A stretch of DNA of 48,250 nucleotides from Actinomycetes bacterium (lineage in GTDB: Bacteria; Actinomycetota; Thermoleophilia; Solirubrobacterales; Solirubrobacteraceae): positions 1 to 48,250 of the forward strand of contig JAJZDA010000005.1 of NCBI GenBank assembly GCA_021851525.1, in the 5' to 3' direction. Shown in pieces: positions 1 to 48,250 of the stretch (positions within the stretch are counted from its first letter, which is position 1; the number at the start of each line of letters is the position of its first letter). A program made the position numbers and the translations under genes. The notes below the pieces were generated by a model, which saw only the letters and a list, made by a program, of their open reading frames with translations, was not told the DNA's origin and searched no databases.

Positions 1-90
1 CGGCGCGGCAGCCCGGCGCGGCGTCCGGGGCGGCGTCCGGGGCGGCAGCCCGGCGCGGCTGCCCGGCTCGGCTGCCCGGTCCCCGGTTGC
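1..90. repeat. Degenerate GC-rich tandem repeats
   Basis: The first 90 bases are almost pure G and C and consist of imperfect alternating units of about 10-14 bases, for example repeated GGCGTCCGGGGC and GGC(A/T)GCCCGGC(G/T)CGGC blocks. No reading frame with protein-like composition is seen. The stretch to the next gene (91-313) holds no supportable gene and presumably carries the promoter of the secreted phosphoesterase, but I cannot pick out convincing -35/-10 boxes. Confidence 0.5.
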
Positions 91-313
91 ATTGCGCCCC
101 GCGCCCCTGCGCGAGCGGCGCAACACCCTACGCCGTCAGTGTCATGCGCCTGTGATCAGGTGGTGGTGGCGCGGTGAAACGAGAGACACATGTTGGTGAC
201 AGCCCCGCCACACCGTCGCGGGCACGGCGGCGGAGGATGTGCGCGCGTCGCGTTCGGGGCGGCCGCGGCGTCAGCAGCCTGTGCCGCTCCATCAACAGCA
301 AAGAGGAGTTGAC

Positions 314-2467
314 TTGTTCACCCGCAAGAAGTCAATCGTCGCGCTGCTGGGGGCCGTGGCCATCGGCGCCTCGGCGATCGGGATCTCCGCATCCGCCGCC
401 GACACGCCGGGCGGTGGCGACCCGGCGGCCGCCTTCGCGACCACCACACCGATCAAGCACGTGGTCGTGATCTACGGTGAGAACGTCTCATTCGACCACT
501 ACTTCGGAACCTACCCCAACGCCCTGAACCTGCCCGGCGAGCCGGCCTTCCATGCGCTCCCGGGAACGCCGTCGGTCAACGGCCTGAGCACCGCGCTGCT
601 GGCCGCCAACCCCAACGAGTACAACCCCAGCCGGCTCTCACCCGCGCAGGCGCTCACCTGCGACCAGAACCACGGCTACACGGCTGAGCAGAGCGCCTTT
701 GACGGTGGCCTGATGGACCGGTTCGTGCAGGACACCACGGGCGGCGGCTGCACGCAGAGCACCTACCCGGACTCCGGCAATTACGGTCCCAAGGGGATCG
801 TGATGGATTACTACGACGGCAACACCGTCACGGCGCTTTGGAACTACGCCCAGCACTTCACGCTCAACGACAACTTCTACGGAACGCAGTTCGGGCCCTC
901 CACCCCCGGGGCGATCAACGTCAGCTCCTCCAACACCAGCGGCGCGGCGGCGCAGGGCGGCAGCAGCGGCGCCGTCGCCAACGGCACTGACATCAGCGAC
1001 ATCGATCCCTATTACGACCAGTGCTCGAACCCGAGCCTGCCGCTCTCGAGCAGCGACATCCCCGGGACCGGCATCCAGGCTCCCGGCGGCGTCACGCTGG
1101 CGATGAGCGGCAAGAACGTCGGAGACCTGCTGAACGCCAAGAGCATCAGCTGGGGCTGGTTTGAAGGCGGCTTCACACCGTCGTCCTACGTCAACGGACG
1201 GCCGGTGTGCGGCAGCTCCCACACCAACATCGGCGGCGCGACGGTGACCGACTACATCCAGCACCACGAGCCGTTCCAGTACTACGCGAGCACCGCAAAC
1301 CCGATGCACAACTCACCGTCCTCGGTGGCCCAGGTCGGCATCAGTGATCCGGCCGGCACGCCGCTGGCGCAGGCTGTGAACCACCAGTACGACCTCACCT
1401 GGTTCAACCGCACGCTGGCCAACGGCAACATGCCGGCGGTCTCCTACCTGAAGGCGCCCGGCTACCAGGACGCTCACGCCGGATACTCCGATCCGCTGGA
1501 CGAGCAGCGGTTCCTGGTCGAGGAGATCAACAGGATCGAGCAGTCGAAGTTCTGGCCCTCAACCGCGATCTTCATCAGCTACGACGACTCGGATGGCTGG
1601 TATGACCACCAGATGGGCCCGATCATCCGCAGCTCCGCGGACCCCAACACGGACACGCTCAACGGCGCCGGCAGGTGCGGCAACGGCGCCCTGATCGGCG
1701 GCAACGACCGCTGTGGCGTCGGTCCGCGCATCCCGCTGCTCGTGATCTCACCGTGGGCCCGGCAGAACTACGTGGACAACACCTTCAGTGAGCAGGCGTC
1801 GATCGTGCGCTTCATCGAGGACAACTGGAGCCTGGGCCGCGTCGGCAACTACGGCGCCGATGCGTCGGCGGGCTCGCTGATGGCCGCGTTTGACTTCAAG
1901 CAGAGCTACGGTCACGCGCCGGCGATCATCCTCAACGACGCCACCGGTGAGGTGCAGCAGACGATCTACCCCAACGGTGAGACGGTCAGCGGTGGGCAGC
2001 CGGACACGCAGACCACCACCCTGCAGACGACCACGTCGCGGACGGCCACGCCAACCACCCCCGCGGCCACGCCGCCGGCCACGCCAACCACCCCCGCGGC
2101 CAACAACGACAGCGGCTCAGGTGGCGCTCAGCAGCCCACCACGACGCTGATCACCCAGACCGCGAACGGCACCACCCGCGTGGTGTCGGTGAAGCTGCCG
2201 GATGTGCACTGCGTCCGGGTGGTGCGCGGCTCACGGATGACGCTCACGTGCATGATCCGCGGCGAGTTGAGGCTGCACACGCTGCTGCGCGTGCGTCTGT
2301 ACCGCGGGCGCCGGCTGCTGGCCAACGTCGCCCGTCGCGCGATCCACGGCAGGGAGCGGTTCCAGCTCAGGCTCGGCCGCTCACGCGCCGGTCGCTACCG
2401 CGTCACGGTGTCGATCGACACCAACGGCACGGTGCGCTCGATGGACCGCACGTTCCGCGTCAGCTGA
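314..2467 (+). CDS. Secreted phospholipase C/acid phosphatase-type phosphoesterase
   Basis: A 717-residue exported phosphoesterase of the alkaline-phosphatase-like superfamily (bacterial phospholipase C/acid phosphatase family), expected to hydrolyse phosphate esters outside the cell. The start is taken as TTG at 314, because AGGAG lies five bases upstream and the protein then begins with a normal signal peptide (FTRKKS, then a hydrophobic core ending ASAAD); a longer frame upstream has poor protein composition. Family motifs are visible: ENVSFDHYFGTYP near residue 56 with the likely metal/nucleophile region, NDNFYGTQFGPSTPGAIN, SWGWFEGGF, and YDDSDGWYDH at about 423-432. After the catalytic domain comes a Thr/Pro-rich linker (about residues 567-605), then a C-terminal Cys-containing beta-rich domain. 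A strong hairpin follows the stop. The substrate (phospholipid or another ester) cannot be decided. Confidence 0.9.
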   Translation: MFTRKKSIVALLGAVAIGASAIGISASAADTPGGGDPAAAFATTTPIKHVVVIYGENVSFDHYFGTYPNALNLPGEPAFHALPGTPSVNGLSTALLAANPNEYNPSRLSPAQALTCDQNHGYTAEQSAFDGGLMDRFVQDTTGGGCTQSTYPDSGNYGPKGIVMDYYDGNTVTALWNYAQHFTLNDNFYGTQFGPSTPGAINVSSSNTSGAAAQGGSSGAVANGTDISDIDPYYDQCSNPSLPLSSSDIPGTGIQAPGGVTLAMSGKNVGDLLNAKSISWGWFEGGFTPSSYVNGRPVCGSSHTNIGGATVTDYIQHHEPFQYYASTANPMHNSPSSVAQVGISDPAGTPLAQAVNHQYDLTWFNRTLANGNMPAVSYLKAPGYQDAHAGYSDPLDEQRFLVEEINRIEQSKFWPSTAIFISYDDSDGWYDHQMGPIIRSSADPNTDTLNGAGRCGNGALIGGNDRCGVGPRIPLLVISPWARQNYVDNTFSEQASIVRFIEDNWSLGRVGNYGADASAGSLMAAFDFKQSYGHAPAIILNDATGEVQQTIYPNGETVSGGQPDTQTTTLQTTTSRTATPTTPAATPPATPTTPAANNDSGSGGAQQPTTTLITQTANGTTRVVSVKLPDVHCVRVVRGSRMTLTCMIRGELRLHTLLRVRLYRGRRLLANVARRAIHGRERFQLRLGRSRAGRYRVTVSIDTNGTVRSMDRTFRVS
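2044..2102 (+). repeat. 26-bp direct repeat in Thr/Pro linker
   Basis: Bases 2044-2069 and 2077-2102 are identical (26 bases starting GGCCACGCCAACC), offset by 33 bases (11 codons). They encode duplicated ATPTTPAA segments in the linker of the secreted phosphoesterase, so linker length may vary between strains. Confidence 0.75.
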
Positions 2468-2496
2468 GAAGCGCCGGCGCGCGGGTGGCCTGATGG

Positions 2497-2526
2497 TGGG
2501 GCCCGGCCAAGCTCGGCCGGGCCCCA
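2497..2526 (+). terminator. Hairpin terminator after phosphoesterase gene
   Basis: A perfect 12-bp stem (TGGGGCCCGGCC with GGCCGGGCCCCA) and a 6-base loop lie 30 bases after the stop codon. There is no U tract, as is common in high-GC actinobacteria. It probably ends transcription of the phosphoesterase gene. Confidence 0.7.
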
Positions 2527-2684
2527 CATGCGTCAGCGGTCCACACGGACGGCGGTCCTCGCGCCCGCGCAGAGCGCGCGCGAGGACTGCGCGTTTATGC
2601 GGATGCGAGCCAGCCGCTCAGGCGTGAACATCCACCGATCGGCACCGCGCATCAGCGGCATCAACCGCGGCGGATGGACAGGCC

Positions 2685-4253
2685 TTGAAAGTCTCCGCAG
2701 ACGAGATCTCAACCCGGGCCCGTGAGGGCCTCGCCCTCGGGGCGGCGCTTGTCTTCCTGGCCGCGGCCGGAACGTTCGTCGCGTTGAGCGCCGTGCACCT
2801 CAGCGACCCGGCGGTCAGCGCCGCGCTGGAGGCCGTGATGACGGTGCTCGCGCTGCTGAGCATCGTGCGCCTGGAGCGCTGCTTCGGCTGGAGCAGGGAG
2901 CGGCGCGACCTGCTGCTGATGGCGGCGGTCGTGGCGGTCTGGCTGCGCGACGCGCCACTGGAGGCGCTGCCGGCGCTCGCCGGGATCAACCGTGAGGATG
3001 CCAGCGACGCGGTGCAGGTGGCGATGCAGGCGCTGGTCGTGGTCAGCTTCCTGCTCGCCGCCTTCACGCCGCGCAGGCGGCTTGCGGCCAGCGTGCGCCG
3101 GCCGGTCCTGTTCAGCGCGCTCGGCGTGGTCGCGATCGTGCTGCTCGCAGGAGCGCTCGACTTGGTGATCGGCGCGCGCCCGTTCGCACAGGTCGTTCAC
3201 CCCCTGCATCACCTGAAGCTGGGCAGCAGCGTGCCTGAGATCGCGTGGATCTCGATCTCCAGCGCGCTGCTGGTCGCCGCGGCGGCGGGCCTCGGGGCGC
3301 GCGCCTCACGCGGGGAGGCCCGGCTGGCTCCGTTCGCGGCCGCCGCACTGCTGATGGCCGTCGCGCGGCTGCAGGCGGTGGCTATCCCGGGATCCGTCAG
3401 CGCCTGGGTGACTGTCGGGGACGGCCTGCGCCTGCTCGCCTACGCGCTGGTGCTCTGGGGAGCCTCGGCGCGCTACCAGCAGGCGCTGGCGGCGCGCCTG
3501 CTGAGCAGCTCGGAGGTCGACGTTGACCAGCTTGAGCATGCGGCCAGCGAGGCCGCGGCACGTGAGCGCCAGCGCCTCGCACGTGACCTGCACGACGGGC
3601 TCGCGCAGGACCTCGCCGTGATCGCGCTGCACGCTCAGCAGCTCGAGTCACGGCTCGGGCGCGAACATCCGCTGACGATCGCCGCGCGCCGCGCGCTGGC
3701 GAGATCACGCGGCGCGATCGTCGACCTCTCGGCCGCATCGGCGCCGAGTCTCGCCGAGGCGCTGGGCGAGGTAGCGGATGAGTTGCGGCGCAGCTACGCC
3801 GTGCGGGTCGAGCTCGAGCTCGACCCGCAGCTGGGGGAGCTCGACCCGCTGCTGCCCGGGGATGCGCGTGAGCACCTGGTGCGGATCATGCGCGAGGCGA
3901 TCGTCAACGCGGTCAAGCACGGTGACGCGCGGCGGGTGCAGGTGCAGCTGGCCCACGCCAGCCAGTGCCTGCGCCTGGCGGTAGCTGACGACGGGCACGG
4001 GATCCCGGACCGGCACGTCGGTGCAGCGGACGGCTTCGGAATGGTGATGATGCGCGCCCGCGCGCGGATGCTCGACGGTGAGCTGCGCGTCGGCCGGCGG
4101 GGCGGTGGCGGCACGGAGCTGCAACTGCTGCTGCCACTGCCCGCCGGGTTCGCCGCGCCTGAGGCCGAGCGTGGCACGCAGCCCGAAGCTGCAGCTCCCC
4201 TCGACAGTGCCGGTGGACGATCAGACGGAGGGGCGTCGCAGGGAGCTCAGTAG
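2685..4253 (+). CDS. NarL-family membrane sensor histidine kinase
   Basis: A 522-residue two-component sensor kinase. The first ~270 residues hold about seven or eight hydrophobic segments with little extracellular sequence, so the signal is probably membrane-borne or intracellular. The HisKA_3 dimerisation domain has the H-box RQRLARDLHDGLAQD near residue 300, with the phosphorylated His in DLHDG. The ATPase domain has the N-box REAIVNAVKHG, the G1 box VADDGHGIP and GFGMVMMRARA. The C-terminal ~40 residues are disordered. The start is TTG with no clear ribosome binding site, so it could lie elsewhere nearby. Its 3' end overlaps the convergent yvcK-like gene by 33 bases. A NarL-type regulator lies at 7152, on the other side of glmS-yvcK, and could be its partner (inference). 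Confidence 0.88.
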   Translation: MKVSADEISTRAREGLALGAALVFLAAAGTFVALSAVHLSDPAVSAALEAVMTVLALLSIVRLERCFGWSRERRDLLLMAAVVAVWLRDAPLEALPALAGINREDASDAVQVAMQALVVVSFLLAAFTPRRRLAASVRRPVLFSALGVVAIVLLAGALDLVIGARPFAQVVHPLHHLKLGSSVPEIAWISISSALLVAAAAGLGARASRGEARLAPFAAAALLMAVARLQAVAIPGSVSAWVTVGDGLRLLAYALVLWGASARYQQALAARLLSSSEVDVDQLEHAASEAAARERQRLARDLHDGLAQDLAVIALHAQQLESRLGREHPLTIAARRALARSRGAIVDLSAASAPSLAEALGEVADELRRSYAVRVELELDPQLGELDPLLPGDAREHLVRIMREAIVNAVKHGDARRVQVQLAHASQCLRLAVADDGHGIPDRHVGAADGFGMVMMRARARMLDGELRVGRRGGGGTELQLLLPLPAGFAAPEAERGTQPEAAAPLDSAGGRSDGGASQGAQ

Positions 4254-5126
4254 CTGCTCCAGCGCCGCCCGCAGCAGCGTCGCGTCGTGAACCCCGGGGG
4301 CGTCGCCCTGCAGCGGGTGGGCGAGGCAGCGCACCCCGGCGCGTTGCAGCGGCCGGCGGTCGACGCACACGCCCGCTTCCGGGTCATAGAGCACCGCGTC
4401 CACGCGGATGCCGTGCTCAGTGAGTGCCGCCAGCTGCCTGGATGCGCTCAGCCCGTTGGCCTCGCCGCCGCCGTCACCCAGGTTGCACAGCCATACCACC
4501 GGCGCCCAGCTGGCAGCCAGAGTGGCGCGCAGGTCAGGCAGCGCAGCGGTGGCCAGCGTGCTGGTGAACAGCGAACCTGGGGCCAGCAGCAGCAGGTCAG
4601 CAGCCGCGACGGCGCGCAGCGCGGCTCGCGGTGAGCGCGGGCAGGCCGGGCTGAAGTAGAGCCTGCGCAGCGGTGTGCGGCAGCGCCCGATCGCCGACTC
4701 CCCGTGGACCAGCCGCCCATCCTGGGTCTCCGCAAGCAGCGCCACCGGCTCGCGTGTGGCCGGCAGCACGCGCGCCGCCACCCCGATCTGATCCTCGAGC
4801 CAGGAGGCGGCGAGGCCGAGGTCGCCAAAGGCCCCGGTGAGCGACTGCAGCAGCAGATTGCCGAGCGGGTGGGTTCCCACCCGGTGGATGGTCACCGGGC
4901 GGCTCAGTGCCCGCCCGGCGACGCTGCCCTCGCCGCTGAGCGCGGTCAACGACCGCCGCATGTCACCGACGGCGAGGCCGCGCAACGGCCCCCGCAAGGC
5001 CCCGGAGGAGCCACCGTCGTCAGCGATCGTGACCACTATCGAGAGGTCCACGGCGGCGTCACGCAGCGCTCGCACCACCGCGCTGGTGCCGTGCCCGCCG
5101 CCGAGTACGACGACTCGCTCGCGCAT
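4221..5126 (-). CDS. yvcK: YvcK/CofD-family gluconeogenesis factor-like protein
   Basis: A 301-residue member of the YvcK/CofD-like family. Relatives bind UDP-sugars such as UDP-GlcNAc and are needed for normal cell-wall synthesis on gluconeogenic carbon. The glycine-rich N-terminus (VVLGGGHGTSAVVRALRD), the family signature ADDGGSSGALRG at about residues 37-48, and PGSLFTSTLATAALPDLR further on are all visible. It is slightly shorter than usual (about 310-440 residues) but looks complete. The gene begins six bases after the glmS stop on the same strand, with GGTGGAG overlapping the glmS end as ribosome binding site. The pair is therefore almost certainly one operon joining amino-sugar synthesis and its regulation. 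The N-terminal sequence argues against a true CofD (F420 synthesis). Confidence 0.85.
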   Translation of the reverse strand: MRERVVVLGGGHGTSAVVRALRDAAVDLSIVVTIADDGGSSGALRGPLRGLAVGDMRRSLTALSGEGSVAGRALSRPVTIHRVGTHPLGNLLLQSLTGAFGDLGLAASWLEDQIGVAARVLPATREPVALLAETQDGRLVHGESAIGRCRTPLRRLYFSPACPRSPRAALRAVAAADLLLLAPGSLFTSTLATAALPDLRATLAASWAPVVWLCNLGDGGGEANGLSASRQLAALTEHGIRVDAVLYDPEAGVCVDRRPLQRAGVRCLAHPLQGDAPGVHDATLLRAALEQLLSSLRRPSV

Positions 5127-5132
5127 GGCCGC

Positions 5133-7025
5133 TCACTCCACCGTGACGGTCTTGGCGAGGTTGCGTGGCTGGTCGACGCTCAGCGAACGCGCCCTGGCGA
5201 GGTGGTAGGCGAACAGCTGCAGCGGCACGATCGCCAGCAGCACCTCCAGCAGCGGATCGGTGCGCGGCACGTAGACCACGTGGTCCGCGTACTCGTTGAC
5301 CTCGGTGAAGCCTTCGGCTGCCACCGCCAGCACCTGCGCGTGACGGGCCTTGACCTCCGCCATGTTCGCCAGCAGCTTCGGCAGCACGTTGACCTCGGTG
5401 GCGACGCAGATCACCGGCGTCTGGGGGCTGAGCAGCGCGATCGGCCCGTGCTTCATCTCACCGGCCGCGTAGGCGTCGGTCGGGACGTAGGAGATCTCCT
5501 TGAGCTTGAGCGCCCCCTCGAGCGCGACGGGCAGCCCGGTGAGCCGTCCCAGGTAGAGGAAGAACTGGCTCCCGGCCAGGTCCCGAGCGAGCGTCGCCAC
5601 CGGTTCGTCGACGGTCGCGATCAGCTCATCGATGCGGTCACCCAGCGACTGCAGCTCCTCGGCCAGCCAGCCGACCATCTCACTCGGCAGCCGACGCCTG
5701 ACGGTCGCCACCTGCAGCGCCACCATGTACAGCATCGCCACCTGGGCCACGAAGGTCTTGGTGGCCGCCACCCCCATCTCGATGCCCGCCTGCGTGAACA
5801 GCACGCCGTCGGCGTCACGCGTCGCCTGGCTGCCGGGGGCGTTGGTGATCACCAGCACCGGCGCGCCGTGCGCGCGCGCCAGCCGCATCGCCGCCAGCGT
5901 GTCCGCGGTCTCACCTGACTGCGTGATGGCCACCACGAGCGTGTTCTGGTTGAGGATCGGGTCGCGGTAGCGGAACTCAGACGCGACATCGACCTCCACC
6001 GGCACCCGCGCCCAGCGCTCCAGGGCCAGCTTGCCGGCCAGGCCCGCGTGGTAGGAGGTTCCGCAGGCCACCACGATCACGCGCTCCAGGGCGGCGATGC
6101 GCTGCGTGCTCAGCACCGTGCGGGCGGCATCCTGGATCTGCGCCATCGCGCTCTGCACCGTCGCGCGCACCGCGGCACCCTGCTCGTGGATCTCCTTGAG
6201 CATGAAGGTCTCATAGCCGTCCTTCTCGATCCGCTCGGGGTCCCAGCCGGCGCTGGTGACCGACGGCGGGTGCGCCTCACCGGCGGCGTCGAGCAGCACC
6301 ACCTCGTCGGCGCGCAGCACCGCGATCTCACCGTCCTGTGGCACCGCGACCTCCCGGGTGTGGGGCAGGAACGCAGCTATCGATGAGGCGATGAACTGCT
6401 CGCCCTGGCCGATCCCGATGGTCAGGGGCGCGCCCTGGCGCACGGCGACCAGCAGGTCCGGCTCCTCGCTGGCCATCGCCACCAGCGCGTACTGGCCCTG
6501 GAACAGGTGCATGGTCTCGGCCACGGTCTGGGCGAGGTCACCCGTGTACATGAGGCCGAGCATCTGCGCCACAACCTCGGCGTCGGTCTCGGAGTCGCAC
6601 GCGATCCCGCGGCGGGCGAGCCTCGCCCGCAGCTCCAGATGGTTCTCGATGATCCCGTTGAGCACGATCCAGACCCGGCCGCGGGCATCGACGTGCGGGT
6701 GCGCGTTGCGCTCCGTCACGGCCCCGTGTGTGGCCCAGCGGGTGTGGCCGATGCCGAGCTGCCGCTCGAGTGTCGCGGTGGCGCCGCCGGTCGGGTTCCC
6801 CGCAAGCCGCCGCTCGGCTAGCGCGGCGCTGCTCAGACGGCGCTTGTCGTGCAGCGCGGTGCGCAGCGACGCGAGGTTGCCGACCGCCCGCACACGCTGC
6901 ACGCGGTCACCCTCAAACCACGCCAGGCCGGCTGAGTCGTAGCCACGGTACTCCAGCCGCTCCAGGCCCTCCATCAGCACCTGCGCCGAGCGGCGCCAGC
7001 CTACGTAACCGATGATCCCGCACAT
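5133..7025 (-). CDS. glmS: Glutamine--fructose-6-phosphate aminotransferase
   Basis: A 630-residue enzyme making glucosamine-6-phosphate from fructose-6-phosphate and glutamine, the first step to UDP-GlcNAc. The start is fixed by the catalytic N-terminus M-CGIIGYVG: Cys2 is the glutaminase nucleophile after Met removal, and AAAGG lies seven bases upstream; an ATG two codons earlier sits too close to that site. The glutaminase domain has GHTRWATHG and the NGIIENH segment. Two SIS sugar-isomerase domains follow (ACGTSYHAG, ITQSGETADTLAA, KEISYVPTDAYAAGEMKHG), and it ends with the conserved PRNLAKTVTVE. No glmS ribozyme or other leader structure is seen upstream. It heads a two-gene operon with the yvcK-like gene and, being close to a polysaccharide locus, could supply its precursors. 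Confidence 0.97.
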   Translation of the reverse strand: MCGIIGYVGWRRSAQVLMEGLERLEYRGYDSAGLAWFEGDRVQRVRAVGNLASLRTALHDKRRLSSAALAERRLAGNPTGGATATLERQLGIGHTRWATHGAVTERNAHPHVDARGRVWIVLNGIIENHLELRARLARRGIACDSETDAEVVAQMLGLMYTGDLAQTVAETMHLFQGQYALVAMASEEPDLLVAVRQGAPLTIGIGQGEQFIASSIAAFLPHTREVAVPQDGEIAVLRADEVVLLDAAGEAHPPSVTSAGWDPERIEKDGYETFMLKEIHEQGAAVRATVQSAMAQIQDAARTVLSTQRIAALERVIVVACGTSYHAGLAGKLALERWARVPVEVDVASEFRYRDPILNQNTLVVAITQSGETADTLAAMRLARAHGAPVLVITNAPGSQATRDADGVLFTQAGIEMGVAATKTFVAQVAMLYMVALQVATVRRRLPSEMVGWLAEELQSLGDRIDELIATVDEPVATLARDLAGSQFFLYLGRLTGLPVALEGALKLKEISYVPTDAYAAGEMKHGPIALLSPQTPVICVATEVNVLPKLLANMAEVKARHAQVLAVAAEGFTEVNEYADHVVYVPRTDPLLEVLLAIVPLQLFAYHLARARSLSVDQPRNLAKTVTVE

Positions 7026-7147
7026 CGCCATGCCTTTCTTCCGGGAGTTCTGATTGCAGCGCAGGCGCGCCCTCAGTTGAATGGGAGCCACGGGCCAACT
7101 GCGTTCAGGTGCTGATCGGCCACGCGTCGGCGGGCGCGCCGGCGGCG

Positions 7148-7153
7148 TAGGAT
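7148..7153 (+). promoter_or_regulatory. Candidate -10 element (TAGGAT) of response regulator
   Basis: TAGGAT fits the actinobacterial TANNNT -10 pattern and lies exactly seven bases before an in-frame TTG at 7161. It overlaps the ATG at 7152. The same arrangement occurs before two other genes here (25171 and 26481). If it is a real -10 box, the regulator would be translated from a leaderless transcript starting near 7161 rather than from 7152. Confidence 0.35.
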
Positions 7154-7808
7154 GCGGGTCTTGGCTGGCGAGCATCCGAGCGTGGTCGTGGTCGATGACC
7201 AGGAGCTGTTCCGCAGCGGCCTGATCGGCCTGCTGAAGGAACGCGGGATCCGCGTGCTGGGGGATGCCGGTCTGGGCGCGGAGGGCGTCAGGCTGGCCAG
7301 CGAGCTGCATCCCGACGTGGTGCTGATGGATCTCAGCATGCCGGGCATGTCGGGGGTCGAGGCGACCCAGCGCCTCAGCGCCGTGGCGCCGCTGGTGCAT
7401 GTGCTGGTGCTGACGGTCGTGGCCGATGAGCACCAGGTGATGGACGCCCTGCTGGCCGGCGCCAGCGGCTACCTGCTCAAGGACGCGCCGATCGATCAGA
7501 TCATCGACGGCATCCGGGCCAGCGCGCGGGGGGAGTCGATGATCTCCCCGCGGGTCGCTGGTCAGCTCGTGCAGCGGCTGCGCCAGCCCAGCGGGCTGCC
7601 GCCGTCACTGACGGGCGCCGAGCTGACCCCCAGGGAGGAGCAGGTGCTCGAGCTGCTGGCGCGCGGCGCCGACAACCGTGAGATTGCCCAGGCCCTGTTT
7701 CTCAGCGAGCACACCGTCAAGAACCACGTGTCCAGCATTCTCGCCAAGCTCCAGGTGGAGAACCGCATCCAGGCGGCGGTGCGCGCCGTGCGCGGGGGGC
7801 TGGTCTGA
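7152..7808 (+). CDS. NarL/LuxR-family response regulator
   Basis: A 218-residue DNA-binding response regulator. The receiver domain is intact: acidic pair DD at residues 15-16, phospho-accepting Asp60 in DVVLMDLSMPG, Thr in LVLTVV and Lys in GYLLKDAP. A LuxR/NarL helix-turn-helix follows (LTPREEQVLELLARG, then IAQALFLSEHTVKNHVSSILAKL). It is the only canonical regulator in the window and may be the partner of the sensor kinase at 2685, which has the matching HisKA_3 type. It is divergent from glmS and convergent with the small coiled-coil genes, so it could act on the nearby polysaccharide locus (inference). The true start may be TTG 7161. Confidence 0.92.
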   Translation: MRVLAGEHPSVVVVDDQELFRSGLIGLLKERGIRVLGDAGLGAEGVRLASELHPDVVLMDLSMPGMSGVEATQRLSAVAPLVHVLVLTVVADEHQVMDALLAGASGYLLKDAPIDQIIDGIRASARGESMISPRVAGQLVQRLRQPSGLPPSLTGAELTPREEQVLELLARGADNREIAQALFLSEHTVKNHVSSILAKLQVENRIQAAVRAVRGGLV

Positions 7809-7833
7809 TATGGCGCTGCTCGTCAAGTGTCGG

Positions 7834-7848
7834 CGCGGCTCTGCCGCG
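7834..7848. terminator. Short hairpin between convergent genes
   Basis: CGCGGC-TCT-GCCGCG forms a perfect 6-bp stem with a 3-base loop. It lies between the stop of the response regulator and the end of the opposite small coiled-coil gene, a position suited to a bidirectional terminator. No U tract is present. Confidence 0.4.
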
Positions 7849-7853
7849 GGCCG

Positions 7854-8141
7854 CTAGCGGCTCAGGCGATCGTGCCCGTTGATCGCGGGCGCTGCACCCA
7901 GCGCGACTGACAGCGAGCTGATCAGGCTGTCGAGCAGTTGCAGCTCGTCCTGCAGCTCGATCCGGCGGCGCGCCAGGTCCATCTCGGCGGACGTCTGGCG
8001 CCTGCTGCGCGCACCCACCGGGAGCTGCGCGTCCAGGCGCTCGCATTCAGCCTCGATGATCAGCCTGTAGGTGTGCAGCTCGGTGAGCGCGTCATCGGGG
8101 CTGAGACGGCGCCCGCCGCTAGCTGAGTGGTGGCTGCCCAT
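7854..8141 (-). CDS. Small coiled-coil protein, function unknown
   Basis: A 95-residue hydrophilic protein (begins MGSHHSASGG, ends NGHDRLSR) with two long predicted helices (LTELHTYRLIIEAECERLDAQL and a C-terminal stretch of about 45 residues rich in Glu, Leu and Arg), likely a helical hairpin or coiled coil. No catalytic motif is seen. The start at 8141 lies inside the end of the gene before it (23-base overlap), so the two are probably translationally coupled; a longer frame upstream would overlap that gene much further and is Arg/Pro-rich and unlikely. It is the last gene of the minus-strand pelF block and may be a scaffold or regulator of the polysaccharide machinery (inference). Confidence 0.6.
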   Translation of the reverse strand: MGSHHSASGGRRLSPDDALTELHTYRLIIEAECERLDAQLPVGARSRRQTSAEMDLARRRIELQDELQLLDSLISSLSVALGAAPAINGHDRLSR

Positions 8142-8601
8142 GGTCCTCGGTCCCGGTCTCGGTCTCGGTCTCGGCGTGCGGCTCCAGGCCCCATGTCGAG
8201 GAGAGCCGTGCCAGGCGTCCGCGCACCGCGGCCAGGGCGGCCTCCAGCTCAACGCACACGGCGTCAACCTCGGTGCGGATGACCAGCACCTCGGCGAGCG
8301 CGGCAAAGACGTCATCTGCCGCGTCCTGGTCACCGGCGTCGCCGGCCAGCTGGCGCAGCTGACGGATCACCACACCGAGGTCTGTCGGCTGCCGGCGGTC
8401 CGCGCGCAGGCGCGCGTTCTCCTCGCGCAGCAGCATCAGCTCCAGGCGCAGTTCCTGCTCCTCAGCGGACACGGCCCGCTCCGCGCCGGGCTGCGCGCCG
8501 TCCCCCCGAACGTGATCGAGGCTGCGGCGCAGCAGCGTCAGGTTGCGACGCTCGAGCTCAGCCGCGGGTTGTGATTTGGCGGTGGAAGGGTGTGTTGGCA
8601 T
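8119..8601 (-). CDS. Coiled-coil protein, function unknown
   Basis: A 160-residue protein with no signal peptide or membrane segment. Residues ~50-75 form a Leu/Glu/Arg-rich coiled coil (LRLELMLLREENARLRADR), followed by a helical stretch containing DLGVVIRQLRQLA and a second helix (VLVIRTEVDAVCVELEAALAAVRGRLA, given here only for its character). The tail is acidic with a Thr-Glu repeat. The ATG at 8601 is preferred over a TTG 22 codons upstream that lacks a binding site. It overlaps the next small gene by 23 bases and follows the membrane-protein gene by 98 bases. It could be a partner of the glycosyltransferase/membrane pair, but no function can be read from sequence. Confidence 0.65.
   Translation of the reverse strand: MPTHPSTAKSQPAAELERRNLTLLRRSLDHVRGDGAQPGAERAVSAEEQELRLELMLLREENARLRADRRQPTDLGVVIRQLRQLAGDAGDQDAADDVFAALAEVLVIRTEVDAVCVELEAALAAVRGRLARLSSTWGLEPHAETETETGTEDHGQPPLS
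8152..8175. repeat. GGTCTC hexamer microsatellite
   Basis: Three to four copies of a GGTCTC-type hexamer lie within the coiled-coil gene and encode the alternating Glu-Thr tail (ETETETGTE) on the minus strand. Slippage here would change the tail length by whole dipeptides without breaking the frame. Confidence 0.6.
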
Positions 8602-8699
8602 CGTGGTTCTCAGACTCGCATCCCGCTCGCACGGTGCGAATGGGTTGCCTGGCGGATCCCGGTTCAACGGAACTGAACGCTCCGTCCGCGGCGCCTGCC

Positions 8700-10109
8700 T
8701 CAGCGGATCCAGAGCGTCGTGGCCAGGACCCTCCCTGATCGCGCGAGCAGCGCGATCAGCGCCGGTGCGCTGAGCAGGATCCCGGCTGCAGCTCCCAGGG
8801 TGAGCGCCCCGCCCGGCATCTGCCAGTGCAGCAGCTCACGACTCCCGAACTCACAGAGCAGGGCCACCGCCAGTGCCAGTGCCGCCGCGCGGTTCAGCGA
8901 GAGCGATTCCAGCAGGCTGATCATGAGCGTCAGCAGCGAGACGCAGCCAAACGCCAGGAACAGGCTTGGGCGGTCAGCCTCGCCGACCCAGCCACCCGCG
9001 AGCAGCACCACTCCCGAGAGCACGAGCGTCGCGGCCAGCAGCCGCGCCACCGCGCCCAGGAACACGCGCATCGCCGGATCCCCGAAGCCGATCCGGGCGG
9101 CGCCCTCGAGCGGCAGCCCGCGCAGGCCTTCGGGGAGTGCCTGATAGAGGTTCCAGAGGTGGTATCCGCCCCAGAAGCTGCCGGCGACGGCGGGCAGCAG
9201 CGCGAGTGCCGGCTGGCTGCCCCGCACACCCCAGCCCAGCGACGGGTCCCCGACCATCAGGACCCCGGCGCCGCCACCCAGCAGCGCCGCGAGCACCGCT
9301 CGCCGAACGCTGCCCGCGCGGGTCGTGGGCTGCGCGCGTCGCGTGCGCAGCGCGGCGACGCACAGCGCCGAGGTCAGCAGCGCCAGCGCCCCCAGCGGCA
9401 GGTAGGGCGAGTGGCGCTCGTCCAGTGCCACCGTGGTCAGCACCAGCGTCAGGCCGTAGGGAACGCCCCAGCCGCGACGGGTGAGGATCGCGCCGGCGGT
9501 CCAGACGACCGTCAGCAGCGCCGCCAGCCGCCCGGCGGCGCCGCTGAGCGCCAGCGGCAGGAAGATGGCGACCAGCAGCAGCAGCGCCGCCTGCGGGCCG
9601 TCGTGAGCCAGCAGCGACAGACCCTCACGACGGCTGAGATAGCGGCTGCGTGCAGCCCACTGAAGCGCGATCGCGAGCGGCAGCGCGATCCGGACCGCGA
9701 CCGTCAGCGTCTCAGCTCCCACGGTCGCGCGCAGCGGCTGCGCCCAGGCCGCCACCGAGAGGATCGACATCACCAGCGTGAGCGCCTCACCGAGCAGGCT
9801 CGCGCGCTCACGGTCGTCGCGGTGCTCCGTGCGGCCGTGCCCGCGCTGGCGCGGGACGTCATGGCGCACGAGTTCCGGCGCACCTGCCAGCGCCTCTGAG
9901 GCGGGGGCGCCGCCCCACGCCTCCAGCACAATCGCCGCCTCCAACACGTCGTTCGCGGGTCGCCCGAGGCGCGCGTCGATCAGCTCGGAGCCGTCGGCGG
10001 GGTTTGGCGGCCCCGCGCTCGCCTCGGCCTGCCGGGCGCCGGCTGCGGATCGCCGCTGGCCGCCATCGGGTTGCCGGTCGCGGTGCTGCCTAGCGGCTGC
10101 GCTGCGCAT
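8700..10109 (-). CDS. Polytopic membrane protein of the pelF locus (PelG-like role?)
   Basis: A 469-residue protein with a ~100-residue hydrophilic N-terminal region followed by about 12 hydrophobic segments. The N-terminal part contains a conserved-looking stretch DVLEAAIVLEAWGG. A loop near residue 330 reads GSFWGGYHLWNLYQALPEG. The ATG is preceded by GGAGG at five bases and lies 20 bases inside the end of pelF, so the two are translationally coupled. In Pel loci PelF works with the membrane transporter PelG (about 456 residues, 12 segments); size, topology and linkage fit that role, but I see no direct PelG motif. The role in export or assembly of the polymer is therefore inference. Confidence 0.75.
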   Translation of the reverse strand: MRSAAARQHRDRQPDGGQRRSAAGARQAEASAGPPNPADGSELIDARLGRPANDVLEAAIVLEAWGGAPASEALAGAPELVRHDVPRQRGHGRTEHRDDRERASLLGEALTLVMSILSVAAWAQPLRATVGAETLTVAVRIALPLAIALQWAARSRYLSRREGLSLLAHDGPQAALLLLVAIFLPLALSGAAGRLAALLTVVWTAGAILTRRGWGVPYGLTLVLTTVALDERHSPYLPLGALALLTSALCVAALRTRRAQPTTRAGSVRRAVLAALLGGGAGVLMVGDPSLGWGVRGSQPALALLPAVAGSFWGGYHLWNLYQALPEGLRGLPLEGAARIGFGDPAMRVFLGAVARLLAATLVLSGVVLLAGGWVGEADRPSLFLAFGCVSLLTLMISLLESLSLNRAAALALAVALLCEFGSRELLHWQMPGGALTLGAAAGILLSAPALIALLARSGRVLATTLWIR

Positions 10110-11625
10110 CGCCGCCTCCGTCGCTCAGCTCGTGGATCAGCTCGCGGTATGCGCCCACGCTGCCCGCGAGCGTGTAGCGGCGCAGCAGGCGCTCGTGGCC
10201 GCGGCGTCCCAGTGCCTCGGCCAGCAGCGGCCTGCGCAGCAGCGTGATGATTGCGCTGGCCAGGCCGTTGACGTCTCCGGGCGGCGCGACCAGCCCGCAC
10301 CCCCGCACCACACCGGGAACGCCGCCGACGCCGGTCGCCACGATCGGGCGAGCCTGGGCCATCGCCTCCAGCAGCGTCATCGGCATCCCCTCGGAGATGC
10401 TCGTCATCAACACCAGGTCAGCGCTGCGGATCACCGATTGCGGCTCCGTGGTGGCGCCCATGAACGTGAAGTGCTCTCCCAGCTGCAGGCGTGCGTGCAT
10501 GCGCACGCACGCCGCGGCGTAATCCTCCTCGCCGGCGGCCACCGGCCCCCAGTACTCGAAGCGCACCTCCGGCACCCGCCGGCGCACCGCGTCCGCGACC
10601 AGCAGCATCGTCTGCACGTCCTTGAGCGGATCGATCCGCCCGAGCGCGATCACGCGCCCGCTGCGAGGCGGCGCCTGCGGCCGGTCCGGGGCTCTGAGTC
10701 CGTTGGGGATCACCCGGATCCGTTGCTCCGGGACGCCGAGGCTGCGCTCCCAGGCGGCGTTCGCCTCGGTCACCGGGGCCACCACGTCAGCGGCCGCGTA
10801 TGCCGCCCGTGTGAGCCCGAGTGCCAGCCGTGTGGAGATGTGCTGGGCGGCGGGTCGCCCGGCCAGCTGCCGCGCGGCCGCAAGGTACGCCTCGCGCACG
10901 TAGACGCCGTGCTCGGTCAGCAGCATCGGGGTGCCAGTCAGCTGCCTGTGGACGATCGCGGGAATCGCGCTCCAGCCGGCCGCGGTGACGTGCAGCAGCG
11001 AGCACCGGGGGGTGGGAGCCGCCGCGGTCTGCGCCATCCAGTAGAGCGTCTGATAGAGCAGCGCCGCGTCCAGCGCGTCGTACACAGGCGCCGGGCCGGT
11101 GTGCTCGTGCGGCTCGCTGAGCAGCACCTGCAGGACGGCGAGGAAGTCACGCCACGCCGCGGAGCTGCGGAACTCACGCCGGATCGCATGCGGGTGCTCC
11201 CGGCAGCTCACCAGCGCGGCCGTCAGCGCCCGTGAGTCCGCGTCCCATGGGAGCAGGCCGCGCAGCAGCCTGCTCGGCAGCGGGTTGCGGGAGGCGCGGC
11301 CACGGCGCATGCTCGGAGAGAGCGGCGGATCCTCGGCCCACAGCTCGATCGTGCGCACCAGTCGCGCGTTGGCCGGCAGCGTGAAGGCGGGCCTCAGCCG
11401 CCGGTTGCCGGCGACTATCGCGATGATCTCCCACTCGCTGTCAGGGATCCCGGAGATCAGCGCGTCGCACCAGGAGCTCACGCCGCCCATCGCGAAGGGG
11501 TATGTGCCCTCGGTGATCATCAGCACCGGTGCACGGCTCACCGGGCTGGCCACTGACCGCGCGTGAGACTGGCCGCGGCGCTGCGCGCGCGCGGCTGGCC
11601 GGGGCTGCGTGACGGTGGTGGGCAT
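10090..11625 (-). CDS. pelF: PelF-type GT4 glycosyltransferase
   Basis: A 511-residue cytosolic glycosyltransferase of the GT4 family, PelF subgroup (DUF3492 N-terminal domain). The start at 11625 is chosen because AGGAGG lies eight bases upstream. The PelF-type N-terminus VLMITEGTYPFAMGGVSSW begins near residue 35. The C-terminal Rossmann half has GRIDPLKDVQTML and the retaining-GT signature E412-GMPMTLLE420 (E-x7-E), then PIVATGVGGVPGVV. PelF in Pseudomonas polymerises amino sugars from UDP-sugars; the fungal galactosaminogalactan system also uses a PelF-like GT4. The gene heads the minus-strand block with the membrane protein and two coiled-coil proteins, and a deacetylase gene lies just beyond the regulator. 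No PelD, PelE or PelB is seen in this window. Confidence 0.88.
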   Translation of the reverse strand: MPTTVTQPRPAARAQRRGQSHARSVASPVSRAPVLMITEGTYPFAMGGVSSWCDALISGIPDSEWEIIAIVAGNRRLRPAFTLPANARLVRTIELWAEDPPLSPSMRRGRASRNPLPSRLLRGLLPWDADSRALTAALVSCREHPHAIRREFRSSAAWRDFLAVLQVLLSEPHEHTGPAPVYDALDAALLYQTLYWMAQTAAAPTPRCSLLHVTAAGWSAIPAIVHRQLTGTPMLLTEHGVYVREAYLAAARQLAGRPAAQHISTRLALGLTRAAYAAADVVAPVTEANAAWERSLGVPEQRIRVIPNGLRAPDRPQAPPRSGRVIALGRIDPLKDVQTMLLVADAVRRRVPEVRFEYWGPVAAGEEDYAAACVRMHARLQLGEHFTFMGATTEPQSVIRSADLVLMTSISEGMPMTLLEAMAQARPIVATGVGGVPGVVRGCGLVAPPGDVNGLASAIITLLRRPLLAEALGRRGHERLLRRYTLAGSVGAYRELIHELSDGGGDAQRSR

Positions 11626-11736
11626 CTGGTTGACCTCCTGATCGGCGGATGCCCGAGAACCGCGCTCGCGCCGGTCCGCTGGGCTGCGTCCACCGAGTCT
11701 GCGCCGGCCCGTCCGGACGTGCAATGGGTCACCGCT

Positions 11737-11769
11737 GCGAGCGTCGTTCAGCCGCTGAACGACGCTCGC
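11737..11769 (-). terminator. Perfect 15-bp hairpin after regulator gene
   Basis: GCGAGCGTCGTTCAG and its exact reverse complement flank a 3-base loop (CCG), starting three bases beyond the stop of the LuxR-type regulator. It probably terminates that transcript and separates it from pelF, whose promoter would then lie between 11626 and 11736. The dyad could also be an operator for pelF. Confidence 0.7.
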
Positions 11770-11772
11770 CGT

Positions 11773-12480
11773 TCAGCGCGCCCCGGGACCGGCTCCGCCC
11801 TCGAGCCGGCCCAGCAGCTCCAGTGCCTGGCGACGGCTCCGCACACCGAGCTTGTGCAGCACCGCGGAGATGTGCCGGCGCACGGTCACCTGCGAGATCT
11901 GCAGCTGCGCCGCGATCTGCGCGGTGCCGAGCCCCTGGCGCATCCGCTTGACCACCTCGAACTCACGCGCGGTGAGCTCGACCTCACGCCCCGCCGCGGG
12001 CACCTGCAGCCGGTGGGGGCGCCGCCGGTCGTGCAGGTCACGCATCAGCTGCGCGGTGAGGCGGCGCGAGAGCGCCGCCTCACCGCGGGTGAGCCCGCTG
12101 ACCGCGTGCGGCAGGCGCTCGACCGGGGTCGTGTTGCCGAGGTAACCCTCGATCCCGACCTGCAGCGCCTCATAGAGCTGCTCCTCGCTCTCATGCTCGG
12201 TCATGATCAGGATTCGAACGTCGGGGAGCGTGGCCCGCAGCTGGCGCGCGCACTCCAGCCCGCCGCCGGCCAGTTCCGCGGCTATCACGCAGACGTGTGG
12301 CTGGGCCGTGGCACACAGCGCCAGCGCCTCCGCGGCGCCGGCGCACGCTCCGACAACCTCCAGCCCGCCGAGCTCCAGCGCGCTGCGGATGCCGGCACGC
12401 AGCGGGTGCTCGGTGATCGCGAGCACCACACGGCAGTTACCTTCGGCGGTCGCTCCCGCCCGTACGGTGTCCGCAGCCAT
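11773..12480 (-). CDS. LuxR-family regulator with degenerate receiver
   Basis: A 235-residue transcription regulator. The start at 12480 has GAGG eight bases upstream. The C-terminal HTH is standard (LTAREFEVVKRMRQG, IAAQLQISQVTVRRHISAVLHKLGV). The N-terminal receiver keeps its overall pattern but not its chemistry. The acidic pair becomes Thr-Glu (LAITEHPL). The phospho-Asp region reads VCVIAAELAGGG, with Ala at the Asp position. The conserved Lys is replaced (GYLGNTTP). It is thus probably a pseudo-receiver controlled by something other than phosphorylation. It sits between pelF and the divergent deacetylase gene, 209 bases from the latter, the classic place for a local regulator of both. 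Confidence 0.85.
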   Translation of the reverse strand: MAADTVRAGATAEGNCRVVLAITEHPLRAGIRSALELGGLEVVGACAGAAEALALCATAQPHVCVIAAELAGGGLECARQLRATLPDVRILIMTEHESEEQLYEALQVGIEGYLGNTTPVERLPHAVSGLTRGEAALSRRLTAQLMRDLHDRRRPHRLQVPAAGREVELTAREFEVVKRMRQGLGTAQIAAQLQISQVTVRRHISAVLHKLGVRSRRQALELLGRLEGGAGPGAR

Positions 12481-12689
12481 AGTCAGATCCTCACAGTGAA
12501 GACGGCGAACATACCATCGCCCGGCCGCCTCGCAACGGGCCGCCTGGCGCCTTTGCCGTTCACTGCTGATCGCGCAAGGGCCGGTCAGGCTGATTGACCG
12601 CGTGGGCGCAGGCACGCAGAGTGACTGCATCGATTTGGCGCAGCCCGACGTGCGCGGCCCGCGCGTGTCCGTGCCCTTGGAGGTTCACC
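12481..12689. promoter_or_regulatory. Divergent promoter region, regulator / deacetylase
   Basis: A 209-base interval between the starts of the divergent LuxR-type regulator and the secreted deacetylase gene. Ribosome binding sites are seen at both ends (GAGG for the regulator, GGAGG for the deacetylase). A TTGACC near 12594 could be a -35 for the plus strand, but no matching -10 is convincing. It must hold both promoters and probably the operator. Confidence 0.5.
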
Positions 12690-15600
12690 ATGTTCAGCAT
12701 CCGTCGTGCCGGTGGTGGTTGGCAAAGCGCGCGGGAGCGCACGCGCAGGCGCGCCCGGCGCCCGGCCCTGACGGTCCTCAGTGCGCTGCTGGCGCTCGGT
12801 GTCGCGCTGCTGGCGGGCGCACCCGCGCGGGCCGCTGGCGTCGTGCCCCCACGGATCGAGCTGGAGGTGCTCCTGCTGGGCACCTCCAGCACCCAGTCAG
12901 ACCTCCAGGACTGGCAGGCGGCGCTCACGCGCGAGGGCATCCCGTACCGGGAGATCCTGACCGCGGGCGTGCACACGCCGATCACCTCCGCGACGCTCTC
13001 CGGCACGACCGCAGACGGCACGCGGGTCGGGCACTACGAGGCGGTGATCGTCGCCAACCAGGGCCTGCTCACATGCTCATCCGGCCCGTGCGTGTCGACG
13101 CTCACGCAGCCGGAGTGGGACGCCATCGAGCAGTACGAACGTGACTTCTCCGTGCGTCAGATCACCGGCGATGTCAGCCCCGGTTCCAACAGCACCCCGG
13201 GCCCGGTCTACGGCACGGGCATGAACGCGCCGGTCTACAGCGGCACGCTCGACGGCGTGCCGGCCTCGCTGACCAGCGCCGGGCAGGCGGTCTTCTCCTA
13301 CCTGCAGCCCACGGCGCCGATCACCTTCGGTGTTGTCGGCGCCGCCACGCCCGGCTCCACCACCTGGGGGCACGAGGCCACGCCGCTGAGCACGACCAGC
13401 TTCAACACGCTGCTCGCGGGACCGGGCGGCACCGCGTTTGTCGGCGTCTACACGCACCCCGACGGTGTTCAGGAGCTCGAGCAGACCTACGCCTCCAACC
13501 AGTACCTGCTGCAGGACCAGCTGCTGCGCCACGGTGAGCTCGTGTGGGTGACACGCGGCGTGTATCTCGGGGACCAGCGCAACTACTCTGAGACGGAGAT
13601 TGACGACACGATGATCGGGGACGACGTCTGGGACCCCATCACCCATCAGGTCGACACCAACCCGGCCGACGCCGTCCAGGAGTCGGCGTCTGACCTGACC
13701 TACGCCGCGCAGTGGTCGCTGGCCAACCACTTCCGCATCGACATGGTCTTCAACGGCTCCGGCGGGGCCGGCTCGACCAACGGCCCGAGCCTGCTGACGC
13801 AGCTGCAGGCGATCAACCCCCAGACGGCCAGGCCATACCTCGACTCTTTCGGCTGGGTCAACCACACCTGGGATCACCCCAACATCGATCAGGGGTGCGC
13901 CAGCTCCGACTACATCCAGGCGGAGGTCAACCAGAACACCAACTGGGCAACCACCACGCTCGGGTTGAGCACGGGCACCGGTGCACTCGGCCAGATCGAC
14001 CCGACGGTGCTCGTCACCGGTGAGCACTCGGGACTCGCCAACCTCGTGCCCGGCACGCCGGGAACCGTCGATCCACCGCTGATCTCAGAGCTCACGCCGG
14101 GCCATGGGTCGCTCCCGGCCGGCACCTACACGTACGCCGTCAGTGATCAGTTTAGCGCCACCGGGGGTGAGTCGACCGCATCCAGTGCCCAGATCACGCT
14201 GAGCTCACCCGGTGCGGTGACGCTCAGCTGGGACGCTGTCTGCCACGCCGCGGACTACAGGGTGTATAGGCAGGACAACGCGACCGGAGTCTGGACGCTG
14301 CTGTCGACCGTCAACGCGACGGCGGCTGACTTCGGCCCAACCACCGGCTCCACCACCGATGTGACCGGGCAGGGAGCGCAGCCACTCGCCTTCACGGACA
14401 CCGGCACCGTCACTGGCACACCGTCATCCGGCCCGCCGGCCGGCAACACGGCCACCGAGATCCCGTACCAGCAGAACCTCAACTTCGCGGGGGCGCTGGC
14501 GGCGCTGGGGATCACCGCGTTTGGCGCCGACGCCTCCAAGCCGTACCCCAGCCCGGCGGACGCCACAGCCGGCTTTGGCGGCACGACCTTCACTGGCGCG
14601 AGTGTCCCCGCCGGCTCGACCTTCCAGCAGCCGGGCACCGGCAGCTGGGCGGTGCCGCGCTATCCGACGAACATCTATTACAACGCGGCCACTCAGGCGC
14701 AGGAGCTCGATGAGTTCAACACCATCTACTTCACGTCGCCCGCGGCTGACTTCAGCGCCGTCGTGGACAATGTCGTCAACTTCGGTGCCGGCTCGATGTT
14801 CGCGCACCTGATGGGCAACGATCCGCGTCCCAGTTACTTCCATCAGAGCAACCTGGTGGGGGGACCGGCGGCGCTCTACTACTCCGTGATGGCAAGGCTG
14901 CTGGAGGAGTACTACAGCTACTTCAACGTGCCGGTGGCCCAGCCGACGCTCGGGGAGAGCGCCGCGCTGCTGCGTGAGCAGGCCAGCTGGGCGGCTGACC
15001 AGGCGGCGGCCTCTCCGACCGTCGGCGCCTACATCCAGGGCTCGACGGTGACGGTGACCAACTCCGGGAGCACCGTGGCGATGGTGCCGCTCACCGGGAT
15101 CCCGGGCCTTGGCAGTGCCTACGGCAGCACCGCCTCCGGTTGGGTGGCGGCCCCGGCGACGGGGACCGCCGCGAGCTATGCGGCTGCCACGAGCTGGCCC
15201 CCGGCGCGGGTGATCGGGCTGACGCTCTCACCGGCGAGCGTGACCGCCGACGGGCAGTCCGCCAGCACCGCGACGGTCACGTTGAGCAGCGGTGACGGCT
15301 TCCCGATCAGTGGCGAGCCGCCGGCTCTCAGTGCCTCTGATCCGGCGGTGGTGATCGGTCCGGTGACTGACGCCGGCGACGGCAGCTACACGGCGTCAAT
15401 CACCTCATCCACGAACCTCGGGCCGGTGATGATCAGTGCTTCCGATCCGCTGCTCGGCGATGGCGTGGCGGCGGCAGCGGCGACGCTCACCCAGGTTGCG
15501 GGCAGCGCCGCGAACATGACGCTCACGCTCTCCGGCGCGACGCTGGCGGCCGATGGCAGCTCGGGACTGATCGCCACCGCCCGGGTCAGTGACGGCGCCG

Positions 15601-16649
15601 GTCACGCTCTGGGCGCGCAGCAGGTCAGCTTTGCGACCAGCGATCCGGGTGTCAGGCTCGGGCCCGTGGTTGACAACGGGGATGGGAGTTACAGCGTCGC
15701 GCTGACCGCCTCTGGAACCGCCGGCCTGGTGACTGTGACCGCCACCGACAGCTCCGTGAGCCCGGCGCTCAGCGCGCAGGCGAGCTTCAGCCAGACCGCA
15801 CTGCCGGGTGAGACCGTCACCCCGGACCAGCCTGGCGCGCCGGGTACGACCGTCACCCCGGACCAGCCCGGTGGACCGGGTACGACCGTCACCCCGGACC
15901 AGCCCGGTGGACCGGGTACGACGGTGACGCCCGGGCAGCCCGGCGTGGTCCTGCGCAGCCCTGTGGTGGGCACCGGCAGCGGCCCCCTGTCGCTGAGCGG
16001 CGGCAGGGTGACCGTGAGGCTCAGCTGCCCGGCCGCGCAGAGCGGCTGCAGCGGAACGCTGACGCTCACGCTGACCGGCAGCAGGCCGGCATCGACGCTG
16101 GCCAGCGCACACTTCGATATCCCCGGAGGGACCTCACGGAGCGTGGTGCTGAGGCTCTCGGCGGCAGCGCTCAGGCGCGTCGGCAACGCCGCGTCGACAC
16201 GCGTGCAGCTGACCGCCCGGGCGGTGAATCCGGCCGGTGTCAGCGGTGTGAGCAGCCGCGCCACCACGTTGCGGCAGGCGCTTGACCGTGTCCGCCCACG
16301 CGTGGCGATCGGGGCTGGGCCGCTGAAGCTCAGCGCCGGGCGGATCGCTGTGACGCTGAGCTGCCCGACAGACCAGAGTCGCTGCGAAGGGACGGCCACG
16401 CTGCGGCAGGTCGGGTTGTCCCGTGAGCTGCCGCTGCTGGCGACCAGGTCCTACAGGATCGACGGTGGCCACGGGCTCGTGCTCACGCTGAGCCCGTCAC
16501 GGGCCGTCCTGGCGGCGGCCGCGGGACGCCACTCGCTGAACGTGCAGGTTCGCGTCAGCGCCCGCAACCGCAGGGGGCTCAGGGCGACCAGCACGCGCAC
16601 GTTGCAACTGCAACTCAGCGGCGGCGCGGGCGCCGCAGCAGCCAGGTAG
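12690..16649 (+). CDS. Large secreted Agd3/CE18-like polysaccharide deacetylase
   Basis: A 1319-residue exported protein. ATG 12690 has GGAGG six bases upstream and begins a long signal peptide (cleavage near APARAAG, residue ~49). The N-terminal ~850 residues resemble the Agd3-type (CE18) deacetylase that removes acetyl groups from GalNAc in fungal galactosaminogalactan: an early sandwich domain, then motif 1 EIDDTMIGDD (Asp305/306) and motif 2 NHTWDH (His392, His396; H-x3-H metal ligands). A fibronectin-like insert (about 455-580, TYTYAVSDQFS and YRVYRQDNATG) interrupts the deacetylase. Then come two Big-type immunoglobulin-like repeats (from ~845), a Pro/Gly repeat linker and two Cys-containing beta repeats (LSCPAAQSGCSG; LSCPTDQSRCEG). 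It is probably surface-bound. Family assignment is by motif recognition only. Confidence 0.78.
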   Translation: MFSIRRAGGGWQSARERTRRRARRPALTVLSALLALGVALLAGAPARAAGVVPPRIELEVLLLGTSSTQSDLQDWQAALTREGIPYREILTAGVHTPITSATLSGTTADGTRVGHYEAVIVANQGLLTCSSGPCVSTLTQPEWDAIEQYERDFSVRQITGDVSPGSNSTPGPVYGTGMNAPVYSGTLDGVPASLTSAGQAVFSYLQPTAPITFGVVGAATPGSTTWGHEATPLSTTSFNTLLAGPGGTAFVGVYTHPDGVQELEQTYASNQYLLQDQLLRHGELVWVTRGVYLGDQRNYSETEIDDTMIGDDVWDPITHQVDTNPADAVQESASDLTYAAQWSLANHFRIDMVFNGSGGAGSTNGPSLLTQLQAINPQTARPYLDSFGWVNHTWDHPNIDQGCASSDYIQAEVNQNTNWATTTLGLSTGTGALGQIDPTVLVTGEHSGLANLVPGTPGTVDPPLISELTPGHGSLPAGTYTYAVSDQFSATGGESTASSAQITLSSPGAVTLSWDAVCHAADYRVYRQDNATGVWTLLSTVNATAADFGPTTGSTTDVTGQGAQPLAFTDTGTVTGTPSSGPPAGNTATEIPYQQNLNFAGALAALGITAFGADASKPYPSPADATAGFGGTTFTGASVPAGSTFQQPGTGSWAVPRYPTNIYYNAATQAQELDEFNTIYFTSPAADFSAVVDNVVNFGAGSMFAHLMGNDPRPSYFHQSNLVGGPAALYYSVMARLLEEYYSYFNVPVAQPTLGESAALLREQASWAADQAAASPTVGAYIQGSTVTVTNSGSTVAMVPLTGIPGLGSAYGSTASGWVAAPATGTAASYAAATSWPPARVIGLTLSPASVTADGQSASTATVTLSSGDGFPISGEPPALSASDPAVVIGPVTDAGDGSYTASITSSTNLGPVMISASDPLLGDGVAAAAATLTQVAGSAANMTLTLSGATLAADGSSGLIATARVSDGAGHALGAQQVSFATSDPGVRLGPVVDNGDGSYSVALTASGTAGLVTVTATDSSVSPALSAQASFSQTALPGETVTPDQPGAPGTTVTPDQPGGPGTTVTPDQPGGPGTTVTPGQPGVVLRSPVVGTGSGPLSLSGGRVTVRLSCPAAQSGCSGTLTLTLTGSRPASTLASAHFDIPGGTSRSVVLRLSAAALRRVGNAASTRVQLTARAVNPAGVSGVSSRATTLRQALDRVRPRVAIGAGPLKLSAGRIAVTLSCPTDQSRCEGTATLRQVGLSRELPLLATRSYRIDGGHGLVLTLSPSRAVLAAAAGRHSLNVQVRVSARNRRGLRATSTRTLQLQLSGGAGAAAAR
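15813..15944 (+). repeat. 36-bp tandem repeat (3.7 copies) encoding TVTPDQPGGPGT
   Basis: Near-identical 36-base units start at 15813, 15849 and 15885, with a partial fourth from 15921. Each encodes a 12-residue TVTPDQPGGPGT unit. They form a flexible linker between the Big-type domains and the C-terminal Cys repeats of the deacetylase. High nucleotide identity points to recent expansion. Confidence 0.9.
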
Positions 16650-16689
16650 GTGTGCGGGGTGCGGACCTCAGCACCCCTGGCTGCTGCGG
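16633..16689. terminator. 14-bp inverted repeat shared by two convergent gene ends
   Basis: CCGCAGCAGCCAGG (16633-16646) pairs perfectly with CCTGGCTGCTGCGG (16676-16689) around a 29-base centre. The left arm encodes the last residues of the deacetylase; the right arm lies in the 3' end of the opposite small HAD-like fragment. It could act as a bidirectional terminator. Confidence 0.55.
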
Positions 16690-16844
16690 GGCCTGCGCCG
16701 CTGACGCCGCGGGGCGATCGCCAGCAGACGCTCGGCCACGCCGGGGATCCAGACGCCGTCGGTGTCGTACGCGGCGCTCTGATCCAGCAGCAGGTGACTG
16801 GCGTCGAGATGGCCCCAGCCCGGGATGTCGACTCTCAGCGGCAC
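16668..16844 (-). pseudogene. N-terminal fragment resembling HAD/soluble P-type ATPase-like phosphatase
   Basis: A 58-residue frame starting at GTG 16844, preceded by GAGAGGAG. Its sequence VPLRVDIPGWGHLDASHLLLD, followed by ..DGVWIPGVAERLLAIA, matches the opening of the soluble P-type-ATPase-like HAD family, whose members read roughly IPG.G.L...HLVLD.NGT.A.DG.L..GV.ERL. The catalytic DxNGT is absent (DQSAA here), and the protein stops after about 45 homologous residues with an Arg-rich tail. I read it as a decayed remnant, though the intact ribosome binding site means it could be a short expressed protein. It is divergent from the Ehr operon. Assignment is from memory of the family pattern. 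Confidence 0.4.
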
Positions 16845-17193
16845 GGCTCTCCTCTCCCTCATGAACATGGAGTAGAGGCCATCAGCGGCGTGCCGCGGTC
16901 GGAGCGAGCCTCATCGCTCGCGCCTCAGGGTAGCTCCGCGGCGACTCGCTGGCAACCGCACGCGCGGCTCCGCGCGGGCGCCGCGCGGCGGGATGACGGG
17001 TCCGGCGCGCAGCCGCGGCGTGCCGCCAACCAACGATTGACCGGAAAGTGACTTGCAACGCGATGGCTTTTGGATAATCTGAGCTCAGACCAGATGAGGT
17101 CCTGGTGGGCGGCAGCGCCGTCCGAACCGCCCGGCAACGGGCTAATGGCTTCTTTCGAGCAACCGCACGACGCCCGAAGGGAGCCTGTTTCCA
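16845..17193. promoter_or_regulatory. Intergenic region upstream of the Ehr operon
   Basis: About 350 bases with no supportable gene. The only AT-richer patch is 17049-17080, where TGACTT (17049) and GATAAT (17073) are separated by 18 bases, a reasonable sigma-70-type promoter for the operon starting at 17194. The leader would be about 110 bases. No riboswitch was recognised. Confidence 0.4.
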
Positions 17194-18828
17194 GTGCCCG
17201 ATCTGTCCAGCTGGCTTGTTCAGGTCCTTCAGGTCCTCACGGTGCTGGCTTTCGCACCGTTGATCAGCGGTGTGATCGCGCGGCTGGAGGCGGTGATCCA
17301 GCAGCGTCGTGGACCACGCCTGCTGCAGCCCTACTACGACATCGCCAAGCTGCTGGGCAAGGAGACGGTGCTCCCGGCACCGGCCGGGCCGCTCTTCCGT
17401 GCGGCGCCGTACGTCAGCTTCGCCGGGTACGCCACCGTACCGCTCCTGATTCCGGTGCTCACCAGCTACGGGCTGCCGCTCGGCTACATGGGGGACATCC
17501 TCGGTGGCGGCCTGATCCTGGGGATGGCCGGCTTCGCGATCTCAATCGCCGCGATCGACAGCGGCAGCCCCTACGCACAGCTCGGTTCCAGCCGCCTACG
17601 GTCGTTCGGGGCGCTGAACGAGCCGACTGTGATCTTCGTTGTGTTCGTGGTGGCGCTCACCACACACACCGACCTGCCCTACGTGATGGGCGCGACGCTG
17701 CGGGCATCGGCTGTCCAGGTGGTCAGGCCCAGCCACCTGCTGATCATCGCTGCGTTCTTCATGCTGATCCTCAACGAGACGGGGCGCATCCCGGTCGGCA
17801 GCCACGGCGGCACGCTCGAGTTCGGCCAGATCGAGGAGGGTCGTGTGGTCGAGCACTCGGGCCCCGGCCTGGCGTTCCTGCGCTGGGGCTCATCGGTCAA
17901 GCAGCTGGTGCTCTACACGATCTTCGCCAACGTGCTGGTCGCGCCCTGGGGGCTGGCAGCGCCGCCCGGCAGGCTCGGCGACGTGCTGCTGGCGGTCGCC
18001 CTGCTGGTGCTCAAGGCGCTGGCGATCGGGCTGGCGGTGGTGGTCGTGGAGTCGAGCTTCGCGAAGCTGCGGCTCTACAAGATCCCGGAGTTCACCGTCG
18101 CGAGCTTCATGTTCGCCGTGCTGGGCGTGGTGATCTTCCTCTTCCAGCCCGGGTTCGGTGACCTGCGCCTCACCGTCTTCGGGGCGGCCGCGACCGTCGC
18201 GGCCGTGGTGGTGCTGCTGCTGGAGCTGGGCATGCTGCGCTCCCAGGACGTATGGGAGCAGCTCAGCCTCTACTCGGCGGGCTCGCTGTTCGTGGCCGGA
18301 CTGGCCATCGCCACAGCCGCGAGCACGTCGGGCAACGGCTCCCTCTACGTCCTCGGCGCGGTCACGGTGGCGCTCAAGGCGCTGCTCTTCCCGGCCGGCA
18401 TCCGCTTCGTGCTGCGCCGCCTGGACGCGGATCCACGGGTGCCGTCGACGATCGGCGTGGCCAGCTCGATCCTGATCGCGGTGGTGCTCTGCGGGCTGGC
18501 GTTCGTGGTGATGCGCCCGATCCACATCGGCGCCGTGGCGGCACTGCCGCTCTCCGCGCTGCCGGTGGCCGTGGGCGGCGTGCTCGTCGCGCTGCTGCTG
18601 ATGGTGGTGCGTCCGCACGCGCCCTCACAGCTGCTGGGCTTCCTGCTGGTGGAGAACGCGGTCTCGGTCGCCTCGCTGGTGATCGCTCCGGGGCTGCCGA
18701 TCATCCTCGCGCTGCTGCTGCTCTTCGACGTGCTGGTGGGTGTGCTGGTGTTCATCGTGCTGGTCCAGTATCTGGCTATCGAGCGCACCGCGGTGCGCAC
18801 CGACATCCTCGACAGGCTGGCCGGATGA
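17194..18828 (+). CDS. Fused HyfC-HyfE-like membrane subunit of Ehr complex
   Basis: A 544-residue membrane protein that joins two normally separate subunits. Residues 1 to ~310 are HyfC/HycD/NuoH-like: RLEAVIQQRRGPRLLQPYYD near 29-48, and ETGRIPVGSHGGTLEFGQIE around 195-214 followed by VEHSGPG, the acidic loop that faces the quinone/redox module in complex I. Residues ~320-544 are HyfE-like, with the signature LLGFLLVENAVSVASLVI near 478-496 and LLFDVLVGVLV after it. In hydrogenase-4 and in the M. tuberculosis Rv0082-0087-type locus these are separate genes. There is no stop or internal start at the junction (near 18150). GTG start with GAAGGGAG about 11 bases upstream; first gene of the operon. 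Confidence 0.85.
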   Translation: MPDLSSWLVQVLQVLTVLAFAPLISGVIARLEAVIQQRRGPRLLQPYYDIAKLLGKETVLPAPAGPLFRAAPYVSFAGYATVPLLIPVLTSYGLPLGYMGDILGGGLILGMAGFAISIAAIDSGSPYAQLGSSRLRSFGALNEPTVIFVVFVVALTTHTDLPYVMGATLRASAVQVVRPSHLLIIAAFFMLILNETGRIPVGSHGGTLEFGQIEEGRVVEHSGPGLAFLRWGSSVKQLVLYTIFANVLVAPWGLAAPPGRLGDVLLAVALLVLKALAIGLAVVVVESSFAKLRLYKIPEFTVASFMFAVLGVVIFLFQPGFGDLRLTVFGAAATVAAVVVLLLELGMLRSQDVWEQLSLYSAGSLFVAGLAIATAASTSGNGSLYVLGAVTVALKALLFPAGIRFVLRRLDADPRVPSTIGVASSILIAVVLCGLAFVVMRPIHIGAVAALPLSALPVAVGGVLVALLLMVVRPHAPSQLLGFLLVENAVSVASLVIAPGLPIILALLLLFDVLVGVLVFIVLVQYLAIERTAVRTDILDRLAG

Positions 18829-18841
18829 GCGGAGCGCACAG

Positions 18842-20314
18842 ATGAGCTGGCTGCCTGTGGCACTGCTGGCCGTGCCGCTGGTGGCGGCACTGGCGAGCCT
18901 GGCCGACGGTTGGCGGCTGGCGCGCGCGGCCACCGCCGTCGGCGGTCTGGTCGCGCTCGCCCTGTCGGTCGCGCTGGCGCTGACGGTCGCCCACGGCCGC
19001 ACGCTCCAGGCGCTGCACGGATGGCTGCGGCTCGACTCGCTGGGCGCCGTGTTCCTGCTGGCCACAGGGCTGCTCTACGCCGCGGCCGGGGTCTTCTCGA
19101 TCGGATACCTGCAGGCGGAGCAGCGCAGCGAGGGCTTCTCGAGTTTCGCGCGGCGCTACTGCGCGCTGCTGAACCTGTTTGGCTGGACGATGCTGCTGGT
19201 GCCGCTGACCGCTGACTTCGGGACGCTCTGGGTCGCGGTCGAGCTGACCACGATCGTGTCCGCGTTGCTGGTCGCGATCGACCGCACCGACGCGGCGCTC
19301 GAGGCCTCCTGGAAGTACGTGCTGATCGCCTCCAGCGGCCTGGGGATCGCGCTGCTCTCGATCATCGTGCTCTACGCGACCGGCACGCACGCACTGGGTG
19401 GCGCCTACATCCCACGCTTCGTGCGGGTGCTGGCGCACGCCCACGCCTACTCGCGCGACGCGGTGCGGCTCGCGTTCGTGCTGGCCGTGATCGGGTTCGG
19501 CACGAAGGTCGGCTTCGTGCCGATGCACACCTGGCTGCCGGACGCCCACAGTGAGGCGCCGGCGCCGGTCTCCGCGATGCTCTCCGGCTCGCTGCTCTCG
19601 GCGGCGCTCTACGCGATCCTGCGCTTCTTCCAGGTCGCGGTGGTGGCCGGGCAGCGGGGCTTCGCGGAGCACGTGCTGATCGTCTTCGGCGTGATCTCAC
19701 TGCTGGCCGCGAGCCTCTTCGTGCTGCGCCAGACCAACTACAAGCGGCTGCTCGCATACTCCTCGATCGAGCACATGGGCGTGATCGCCCTGGGGGTCGG
19801 CTTCGGGGCACCGCTGGCGGTCGCGGGCGCGCTGCTGCACGTGCTCACCCACGCCTCCGCCAAGGGCCTGGCGTTCCTCGGCGCCGGATCGGTGCTGCGC
19901 GGCTACGACACCAAGACGATCGACGAGGTCAGGGGCGCCGGGGCGCTGATGCCATGGACCGGGCCGATGTTCCTGGCGGCCGCGCTGGCGCTCTGCGGCC
20001 TGCCGCTCTCAGGCGTCTTTCGCAGCGAGTTTCAGATCGTCGCGGGCGGGTTTGCGCAGGGTCAGTACGTCGGCGTCGCGCTGCTGATCGTGTTCGTCAA
20101 CATCGCCTTCTTCGGGATCGTCTGGCACGCCGGGCGGATGGTGCTCGGCGCCGCCACGCGTGAGGCGGGGGAGGTGGGCGAACGCAGCCGCTTCATCACC
20201 GCGGCGATGCTCGGCTGCCTGGTGGTGGTGGTGGCGCTCGGCGTGCACGTCCCCGGTGAGCTCACGAGCCTCCTGCACAACGCGAACCTGCGGCTGGAGT
20301 ACCCGCGCACATGA
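18842..20314 (+). CDS. hyfF: HyfF-like proton-channel membrane subunit
   Basis: A 490-residue NuoL/M/N-type antiporter-like subunit with about 14 membrane segments. ATG 18842 has GGAG seven bases upstream and lies 13 bases after the previous stop; a longer frame would start inside the upstream gene. The conserved proton-pathway residues are present: Glu134 in VAVELTTIVSALL and Lys222 in GTKVGFVPMHTWLPDAHSEAP. YKRLLAYSSIEHMG and HASAKGLAFLGAG are also typical of HyfF/HycQ. Length matches HycQ-type proteins. It should be able to translocate protons or ions if the complex can be driven. Confidence 0.9.
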   Translation: MSWLPVALLAVPLVAALASLADGWRLARAATAVGGLVALALSVALALTVAHGRTLQALHGWLRLDSLGAVFLLATGLLYAAAGVFSIGYLQAEQRSEGFSSFARRYCALLNLFGWTMLLVPLTADFGTLWVAVELTTIVSALLVAIDRTDAALEASWKYVLIASSGLGIALLSIIVLYATGTHALGGAYIPRFVRVLAHAHAYSRDAVRLAFVLAVIGFGTKVGFVPMHTWLPDAHSEAPAPVSAMLSGSLLSAALYAILRFFQVAVVAGQRGFAEHVLIVFGVISLLAASLFVLRQTNYKRLLAYSSIEHMGVIALGVGFGAPLAVAGALLHVLTHASAKGLAFLGAGSVLRGYDTKTIDEVRGAGALMPWTGPMFLAAALALCGLPLSGVFRSEFQIVAGGFAQGQYVGVALLIVFVNIAFFGIVWHAGRMVLGAATREAGEVGERSRFITAAMLGCLVVVVALGVHVPGELTSLLHNANLRLEYPRT

Positions 20315-21822
20315 GCGGCCCCGTGAACCCCGCGCCCGACCGTGCCACGCCCGCGCCGGCGGGCGGCCTGCCTGGGCAGCTTGACGCGCCGCTGCTGCCC
20401 TCGCCGGCCCAGGAGTTGCGGCTCGCGGTCGGCGCCGGCCAGCTGGCCGGCGCCGCGGTCCTGCTGCAGGCGCAGGGGGCGCGCTTCATCACGCTGCTGC
20501 TGGCGCAGACACCGGCGCCCGCGCTCCAGGCCGTGTTCGCGCTGGGCGGTGAGCTCGTGGTGCTGCGCGCCTCAGCCGACGGTGAGCCGCTGCGCTACCC
20601 GGCAATCAGCGCCGTCATACCCGCCGCCCGCTGGGCGGAGCGGGAGCTGGCGGAGCGCACCGGGGTGCAGCCGCAGGGCCTTGCCCCGGGGGTGGCGCTG
20701 ACCACGCCAGAAGCGGACCTGCTCGACAGCACGCTTGACGGTCCCGACGTGTTCACGCTGCCGTTCGGACCGGTGCGCTCCGGTGTCTTTGAGGCGATCC
20801 AGTTCATGATCGAGACCGGCGGCGAGGATGTCCCGAGGATCCGCACCCGCCCGTTCTTCAAGCACCGCGGCCTGGAGCAGCGCTTCAGCGGGATGACCCC
20901 GGAGGCGGGGGTGCACGTGGCCGAGCGGATCGCCGGGATCGCAGGCGTTGCACACGCCTGCGCCTTCTGCCAGGCGGTCGAGCGGGCGCTCGGGGTCGGT
21001 GTGCCGCCGGCCGCCGAGCGCTGGCGCGTGCTCCACGCTGAGCTGGAGCGCATCGCCTGCCACCTCGATGTGATCGCCAAGCAGGCGCAGACCACCGCCC
21101 TGAGCGTCGGGCACGCGCGCTTTCAGATCCTCAAGGAGTCGATCATGCGCCTGCGGGTGCAGCTCAGCGGCAGCCGCTTCGGGCGCGGCGTGCTGGTGCC
21201 CGGTGGGGTGCGCGCCGCGGGCGCCCTGCCACTCGCCCGGCTGCGCGCCGCACTGGACAGCTTCGAGCAGGAGCTGCGCCACGATGAACGCCTGTTCCGC
21301 GGGACCGCGTCGATGAGCGACCGCCTGATCGGGGCGGGGCGGCTCTCACGTGAGCTGCTCGAGCAGCTCGGAGCCGTCGGGCCGTTGGCACGCGGCTCCG
21401 GGCTCTCGGTCGACGCCCGCCATGAGCGGCCCCACGGTGAGTACAGCCGCCTCGGCCTGCGTGTGATCACCGCGCACGGCGGCGACGCGATGGCCCGCGT
21501 CGACGTGCGCCTGCGTGAGATCGGTGAGTCGCTGCGGATCCTGCGCCAGGTCACGGATCGTCTCGCGGACGACGGCACGGAGTTGCTCGCGCCGCTTCCC
21601 TCAGGGGCATCGGGCGATGCCTTCGGCTGGGTTGAGGCCCCGCAGGGGGAGGTCGTGACCTGGGTGCAGGTCCGCGACGGGAAGCTCGCGCGCGTGCACG
21701 TGGCCTCACCCTCGCTGCGCAACTGGGCGATCTTCGACCACGCCTTCCCGCGGGATGTGCTCACCGACTTTGCGTTCATCGAGCACAGCTTCGGGTTGAC
21801 CGCCGCGGGGGCCGATCGCTGA
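20311..21822 (+). CDS. hyfG: HyfG/HycE-like large subunit lacking the full NiFe motif
   Basis: A 503-residue NuoC-NuoD fusion as in HycE. The N-terminal ~130 residues are NuoC-like (YPAISAVIPAARWAERELAER), the rest NuoD-like (RTRPFFKHRGLEQRF, LERIACHLDVIAKQ). [NiFe] hydrogenases need two Cys pairs. The first is present as Cys217-AF-Cys220, but the C-terminal DPCxxC is missing: the end reads LTDFAFIEHSFGLTAAGADR with no Cys. NiFe binding is therefore not possible in the usual way, which marks it as an energy-converting hydrogenase-related (Ehr) protein rather than a hydrogenase. It starts four bases inside the hyfF stop (ATGA overlap). No hydrogenase maturation genes are in the window, which agrees. 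Confidence 0.88.
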   Translation: MSGPVNPAPDRATPAPAGGLPGQLDAPLLPSPAQELRLAVGAGQLAGAAVLLQAQGARFITLLLAQTPAPALQAVFALGGELVVLRASADGEPLRYPAISAVIPAARWAERELAERTGVQPQGLAPGVALTTPEADLLDSTLDGPDVFTLPFGPVRSGVFEAIQFMIETGGEDVPRIRTRPFFKHRGLEQRFSGMTPEAGVHVAERIAGIAGVAHACAFCQAVERALGVGVPPAAERWRVLHAELERIACHLDVIAKQAQTTALSVGHARFQILKESIMRLRVQLSGSRFGRGVLVPGGVRAAGALPLARLRAALDSFEQELRHDERLFRGTASMSDRLIGAGRLSRELLEQLGAVGPLARGSGLSVDARHERPHGEYSRLGLRVITAHGGDAMARVDVRLREIGESLRILRQVTDRLADDGTELLAPLPSGASGDAFGWVEAPQGEVVTWVQVRDGKLARVHVASPSLRNWAIFDHAFPRDVLTDFAFIEHSFGLTAAGADR

Positions 21823-22646
21823 TGCTCGCCTGGATCCCCCGCGGCCTCTCCAGGGGGCGAGTGACCACCGCCTACCCGCGGACTCCCGAGTCCCCGCCGG
21901 AGGGCTTTCAGGGGCCGCTCGTGGTGCTCGAGCCGGGGCGCGGCCCGGCTGAGCTGCAACAGCTGTGCCCGACGGGGGCGATCACCGTCGCAGACGACGG
22001 CACGATCGCGCTTGACCGCGGGCGCTGCATCCTCTGCGGGGCGTGCGTGCGTGCGCAGCCGCGGCGCTTCGCGTTCAGCCGCAGCTTTGAGTCGGCGGTC
22101 TCCCGCCGTGCCGAGCTGATCCAGCGCTCGGGGGCCGGGGTCGGCGGCTCATCAGCGGCGCTGCCCGAGGACGGGATCCCCCGCGACGCTCAGCTGCGCC
22201 GCGCCCGCGCGGCGCTCGGGCAGCAGGCGCGGGCGCTGCGCCGCTCAATCCACGTGCGCCACATCGACACCGGCTCCGATGGCTGCGAGGAGTGGGAGAT
22301 CGAGGCGCTCTGGAACCCGTACTACGACATTGCGCGGCTCGGCTTCCAGCTGACCTCCGCGCCACGTCATGCCGACATCCTGATGGCCAGCGGCGGTGTG
22401 ACGGCGCCGATGCGTGAGCCGCTGCTGCGCACCTGGGAGCTGATGCCCGAGCCCAAGGCGCTGATCGCCGTCGGCACCGACGCCTGCTCCGGCGGGCTGG
22501 CGGCGCCCGGCGGCCTGGTCGCCGGGGGAATAGATCAGGTGCTGCCCGTCGACGTCTACGTTCCCGGCTCCCCGCCGGCGCCGATCGCCCTGATCGACGC
22601 GCTGCTGCTGGCCGTCGGCCGGCTGCGGGCGGAGGTTCGGGGATGA
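21822..22646 (+). CDS. Fused ferredoxin-NuoB-like small subunit with lost cluster ligands
   Basis: A 274-residue fusion of a HyfH-like ferredoxin part and a HyfI/NuoB-like small subunit. The N-terminal part can bind one [4Fe-4S] cluster through Cys49 (LCPTG) and Cys69-x2-Cys72-x2-Cys75; the second cluster of a normal 2x4Fe ferredoxin is gone (CVRAQP instead of CxxxCP). In the NuoB part the usual GSCNGCEIE reads GSDGCEEWE; aligned without gaps, both cluster Cys are replaced (Asp153, Glu156) and Cys155 is out of register. Cys222 (GTDACSGG) remains, but the GCPP Cys is Ser250 (VPGSPP). The proximal cluster is thus very unlikely. NPYYDIARLGF and PRHADILMASGGV confirm the family. TGATG overlap with the gene before. 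Confidence 0.85.
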   Translation: MLAWIPRGLSRGRVTTAYPRTPESPPEGFQGPLVVLEPGRGPAELQQLCPTGAITVADDGTIALDRGRCILCGACVRAQPRRFAFSRSFESAVSRRAELIQRSGAGVGGSSAALPEDGIPRDAQLRRARAALGQQARALRRSIHVRHIDTGSDGCEEWEIEALWNPYYDIARLGFQLTSAPRHADILMASGGVTAPMREPLLRTWELMPEPKALIAVGTDACSGGLAAPGGLVAGGIDQVLPVDVYVPGSPPAPIALIDALLLAVGRLRAEVRG

Positions 22647-24646
22647 GTGCCATGCTGGCGATCGGCTACGCCGCGCTGGCGGTCGCGCCCTTGCTGGGCA
22701 TCGCCGGGCGGCGGGGCGCACGCGGCCGCGGGCCGCTGCTGGTGAGGGCTGTGGCGATGAGCTCGGTGCTCGGTTGTCTGCTGCTGCTGATTGCCGGCAT
22801 CGCCGCCGTGACCGGCGGCGCGCGACCGCGGGTGGAGCTCGGCGGCTGGCTGGGCTTCGGTCACAGCGCGCTGCGTGTTGACGGCGTCGCCGGGATCTTC
22901 CTGGCCCTCACCGGGCTCACCGGGGCGGCCACCGCGCTGGCCTACGCCGAGCTCGAGTGGAGCGCCTGGCTGACCTCGCTCGGCGCGCTGGCGCTGCTCT
23001 GCGTGGCGCTCTTCATCGGCGCTGACAACGCCTTCCTGATGCTGCTCGCGTGGGAGGCGCTGAACGTCTGCATCTACCTGCTGACGGGCAGCGGCAAGGC
23101 TGACCCCGCGGAGCTGCTCGGGGGGTATTTCGCGTCGGGACTGACGAAGCTCGGCGGTGCGGCGCTGCTGGCCGCCATCGGGCTGCTCTACGCGCACACG
23201 CACAGCTTCGCGCTAGCCGTCTGGGCGCACGCCCAGCTTGGCGGTGGCACGCGGGGGGTGGCGTTCCTGCTGTTCCTGCTCGCGTTCGGCTCCAAGGTCG
23301 GGTTGCTGCCGCTGCAGGGGGCGCTGCCCGCCGGCTACGCGGCGGCCACGCGCGTCGGCGCGGCGGCGCTCTCGGTGGCGCTCAGCGCCGGCTTCTACGG
23401 GCTCTGGCGCTTTGAGGTGCTGACGCTCAGCCCGCTGCCGGGCTGGTGCGGGGAGACGCTCCTGGTGCTCGGCGCGCTGAGCGCCATCACCGGCATCGTC
23501 TACGCGACCATGCAGGACGGCCTGCGGGAGTTCCTCGGCTACTCAACGGTTGAGCACGCCGGGATCGTGCTGCTCGGACTCGGGGTGGCGCTGCTCGGCC
23601 TCTCCGCTCACGATCGCATGCTCGCCGCCGCGGGGCTGCTGGCGGCGACGCTGCACGTCTGCGCGCACAACCTTGCCAAGACGCTCGCGCTGATCGGCGT
23701 CGCCCGCCTGGAGCTCGCCACCGGCGAGCGGACGCTCGCGCCGCTCGGCGGGCTTGGGCGGGTGCTGCCGCTGACCTGTGCCGGGGTCGGGATCGCCTCG
23801 CTGACGCTCGGCGCGATCCCGCCGCTGGGTGGCTTCGTGAGTGAGTGGTTCACCTTCGAGGCGCTCCTGCAGGGCTTCCTCATGCCGACGCTGCTCGCGC
23901 AGCTGCTCTGCGCGCTGGCCGCCGCGGCGCTGGCGTTCACCGCCGGGATCGGTCTGCTGGCCTTCGCCAAGTACTTCGGCTTCAGCTTCCTGGGACCGCC
24001 GCGCGCTCACGCCGCGGTGGCCAGCGCGCGTGCCCGGGCGGCCCACGCGCGCTGGCCACCGAGCCTGCTGGCGCTGGGGGTTGTCGTGGCGCTGCTGGGC
24101 GCCGCCGCGCCATGGGAGATCCGCGGTCTGGCGCACGGGCTCCAGCAGGCGCTCGGCTTCAACGCGGCGGGCAGCACGATCTCATCGCCGTTGGTGCTCG
24201 GTCCCGTGTTCCCGGGGTTCGCGGTGCTCGCTCCAACCTGGCTGCTGCTGGTGCTGGCGGCCTTCGCGCTGCTCGCGGCGACCGCCGGCAGATGGGTGGG
24301 CGGACACCGCGGGGTGCGCCGCGCGCCGGTCTGGGTGACCGGCAGCGACGCCGAGCCGGCGCGCGTCCAGTACCGGCCCTCCGCCTACTCCAACCCGCTG
24401 CGCGTGGTGCTGAGGGGGCCGCTCGGCTTCCGCACGCGCCTGCTGGCGCGTGACGACGGCTCAGCCACGCTCGAGACCTCCGTGGTCAACGCGGCCGAGC
24501 GCTTCCTCTACCGGCCGCTGACGCGCGCGCTGCTGCGCGCCAGCGGCGCCGTCCGGCGCCTGCAGTCGGGACGCCTCTCGGCCTACCTGCTCTACCTGTT
24601 ACTCGCCCTCCTGGCCGCTCTGGCCCTGATCCCCATCCTGCACTGA
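22643..24646 (+). CDS. hyfB: HyfB-like proton-channel membrane subunit
   Basis: A 667-residue NuoL-like subunit with about 16 membrane segments, the size of HyfB and of the Rv0083-type protein. Glu138 (LLAWEALNVCIYLL) and Lys218 (FGSKVGLLPLQGALP) match the conserved proton-pathway pair; FLGYSTVEHAGI and HNLAKTLALIGVA are family features. The C-terminal ~90 residues form a soluble stretch (YRPSAYSNPLRVVLRG) and then one last membrane segment. It starts four bases inside the preceding gene (ATGA). With the fused first subunit and HyfF it completes the membrane arm; all pumping residues that I can check are kept, unlike the redox arm. Confidence 0.9.
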   Translation: MSAMLAIGYAALAVAPLLGIAGRRGARGRGPLLVRAVAMSSVLGCLLLLIAGIAAVTGGARPRVELGGWLGFGHSALRVDGVAGIFLALTGLTGAATALAYAELEWSAWLTSLGALALLCVALFIGADNAFLMLLAWEALNVCIYLLTGSGKADPAELLGGYFASGLTKLGGAALLAAIGLLYAHTHSFALAVWAHAQLGGGTRGVAFLLFLLAFGSKVGLLPLQGALPAGYAAATRVGAAALSVALSAGFYGLWRFEVLTLSPLPGWCGETLLVLGALSAITGIVYATMQDGLREFLGYSTVEHAGIVLLGLGVALLGLSAHDRMLAAAGLLAATLHVCAHNLAKTLALIGVARLELATGERTLAPLGGLGRVLPLTCAGVGIASLTLGAIPPLGGFVSEWFTFEALLQGFLMPTLLAQLLCALAAAALAFTAGIGLLAFAKYFGFSFLGPPRAHAAVASARARAAHARWPPSLLALGVVVALLGAAAPWEIRGLAHGLQQALGFNAAGSTISSPLVLGPVFPGFAVLAPTWLLLVLAAFALLAATAGRWVGGHRGVRRAPVWVTGSDAEPARVQYRPSAYSNPLRVVLRGPLGFRTRLLARDDGSATLETSVVNAAERFLYRPLTRALLRASGAVRRLQSGRLSAYLLYLLLALLAALALIPILH

Positions 24647-25080
24647 TGTTTCAGAGAATCATGCTCGCCTGGGACGGATCCGACGTGGCGCTTGACGCGT
24701 TTGACGTCGCGATTGACCTGGGCCGTCGATACGCGGCTGAGCTGGTGGCCGTCTCGGTCGCCTACTCACCAGCTCACGCCGAGACCCGGGCCGACCGTCT
24801 GGAGTCCGCAGACGCCGCCCGCCGCCACCTCGAGCAGAGCTTCGCGCTGGTCGCAGATCGCGCCCGGCGTGCCGGGGTGGAGGTGCGCCACCAGATCGTG
24901 GCCGCCACCAACCCGGCGCAGGCGCTGCTGGCCCACGCCCACGAGCACGGCTTCGACCTGATCGTCTGCGGGCATCACCGCAGCAGACGTGCGGGGCGCA
25001 TGCTGCTGCACGACGTGGCGGAGGACCTGTACCGCAACGCCGCCACGCCGGTGCTGATCGTCGGTGAGCGCAGCCGCTGA
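24646..25080 (+). CDS. Universal stress protein (UspA family)
   Basis: A 144-residue single-domain Usp with the N-terminal ILAWDGS-type strand (RIMLAWDGSDVALDA), FDLIVCGHHRS and ATPVLIVGERS. The nucleotide-binding consensus G-x2-G-x9-G-S/T is altered (GHHRSRRAGRMLLHDVAEDL), so ATP binding is doubtful. The ATG overlaps the hyfB stop (TGATG), so the protein is made with the Ehr complex and may regulate or sense its state. Usp genes are often tied to hypoxia or energy stress in actinobacteria, but no DosR-type box was recognised upstream. Confidence 0.9.
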   Translation: MFQRIMLAWDGSDVALDAFDVAIDLGRRYAAELVAVSVAYSPAHAETRADRLESADAARRHLEQSFALVADRARRAGVEVRHQIVAATNPAQALLAHAHEHGFDLIVCGHHRSRRAGRMLLHDVAEDLYRNAATPVLIVGERSR

Positions 25081-26460
<1,380 letters not shown>

Positions 26461-26467
26461 GCACCGG

Positions 26468-26473
26468 TAGGAT
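26468..26473 (+). promoter_or_regulatory. Candidate -10 box (TAGGAT) of leaderless transcript
   Basis: TAGGAT lies with exactly seven bases between it and the ATG at 26481, the same geometry as at the enolase gene, and only seven bases after the enolase stop. No Shine-Dalgarno sequence is present. This suggests a separate leaderless start here. Confidence 0.45.
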
Positions 26474-26480
26474 TGGCTGC

Positions 26481-26927
26481 ATGCCACTGGAGGGTGAGTA
26501 CGCGCCGCCGGATCCGGCGGACTGGGTTCGCGAGCAGATCGAGGCCTGGGAGCGCTCCGGTGGCACGCAGGGCACGACGCTGCGCGACACCGGCCTGCCG
26601 GTGGTGATCGTCGTCAACCGCGGCGTGCGCAGCGGCAAGCTGCGCCGCACCCCGCTGATGCGCGTGGAGCACGACGGCAGTTACCTGGCGGTCGGCTCCA
26701 GGGGCGGCGCTCCCAGGGACCCCGCCTGGGTTGCGAACCTTCGCGCGGACCCGCACGTTGAGGTCTGGGACGGGCCGCAGCGCACCGACCACCTCGCGCG
26801 GGAGCTGGCCGGTGATGAGCGCGAGCTGTGGTGGGAGCGCGCCGTCGCAGCGTTCCCCAACTACGCCGAGTACCAGCAGCGCACAGAGCGCCTGATCCCG
26901 GTGTTCTTGCTCGAGCCGCTGGCCTGA
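26481..26927 (+). CDS. DUF385/F420-dependent nitroreductase-family protein
   Basis: A 148-residue member of the deazaflavin(F420)-dependent nitroreductase (Ddn/DUF385) family, small split-barrel proteins that use reduced F420. Visible features are GLPVVIVVNRGVRSGKLRRTPLMRVEHDG (shown in parts: GKLRRTPLMRV is the conserved loop), YLAVGSRGGAPRDPAWVANL and FPNYAEYQQRTERLIPVFLL. The length is standard. The substrate is unknown. It follows enolase by 20 bases but probably has its own leaderless promoter. Its presence hints that the host makes F420. Confidence 0.88.
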   Translation: MPLEGEYAPPDPADWVREQIEAWERSGGTQGTTLRDTGLPVVIVVNRGVRSGKLRRTPLMRVEHDGSYLAVGSRGGAPRDPAWVANLRADPHVEVWDGPQRTDHLARELAGDERELWWERAVAAFPNYAEYQQRTERLIPVFLLEPLA

Positions 26928-27016
26928 GCACGCCCCGTTTCCGGCGCCCGTCACCGCTGTGGCCAGTTCTGCCAGGAGCGCCGGCAACGCCATGCGCCGC
27001 GCCCCGCTCCGGCGGC

Positions 27017-27991
27017 TCAGTCGCTCCAGTTCGACTGCGTGCCAGCGGGTGCGAGCGGCAGCTGAAGCGGGTTTGTCCAGGCGCGCGAGCCGTCGGCGCC
27101 CAGCACCTCGATGCGGCCCCAGCCGGCGCGCTCCGGGCAGCGCAGCCTGACCCGCACGATCAGGTCATCCGCATCCCGTTCGAGCGCCTCGCCCCGCCAG
27201 CTCATCAGGGAGCGGTCGGCGTTGGCGCGCGCGCCGTCCCAGGGGGCCGAGCGCAGGCTCACCGCCACAGCCGGGGAGCAGCGGACCTCGAGCTCCCAGC
27301 CGTCCAGCCGCAGATCATCGATCCTCGGCCCACTGGAGGCGTAGAAGGCACCGCTGCGCAACGCCTCCAGCACAGCCTCGCGCGTGCGGGCCGCGGCGCG
27401 AACCACGGTCCATCCTCGATTGCTGTCGCGCCCGGGTTGATGGCAGTCATCGGTGGCGATGCCCAGGCATGCGCGACCGCGGCTGCGGACCGCGTCCCAC
27501 AGCTCATCGGCGGTGCCGCTGCCGCTCTCCAGCTCGCAACCGCCGTTGAAGATCTCGATTCCCGCCAGCGACGGTGCTTCCAGGTAGTCATCCGCGTCCA
27601 GTCCGCTCCAGTGGGGATGGGCCAGAAACGGCACGCCGCCGGCTGCCACGATCCAGGCTGCGGCCTGCTCGATGGTCGGGAAGTGCTCACGACGCTCAGG
27701 GATCTCACCCACTCCGAGCGCGAGGATCTCCGCCTCCGGCGCGATCGTTGCACGCGCTCCATGGGCTGCCGGCACGCGCGCCGAGAGCTCGCTGGAGGAG
27801 ATCACCAGCAGTCGCTGATCCTCGCAGGCCGTCGCGTGCCAGTGGTCGGTGATCGCCAGCACGTCAAAGCCGGACTTCGCATAGTGGGCGATCAGCTCAT
27901 CAGGTGTCGCCTCACCGTCGGAGTTGGTGGTGTGCGAGTGCAGCTGACAACGCAGCCAGATGCCGCTGCCGGGGAAGATCTCGGGGTTCAT
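27017..27991 (-). CDS. PHP-domain phosphoesterase
   Basis: A 324-residue protein with an N-terminal PHP metal-dependent phosphoesterase domain: the metal-ligand motifs LHSHTTNSDG (residue ~18) and AITDHWHAT, then SSELSA (Glu ligand), PFLAHPHWSGL and a later GIATDDCHQPG. The C-terminal ~90 residues form a beta-rich domain (AAVSLRSAPWDG region) of unknown role. Start chosen at ATG 27991, since the conserved region begins a few residues later; no Shine-Dalgarno is seen, and TATCGT at 28000-28005 on the minus strand, eight bases upstream, could be a leaderless -10. It lies 44 bases after the ATPase gene of a peptide ABC importer, so it may be the last gene of that operon. The substrate is unknown; polymerase-type PHP roles are unlikely at this size. 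Confidence 0.85.
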   Translation of the reverse strand: MNPEIFPGSGIWLRCQLHSHTTNSDGEATPDELIAHYAKSGFDVLAITDHWHATACEDQRLLVISSSELSARVPAAHGARATIAPEAEILALGVGEIPERREHFPTIEQAAAWIVAAGGVPFLAHPHWSGLDADDYLEAPSLAGIEIFNGGCELESGSGTADELWDAVRSRGRACLGIATDDCHQPGRDSNRGWTVVRAAARTREAVLEALRSGAFYASSGPRIDDLRLDGWELEVRCSPAVAVSLRSAPWDGARANADRSLMSWRGEALERDADDLIVRVRLRCPERAGWGRIEVLGADGSRAWTNPLQLPLAPAGTQSNWSD

Positions 27992-28035
27992 CAGCGGCGA
28001 CGATAGCCCCGCTCGGCGTCCCTGATCAGGTCCAG

Positions 28036-29085
28036 TCAGCGGCTGGTCTGCTGGACCACGCGGCGATCCGGCGCCAGGATGCAGGCGGCCAGGTGCTGAC
28101 CCGCTGCGCCACCTGGGCCGGGGAGCGGCTCGAGCTGCGGGTCGCTGCGGCGGCAGGCGTCGGTGGCGACCGGGCAGCGTGGATGGAAGCGGCATCCGGG
28201 CGGCACGCGCGTGGCGTCCGGGATCTCGCCGGCGAGTATCTGCGGCGCGCCGCCGGTGCGCGGTGTGCGTCGCGGGGTGACGCTGACAAGCGCGCGCGTG
28301 TAGGGGTGGGAGGGGGCGGAGATCACCTCGTGCGCCGGTCCCTGCTCGACGATCCGTCCCAGATACATCACATAGAGCCGATCGGCGAAGCTCGCTGCCA
28401 CCGCGAGGTCGTGCGTGATCAGCAGGATGCCCAGCCCGCTGTCACGTAGGCCCGCCAGCACGTTGAGTACCCCGGCCCGCACCGACACGTCGAGCATCGA
28501 GACCGGCTCATCCGCGATCAGCAGCTGTGGTTCCAGCGCAAGTGCCGCCGCGATTGCCACGCGCTGCCGCTGGCCGCCGGAGAGCTCGTGCGGGTAGCGG
28601 TCGAGGAACAGCTCGGGCGGGTCAAGCCCGCAGGCCCTGAGCGCCTCGGACACGAGCTCGGCGCGCCGCGCGTGATCGCCGATGCCGTGGATCACCAGCG
28701 GCTCGGAGACGGTGCGCCGCACCCGGAAGCGCGGATCGAGCGACTCGTACGGGTCCTGGAAGATCATCTGCATCCGCCGTCTCAGGGGCCGAAGCTGGGC
28801 ACTGCCGAGTGTCGTGATCTCCTGCCCGTCGAAGCGGATCCGGCCGCGCTGCGCCGGGTGCGCGCGCATGATCGTCTGAGCGAGGCTCGACTTGCCTGAC
28901 CCGGACTCCCCGACGAGCGCCACGACTTCACCGCGGCCGACGGTCAGTGAGACGCCGTCCACGGCGCGCACGACGCTCTGCGGGCGCCGGGCCAGCGCTG
29001 CGCTCACGCCGCGGCGCAGGTGATAGCTGGCGGCGAGTCCATCAACCTCCAGCAGCGCGCGACTGGCTCCTCGCGCCTCGCTCAC
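28036..29085 (-). CDS. Dpp/Opp-type ABC transporter ATPase (second)
   Basis: A 349-residue peptide-importer ATPase of the DppF/OppF type. Walker A GESGSGKSS, Q-loop IFQDPYESLDP, signature LSGGQRQRVAIA, Walker B LLIADEPVSMLD and the H-loop ITHDLAVA are all intact. The C-terminal oligopeptide-ATPase domain with Cys-rich motif (GCRFHPRCPVATDAC) probably binds an Fe-S cluster as in DppD relatives. The start is taken as GTG 29085, 13 bases after the stop of the partner ATPase; the longer frame overlaps that gene. It works as a heterodimer with the product of 29099-30256. Confidence 0.9.
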   Translation of the reverse strand: MSEARGASRALLEVDGLAASYHLRRGVSAALARRPQSVVRAVDGVSLTVGRGEVVALVGESGSGKSSLAQTIMRAHPAQRGRIRFDGQEITTLGSAQLRPLRRRMQMIFQDPYESLDPRFRVRRTVSEPLVIHGIGDHARRAELVSEALRACGLDPPELFLDRYPHELSGGQRQRVAIAAALALEPQLLIADEPVSMLDVSVRAGVLNVLAGLRDSGLGILLITHDLAVAASFADRLYVMYLGRIVEQGPAHEVISAPSHPYTRALVSVTPRRTPRTGGAPQILAGEIPDATRVPPGCRFHPRCPVATDACRRSDPQLEPLPGPGGAAGQHLAACILAPDRRVVQQTSR

Positions 29086-29098
29086 GAACCGTTCCCGC

Positions 29099-30256
29099 TC
29101 ATGACCGGCGCTCCGTGTCCTGGGTCCCAGAGTCGACCGCCGCCTGCCCACCGGGCGCGGGCGGCAGCGTGTGGTGTGGGGAGCCGCCGTTGAGGTGGCA
29201 GGCGAACAGCCGTCCATCGGCGTCCGCTGCGAGCGTCGGCGGGTGACGCTCGCAGATCTGCATGCGCTGTCCGCAGCGCGGCGCGAAGGCGCAACCCTGC
29301 AGCTGTGACCGCAGGCTCGGCGGTGCTCCCGGGATCGAGCTCAGCGGCGTTGCCTGCAGGAGGTCCGGGGTCGCCGCCACCAGCGCGGCGGTGTACGGAT
29401 GGCGCGGGGTGTCGAACAGCTCGCCGGTGAACGCGCACTCAACGACCTCACCGGCATACATCACGGCAACCCGCTCAGCCACCTGGGTCACGGCGGGCAG
29501 GTCATGACTGACGAGCACGAGAGCCAGACCCAGCTCCTCACTGAGGCTCACCAGCAGTTCCAGCACCTGCGCCTGCACCATCACGTCCAGCGCGGTGGTC
29601 GGCTCGTCGGCCAGCAGCAGCTTCGGGTCGCAGGCCAGCGCCATAGCGATCGCGGCCCGCTGGCGCATCCCCCCGGAGAGCTCATGCGGGTAGCGTTCGG
29701 CGCGCCCCGCCGGAATCCCGACCAGCTCGAGCAACTCCAGCACGCGAGCGCGCGCCGCGGCGCGTGAGAGCGAGCGGTGGCGACGCAGCGGCTCGGCGAT
29801 CTGCCAGCCGATGGTGCGCACCGGGTTGAACGCGTTCATCGCGCCCTGAAAGACCATTGCCACCTCGCGCCAGCGGTGCGGGCGGATGCTGCGCTCTCCC
29901 TGCGCCATGATGTCGCGCCCGTCCAGGATGACCTCGCCGGCAACGCTCGCCGATGCCGGCAGCAGGCCCATCAGTGCCAGCAGCGCGGTGCTCTTGCCGC
30001 AGCCAGATTCACCAACCAGTCCCAGGCGCTCGCCGCGCCTGAGATCGAGGTCGACGCCGCGCACGGCGTGCAGCTCGCCGCCGCCGCGAAGCTCGAACCA
30101 GACGTGCAGGCCGCGCACCTCGAGCAGTTGGTGCGACGGCGCCGCGCGATACTCCGTGGGCGGCGGCTGATCGGCGAGAGACGCCCGGGGGGTGGCGGGC
30201 GCCGGGAGGCTGTCGGCCGGGGACGCTGCGGCGTGGGGGTCGATGCTGCCGCTCAT
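29099..30256 (-). CDS. Dpp/Opp-type ABC transporter ATPase (first)
   Basis: A 385-residue DppD/OppD-type ATPase. A ~40-residue Pro/Ala-rich N-terminal extension precedes the domain. Walker A GESGCGKSTA, LSGGMRQRAAIAMALA, Walker B LLLADEPTTALD, H-loop VSHDLPAV and the C-terminal Cys motif (GCAFAPRCGQRMQIC) are present. The ATG overlaps the permease stop by four bases (ATGA), showing translational coupling. It powers peptide or related solute import together with the second ATPase. Confidence 0.92.
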   Translation of the reverse strand: MSGSIDPHAAASPADSLPAPATPRASLADQPPPTEYRAAPSHQLLEVRGLHVWFELRGGGELHAVRGVDLDLRRGERLGLVGESGCGKSTALLALMGLLPASASVAGEVILDGRDIMAQGERSIRPHRWREVAMVFQGAMNAFNPVRTIGWQIAEPLRRHRSLSRAAARARVLELLELVGIPAGRAERYPHELSGGMRQRAAIAMALACDPKLLLADEPTTALDVMVQAQVLELLVSLSEELGLALVLVSHDLPAVTQVAERVAVMYAGEVVECAFTGELFDTPRHPYTAALVAATPDLLQATPLSSIPGAPPSLRSQLQGCAFAPRCGQRMQICERHPPTLAADADGRLFACHLNGGSPHHTLPPAPGGQAAVDSGTQDTERRS

Positions 30257-31230
30257 TCGCGCTCCAACTCTCCATGCAGCGGACGCAACCTGAATCTGCG
30301 CACAGCCAGGTGCCCGGCGCGCAGACGGGGGTTGAGCGAGTCCTCCAGCCCCTGGCCCACGAGCGTCGCCGCCAGCACCACGACCGTCACGGCGATCCCC
30401 GGAGGAAGCACCGCCCACCATGCGTGGTAGAAGATCGCCCCACCGGCTAGCGAGCTCTGGATCATCGCGCCCCACGAGGGCGTGGTCGGGTTGCCCAGAC
30501 CCAGGAACGCGATGTAGGTCTCGGCGAAGATCGCGTTCGCGATCATCAGGACCGTGTTGGCGATCAGCAACGGGGTGACCTGCGGGACTATGTGCGTCCA
30601 CAGCACGCGCCGGCCGCTCGCGCCCAGCAACTCCGCCCGGCGCACGTAGACCCGCTGGCGGAGCGAGCGCACCTGGGCGCGGATCAGCCGCGCCGCCGTC
30701 GTCCAGTAGATCAGCCCGATGATCACCACGATGTTGCGTGTGTTGCGCCCAAAGACGGCGGCGCTGATGATCATCAGCGGGATGTCCGGGATCACCAGGA
30801 AGTAGTCGGTGATGCGCATCAGCACGCCGTCGGTGCGTCCGCCCACGTAGCCGGCTATCACGCCGATGGTGCCGCCGATCAGGATCGAGACGACGGCGGC
30901 GCAGAGCCCCACGATCATTGAGGTCCTGGCTCCCACCAGCAGGTTGGAGAGCACGTCATACCCGCCGTTGTCGAGGCCGAGTGGGTGGGAGGGGGAGGGC
31001 GACGCGTAGACATGACCAACCTGGGCGTGGACCGCGTACGGGGCGATCGCCGGGCCGATCAGCGCCACCAACAGGAAGAGCGTCATCACGGCCGCCCCGA
31101 GCATCACCTGTGCGGACCAGCCGCGCAGCAGCTCAGTGGCCCTCGCGAGCGGGCGCGGGGCGAGCGTTGCGCTCGGCAGACCGGCGAGCACCTCCTCTGA
31201 CTGGACGTCGCTGATCCTCAACGCAGCCAC
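30253..31230 (-). CDS. Dpp/Opp-type ABC transporter permease (DppC-like)
   Basis: A 325-residue inner-membrane permease with an N-terminal cytosolic segment, one membrane helix, a periplasmic loop (HPLGLDNGGYDVLSNLLVGART) and five further helices. The coupling loop RRAELLGASGRRVLWTHIVPQ is the EAA motif that contacts the ATPases. Start is GTG. It lies 43 bases after the DppB-like gene and overlaps the ATPase gene by four bases. Confidence 0.92.
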   Translation of the reverse strand: MAALRISDVQSEEVLAGLPSATLAPRPLARATELLRGWSAQVMLGAAVMTLFLLVALIGPAIAPYAVHAQVGHVYASPSPSHPLGLDNGGYDVLSNLLVGARTSMIVGLCAAVVSILIGGTIGVIAGYVGGRTDGVLMRITDYFLVIPDIPLMIISAAVFGRNTRNIVVIIGLIYWTTAARLIRAQVRSLRQRVYVRRAELLGASGRRVLWTHIVPQVTPLLIANTVLMIANAIFAETYIAFLGLGNPTTPSWGAMIQSSLAGGAIFYHAWWAVLPPGIAVTVVVLAATLVGQGLEDSLNPRLRAGHLAVRRFRLRPLHGELERE

Positions 31231-31273
31231 CGCCTGCGGCAGCCACAGCGGCGCGCATGGCCGACCCGGGGGC

Positions 31274-32260
31274 TCAACCGGTCACCCCGTCCAGTTCGCG
31301 GCGCACGCGCGGGTCAAGCCGCATGTACAGCAGGTCGGCCGCCAGGTTGGCGAGGATCACGGAGACCGTCAGCACCACGAAGATGCCCTGCAGCACCGGG
31401 TAGTCGTTCTGGTTGATCGCGTCGACGGTCGCCAGCCCGATGCCGGGGTAGCTGAAGACGTCCTCCACGACTATCGCGCCACCCACGATCGAGCCGGCTG
31501 AGAGCGCGATCAGCGTCACCAGCGGCAGCGTGGCGTTGCGCAGCGCGTGCCTGCGGATCACCGTGAGGTTGGAGAGGCCCTTGGCGCGGGCGGTCAGCAC
31601 GTAATCCTCGCCGAGCGTCTCCAGCATCGCCGAACGCGTGACCAGCGCGAACTGCCCGTAGAGCCCGACCCCGAGGGTCAGCGCCGGCAGGATCAGATGG
31701 CGTGTGCGGTCGACGATCGTCGCCCAGGTTGAAGCCGTGCCGAGGATGCCGAGCGTCGATGACTGGATGCCGGCGCGCGGCAGGCCCAGCACGCTGGCCA
31801 CGTAGAACACCACCAGCACGCCGATCCACTGAGTCGGCATCGCGTAGAACACGAGGCTCGTCCAGAGCGAGCCGCGGTCCACCAGCGTCCCCCGCCGCCA
31901 GGCGGAGACCACCCCGCTCAACACGCCGATCACGATCGCCACCAGGGTGCCGGCGAGCAGCATCGGCAGGGTGTTCAGCAGCGGACCGGAGATGTCGCTC
32001 CAGACCGGCTGGTTGTTGGCCACCGAGGTGCCCAGGTCGCCGTGCAGCAGGCGCACCAGGAAGATCAGGTACTGCTCGAACTTGGGCTTGTCCAGCCCAT
32101 ACTGGTGGATGATCGCCTGCTTGAACTGAAGCGTGCAGTTCTGGCAGCGCAGCCCCGAGACGGCGCTGCCCGGCAGCACGCGGAACAGGAAGAAGTCAAG
32201 CGTCACCGCGATGAACATCGTCAGCACGGCAAAGCCGACGCGCTTGATCGTGTAGCTCAT
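31274..32260 (-). CDS. Dpp/Opp-type ABC transporter permease (DppB-like)
   Basis: A 328-residue permease of the DppB type: N-terminal helix (YTIKRVGFAVLTMFIAVTLDF), the typical periplasmic loop, and the EAA coupling loop LTARAKGLSNLTVIRRHALRN. The loop after helix 1 contains CQNC (GLRCQNCTLQF), a Cys pair not usual in DppB that may form an extracytoplasmic disulfide. First permease of the operon, 103 bases after the binding-protein gene. Confidence 0.92.
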   Translation of the reverse strand: MSYTIKRVGFAVLTMFIAVTLDFFLFRVLPGSAVSGLRCQNCTLQFKQAIIHQYGLDKPKFEQYLIFLVRLLHGDLGTSVANNQPVWSDISGPLLNTLPMLLAGTLVAIVIGVLSGVVSAWRRGTLVDRGSLWTSLVFYAMPTQWIGVLVVFYVASVLGLPRAGIQSSTLGILGTASTWATIVDRTRHLILPALTLGVGLYGQFALVTRSAMLETLGEDYVLTARAKGLSNLTVIRRHALRNATLPLVTLIALSAGSIVGGAIVVEDVFSYPGIGLATVDAINQNDYPVLQGIFVVLTVSVILANLAADLLYMRLDPRVRRELDGVTG

Positions 32261-32363
32261 GCTGGACTGGCGCTGAGCAACGTCAGGCGGTCGGCTTTGC
32301 TGATGCTTGCGGCATCACGGCGTCTGCGGTTTGGATCCGGTTCCGGTCGGGTGGGGGCTGCGC

Positions 32364-34097
32364 TCAACCGGGGTGCGGCGAGGTGTAGTACGCCTTGCCG
32401 TAGCTCCACAGGTTGGGGTAGAAGCCGGTCCATGAGTTGCGGTGCGCGGTGATCAGGTCCGTGTTGACCAGCTGGATGTACGGGCGCTTCTGTGCCAGGT
32501 AGGCTTCCATTTTCCAGACCAGGGCACGGCGCTTGGTGACGTTGGTCAGCTGTGACTGCTGCTGCCACAGGCGGTCGTAGTACGGATCGTTCATGCCGGT
32601 GTCGCTGTTGTTGTTCCATTGCGCCCTGGTCACAACCGAGAGGTTGAAGTTCGGGTCGATGTACGGGTGCCAGTACCACGTGTACATGTCGGCGTTTAGG
32701 TACTTGCCGTTGGGGCCGGTGATCATCGTGTAGGCCTGGGAGGCATCACCGCCCGGAACCTCTGTCAGCTTCACGCCGATCTTCTGGAACGCCGTCTGCA
32801 GGATCTGGAACTGGAGGTTGCCGTCAAAGTCCAGGTCATCCGGCACGATCACCCTGTAGCTCATCTGGTGAGACGCCTGCGGGAAGCGCCCCTTGGCGGC
32901 CGGCACGACACGGATCCCGCCCGGCCCGCGGCGGTAGCCCAGGGCGTTGAGAATCGTGTTTGCCTTGGCCGGGTCGTAGGGCAGTGGCTTGACCGCCGGG
33001 TTGACCCAGCCGGAGCTCTGCGAGAACGACGACATGATGTTCGCCCACGGGACCGCGTGTCCGCCAAAGACCGTGCTCACGAGCTGCTGGCGCGGGATGG
33101 CGTACTCAAAGGCCTCGCGCACCTGAGTGCTCAGCAGCTCCCGGTTGCGAGGCTTCAGCGGATTGGAGTTGAAGCCGAGGTTGGTGACCTCGTTGCCGGG
33201 CTGGTAGGTGACGGTGACTCCCTTGATCCCGTTCAGCTTGCTGGCGTCCGCATACGGCACGTCCTCGACATAGTCGAGGTTGCCGGCCTCAAAGTCGGCC
33301 AGCAACGACGTGGCGTTGGTGTAGTAGGTGAGCGCCACGGCACCGGCGTGGGATCGGGGGCCGTAGAAATACGGGTTGGGACGGAAGACGGTCGTGCCCT
33401 TCTCCTGCCACTGGGTGATCGTGTAGGGACCGCCGGAGACCATCGGCAGGTGCTGGCCGGGGTTGAAGTTCTTCAGGCCGGCACCGTTCTTGCCGGCGTA
33501 CTTCGCCCAGACGTGCTGCGGCAGGATGAAGAACTGCTCGAGATTGGAGAGGAAGGTCGCGGAGGGCTTGGTCAGGGTGATCACCAGCGTGCTTGCGTTC
33601 GGTGCCGAGGCGCTCTTGACGTCGTTGAGGACACCGGCCAGATAGGCGGTCGGACCCTTCGCATCGACCAGCGTGGTGTTGATCGTCCAGACGGCGTCCC
33701 TGCTGGTCAGCGGTACGCCATCCGACCATCTGCCGCTGCGCAGATGGAAGGTCCACACCAGCCCGTTGGCGGATGCGCTCCAGCTGGAGGCCCAGTCGCC
33801 CTGCAGCGTGAGCCCCGGGCCATACTGGACCAGCTGCGGGAAGACCATCGTGTAGGCGGTGTCGTCCTGGGGCTCGATCCCGACGAACGGGTTCAGGGAG
33901 TCGATGTAGTAGGTGGTCCCCACCGTGAGGACGGACTGGGTTGAAGAGTGGGCGCTGCCGGTTGCGCTGAGGAACGTCGCGCTGATCAGCAGAGCCGCGC
34001 AGCCGAGCAGGCGGAGTTGGCTGCGCAGGCGGCCGCGCAAGCGGCCGTGGGTCGGTCCAGCGGCGCGGGTGACGTGCAGACGCGTGAGATCGGGCAT
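32364..34097 (-). CDS. Peptide ABC transporter substrate-binding protein (SBP_bac_5)
   Basis: A 577-residue exported solute-binding protein of the peptide/nickel family. The first ~50 residues are a long, basic signal peptide (hydrophobic core LLGCAALLISATFLSATGS); a Cys lies in the core, but no clear lipobox (LGCA) at the right place proves lipidation. The body has LTVGTTYYIDSLNPFVG at the start of the mature protein, the family pattern TFHLRSGRWSDGVPLTSRDA (given as character) and the C-terminal ending NLWSYGKAYYTSPHPG. Ligand is unknown; a hydrophobic pocket for peptides is usual. First gene of the minus-strand operon SBP-permease-permease-ATPase-ATPase-PHP. No Shine-Dalgarno is visible before the ATG. 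Confidence 0.9.
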   Translation of the reverse strand: MPDLTRLHVTRAAGPTHGRLRGRLRSQLRLLGCAALLISATFLSATGSAHSSTQSVLTVGTTYYIDSLNPFVGIEPQDDTAYTMVFPQLVQYGPGLTLQGDWASSWSASANGLVWTFHLRSGRWSDGVPLTSRDAVWTINTTLVDAKGPTAYLAGVLNDVKSASAPNASTLVITLTKPSATFLSNLEQFFILPQHVWAKYAGKNGAGLKNFNPGQHLPMVSGGPYTITQWQEKGTTVFRPNPYFYGPRSHAGAVALTYYTNATSLLADFEAGNLDYVEDVPYADASKLNGIKGVTVTYQPGNEVTNLGFNSNPLKPRNRELLSTQVREAFEYAIPRQQLVSTVFGGHAVPWANIMSSFSQSSGWVNPAVKPLPYDPAKANTILNALGYRRGPGGIRVVPAAKGRFPQASHQMSYRVIVPDDLDFDGNLQFQILQTAFQKIGVKLTEVPGGDASQAYTMITGPNGKYLNADMYTWYWHPYIDPNFNLSVVTRAQWNNNSDTGMNDPYYDRLWQQQSQLTNVTKRRALVWKMEAYLAQKRPYIQLVNTDLITAHRNSWTGFYPNLWSYGKAYYTSPHPG

Positions 34098-34273
34098 GGC
34101 TTAGAGGAGAGGGGTCGGGGTTGGTCCGAAGCTTTGCCGGGTACCTGTGACGGTGCTGGTGTCTCCGGCTCTGACCGCGCAAAACTTACCCTCGACGGAG
34201 ACCCAAAAAAGGACCACACAGCCGCCGGCACAGTGGTCCAGTCGGTCGCCGCTTGCGGCCGCCTGCCAAGCGT

Positions 34274-35674
34274 TCATGCGGCACTCAGGACATCTGCCAG
34301 CGCCTCGACCGCAGCGCCCGCGGAGGAGGCGGGAAGCCGGCCGTAACCGAGCAGCAGGGTCGAGGTCTGCGGTGAGCGCGCGGCCAGGAAGCTCTCGAGC
34401 GCACGCACGCGGATGTGCCTGCGCGCGGCGTGCGACTCGATCATCGCGCTGTCCACCGCGCGACCGAGTTGCATCGCGAAGTGCAGGCCCGCGTCTGCCC
34501 CGCTGACGCGGGCCCACGGCAGGCGTCGTGCGAGCGCTTCCAGCAGCGCGAAGCGCCGGCGACCGTATTCAGCACGCGCGCGTCGGATGTGGTGCTCGTA
34601 GGTGGACTGGGCGATCATCTGCGCCAGGGCGATCTGTTCAAGCGCGGGTGAGCCGCCGTCCAGCGCCTCCTTGAGTTCACCTGCGGCGCCGGTCAACCGT
34701 TTGGGGAACACTGCCCAGCCGAGGCGGATCGCGGGGGCCAGCGCCTTGGACGCCGATCCGATGTAGATCACGCGGTCGGGGGCTGCGCCCTGCAGCGCCG
34801 GCGGCGCCTGCCCGGCAAACGAGTACTCGGCGTCGTAGTCATCCTCCACCAGCGCCGTGCCCTGTGCCGTGACCCACTTCACAAGTTCTCGCCGGCGCGC
34901 GGAGCTGAGAGCAGCGCCGGTGGGGAACTGGTGAACCGGCGAGACGATCGTCGCCTGCGCCGAGCCGGCCAACAGTTGCTCCAGTGAGAGCCCGTGTTCA
35001 TCCACGGGCGTGTCCACCGCCTGCAGCCCGGCGTAGCGGCAGGCGTGCCGAATCCCGTGTGCGCAAGGATCCTCCAGCGCAAGCCGGTCGACGCCGTCAG
35101 CCGCGAGCGTCCGGCATGCCAGGTCAATCGCCTGTATCGAGCCCTGGCAGACGATTATCTGGCTTGGCTCGGCGATCACCCCGCGTGTGCGCCCGAGGTA
35201 ATCAGCTAGGGCCTCCCGCAGTTGCGTCGTGCCGCGTGGATCACCGTAATCCAGGGCCTGATCAGGAGCCGTCTCCAGCGCGAAGTGCAGGCTGCGCAGC
35301 CACTCCCGCCGTGGGAACATGCCCACGTCGGGAACCTCGGGTGCCAGGTCGAAGCGGTAGCCGGCGCGCCGTCCGTGCTGGCCGTCGCTGGCTTTCCCAG
35401 AAGCTCCAGGGAGCCGCGCGACACGCGGAGCTGAGCGGCCGTTGGTGACCAGGAAGCCCTGGCTGAGCAGGTCAGCGTAGGCCTCGACCACGACTCCGCG
35501 AGAGACCCCCAGGTCTGTGGCCAGGCGGCGGGTGGCGGGGAGGGCCACCCCGGGGCGCAGGCGCCGCTCGCGCACAGCAGCACGGACCTGCTCGGCGATC
35601 TGCTCGCGCAGCGGCGCGCCAGCCTCACGATCGAGCGTGATCGGGAGATCGACCGAACCTCGTGGCCGTGCCAT
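34274..35674 (-). CDS. MocR-type (GntR + aminotransferase) transcription regulator
   Basis: A 466-residue MocR/PdxR-family regulator. The N-terminal winged helix is GntR-type (LREQIAEQVRAAVRERRL, LATDLGVSRGVVVEAYADL). The C-terminal domain resembles fold-type I aminotransferases; the PLP Lys is in IGSASKALAPAIRLGW and the cofactor-binding region in VEDDYDAEYSF. Such proteins sense PLP and often control vitamin B6 synthesis or other amine metabolism. No pdxS/T is adjacent here, so the target is unknown; the divergent small membrane-protein gene is one candidate, and the peptide importer downstream on the same strand another. Confidence 0.92.
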   Translation of the reverse strand: MARPRGSVDLPITLDREAGAPLREQIAEQVRAAVRERRLRPGVALPATRRLATDLGVSRGVVVEAYADLLSQGFLVTNGRSAPRVARLPGASGKASDGQHGRRAGYRFDLAPEVPDVGMFPRREWLRSLHFALETAPDQALDYGDPRGTTQLREALADYLGRTRGVIAEPSQIIVCQGSIQAIDLACRTLAADGVDRLALEDPCAHGIRHACRYAGLQAVDTPVDEHGLSLEQLLAGSAQATIVSPVHQFPTGAALSSARRRELVKWVTAQGTALVEDDYDAEYSFAGQAPPALQGAAPDRVIYIGSASKALAPAIRLGWAVFPKRLTGAAGELKEALDGGSPALEQIALAQMIAQSTYEHHIRRARAEYGRRRFALLEALARRLPWARVSGADAGLHFAMQLGRAVDSAMIESHAARRHIRVRALESFLAARSPQTSTLLLGYGRLPASSAGAAVEALADVLSAA

Positions 35675-35912
35675 TCGCGACCATTCTCAGGCGCCGGTGA
35701 GCTTCTGGGAAGAGTTACCGCCAGATCGTCACAGCTGCTTCACAGCGCGGGCACATCTGGGCGGTCGTGGTGGTCGCCGGATCGTTGAGACCGCGACCTC
35801 CAGCGGCCTGTCAGTAGTAGCTACGGCGCGTGACAGGTGGCGCTCCGGGATGTGCCGGGAGCGTTGCGGCGCCACGCTGGAAGCTCAGGCGAGTGCGTCG
35901 AGGAGGTCTGTC

Positions 35913-36068
35913 ATGACGCTGATCTGGTTTGTCGTGTGGCTTGTTGCCAACAACATCGGCAGCCACGCGCCGCTGCTCCTGAACCCCGTGAACGGGTGGA
36001 CCGCCACGCTGATCCTGGCGGTCGCGCTCGACCTCAGTGCGGCTCACGCGCGCAGCGGCCGGTCCTGA
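35913..36068 (+). CDS. Small (51-residue) membrane protein
   Basis: A short gene with an ideal ribosome binding site (AGGAGG, six bases before ATG). The protein MTLIWFVVWLVANNIG.. has two hydrophobic helices separated by a short SHAPLLLNPVNGW loop and ends with a basic tail (AHARSGRS), so it is probably a two-helix inner-membrane hairpin. It is followed by a terminator-like hairpin. It resembles other tiny membrane proteins of unknown role; no function can be given. Confidence 0.7.
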   Translation: MTLIWFVVWLVANNIGSHAPLLLNPVNGWTATLILAVALDLSAAHARSGRS

Positions 36069-36077
36069 GCGACCGGG

Positions 36078-36101
36078 CCCCGGCGTCGGCGGGCGCCGGG
36101 G
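36078..36101 (+). terminator. Hairpin after small membrane-protein gene
   Basis: CCCCGGCG and CGCCGGGG pair perfectly (8 bp) around an 8-base loop, ten bases after the stop of the 51-residue gene. No U tract. Confidence 0.55.
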
Positions 36102-36462
36102 TTGCGGCTGCACGCCGGGGTGGTCTGCGTCCGCCGGGGTGCTGGCGGTGCACCCGGGTGCTGGCGCCCGGGTGGTGGCGCGCGCGGGGATGGCGCACAG
36201 GCGGGGTGGGTGATGTGCGGCCGAAGCGGTCGCGACAGGTAGAAACCCGGCGGCGCCCGGGTAATGCCAGCGGAGGCCGCCGGTGCCCGCCAGCGTTAGA
36301 ACTGGAAGGGCAAACGGTCAACCGACTGAAAACGCGACCGAGCGGTGCGCCCCAGAGCGTGACCGCGGACCGGCACTTGCGGCTGCCAAGCGCCCCGGGG
36401 ACCGTCTCCGGCCGCTCGCATCCAGTGGTGTGAGGCACCACACGAATGAAAGGCGGGCAACC
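36102..36462. other. Gene-free interval upstream of secreted ferritin-like gene
   Basis: About 360 bases without a supportable gene. The first part repeats GGGTGCTGGCG-like words (around 36139-36170). A GGGTAA at 36259 resembles the -10 of SigB/SigF-type promoters, but no GTTT box lies at the right distance. The promoter of the gene at 36463 must be here. Confidence 0.4.
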
Positions 36463-37371
36463 ATGCCACCTTCACCCAAGAGCAGCGCGCGGGTGTCCCG
36501 CGCGCCCCGCGAACACGCTTCCACCCGGCACTTCGCCTGGGGGATCGGCTGGGATCGGCGTCCCCGACACGTCCTGCTGGCGGTCGTCCTCGCGGGACTC
36601 GTGCTGAGCGCCGGCTCCTCAACGGCGCCGGCCGCGACGCTCGCGCCCGCGGGCTCGCAACCGTCCGCCGCGCCCGCGGCTGCGACTCAGCGCCAGGTGA
36701 TCAGGCTGCGTCTGGACCAGCGCATTCAGATCAAGACGGCCACCACCTACCGGCTCAGCGGGACCGTGAGCCCAGCTCACAACGGTGCCCGCGTGCGCAT
36801 CCAGCTGCGCACCGCGACCGGCTGGCGCACGGTGGCGACGGTCGTGCTGCGTAAGCAGACGGCCACCGCCTCGCAGTTCCAGGCGACCCTCCACAACCCC
36901 GTCACCGGGGTCTACCGGGCGCAGCTGGTGGCGACCCGCAGGTACCGCGCCGCCAACAGCGCGGTGCTCCCGGTGGGCGTCTCGGAGCTCGCGATAGCGC
37001 CTGCGATCACCGCCGCCCTGACCCAGGAGCGCGTCGCGGCGGCCACCTACGCCAACGTGATCGCGCGCCTGGGCAAGATCGCGCCGTTCACCAACGTGCT
37101 CGCATCCGAGCAGGAGCACATCGCCACGCTCGAGGCGCTGGCGCGCACCTACGCCGTGAGCCTGCCCGCAGGGCCGTTCATCGGTGAGGCTGCGCCGGCG
37201 ACGCGCGTGGAGTCATGCCGGCTGGGCGTGAGCGTGGAACGCGACGTGATTGCGCTCTACGACCGCCTGCTGCCGACGGTCTCGGCGACCTCAAACGTCG
37301 CGCGCGTGTTCACGCACCTGAAGGCCGCCTCGCAGGACTCGCACCTGCCGGCCTTCCAGCACTGCTCCTGA
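36463..37371 (+). CDS. Secreted protein with beta domain and ferritin-like DUF2202 domain
   Basis: A 302-residue exported protein. ATG 36463 has AAAGGCGGG upstream. After a ~35-residue basic N-terminus a hydrophobic segment (VLLAVVLAGLVLSAGSS) serves as signal or anchor. Residues ~75-170 form an immunoglobulin-like beta domain (YRLSGTVSPAHNGARVRIQL and GVYRAQLVATRRYRAAN). The last ~130 residues match the ferritin-like DUF2202 family: LTQERVAAATYANV, LASEQEHIATLEALA, SVERDVIALYDRL and HLKAASQDSHLPAFQHC. Glu and His residues at helix positions suit a di-metal site. The role of such extracellular ferritin-like proteins is unknown. A strong hairpin follows. Confidence 0.78.
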   Translation: MPPSPKSSARVSRAPREHASTRHFAWGIGWDRRPRHVLLAVVLAGLVLSAGSSTAPAATLAPAGSQPSAAPAAATQRQVIRLRLDQRIQIKTATTYRLSGTVSPAHNGARVRIQLRTATGWRTVATVVLRKQTATASQFQATLHNPVTGVYRAQLVATRRYRAANSAVLPVGVSELAIAPAITAALTQERVAAATYANVIARLGKIAPFTNVLASEQEHIATLEALARTYAVSLPAGPFIGEAAPATRVESCRLGVSVERDVIALYDRLLPTVSATSNVARVFTHLKAASQDSHLPAFQHCS

Positions 37372-37397
37372 GCGGCGCTCGGTGAGCGGCTGACGCA

Positions 37398-37432
37398 GCG
37401 GCCCGCGGGCGCACCTCGCGCCCGCGGGCCGC
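37398..37432 (+). terminator. Perfect 15-bp hairpin terminator
   Basis: GCGGCCCGCGGGCGC and its exact complement surround a 5-base loop (ACCTC), 26 bases after the stop of the DUF2202 gene. It is the most stable hairpin noticed in the window, but lacks a U tract. Confidence 0.7.
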
Positions 37433-37596
37433 GGCCACGTCAGCGGTCAAGCGCCCGCCGGCTGTCCGGGACGCCTGGCGGATACGCTTGCCCAGCGTCG
37501 GTCCCGGACCCGGAACGGGTCGCAAGGGGCCAGCTGGGCCGTTGCGGGCAGAGGCCGCAGGCTCGGGGGAGGCGCACTCGAGAGCAAGGAGCATTC

Positions 37597-39292
<1,696 letters not shown>

Positions 39293-39294
<2 letters not shown>

Positions 39295-39316
39295 TCGCCC
39301 GCAGCGGCGGGCGATC
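39293..39316. terminator. 10-bp hairpin between convergent genes
   Basis: GATCGCCCGC pairs perfectly with GCGGGCGATC around an AGCG loop; the left arm overlaps the stop codon of the 565-residue protein. It lies between that gene and the convergent SufR-like regulator, so it may terminate both. Confidence 0.65.
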
Positions 39317-39383
39317 GAAGCTCACGCCAGGTGCGTGCGCGCTGTGCGCAGGTCTGCGTCGTGCAGAGGGTGGGGCGGCGCGG

Positions 39384-40100
39384 TCATCGGGCGCCCCCGC
39401 CCTGCGAAGCGGGACCGCTCTGGCGTGGGACCATCCGCGCGATCTCTCCGCGCATCCGGATCACGCAGCCGGCCAGCTCGGGATCCTTGGGCTCAAAGCT
39501 CTCGAGCCGGCTCTCCGGATCGAGCTCCGCCAGGAGCCCGCCGGTGAGCCCACGATGCAGCGCACAGATCAACGGTTGGCGTTCGCGCACGGCCTCGCGG
39601 TAGGGGCAGTTGCGCAGCGTGTAGGTGAGCTGCCGCCCGGCTGCCGGCTCGCGCTGCGGCTGGAAACCCAGTGCGGTGAGCGTGTCGAAGAGCGCCTGCT
39701 CAGACCCGTGCCGGCGGCCGTGCTCGCCGGCCAGGCCGCGCCCGATCACCCTGCCGCTGGCCTCCATCTCCGCCGCCTCGGTGCCGCGGGCGGCGATTGC
39801 GCGCACGAGCCAGCGGGCCAGCTCGGCGTACGCGGTCGGCGGATCGCCACCCGGCTGAGCGTCGGCGCTGATCGCCCACGTGTCGCGCGGGCGCCCGCGG
39901 GGAAGGCGCTCGCGCCGCCGTTCGATGAGCCCGGCCTCCAGCAGCCGCTCCAGGTGGATCCGCACGCCGTTGGGGTGCAGCTGCAGCTGCGCGGCCAGCT
40001 CCTCGGTGGTGGCCGGCTGGTGCAGTTCCCCGAGCAGCGCGAAGACCCTGGCGCGGGTCGGCTGGGAGAGCGGATCCCCGGGCTTCACTGGCACGTCCAT
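39384..40100 (-). CDS. SufR-like HTH regulator with possible Fe-S site
   Basis: A 238-residue winged-helix regulator of the ArsR/SufR type. The N-terminal HTH is clear (TRARVFALLGELHQPATTEE, LAAQLQLHPNGVRIHLERLLEAGL). The C-terminal half has three spaced Cys: NCPYREAV, then LICALH 13 residues later, and AGCVIRM, much like the Cys pattern that binds an Fe-S cluster in SufR. It may therefore sense iron, oxygen or redox state. No suf genes are in the window; the nearest partners are a ferredoxin upstream on the same strand and a ferritin-like protein, both plausible members of an iron/redox regulon. Confidence 0.82.
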   Translation of the reverse strand: MDVPVKPGDPLSQPTRARVFALLGELHQPATTEELAAQLQLHPNGVRIHLERLLEAGLIERRRERLPRGRPRDTWAISADAQPGGDPPTAYAELARWLVRAIAARGTEAAEMEASGRVIGRGLAGEHGRRHGSEQALFDTLTALGFQPQREPAAGRQLTYTLRNCPYREAVRERQPLICALHRGLTGGLLAELDPESRLESFEPKDPELAGCVIRMRGEIARMVPRQSGPASQGGGAR

Positions 40101-40233
40101 CGCATCCCGAAGCTTCGCAGAGCCCTGATCTCCCGCATCAGCCCGTGCGGCTGATCTGCGTCATGCGTCTGTGGGCCGAGGACACGCTCACTCGCGGGCT
40201 CGATGTCCTGGTGTCCCCGCGCGCGAACGCTGC

Positions 40234-40258
40234 GGTGAGCGCCCGCGCGGCGCTCACC
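40234..40258 (-). terminator. 10-bp hairpin downstream of ferredoxin gene
   Basis: GGTGAGCGCC and GGCGCTCACC pair perfectly around CGCGC. On the minus strand it lies about 85 bases past the ferredoxin stop and before the regulator gene, so it probably ends the ferredoxin transcript. Confidence 0.55.
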
Positions 40259-40342
40259 TGAGGCTCCGTGCGGCGGCCTCGGGCCCGCGCGTGCCGGCGC
40301 CGCGCGTGGGTGCCCGGCGCGGCCGCTCACCGCGGATCGAGT

Positions 40343-40612
40343 TCATCTGCCGCCGCTGCGGTAGAAGGCGGCGTTGATCTGCGCAAAGTGCTGCCACTGC
40401 GCCGGCAGCTGGTCCTCGGCGAAGATCGCGTCCACCGGGCAGGCCTCCACGCAGGCGTCGCAGTCGATGCACTCGTCGGGGTCGATGAAGAGCTGGTCGC
40501 TGTCGGCGAACCCCGGCTCTTCGGGGGTGGGGTGGATGCAGTCCACAGGGCAGACGTCGACGCATGAGCTGTCCTTGACGCCGATGCACGGCTCCGCGAT
40601 CACATAGGTCAC
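40343..40612 (-). CDS. fdxA: 7Fe (3Fe-4S/4Fe-4S) ferredoxin
   Basis: An 89-residue ferredoxin of the FdxA type. The first motif Cys9-x7-Cys17-x3-Cys21-P lacks the second Cys of a normal 4Fe site and fits a [3Fe-4S] cluster; Cys25 and the second motif CIDCDAC (with CP four residues on) fit a [4Fe-4S] cluster. The C-terminal tail QLPAQWQHFAQINAAFY is typical. GTG start with GGAGG five bases upstream. An AT-richer patch at 40625-40660 (GATACT on the minus strand) is the likely promoter. It carries low-potential electrons, possibly for a P450 or for the Ehr/other complexes (inference). Confidence 0.93.
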   Translation of the reverse strand: MTYVIAEPCIGVKDSSCVDVCPVDCIHPTPEEPGFADSDQLFIDPDECIDCDACVEACPVDAIFAEDQLPAQWQHFAQINAAFYRSGGR

Positions 40613-40928
40613 TGGATCCTCCGGATAGTTTTCACAGGATCAATGGGAAAAGTATCACCACCGTGCGGCGCAGCTCGAGCTGGCGGCGCGTGACGCGCGG
40701 CTTGAGCTGCGGGGTGGACGAGGGGTCGCGGGCAGCGGGCCTCGCTCACGCCTGCGCCGGCGCCGGCGCAAGCTGGCCACGGTCCCCGGCCGGCTGCACC
40801 GGGCCGTATTCGGTACGGATGTGCCGTGATGGGTTTTGGCACACGATCTCAGTGAACGTCTCGCCTCTGACCGCGCCCACGCGGGAACGATGGCGTCGTG
40901 TCGAAATCCACCAGCAGAAGGAGGCACC
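40613..40928. promoter_or_regulatory. Divergent promoter region, ferredoxin / ferritin-like gene
   Basis: A 316-base interval between divergent starts with no supportable gene. The 40625-40660 part is markedly AT-richer than its surroundings and should hold the ferredoxin promoter. The ribosome binding site AAGGAGG before the ferritin-like gene is at its right end. No operator was recognised. Confidence 0.45.
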
Positions 40929-41432
40929 ATGACCGGATCCTCACGTTCTCGCGACATCCTCTCGGAGGCGCAGACCAGCGCCCGCGAGCAGATCGTCGGG
41001 CTGCTCACCACCGCCTATTGGATGGAGATCGAGACGGTGATGAGCTACATCGCCAACTCGACCAACCCCGACGGGGTGCGCGCGCAGGAGGTGGTCAAGT
41101 CGCTCGCGGTGGACGTCGCCGAGGAGCTCAGGCACGCGCAGCTGTTCGCCAAGCGGATCAAGGAGCTGTACGGCACCGTCCCCGGCTCCAGGGAGTTCGC
41201 GGCCACGCAGGAGGCGCTGCAGCCACCGGCGGATTCGCTGGACCTCGTGCACGTGATCCGTGGCGTGATCGAGGCTGAGCGCGGGGCGATCGAGCACTAC
41301 ACCAGCATCATCGAGGTCACTGACGGCGTTGATCCGGTCACGCAGGACATGCTCACGACGATCCTCGCCGACGAGCAGAACCACCTGCGCACCTTCGAGG
41401 GGTTCCTGCGCGAGTTCGAGCGCCAGCCCTGA
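40929..41432 (+). CDS. Ferritin-like (bacterioferritin/Dps-type four-helix) protein
   Basis: A 167-residue four-helix protein; AAGGAGG four bases before ATG fixes the start. Ferritin-like ligand pattern: TAYWMEIETVMSYIANST (first Glu), VAEELRHAQLFAKRI (E-x2-H), VIRGVIEAERGAIEHYTSII (Glu) and ILADEQNHLRTFEGFL (E-x2-H). This suits a di-iron centre for iron oxidation or storage. It is of the general ferritin-like superfamily rather than classic bacterioferritin, as no haem Met is evident. It is divergent from the 7Fe ferredoxin and close to a SufR-like regulator. Confidence 0.85.
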   Translation: MTGSSRSRDILSEAQTSAREQIVGLLTTAYWMEIETVMSYIANSTNPDGVRAQEVVKSLAVDVAEELRHAQLFAKRIKELYGTVPGSREFAATQEALQPPADSLDLVHVIRGVIEAERGAIEHYTSIIEVTDGVDPVTQDMLTTILADEQNHLRTFEGFLREFERQP

Positions 41433-41680
41433 GTGGCCGCCGGACCCCAGAGCTCACGCCCCGGGGCAGCAGGTCACGCGGCCGGCGCCGGCGCGCCCGA
41501 ACTGCGCCGGCCGCGGACGGGCGTTTAGCAGCGGTTTGGAGGCCTGGGTTACGATCCGGCGGTCGTGTTTGGAGATACCCTGCGTTCGGTCGGCGGCACG
41601 CCGTTTCAGCAGGCGTCCTGAGCGCGGCGAGACCATCGATTCGCGTGTCGACAGTCATCCCCTCCTGACCGATTGAATCG

Positions 41681-43828
41681 GTGGCCGAATTGAGCAGCGA
41701 ACTACCCGTGGCGGACCAGCCTGCGCCGCCGGCGATGACCCCCGACTTTGGGGCCGAAGGTGCCTTTGAGTCCGCCGTGGCGGACCGTCGCGCCGATCCC
41801 GAGCGGCACGTGCGCAACTGGGCCGATCGAGCGCTGTGGACGACGGTGGGCCTCGGGCTGCTGTGGTGGTCCTGGCAGTTGGTCGGCGACTCCTACCGCG
41901 CATGGACGGTTCCGTTCCTGGTCGCAGCCAACCTCTGGGGGCTGGGAACCATCCTCGCGAGCTGGCTGCCCGACAACAGGTGGACGCGCAATCCGGCGCT
42001 GCGCGACCGCTGGGCCTGGGCGACCGCGCTGCTGACCGTGGCCGTGTTTGCGGCCTGGGCGACCGTGATGCTCACCGGCAGCCGCGAATACGGGACGGAC
42101 GCAATCGCCTTCGACCAATACGCCGCGTCACTGGTCAACCATGGCCTGAACCCGTACACGCACTCGATGGCGCCCGCCTTCCAGTTCTTCCGCACGCCCA
42201 CCAGCTACTACACCTACACCTTCACCGGCAGGCCTGTGACGGCGCTCTCCTACCCCTCGCTCTCGTTCCTGCTGTACGTGCCGTTCCTGGCGCTCGGGTG
42301 GATCAACAACCTCGCACCGACGCTGAACATGGTCGCCTGGGGCGCGACGGTGCTGCTGATGTTCGCCCTCCTGCCCCGCCGTGTGCGGCCCGCCGCGCTG
42401 CTGTTCGGCGGCTACGGCCTCTACGCGAGCTTCGCGATGGGCGGGGTCACGGACGCGCTGTTCATGCCGCTGCTTGTGGTCGCGGCCTACAGGTGGGACC
42501 GCTTCGGTCAGGGCCCGCGGACCTATATCGCGCCGGTCATGTTCGGGCTTGCGATGGGGATCAAGCAGACCCCATGGCCGGCGCTGCCGTTCATCCTGCT
42601 GGCGCTCGCCTGCGATGAGCACGCGCGCGCCGGCCTGCGTGCCGCGCTCACCAGAGCCGGCAGGTACCTGGCGGTGGTGCTCGCCGCGTTCCTGCTCCCC
42701 AACCTGCCGTGGATCCTCGCTGACCCCGGAGCCTGGGTGCGGGGGACGCTGACGCCGCTGGCCGCCAACATGGTCCCCACCGGCCAGGGCAGCATCTCAC
42801 TGAGCCTGTACCTGCACCTCGGCGGCGGCTCGATGCTGGCGTTCACGGCGGCCGCTGCCCTGATCATGGTGCTGCTGCTGCTGGCCTTTGTTGGCACCTA
42901 CCCGCTGCTGCGCCTGGGCATGTACCTGCTGCCGGCGTTCGCCTTCGCGTTTGCTGCGCGCTCCAACGTCAACTACTTCATCTCACTGCTGCCGGCCGGG
43001 CTGGTGGCGGCGGCCAGCGCCGGCCCGGCGATCCGCCGGCATGCCACGGAACGGCGTCTGTTCAGAAACCGGGCCTGGTTGCTCGCCACGACGCTCACCG
43101 GCGCGCTCGCGGCCGCCTCGGTGGTCTACTCGCTGACGGCTCAGGCGCCGATGAACCTGAGGATCGTCGGCGTCGCGACAACCGGCGTCACCAACCGCAT
43201 AGAGCGACTCTCGCTTCGTGTCGCCAACAACTCCGGCAGCGCCATCAGACCGGCCTTTGACGTCATGACCAGTGGCTTCAACTCGACGTTCTGGCTCGTG
43301 GTCTCCGGGCCAAGGCGGCTGGCGCCGCACACTCACGCGCTCTACTCGATCGCCTCTCCCAACGCCGGTGCGGAGCCGTCCGCCTACGGTGGCTTCAACG
43401 TCGTTGCCTACGTCGCCCACCCGGCATCGTTCAGCGTCAGCCCGGCCTACGAGCCGGAGCTGATGCAGCTCGGGTTCGATCCCCAGGCGATCGACACCCC
43501 GCAGCGGGTTGGCAGGACGATCAGGGTCGGCGTGCAGCTGTACGCCGCCGGCGGCGGCCCGGTGCGCAGGGCCGGTGTCCGGGTCGAGATGACCAGCGTG
43601 ATCTGGACGGGCACCGGACCGCAGCGCTCCGCGGTCCAGATCAACGGGCAACCGGCCGGGGACTACGGCGTCTCGTACACCAACGCCGCGGGGATCGCCG
43701 TGTTCCGGGTGCGGAGCGTGAGCCCGAACAGCTACCCGGTGTCGCTCGCCGCCTCGCTGCTGAACCGGCGCTTCGACTACACGTACGGGAACTCAGGCGA
43801 CCTGAACATCAGGTTCGTGGCTCGCTGA
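41681..43828 (+). CDS. GT-C-like polytopic membrane protein with extracytoplasmic C-domain
   Basis: A 715-residue membrane protein. After a ~60-residue soluble N-terminus there are about 12 hydrophobic segments up to residue ~490; the first external loop has an acidic GTDAIAFDQYAASLVNHGLNP motif (Asp at the loop start, then NPY), typical of GT-C lipid-linked sugar transferases of the GT87/DUF2029 type. The C-terminal ~220 residues are beta-rich and probably outside the cell (LRVANNSGSAIRPAFDVMTSG; a region ending NLNIRF-like). GTG start without strong binding site. It is followed after seven bases by a second large membrane protein, so the two probably act together in surface glycan or lipid glycosylation (inference). 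Confidence 0.8.
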   Translation: MAELSSELPVADQPAPPAMTPDFGAEGAFESAVADRRADPERHVRNWADRALWTTVGLGLLWWSWQLVGDSYRAWTVPFLVAANLWGLGTILASWLPDNRWTRNPALRDRWAWATALLTVAVFAAWATVMLTGSREYGTDAIAFDQYAASLVNHGLNPYTHSMAPAFQFFRTPTSYYTYTFTGRPVTALSYPSLSFLLYVPFLALGWINNLAPTLNMVAWGATVLLMFALLPRRVRPAALLFGGYGLYASFAMGGVTDALFMPLLVVAAYRWDRFGQGPRTYIAPVMFGLAMGIKQTPWPALPFILLALACDEHARAGLRAALTRAGRYLAVVLAAFLLPNLPWILADPGAWVRGTLTPLAANMVPTGQGSISLSLYLHLGGGSMLAFTAAAALIMVLLLLAFVGTYPLLRLGMYLLPAFAFAFAARSNVNYFISLLPAGLVAAASAGPAIRRHATERRLFRNRAWLLATTLTGALAAASVVYSLTAQAPMNLRIVGVATTGVTNRIERLSLRVANNSGSAIRPAFDVMTSGFNSTFWLVVSGPRRLAPHTHALYSIASPNAGAEPSAYGGFNVVAYVAHPASFSVSPAYEPELMQLGFDPQAIDTPQRVGRTIRVGVQLYAAGGGPVRRAGVRVEMTSVIWTGTGPQRSAVQINGQPAGDYGVSYTNAAGIAVFRVRSVSPNSYPVSLAASLLNRRFDYTYGNSGDLNIRFVAR

Positions 43829-43835
43829 CGCTTGG

Positions 43836-45626
43836 ATGTCCGCAACCGGCCAACACGGCACCGGTGCGCGCTCAGGGGATCTGAGCGCGCCGCTGCGTCA
43901 CCTGCCGCGGATCACCGGGTCATGGCCTCGGCTGCCCTCGGCGCCCGGTGCGCTCAGCGCGTTCGGCGTGTACCTGGCGCTCGCGCTGCTGTGGTACCGG
44001 GCTGCGGTGGCGCACATGGGCTCGTCATGCACTTGCGTGCTGCCGGGGGATGCCGCGTCGATCGCCTGGGCGCTGGAGTGGTATCCGCATGCCCTGATCC
44101 ACGGCCTGAACCTGCTGCACGCGCACGCGATGTGGACCCCCACCGGGATCAACCTCGCGGGCGCCACCGCGGTGCCGTTGCTCGCCTTCCTGGTGGCTCC
44201 GGTGACCGCCGTGTGGGGGCCGGTCGTCGCCTACAACGTGCTCACCATCGCGGCTCCAGTCACCGGCGCGTGGGCCTGCTTCTGGCTGTGCCGCTACGTC
44301 ACCAGAGCGCCGTGGGCATCGATCCTCGCGGGGGCCATCTACGGCTTCGGCACCTATGAGATAGCCCAGAACAACGGCCACCTGCAGATGGCCGTGACCG
44401 TTGTGCCACCGCTCCTGGCACTGGCCGTGTTGCGCCATCTGCAGGGGCGCACGGGCCGGCGGCGGCTGCTTCTGGAGCTGAGCGTCCTGCTGCTGGCACA
44501 GATGTTCATCGGCCTCGAGCTGCTCTTCACGATGAGCGTCCTGGGCGCCTGCGCGATGGCGCTCGCCTGGCTGCTTGGAAATCAGGAGCTGCGCACCCGC
44601 CTCGTCGCGACGCTTCCCGTGGTGATCGGTGCCTACCTGATCGTCTTCGCGCTCTCCTCCTGGTACGTCTACGCCTTTCTGCACGCACCGAATTACAACC
44701 GGGACATCGGCTTTCGCTTCTACCCGACAGACCTGCTCTCGTTCGTGACGCCGATGCCGTACTCATGGGTTCTGGGAGGGAGGTTCGCGGCGGTGAGCGC
44801 GCTCTTCCCGGCCGGGCCTGGAGAGACCGACGCATACCTGGGGCTGCCGTTGATCCTCGTCGTCGCGCACTACCTCACAACGCACTGGCAGCGGCGCAGC
44901 AGCAGATGGATCGCGGCGACGCTGGCGGTGGCGATGCTCTGGGTCCTGGGGGTGAGTCTCGAGGTCGCCGGCAAGCCGACAGTGTGGCTTCCGTACGCCC
45001 TGATCGCGCCGCTGCCCGGCTTCAACGCGGTGATGCAGGGACGCGTTGCGCTCTACATCACGCTGCTCTGCGCCGTGGTGCTGGCGATGTGGCTCTCGAG
45101 CTCCCGCGCGCACCCGGTTCTGAGCTGGACGGTGGCCCTGCTGGCGCTGGCGTTCGTGCTGCCGAATCTGGCGCAGCCCTTTCAGGGGCAGAACACGACG
45201 TGGACCAACCCGAGCTTCTTCAGGACCGGCATGTACATGCGCTATCTGCGCCGGGGTGAGACGATCATGCCGATCGCCTGGGGTGGCTTCAGTGAGAGCC
45301 CCATGTGGCAGGCCGAGGACCACATGTACTGGAACATGGCCAACGGCTACTTCCTGACCCGGCCGCCGAGCGGCTGGGCTGACCCGCTGACCACCGACCT
45401 CTGGCTGGACAGGCCGCGCATTGGTGACTGGCGCTTCCTGCGCCCGTTCACAGCGGCGCATGGCGTGTCGGCGATCATCGTCCAGTCCGCCGAGCTGCAG
45501 CGGTGGGCCCCGGTGCTGCGACGCGCGGGCCTGGGCGCACCCGTGAGCCGGGGCGGAGTCGCACTCTTTGAGGTGCCGGCATCGTGGCGGGCGTCCGCCG
45601 GCGGTGCCCAGCCACAGCCGCTGTGA
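43836..45626 (+). CDS. Second GT-C-like polytopic membrane protein
   Basis: A 596-residue protein with about 11-12 membrane segments (from residue ~45 to ~445) and a ~150-residue C-terminal soluble domain (MPIAWGGFSESPMWQAEDH; FEVPASWRAS). The first external loop includes LPGDAASIAWALEWYPHALIHG and WTPTGINLAGAT, as in YfhO/GT-C-type proteins that use lipid-linked sugars. Two Cys (SSCTC) lie just after the first helix. Starts seven bases after the previous stop; no strong binding site, so translation may be coupled. Function in cell-surface glycosylation is inferred. Confidence 0.8.
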   Translation: MSATGQHGTGARSGDLSAPLRHLPRITGSWPRLPSAPGALSAFGVYLALALLWYRAAVAHMGSSCTCVLPGDAASIAWALEWYPHALIHGLNLLHAHAMWTPTGINLAGATAVPLLAFLVAPVTAVWGPVVAYNVLTIAAPVTGAWACFWLCRYVTRAPWASILAGAIYGFGTYEIAQNNGHLQMAVTVVPPLLALAVLRHLQGRTGRRRLLLELSVLLLAQMFIGLELLFTMSVLGACAMALAWLLGNQELRTRLVATLPVVIGAYLIVFALSSWYVYAFLHAPNYNRDIGFRFYPTDLLSFVTPMPYSWVLGGRFAAVSALFPAGPGETDAYLGLPLILVVAHYLTTHWQRRSSRWIAATLAVAMLWVLGVSLEVAGKPTVWLPYALIAPLPGFNAVMQGRVALYITLLCAVVLAMWLSSSRAHPVLSWTVALLALAFVLPNLAQPFQGQNTTWTNPSFFRTGMYMRYLRRGETIMPIAWGGFSESPMWQAEDHMYWNMANGYFLTRPPSGWADPLTTDLWLDRPRIGDWRFLRPFTAAHGVSAIIVQSAELQRWAPVLRRAGLGAPVSRGGVALFEVPASWRASAGGAQPQPL

Positions 45627-45705
45627 GGCCGGCGGGGGACACGCGTCGCCACGCCGGCTGTGAAGGCCCGGGGCGGGCGCGCGCGTCGTTCACGGGCTGC
45701 CGCTC

Positions 45706-45724
45706 GCAGGGCGACGCGCCCTGC
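45706..45724 (+). terminator. 8-bp hairpin after membrane-protein operon
   Basis: GCAGGGCG and CGCCCTGC pair perfectly around ACG, about 80 bases after the stop of the second membrane-protein gene and 62 bases before the next start. A terminator is plausible; no U tract. Confidence 0.4.
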
Positions 45725-45785
45725 AGCACCCGCACGACCGACCGGCCCTCCCGCTCGCCCACGGTGCTCTGCGGAGATCTGAGAC

Positions 45786-46602
45786 ATGCGGCCAAGCTCG
45801 CGGACCGTGCCACCTGAGTTCACGCCCGCTCACCGTGGAGGGGCCGGCCCGCCGTTGGTCTGCCTGCACGGTTTCATGGACACCTGGCGGACCTGGGAGC
45901 TCGTGCTGCCGATGCTCGAGCGCGAGCACGAGGTTCTGGCGCTGACGTTGCCAGGCCACGCCGGCGGGCCGGCGCTCGACGCTGCGCCCGGCAGCGTCGA
46001 GCTTGTCGATGCGGTTGAGCGGGCCATCGATCAGGCCGGCATCTCGCTCGCGCATCTGGTCGGCAACTCGCTTGGCGGATATCTCGCACTCCAGCTGGCC
46101 GCGCGAGGCCGGGCCAGCGAGTGTCGTGGCCTTCGCCCCGGCCGGGGGATGGGCGGTGGAGGACCGCTCGTACGTGGATCTGCTGCGCGCGCAACTGGCT
46201 CTGCAGGAGCAGGCCAGGGCCGTTGCGCCGCGCGCCGGGGAGCTGCTCGCAACACCGCAGGGGCGGCGCGGTGTCACGCGCCTGATCACCACCAACTTCG
46301 AGCACATCCCCACGGACCTGCTGGCCCACCAGCTGCTCGGCATCGCCGGCTGCAGCGCTGCCGCCCCGCTGGTCGAGGGCGCTCTGCGCGAGGGCTGGGC
46401 GATCGACGCGGAGCGGATCACCTGCCCCGTGCGGATCGTGTGGGGCACCGCAGACCAGCTTCTGCCCTGGCCACGGGCGGCAGCCCGTTACCGCGAACAG
46501 TTGCCCCACGCTGACTGGACGCTGCTCGACGGGGTGGGCCACTGCCCTGCGCTCGACGTTCCCATCGAGGCCGCGCAGCTGATCCTCGGCTTCACCGCCT
46601 GA
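45786..46602 (+). pseudogene. Alpha/beta hydrolase gene interrupted by a frameshift
   Basis: Two overlapping frames together give one ~271-residue alpha/beta hydrolase. The first (from ATG 45786, GGAG nine bases upstream) encodes PPLVCLHGFMDTWRTW and the nucleophile elbow GNSLGG up to ALQLAARG. The rest lies in the +1 frame from about 46111: SVVAFAPAGGW, the catalytic Asp in WGTADQLLPW and His in GVGHCPALD, to the stop at 46600. One extra base near 46107-46119 explains it (dropping A46116 restores RGRAASVVAF). Without repair, translation runs on to 46514 with nonsense. It may be a true pseudogene, a sequencing error or, less likely, programmed frameshifting; no slippery heptamer is evident. 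Confidence 0.82.
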
Positions 46603-46634
46603 TGGCCTGTCCTTCACCGCCTGATGGCCTGTCC
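46591..46634 (+). repeat. Perfect 22-bp tandem duplication over a stop codon
   Basis: TTCACCGCCTGATGGCCTGT plus CC occurs twice without gap (46591-46612 and 46613-46634). The first copy encodes the end of the hydrolase (FTA-stop); the second is non-coding. It looks like a recent replication-slippage duplication. Confidence 0.9.
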
Positions 46635-47372
46635 CCTGAATGGCCGGCTGCAGAGCGGCGTCACCGGCGGATGACGGGCAGGGACGCAGCAGTCGTGGTG
46701 TGGCAGCGCCACGCCAGCTGACCAGGACGCCGCCCGGCACCGCCAGAGGCGGCTCGAATCGACAGATGGTCAGGAGACACAGCAGCCGGGGCGGGGTGGC
46801 CTCGATCGGGAGAAGGTCCTCGCTGCCGACCGGCTGTTGGCTGCCGCTCGCCGGCCCCGCACTGGACCGTGCCCCGGCAGCGGTCCGATACGCCGGATGT
46901 CCCCCCGAGGGAAGTGTGGTGAATCGCGGCGGAGATCCCCGGAACTGTGAGTCTGGCGCTGTCGTCGAGGCATCGAACGTGTTGCGTTCAGCGCTCTGCA
47001 TGCCTGGAAGGCCGACCCCGCGCGGCAGCCTCTGGCTCTGCGCGGCACGCGGCAGGTGGGCGAGACCTGGCTGCCGCGCAGGAGTCAGCGGCACCCGAGC
47101 GGCCGCGGTTGCCGGCACCGGCCGGGGCCGGCACGGTCAGGTGCGACAGCCCCGTTGTCGCGAGTGCCACGGCGGCTTGCAGCGTCCGCGATGAAGCTCA
47201 GGCACCGCTGATTCACGGCGCGCTCGCCGCAGTTGCGTGGCCAGCGCACGTGCATGCGGTCTCGGGCCATAGCGCTCGTGCCCCGTAGCGCCGCGTTCCA
47301 CGAGCACGATCGTCGCGGTCTCTGCTTCGCCATCAACCGGTCGGCACCGGTCGGTGACCGCCGCCTGTCACG
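46635..47372. other. Long interval with no supportable gene
   Basis: About 740 bases in which all frames have either stops or compositions unlike real proteins (Arg/Pro/Ser-rich, no hydrophobic periodicity, no motif). Base use is less extreme than in neighbouring genes. It lies on the 3' side of tRNA-Pro and next to repeats and a broken gene, so it may be the scar of a degraded insertion, but no transposase or integrase remnant could be read. Confidence 0.5.
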
Positions 47373-47419
47373 ACCCTGGGGGAGAAAGTCGTTCCCACGC
47401 CGCGTTTCTCCCCCAGGGT
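47373..47419. repeat. Perfect 15-bp inverted repeat
   Basis: ACCCTGGGGGAGAAA (47373-47387) and its exact reverse complement (47405-47419) flank 17 bases. No U tract follows either arm. It abuts the 19-bp tandem repeats by one base. It may be a protein-binding dyad, a hairpin terminator or an end of a small repeat element. Confidence 0.85.
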
Positions 47420-47420
47420 G

Positions 47421-47515
47421 GTGCGGGTCGGCGCCGGGCGTGCGGGTCGGCGCCGGGCGTGCGGGTCGGTACCGGGCGTGCGGGTCGGCGCTGGGCGTGC
47501 GGGTCGGCGCTGGCT
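47421..47515. repeat. Minisatellite, 5 x 19 bp
   Basis: Five head-to-tail copies of a 19-base unit (GTGCGGGTCGGCGCCGGGC) start at 47421, 47440, 47459, 47478 and 47497; the last three differ at one to three positions. The 19-base period is not a multiple of three, and no gene is seen across it. Confidence 0.95.
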
Positions 47516-47597
47516 GTCACAGCGCCGAGGACCGACGCCTCTTCCAAATTGTTGGAACAAGATTGGAACGAAGCGACTGTTCAGCCCAGCTCACTAT

Positions 47598-47629
47598 AAA
47601 AGAAAAAACCCCGCGCTAGCAGGGTTTTG
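47598..47629 (-). terminator. Intrinsic terminator of tRNA-Pro
   Basis: On the minus strand ACCCTGC-TAGC-GCGGGGT forms a stem (one G-U pair) followed by TTTTTTCTTTT. This is the only classic U-tract terminator noticed in the window and it lies just downstream of the tRNA gene's 3' end. Confidence 0.85.
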
Positions 47630-47635
47630 TCTTGA

Positions 47636-47709
47636 TCGGGGAGACAGGATTTGAACCTGCGACCGCCCGGCCCCCAGCCGGGTGCGCTACCAGACTGCGC
47701 CACTCCCCG
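47636..47709 (-). tRNA. tRNA-Pro(GGG)
   Basis: A 74-base tRNA gene on the minus strand. The 7-bp acceptor stem CGGGGAG/CTCCCCG, D-loop AGTCTGGTAGCGCA, anticodon stem CCCGG/CCGGG with loop CTGGGGG (anticodon GGG, reading CCC and perhaps CCU) and T-arm CAGGTTCAAATCCTG are all visible. The 3' CCA is not encoded, as is common in actinobacteria. Discriminator base is A. Confidence 0.96.
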
Positions 47710-48208
47710 TGGTCGGCCGATGATAGCCCGCGCAGGCGGTTGTGGGGTGCGCCACGGAATCGACGGGGCAGAACGCCGGGGTTGGCGGCGCGGGCGGCCG
47801 TTGAGGACCGTGACGGGCTGCAATGGGCTGGGTGCGTCGATGCCCTGCGCGGCGGGCCCGCGAGTGGCCGTGGACTCCCGTGAGCGGCGCTCACGACTGC
47901 CGGCCAACAGCGGCCCTGGACTCCCCGGCGGCGGTGCTCGCAAGCCCGGTGGGCCGGTCGCCCGGTCGCGCGCGACAGGTCGCCGCGCGACGGAAGCTGA
48001 GCGGTGAGGAGATTTTCCACTGATGAGCCGCTCCGTGCTACGGTCGCGGACCCAGGCATCGGAGGGGCCGGCCGGCCGTGCTCATGACGTGTTGGCTGTC
48101 CGCGCCGCCCGAGCCGGGTGTGCATAGAGGCGGCTGGGACTGACCCGCGGCCGGGCGGCCGTGGCGAGCGTGTCGGCCAGCCTCACGTCAAACAAGGGGG
48201 TAGTTCGC
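47710..48208. other. Gene-poor interval upstream of the last gene
   Basis: About 500 bases with no convincing gene. A 34-codon frame at 48023-48127 (ATG with GAGGAG 11 bases upstream) is possible, but its composition is not protein-like. The tRNA promoter must lie just right of 47709. A small dyad TGAGCG-G-CGCTCA is at about 47881-47893. Confidence 0.4.
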
Positions 48209-48250
48209 ATGGATGGTTTCTCCTCAGGTGGCCGCGCCGCGGCTCAGCGG
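48209..48250 (+). CDS. Start of a gene cut by the window end
   Basis: ATG at 48209 is preceded by AAGGGGG about nine bases upstream, and 14 codons (MDGFSSGGRAAAQR) remain open to the window edge. Far too short to assign a function. Confidence 0.4.
   Translation, partial: MDGFSSGGRAAAQR

Follow-up and report, generated by a model that had tools for sequence, protein, structure and literature searches.

Genes and RNA elements of the locus

The window, by which we mean the whole stretch of 48,250 nucleotides that was analysed, carries an operon of six open reading frames on its + strand (17194-25080), which is preceded by a leader RNA and followed by an enolase gene:

16866..16927, - strand: second, divergent fluoride-riboswitch-like element (model R1 51.4 bits; model R2, built without this element, 59.3 bits)
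17081..17161, + strand: predicted variant fluoride riboswitch aptamer (RF01734 20.4 bits, R2 28.4 bits, pair counts)
17147-17157/17175-17185, + strand: predicted helix that covers the ribosome-binding site of the first gene (about 17177-17183) and overlaps the pseudoknot strand
17194..18828, + strand: HyfC-HyfE fusion (544 aa, GTG start; NADHdh and a weak hydrogenase-4 membrane-subunit match)
18842..20314, + strand: HyfF, antiporter-like subunit (490 aa; Proton_antipo_M)
20311..21822, + strand: HyfG, large subunit without NiFe ligands (503 aa; Complex1_49kDa and NiFeSe_Hases)
21822..22646, + strand: ferredoxin-HyfI, small subunit (274 aa; Fer4 and Oxidored_q6)
22643..24646, + strand: HyfB, antiporter-like with an ND3-like C-terminus (667 aa; Proton_antipo_M)
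24646..25080, + strand: universal stress protein, Usp (144 aa; Pfam Usp)
25171..26460, + strand: enolase (Pfam Enolase_N and Enolase_C; starts 90 bp after Usp)

The six-gene layout with ATGA and TGATG couplings, as described in the first-pass annotation, is borne out by the coordinates and by the junctions: a 13-bp gap separates HyfC-HyfE from HyfF, ATGA joins HyfF to HyfG and HyfI to HyfB, and TGATG joins HyfG to HyfI and HyfB to Usp. Enolase is perhaps part of the same transcript. HyfF and HyfB have hydrogenase 4 subunits F and B as their best family matches (Pfam, NCBIfam), and subunits of the E. coli formate hydrogenlyase are the closest solved structures for HyfG, HyfI, HyfC, and HyfB, the four that were compared. 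Structure prediction of HyfG and HyfI was discarded, as it was based on two-row alignments (the window and the relative L004) and reached a mean pLDDT of 36. Upstream of the operon, the + strand at 12594-16649 encodes a large protein, probably secreted, in which Agd3-type carbohydrate-binding and deacetylase matches occur together with Ig-like domains.

Relatives and position in the Ehr family

Loci of the window's type, termed type A, occur in nine of the 28 genomes of the genus, and a contig search gave one further orthologue on a contig labelled Pseudonocardiales. In wider, evenly drawn samples of 399 genomes of the class and 396 of the phylum, for nearly all of which three candidates per listed genome were scored, nothing outside the genus reached type A level. 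The lowest type A score, from a partial gene, was 657 bits, compared to 361-399 bits for the next best matches.

A quick tree was built from 47 large subunits, 44 of them different. In it, the nine type A rows form a group (SH-aLRT support 100) nested in a set of 16 rows (98), which in turn is nested in a set of 23 rows (99) that we call branch X. Outside branch X are hydrogenase-like loci and other loci of the energy-converting hydrogenase-related (Ehr) type; the latter form, together with branch X, a 35-row set (SH-aLRT 94, with unresolved forks) apart from the hydrogenase-like rows. Contig C235 of the window's own genome carries one such hydrogenase-like group 4 complex (L024), in which both CxxC pairs and four Cys of the proximal cluster are present, and this genome has one HypC-family match.

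The first-pass annotation had pointed to the M. tuberculosis-type locus as a relative. Three actinobacterial loci (L101-L103) with the gene order of M. tuberculosis Rv0082-Rv0087 (PMC6901956) were available for comparison, and they sit in another Ehr branch. They keep the E-channel Glu discussed below and have no riboswitch above control level, and the small subunits of two of them, the two that were read, keep the proximal-cluster Cys. Close kinship was rejected on the grounds of the different branch in the large-subunit tree and of their retained E-channel Glu.

Loss of metal ligands in the hydrophilic arm

Alignment to E. coli HycE confirmed that the large subunit lacks the C-terminal Cys pair of the NiFe site, as had been noted before, and it demonstrated that the N-terminal pair is missing too: RVCGICG of HycE aligns with RIAGIAG of HyfG, and DPCYSC with GLTAAG. 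None of the four Cys ligands that mark a group 4 [NiFe] hydrogenase is present in HyfG. The ACAFC motif of the window's HyfG was considered as an intact N-terminal pair and rejected, as it lies off the ligand position and both its Cys vary in the eight type A rows. In these rows, HyfG has no invariant Cys column, and the canopy Arg (EAPRG) is replaced by Gln in all eight. In the alignment to HycE, the His of the beta1-beta2 loop is replaced by Arg156, and the canopy Asp is retained. None of the branch X large subunits whose motifs were read had NiFe ligands.

In the small subunit, the first proximal-cluster ligand is replaced by Asp across type A, the second is Cys, Ser, or Ala, the third is Asp or Glu, and the fourth is Ser. 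The window still has a Cys at the second position (C155), but this column varies. The earlier statement that most proximal ligands are missing thus holds and can be extended, as none of the four is conserved in type A, and the ligand set of complex I cluster N2 is also absent. In the 16-row set, the proximal ligands are disturbed or lost wherever the small subunit was seen. The missing Cys have not moved to shifted positions: apart from the ferredoxin motif described next, the only invariant Cys of HyfI is C222, which is displaced two places past the ligand position. Judged from these alignments, it is almost certain that the complex would hold neither a NiFe site nor a proximal cluster. With both gone, no electrons should get to the old active site or be used there.

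What is left is one ferredoxin motif, formed by C49 and C69/C72/C75, which suffices for a single [4Fe-4S] cluster and is present in seven of eight type A rows. The previous estimate of at most one such cluster is therefore correct for the window, and one relative, G024, has none. Its small-subunit gene, in frame and flanked by HyfG and HyfB, encodes no ferredoxin domain; since G024 is a single draft assembly of about 110 contigs, and the contig of its sister G017 stops before the small-subunit gene, this loss needs confirmation.

Related observations were made at other loci. An Ehr locus outside branch X (L105, G082 contig C24) has also lost the proximal ligands (STNACE, GDDA, PGDPP), apparently independently of branch X, and has an intact E-channel Glu and no riboswitch. 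Contig C8 of G183 (L095) carries two complete Ehr operons in tandem, one of which keeps the proximal-cluster Cys, whereas in the other they are replaced (SDG/PGDPP), and this second operon has a clear fluoride riboswitch. Contig C24 of G020 (L121/L134) carries a second small-subunit fragment of type A, and fluoride-riboswitch-like elements lie about 8 kb from it.

Pairwise dN/dS values were determined for the pairs G011/G020 and G024/G017. They were 0.13-0.20 for the membrane subunits, 0.22-0.34 for HyfG, and 0.30 for ferredoxin-HyfI, as compared to 0.16-0.17 for the hydrogenase-like HyfG and HyfI of G011/G020. The stripped arm is thus constrained, somewhat less than the arm of the hydrogenase-like complex. 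A pseudogene was considered and rejected in view of the intact frames and these values, and the presence in nine of 28 genomes together with dN/dS of 0.13-0.34 indicates that the stripped locus is no product of chance.

The membrane arm

The Glu/Lys pairs that had been highlighted in the window's antiporter-like subunits are conserved: E138/K218 of HyfB is present in all eight type A rows with letters there, and E134/K222 of HyfF in all nine. Of the charged residues characteristic of the channels, E134, K222, H333, H337, K341, and E396 (among others) of HyfF and the HyfB residues E138, K218, H338, K346, and E401 are invariant in type A and common to the hydrogenase-like rows. In the reverse check, we searched for columns with a charge that is common to at least 90% of the hydrogenase-like rows and absent from type A, and found one in HyfF and eleven in HyfB. 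The HyfB losses include the Lys of TMH8 (Lys in HycC, S248 in the window) and two His of the TMH7-8 region (Q225 and Y232 in the window), all three common to 9-10 of the 10 hydrogenase-like rows. With these eleven shared charged columns lost, HyfB is remodelled, and the assumption of intact proton channels can be maintained for HyfF, with its one lost position, but not fully for HyfB. MrpA/D-type channel residues are present in HyfF and partly lost in HyfB. In formate hydrogenlyase, HycC mutants at the equivalent Lys239 and His222 had unchanged hydrogen production (PMC9474812).

In HyfC, the E-channel position corresponding to HycD E130 is Leu, Ala, Ser, or Thr in all 16 branch X rows with letters there, as opposed to Glu or Asp in all 16 other rows besides HycD. 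R108 and the acidic residue at 199 are lost in branch X and also elsewhere: among the other Ehr rows, the Arg is missing in four of six and the acid in six of six. E138, E189 (Glu or Asp), E203, and E206 (once Asp) are retained in branch X.

The complex could also still be a redox-driven pump, now induced by fluoride: electrons from the ferredoxin cluster would go to a new acceptor that occupies the emptied pocket, namely quinone, flavin, or F420. The ferredoxin motif in seven of eight type A rows would be odd if redox chemistry no longer mattered, the hydrophilic subunits are under purifying selection, and the inner acidic residues of the E-channel are retained. A gene of the F420H2-dependent quinone reductase family follows just after enolase (26481-26927, + strand), though none turned up beside the relatives. 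Nevertheless, there is no relay from the ferredoxin cluster to the pocket, the E-channel entry and the beta1-beta2 loop His are lost, and G024 manages without a ferredoxin domain, so that we regard a redox-driven pump as rather unlikely. Redox independence is somewhat favoured. The ligand losses, G024 as a natural version without the ferredoxin domain, the kept Glu/Lys pairs and HyfF residues, the non-acidic E-channel position, and purifying selection speak for the redox-independent transporter proposed below.

A probable variant fluoride riboswitch in the leader

The leader upstream of HyfC-HyfE matches the fluoride riboswitch family RF01734 with 20.4 bits (E 0.0016 within 301 bases) and does not reach the Rfam gathering cut-off of 34. 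One reason for the low score is that P1 is changed to CCAG/CUGG from GGCG/CGCC; in addition, the leader differs from the family by an insert before P2 and by a platform that hides the ribosome-binding site. The defining elements of the aptamer can all be drawn with the conserved loop letters, namely P1 (17090-17093/17102-17105), P2 (17129-17132/17139-17142), and the pseudoknot (17096-17099/17149-17152). The leader has a better fold than most shuffled versions of it (z -2.25, five of 200 as good), but the minimum-energy fold, computed without ligand, pairs the P1 region otherwise than drawn. In five type A leaders, a helix of 10-12 bp is possible between the tail of the aptamer and the first gene's ribosome-binding site. 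As one pseudoknot strand is part of this site-hiding helix, a translational ON switch is the natural reading: fluoride would bind the leader RNA, and the pseudoknot would pull 17149-17152 out of the helix, permitting translation of the operon, as suggested by sequence and covariation.

Comparison with other elements supports the aptamer. In 15 elements, which are not independent because several come from one genome, P1, P2, and the pseudoknot were 99.4% paired with two-sided changes in eight of 12 pairs, while slid controls reached 38-59%. At the Rfam gathering score, fluoride riboswitches were detected in eight of 20 loci of branch X relatives and in none of 17 control loci. These switches lie directly before the Ehr operon in L095 (operon L095b), L098, L099, and L108, before a dynamin-like gene followed by the Ehr genes in L104, and before other genes in L036, L038, and L042.

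Two further models were built, R1, which includes five type A leaders (among them those of L041 and L042), and R2, which consists of ten elements that pass Rfam and contains no type A leader. R2 recognized the leaders of the window (28.4 bits, E 8e-7), L038 (34.8 bits), and L040 (22.9 bits), with 19.5 bits as the best score among 20 control loci. At E 0.01, it missed the leaders of L041, L042 (5175-5280), and L096, the last being outside type A. R1 does match all three, which is circular for L041 and L042, as their leaders are in the model, and L096 is not in R1. With R1, 15 of 19 branch X operons had a switch that scored 26.5 bits or more and lay no further than about 350 bp upstream, on the operon's own strand. 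In three others (L104, L139, L140), a dynamin-like gene stands directly behind the riboswitch and ahead of the Ehr genes, and the remaining one (L095a) had a match of only 16.7 bits that was not counted, since matches in the 20 control loci reach, and do not exceed, 20.6 bits. The 19 operons are those with their 5' end on the contig, without the fragments L004, L033, L034, L039, L043, L044, and L045, and three of them (L098, L108, L142) belong to the same genus.

It could still be argued that the leader is no fluoride switch, or a dead one, and that the complex has another task related to hypoxia, pH, or H2. The score below the Rfam cut-off and the three leaders missed by R2 agree with such a view. 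We consider it very improbable in light of the covariation in P1 and the pseudoknot, the R2 matches to the leaders of the window, L038, and L040, and the clear Rfam matches directly before the sister operons L095b, L098, L099, and L108. A link of the operon to fluoride is very likely. The first-pass annotation, which had proposed hypoxia or pH stress as conditions for testing a deletion, had missed the riboswitch and the fluoride-resistance neighbours; because of these two, the likely physiology shifts from hypoxia to fluoride stress.

The second element at 16866-16927 scores below the Rfam gathering score and faces away from the operon. It precedes a 66-aa ORF without Pfam match (16668-16927, - strand), which presumably resembles the cut start of a HAD-type phosphatase. 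With 150 of 4035 candidates scored, the window's own genome has two such switches, both in the window, divergent and about 150 bp apart, and the single-contig genome G011 has one, located before the Ehr operon. In L099 (G501 contig C39), with two HyfB genes in tandem and the start of a Usp gene at the contig end, there are three strong fluoride riboswitches, one of them before a sulfatase-family gene region.

Fluoride-resistance genes in the neighbourhood

Usp is part of the operon in all six type A relatives that reach the operon's end. Downstream of Usp, L040 has two CrcB genes and DUF190, L041 has DUF190, and L043 has CrcB. Enolase, a classic target of fluoride, lies beside three type A loci, and in L041 and L042 it is located upstream of the operon. 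Other genes with a switch at branch X loci encode CrcB (L104), a Na+/H+ exchanger (L036), MutS-like proteins (L036, L038), and dynamin-like proteins (L104, L139, L140). With crcB, the Na+/H+ exchanger, mutS-like genes, usp, and enolase in regulons or neighbourhoods, and with the P1, P2, and pseudoknot of the aptamer, the locus resembles the known fluoride riboswitch regulon (crcB motif, RF01734).

The conserved Usp could mean that the complex is a non-transporting membrane sensor or scaffold that acts through Usp. This is hardly likely, as the channel residues of HyfF and the Glu/Lys pair of HyfB are conserved, and as uspA and eno are also found in an ordinary fluoride-resistance operon, that of E. 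cloacae, which contains no complex of this kind (PMC5533749). The previously raised idea of a sensor is without support for the protein, and the leader RNA is the likely sensor.

The boldest form of a non-redox reading is that the complex moves fluoride itself, with the membrane arm or the remodelled HyfC cavity exporting F- coupled to H+. Control by a fluoride switch, the less acidic E-channel entry, and the exchange of the loop His to Arg would fit. We know of no member of the superfamily that carries anions, and CrcB channels exist both in the window's own genome (two) and beside relatives, making fluoride export by the complex quite unlikely.

A proposed fluoride-inducible ion transporter

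As the metal centres are lost, the channels are mostly kept, and a fluoride-sensing RNA lies upstream, the operon probably encodes an ion transporter for fluoride stress and no hydrogenase. The full proposal, in which an Ehr complex gave rise to a fluoride-inducible ion transporter that is independent of redox chemistry, is plausible, if short of probable. HyfB, HyfF, HyfC, and HyfE would form the complex-I-type membrane arm, and HyfG with HyfI would now act as a cap with a structural or regulatory role. When HF enters, the cytoplasm becomes more acidic, and among the classes of riboswitch-linked genes, Na+/H+ antiporters rank second in frequency, after exporters (PMC11139923). With antiporter-type channels and no usable redox chain, the complex fits this task: driven by the proton-motive force, the membrane arm could exchange H+ for a cation and so offset the acidification. 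This exchange is the least certain step and can only be suggested tentatively. The channel losses in HyfB and the absence of the small Mrp partner genes from the operon count against a transporter. That redox status is open and ion transport possible had been proposed before, and our data support both, transport being a sensible assumption.

The comparison with known systems places the complex as follows. It is an Ehr complex by its subunit set (large and small subunits of the group 4 type together with antiporter-like subunits in the membrane), by the absence of NiFe CxxC motifs, and by its grouping with Ehr away from hydrogenases. The ligand losses in HyfG and HyfI support the initial impression that it is stripped further than usual: compared to other Ehr complexes, the ligands of the proximal cluster and the Glu at the E-channel entry are missing as well, the operon has a fluoride riboswitch, and HyfC and HyfE are fused. 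It differs from E. coli formate hydrogenlyase (HycC-G) and hydrogenase 4 in having neither a NiFe site nor a proximal cluster, in having one cluster instead of two in the HycF-like domain, and in that the operon contains no formate dehydrogenase gene. With Mrp-type Na+/H+ antiporters it shares antiporter subunits of one family, but it has HyfC and a hydrophilic arm, and none of the small partners MrpB, E, F, and G is among the six operon genes.

A fluoride riboswitch motif before formate hydrogen lyase genes was reported in 2010 (PMC2864571) and mentioned again later (PMC8004769), and Ehr complexes have been described as lacking NiFe motifs, with unknown function. In the full-text literature that was searched, we found no paper that connects these riboswitch-controlled genes with redox-stripped Ehr complexes. 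What seems new here, novelty not being proven, is that the genes behind fluoride switches encode redox-stripped Ehr complexes, whereas the link between switch and formate hydrogen lyase is already in print. The passages on this link do not explain how a hydrogenase would be of use under fluoride stress. The genes studied here encode no hydrogenases: the NiFe ligands are lost throughout branch X, and the inner part of the branch has also lost the proximal cluster, while much of the channel machinery is kept.

The fluoride link provides a concrete and testable physiology for the unexplained Ehr class. The complex may be a member of the complex I superfamily that has both arms and is no longer a redox enzyme, with a fluoride-switched, pmf-driven transporter whose emptied arm acts as gate or anchor, an idea that we put forward with reserve. 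Finally, the natural series that ends in G024, which has no iron-sulphur motif, poses the question of whether electron transfer is needed at all for a complex-I-type membrane arm to function.
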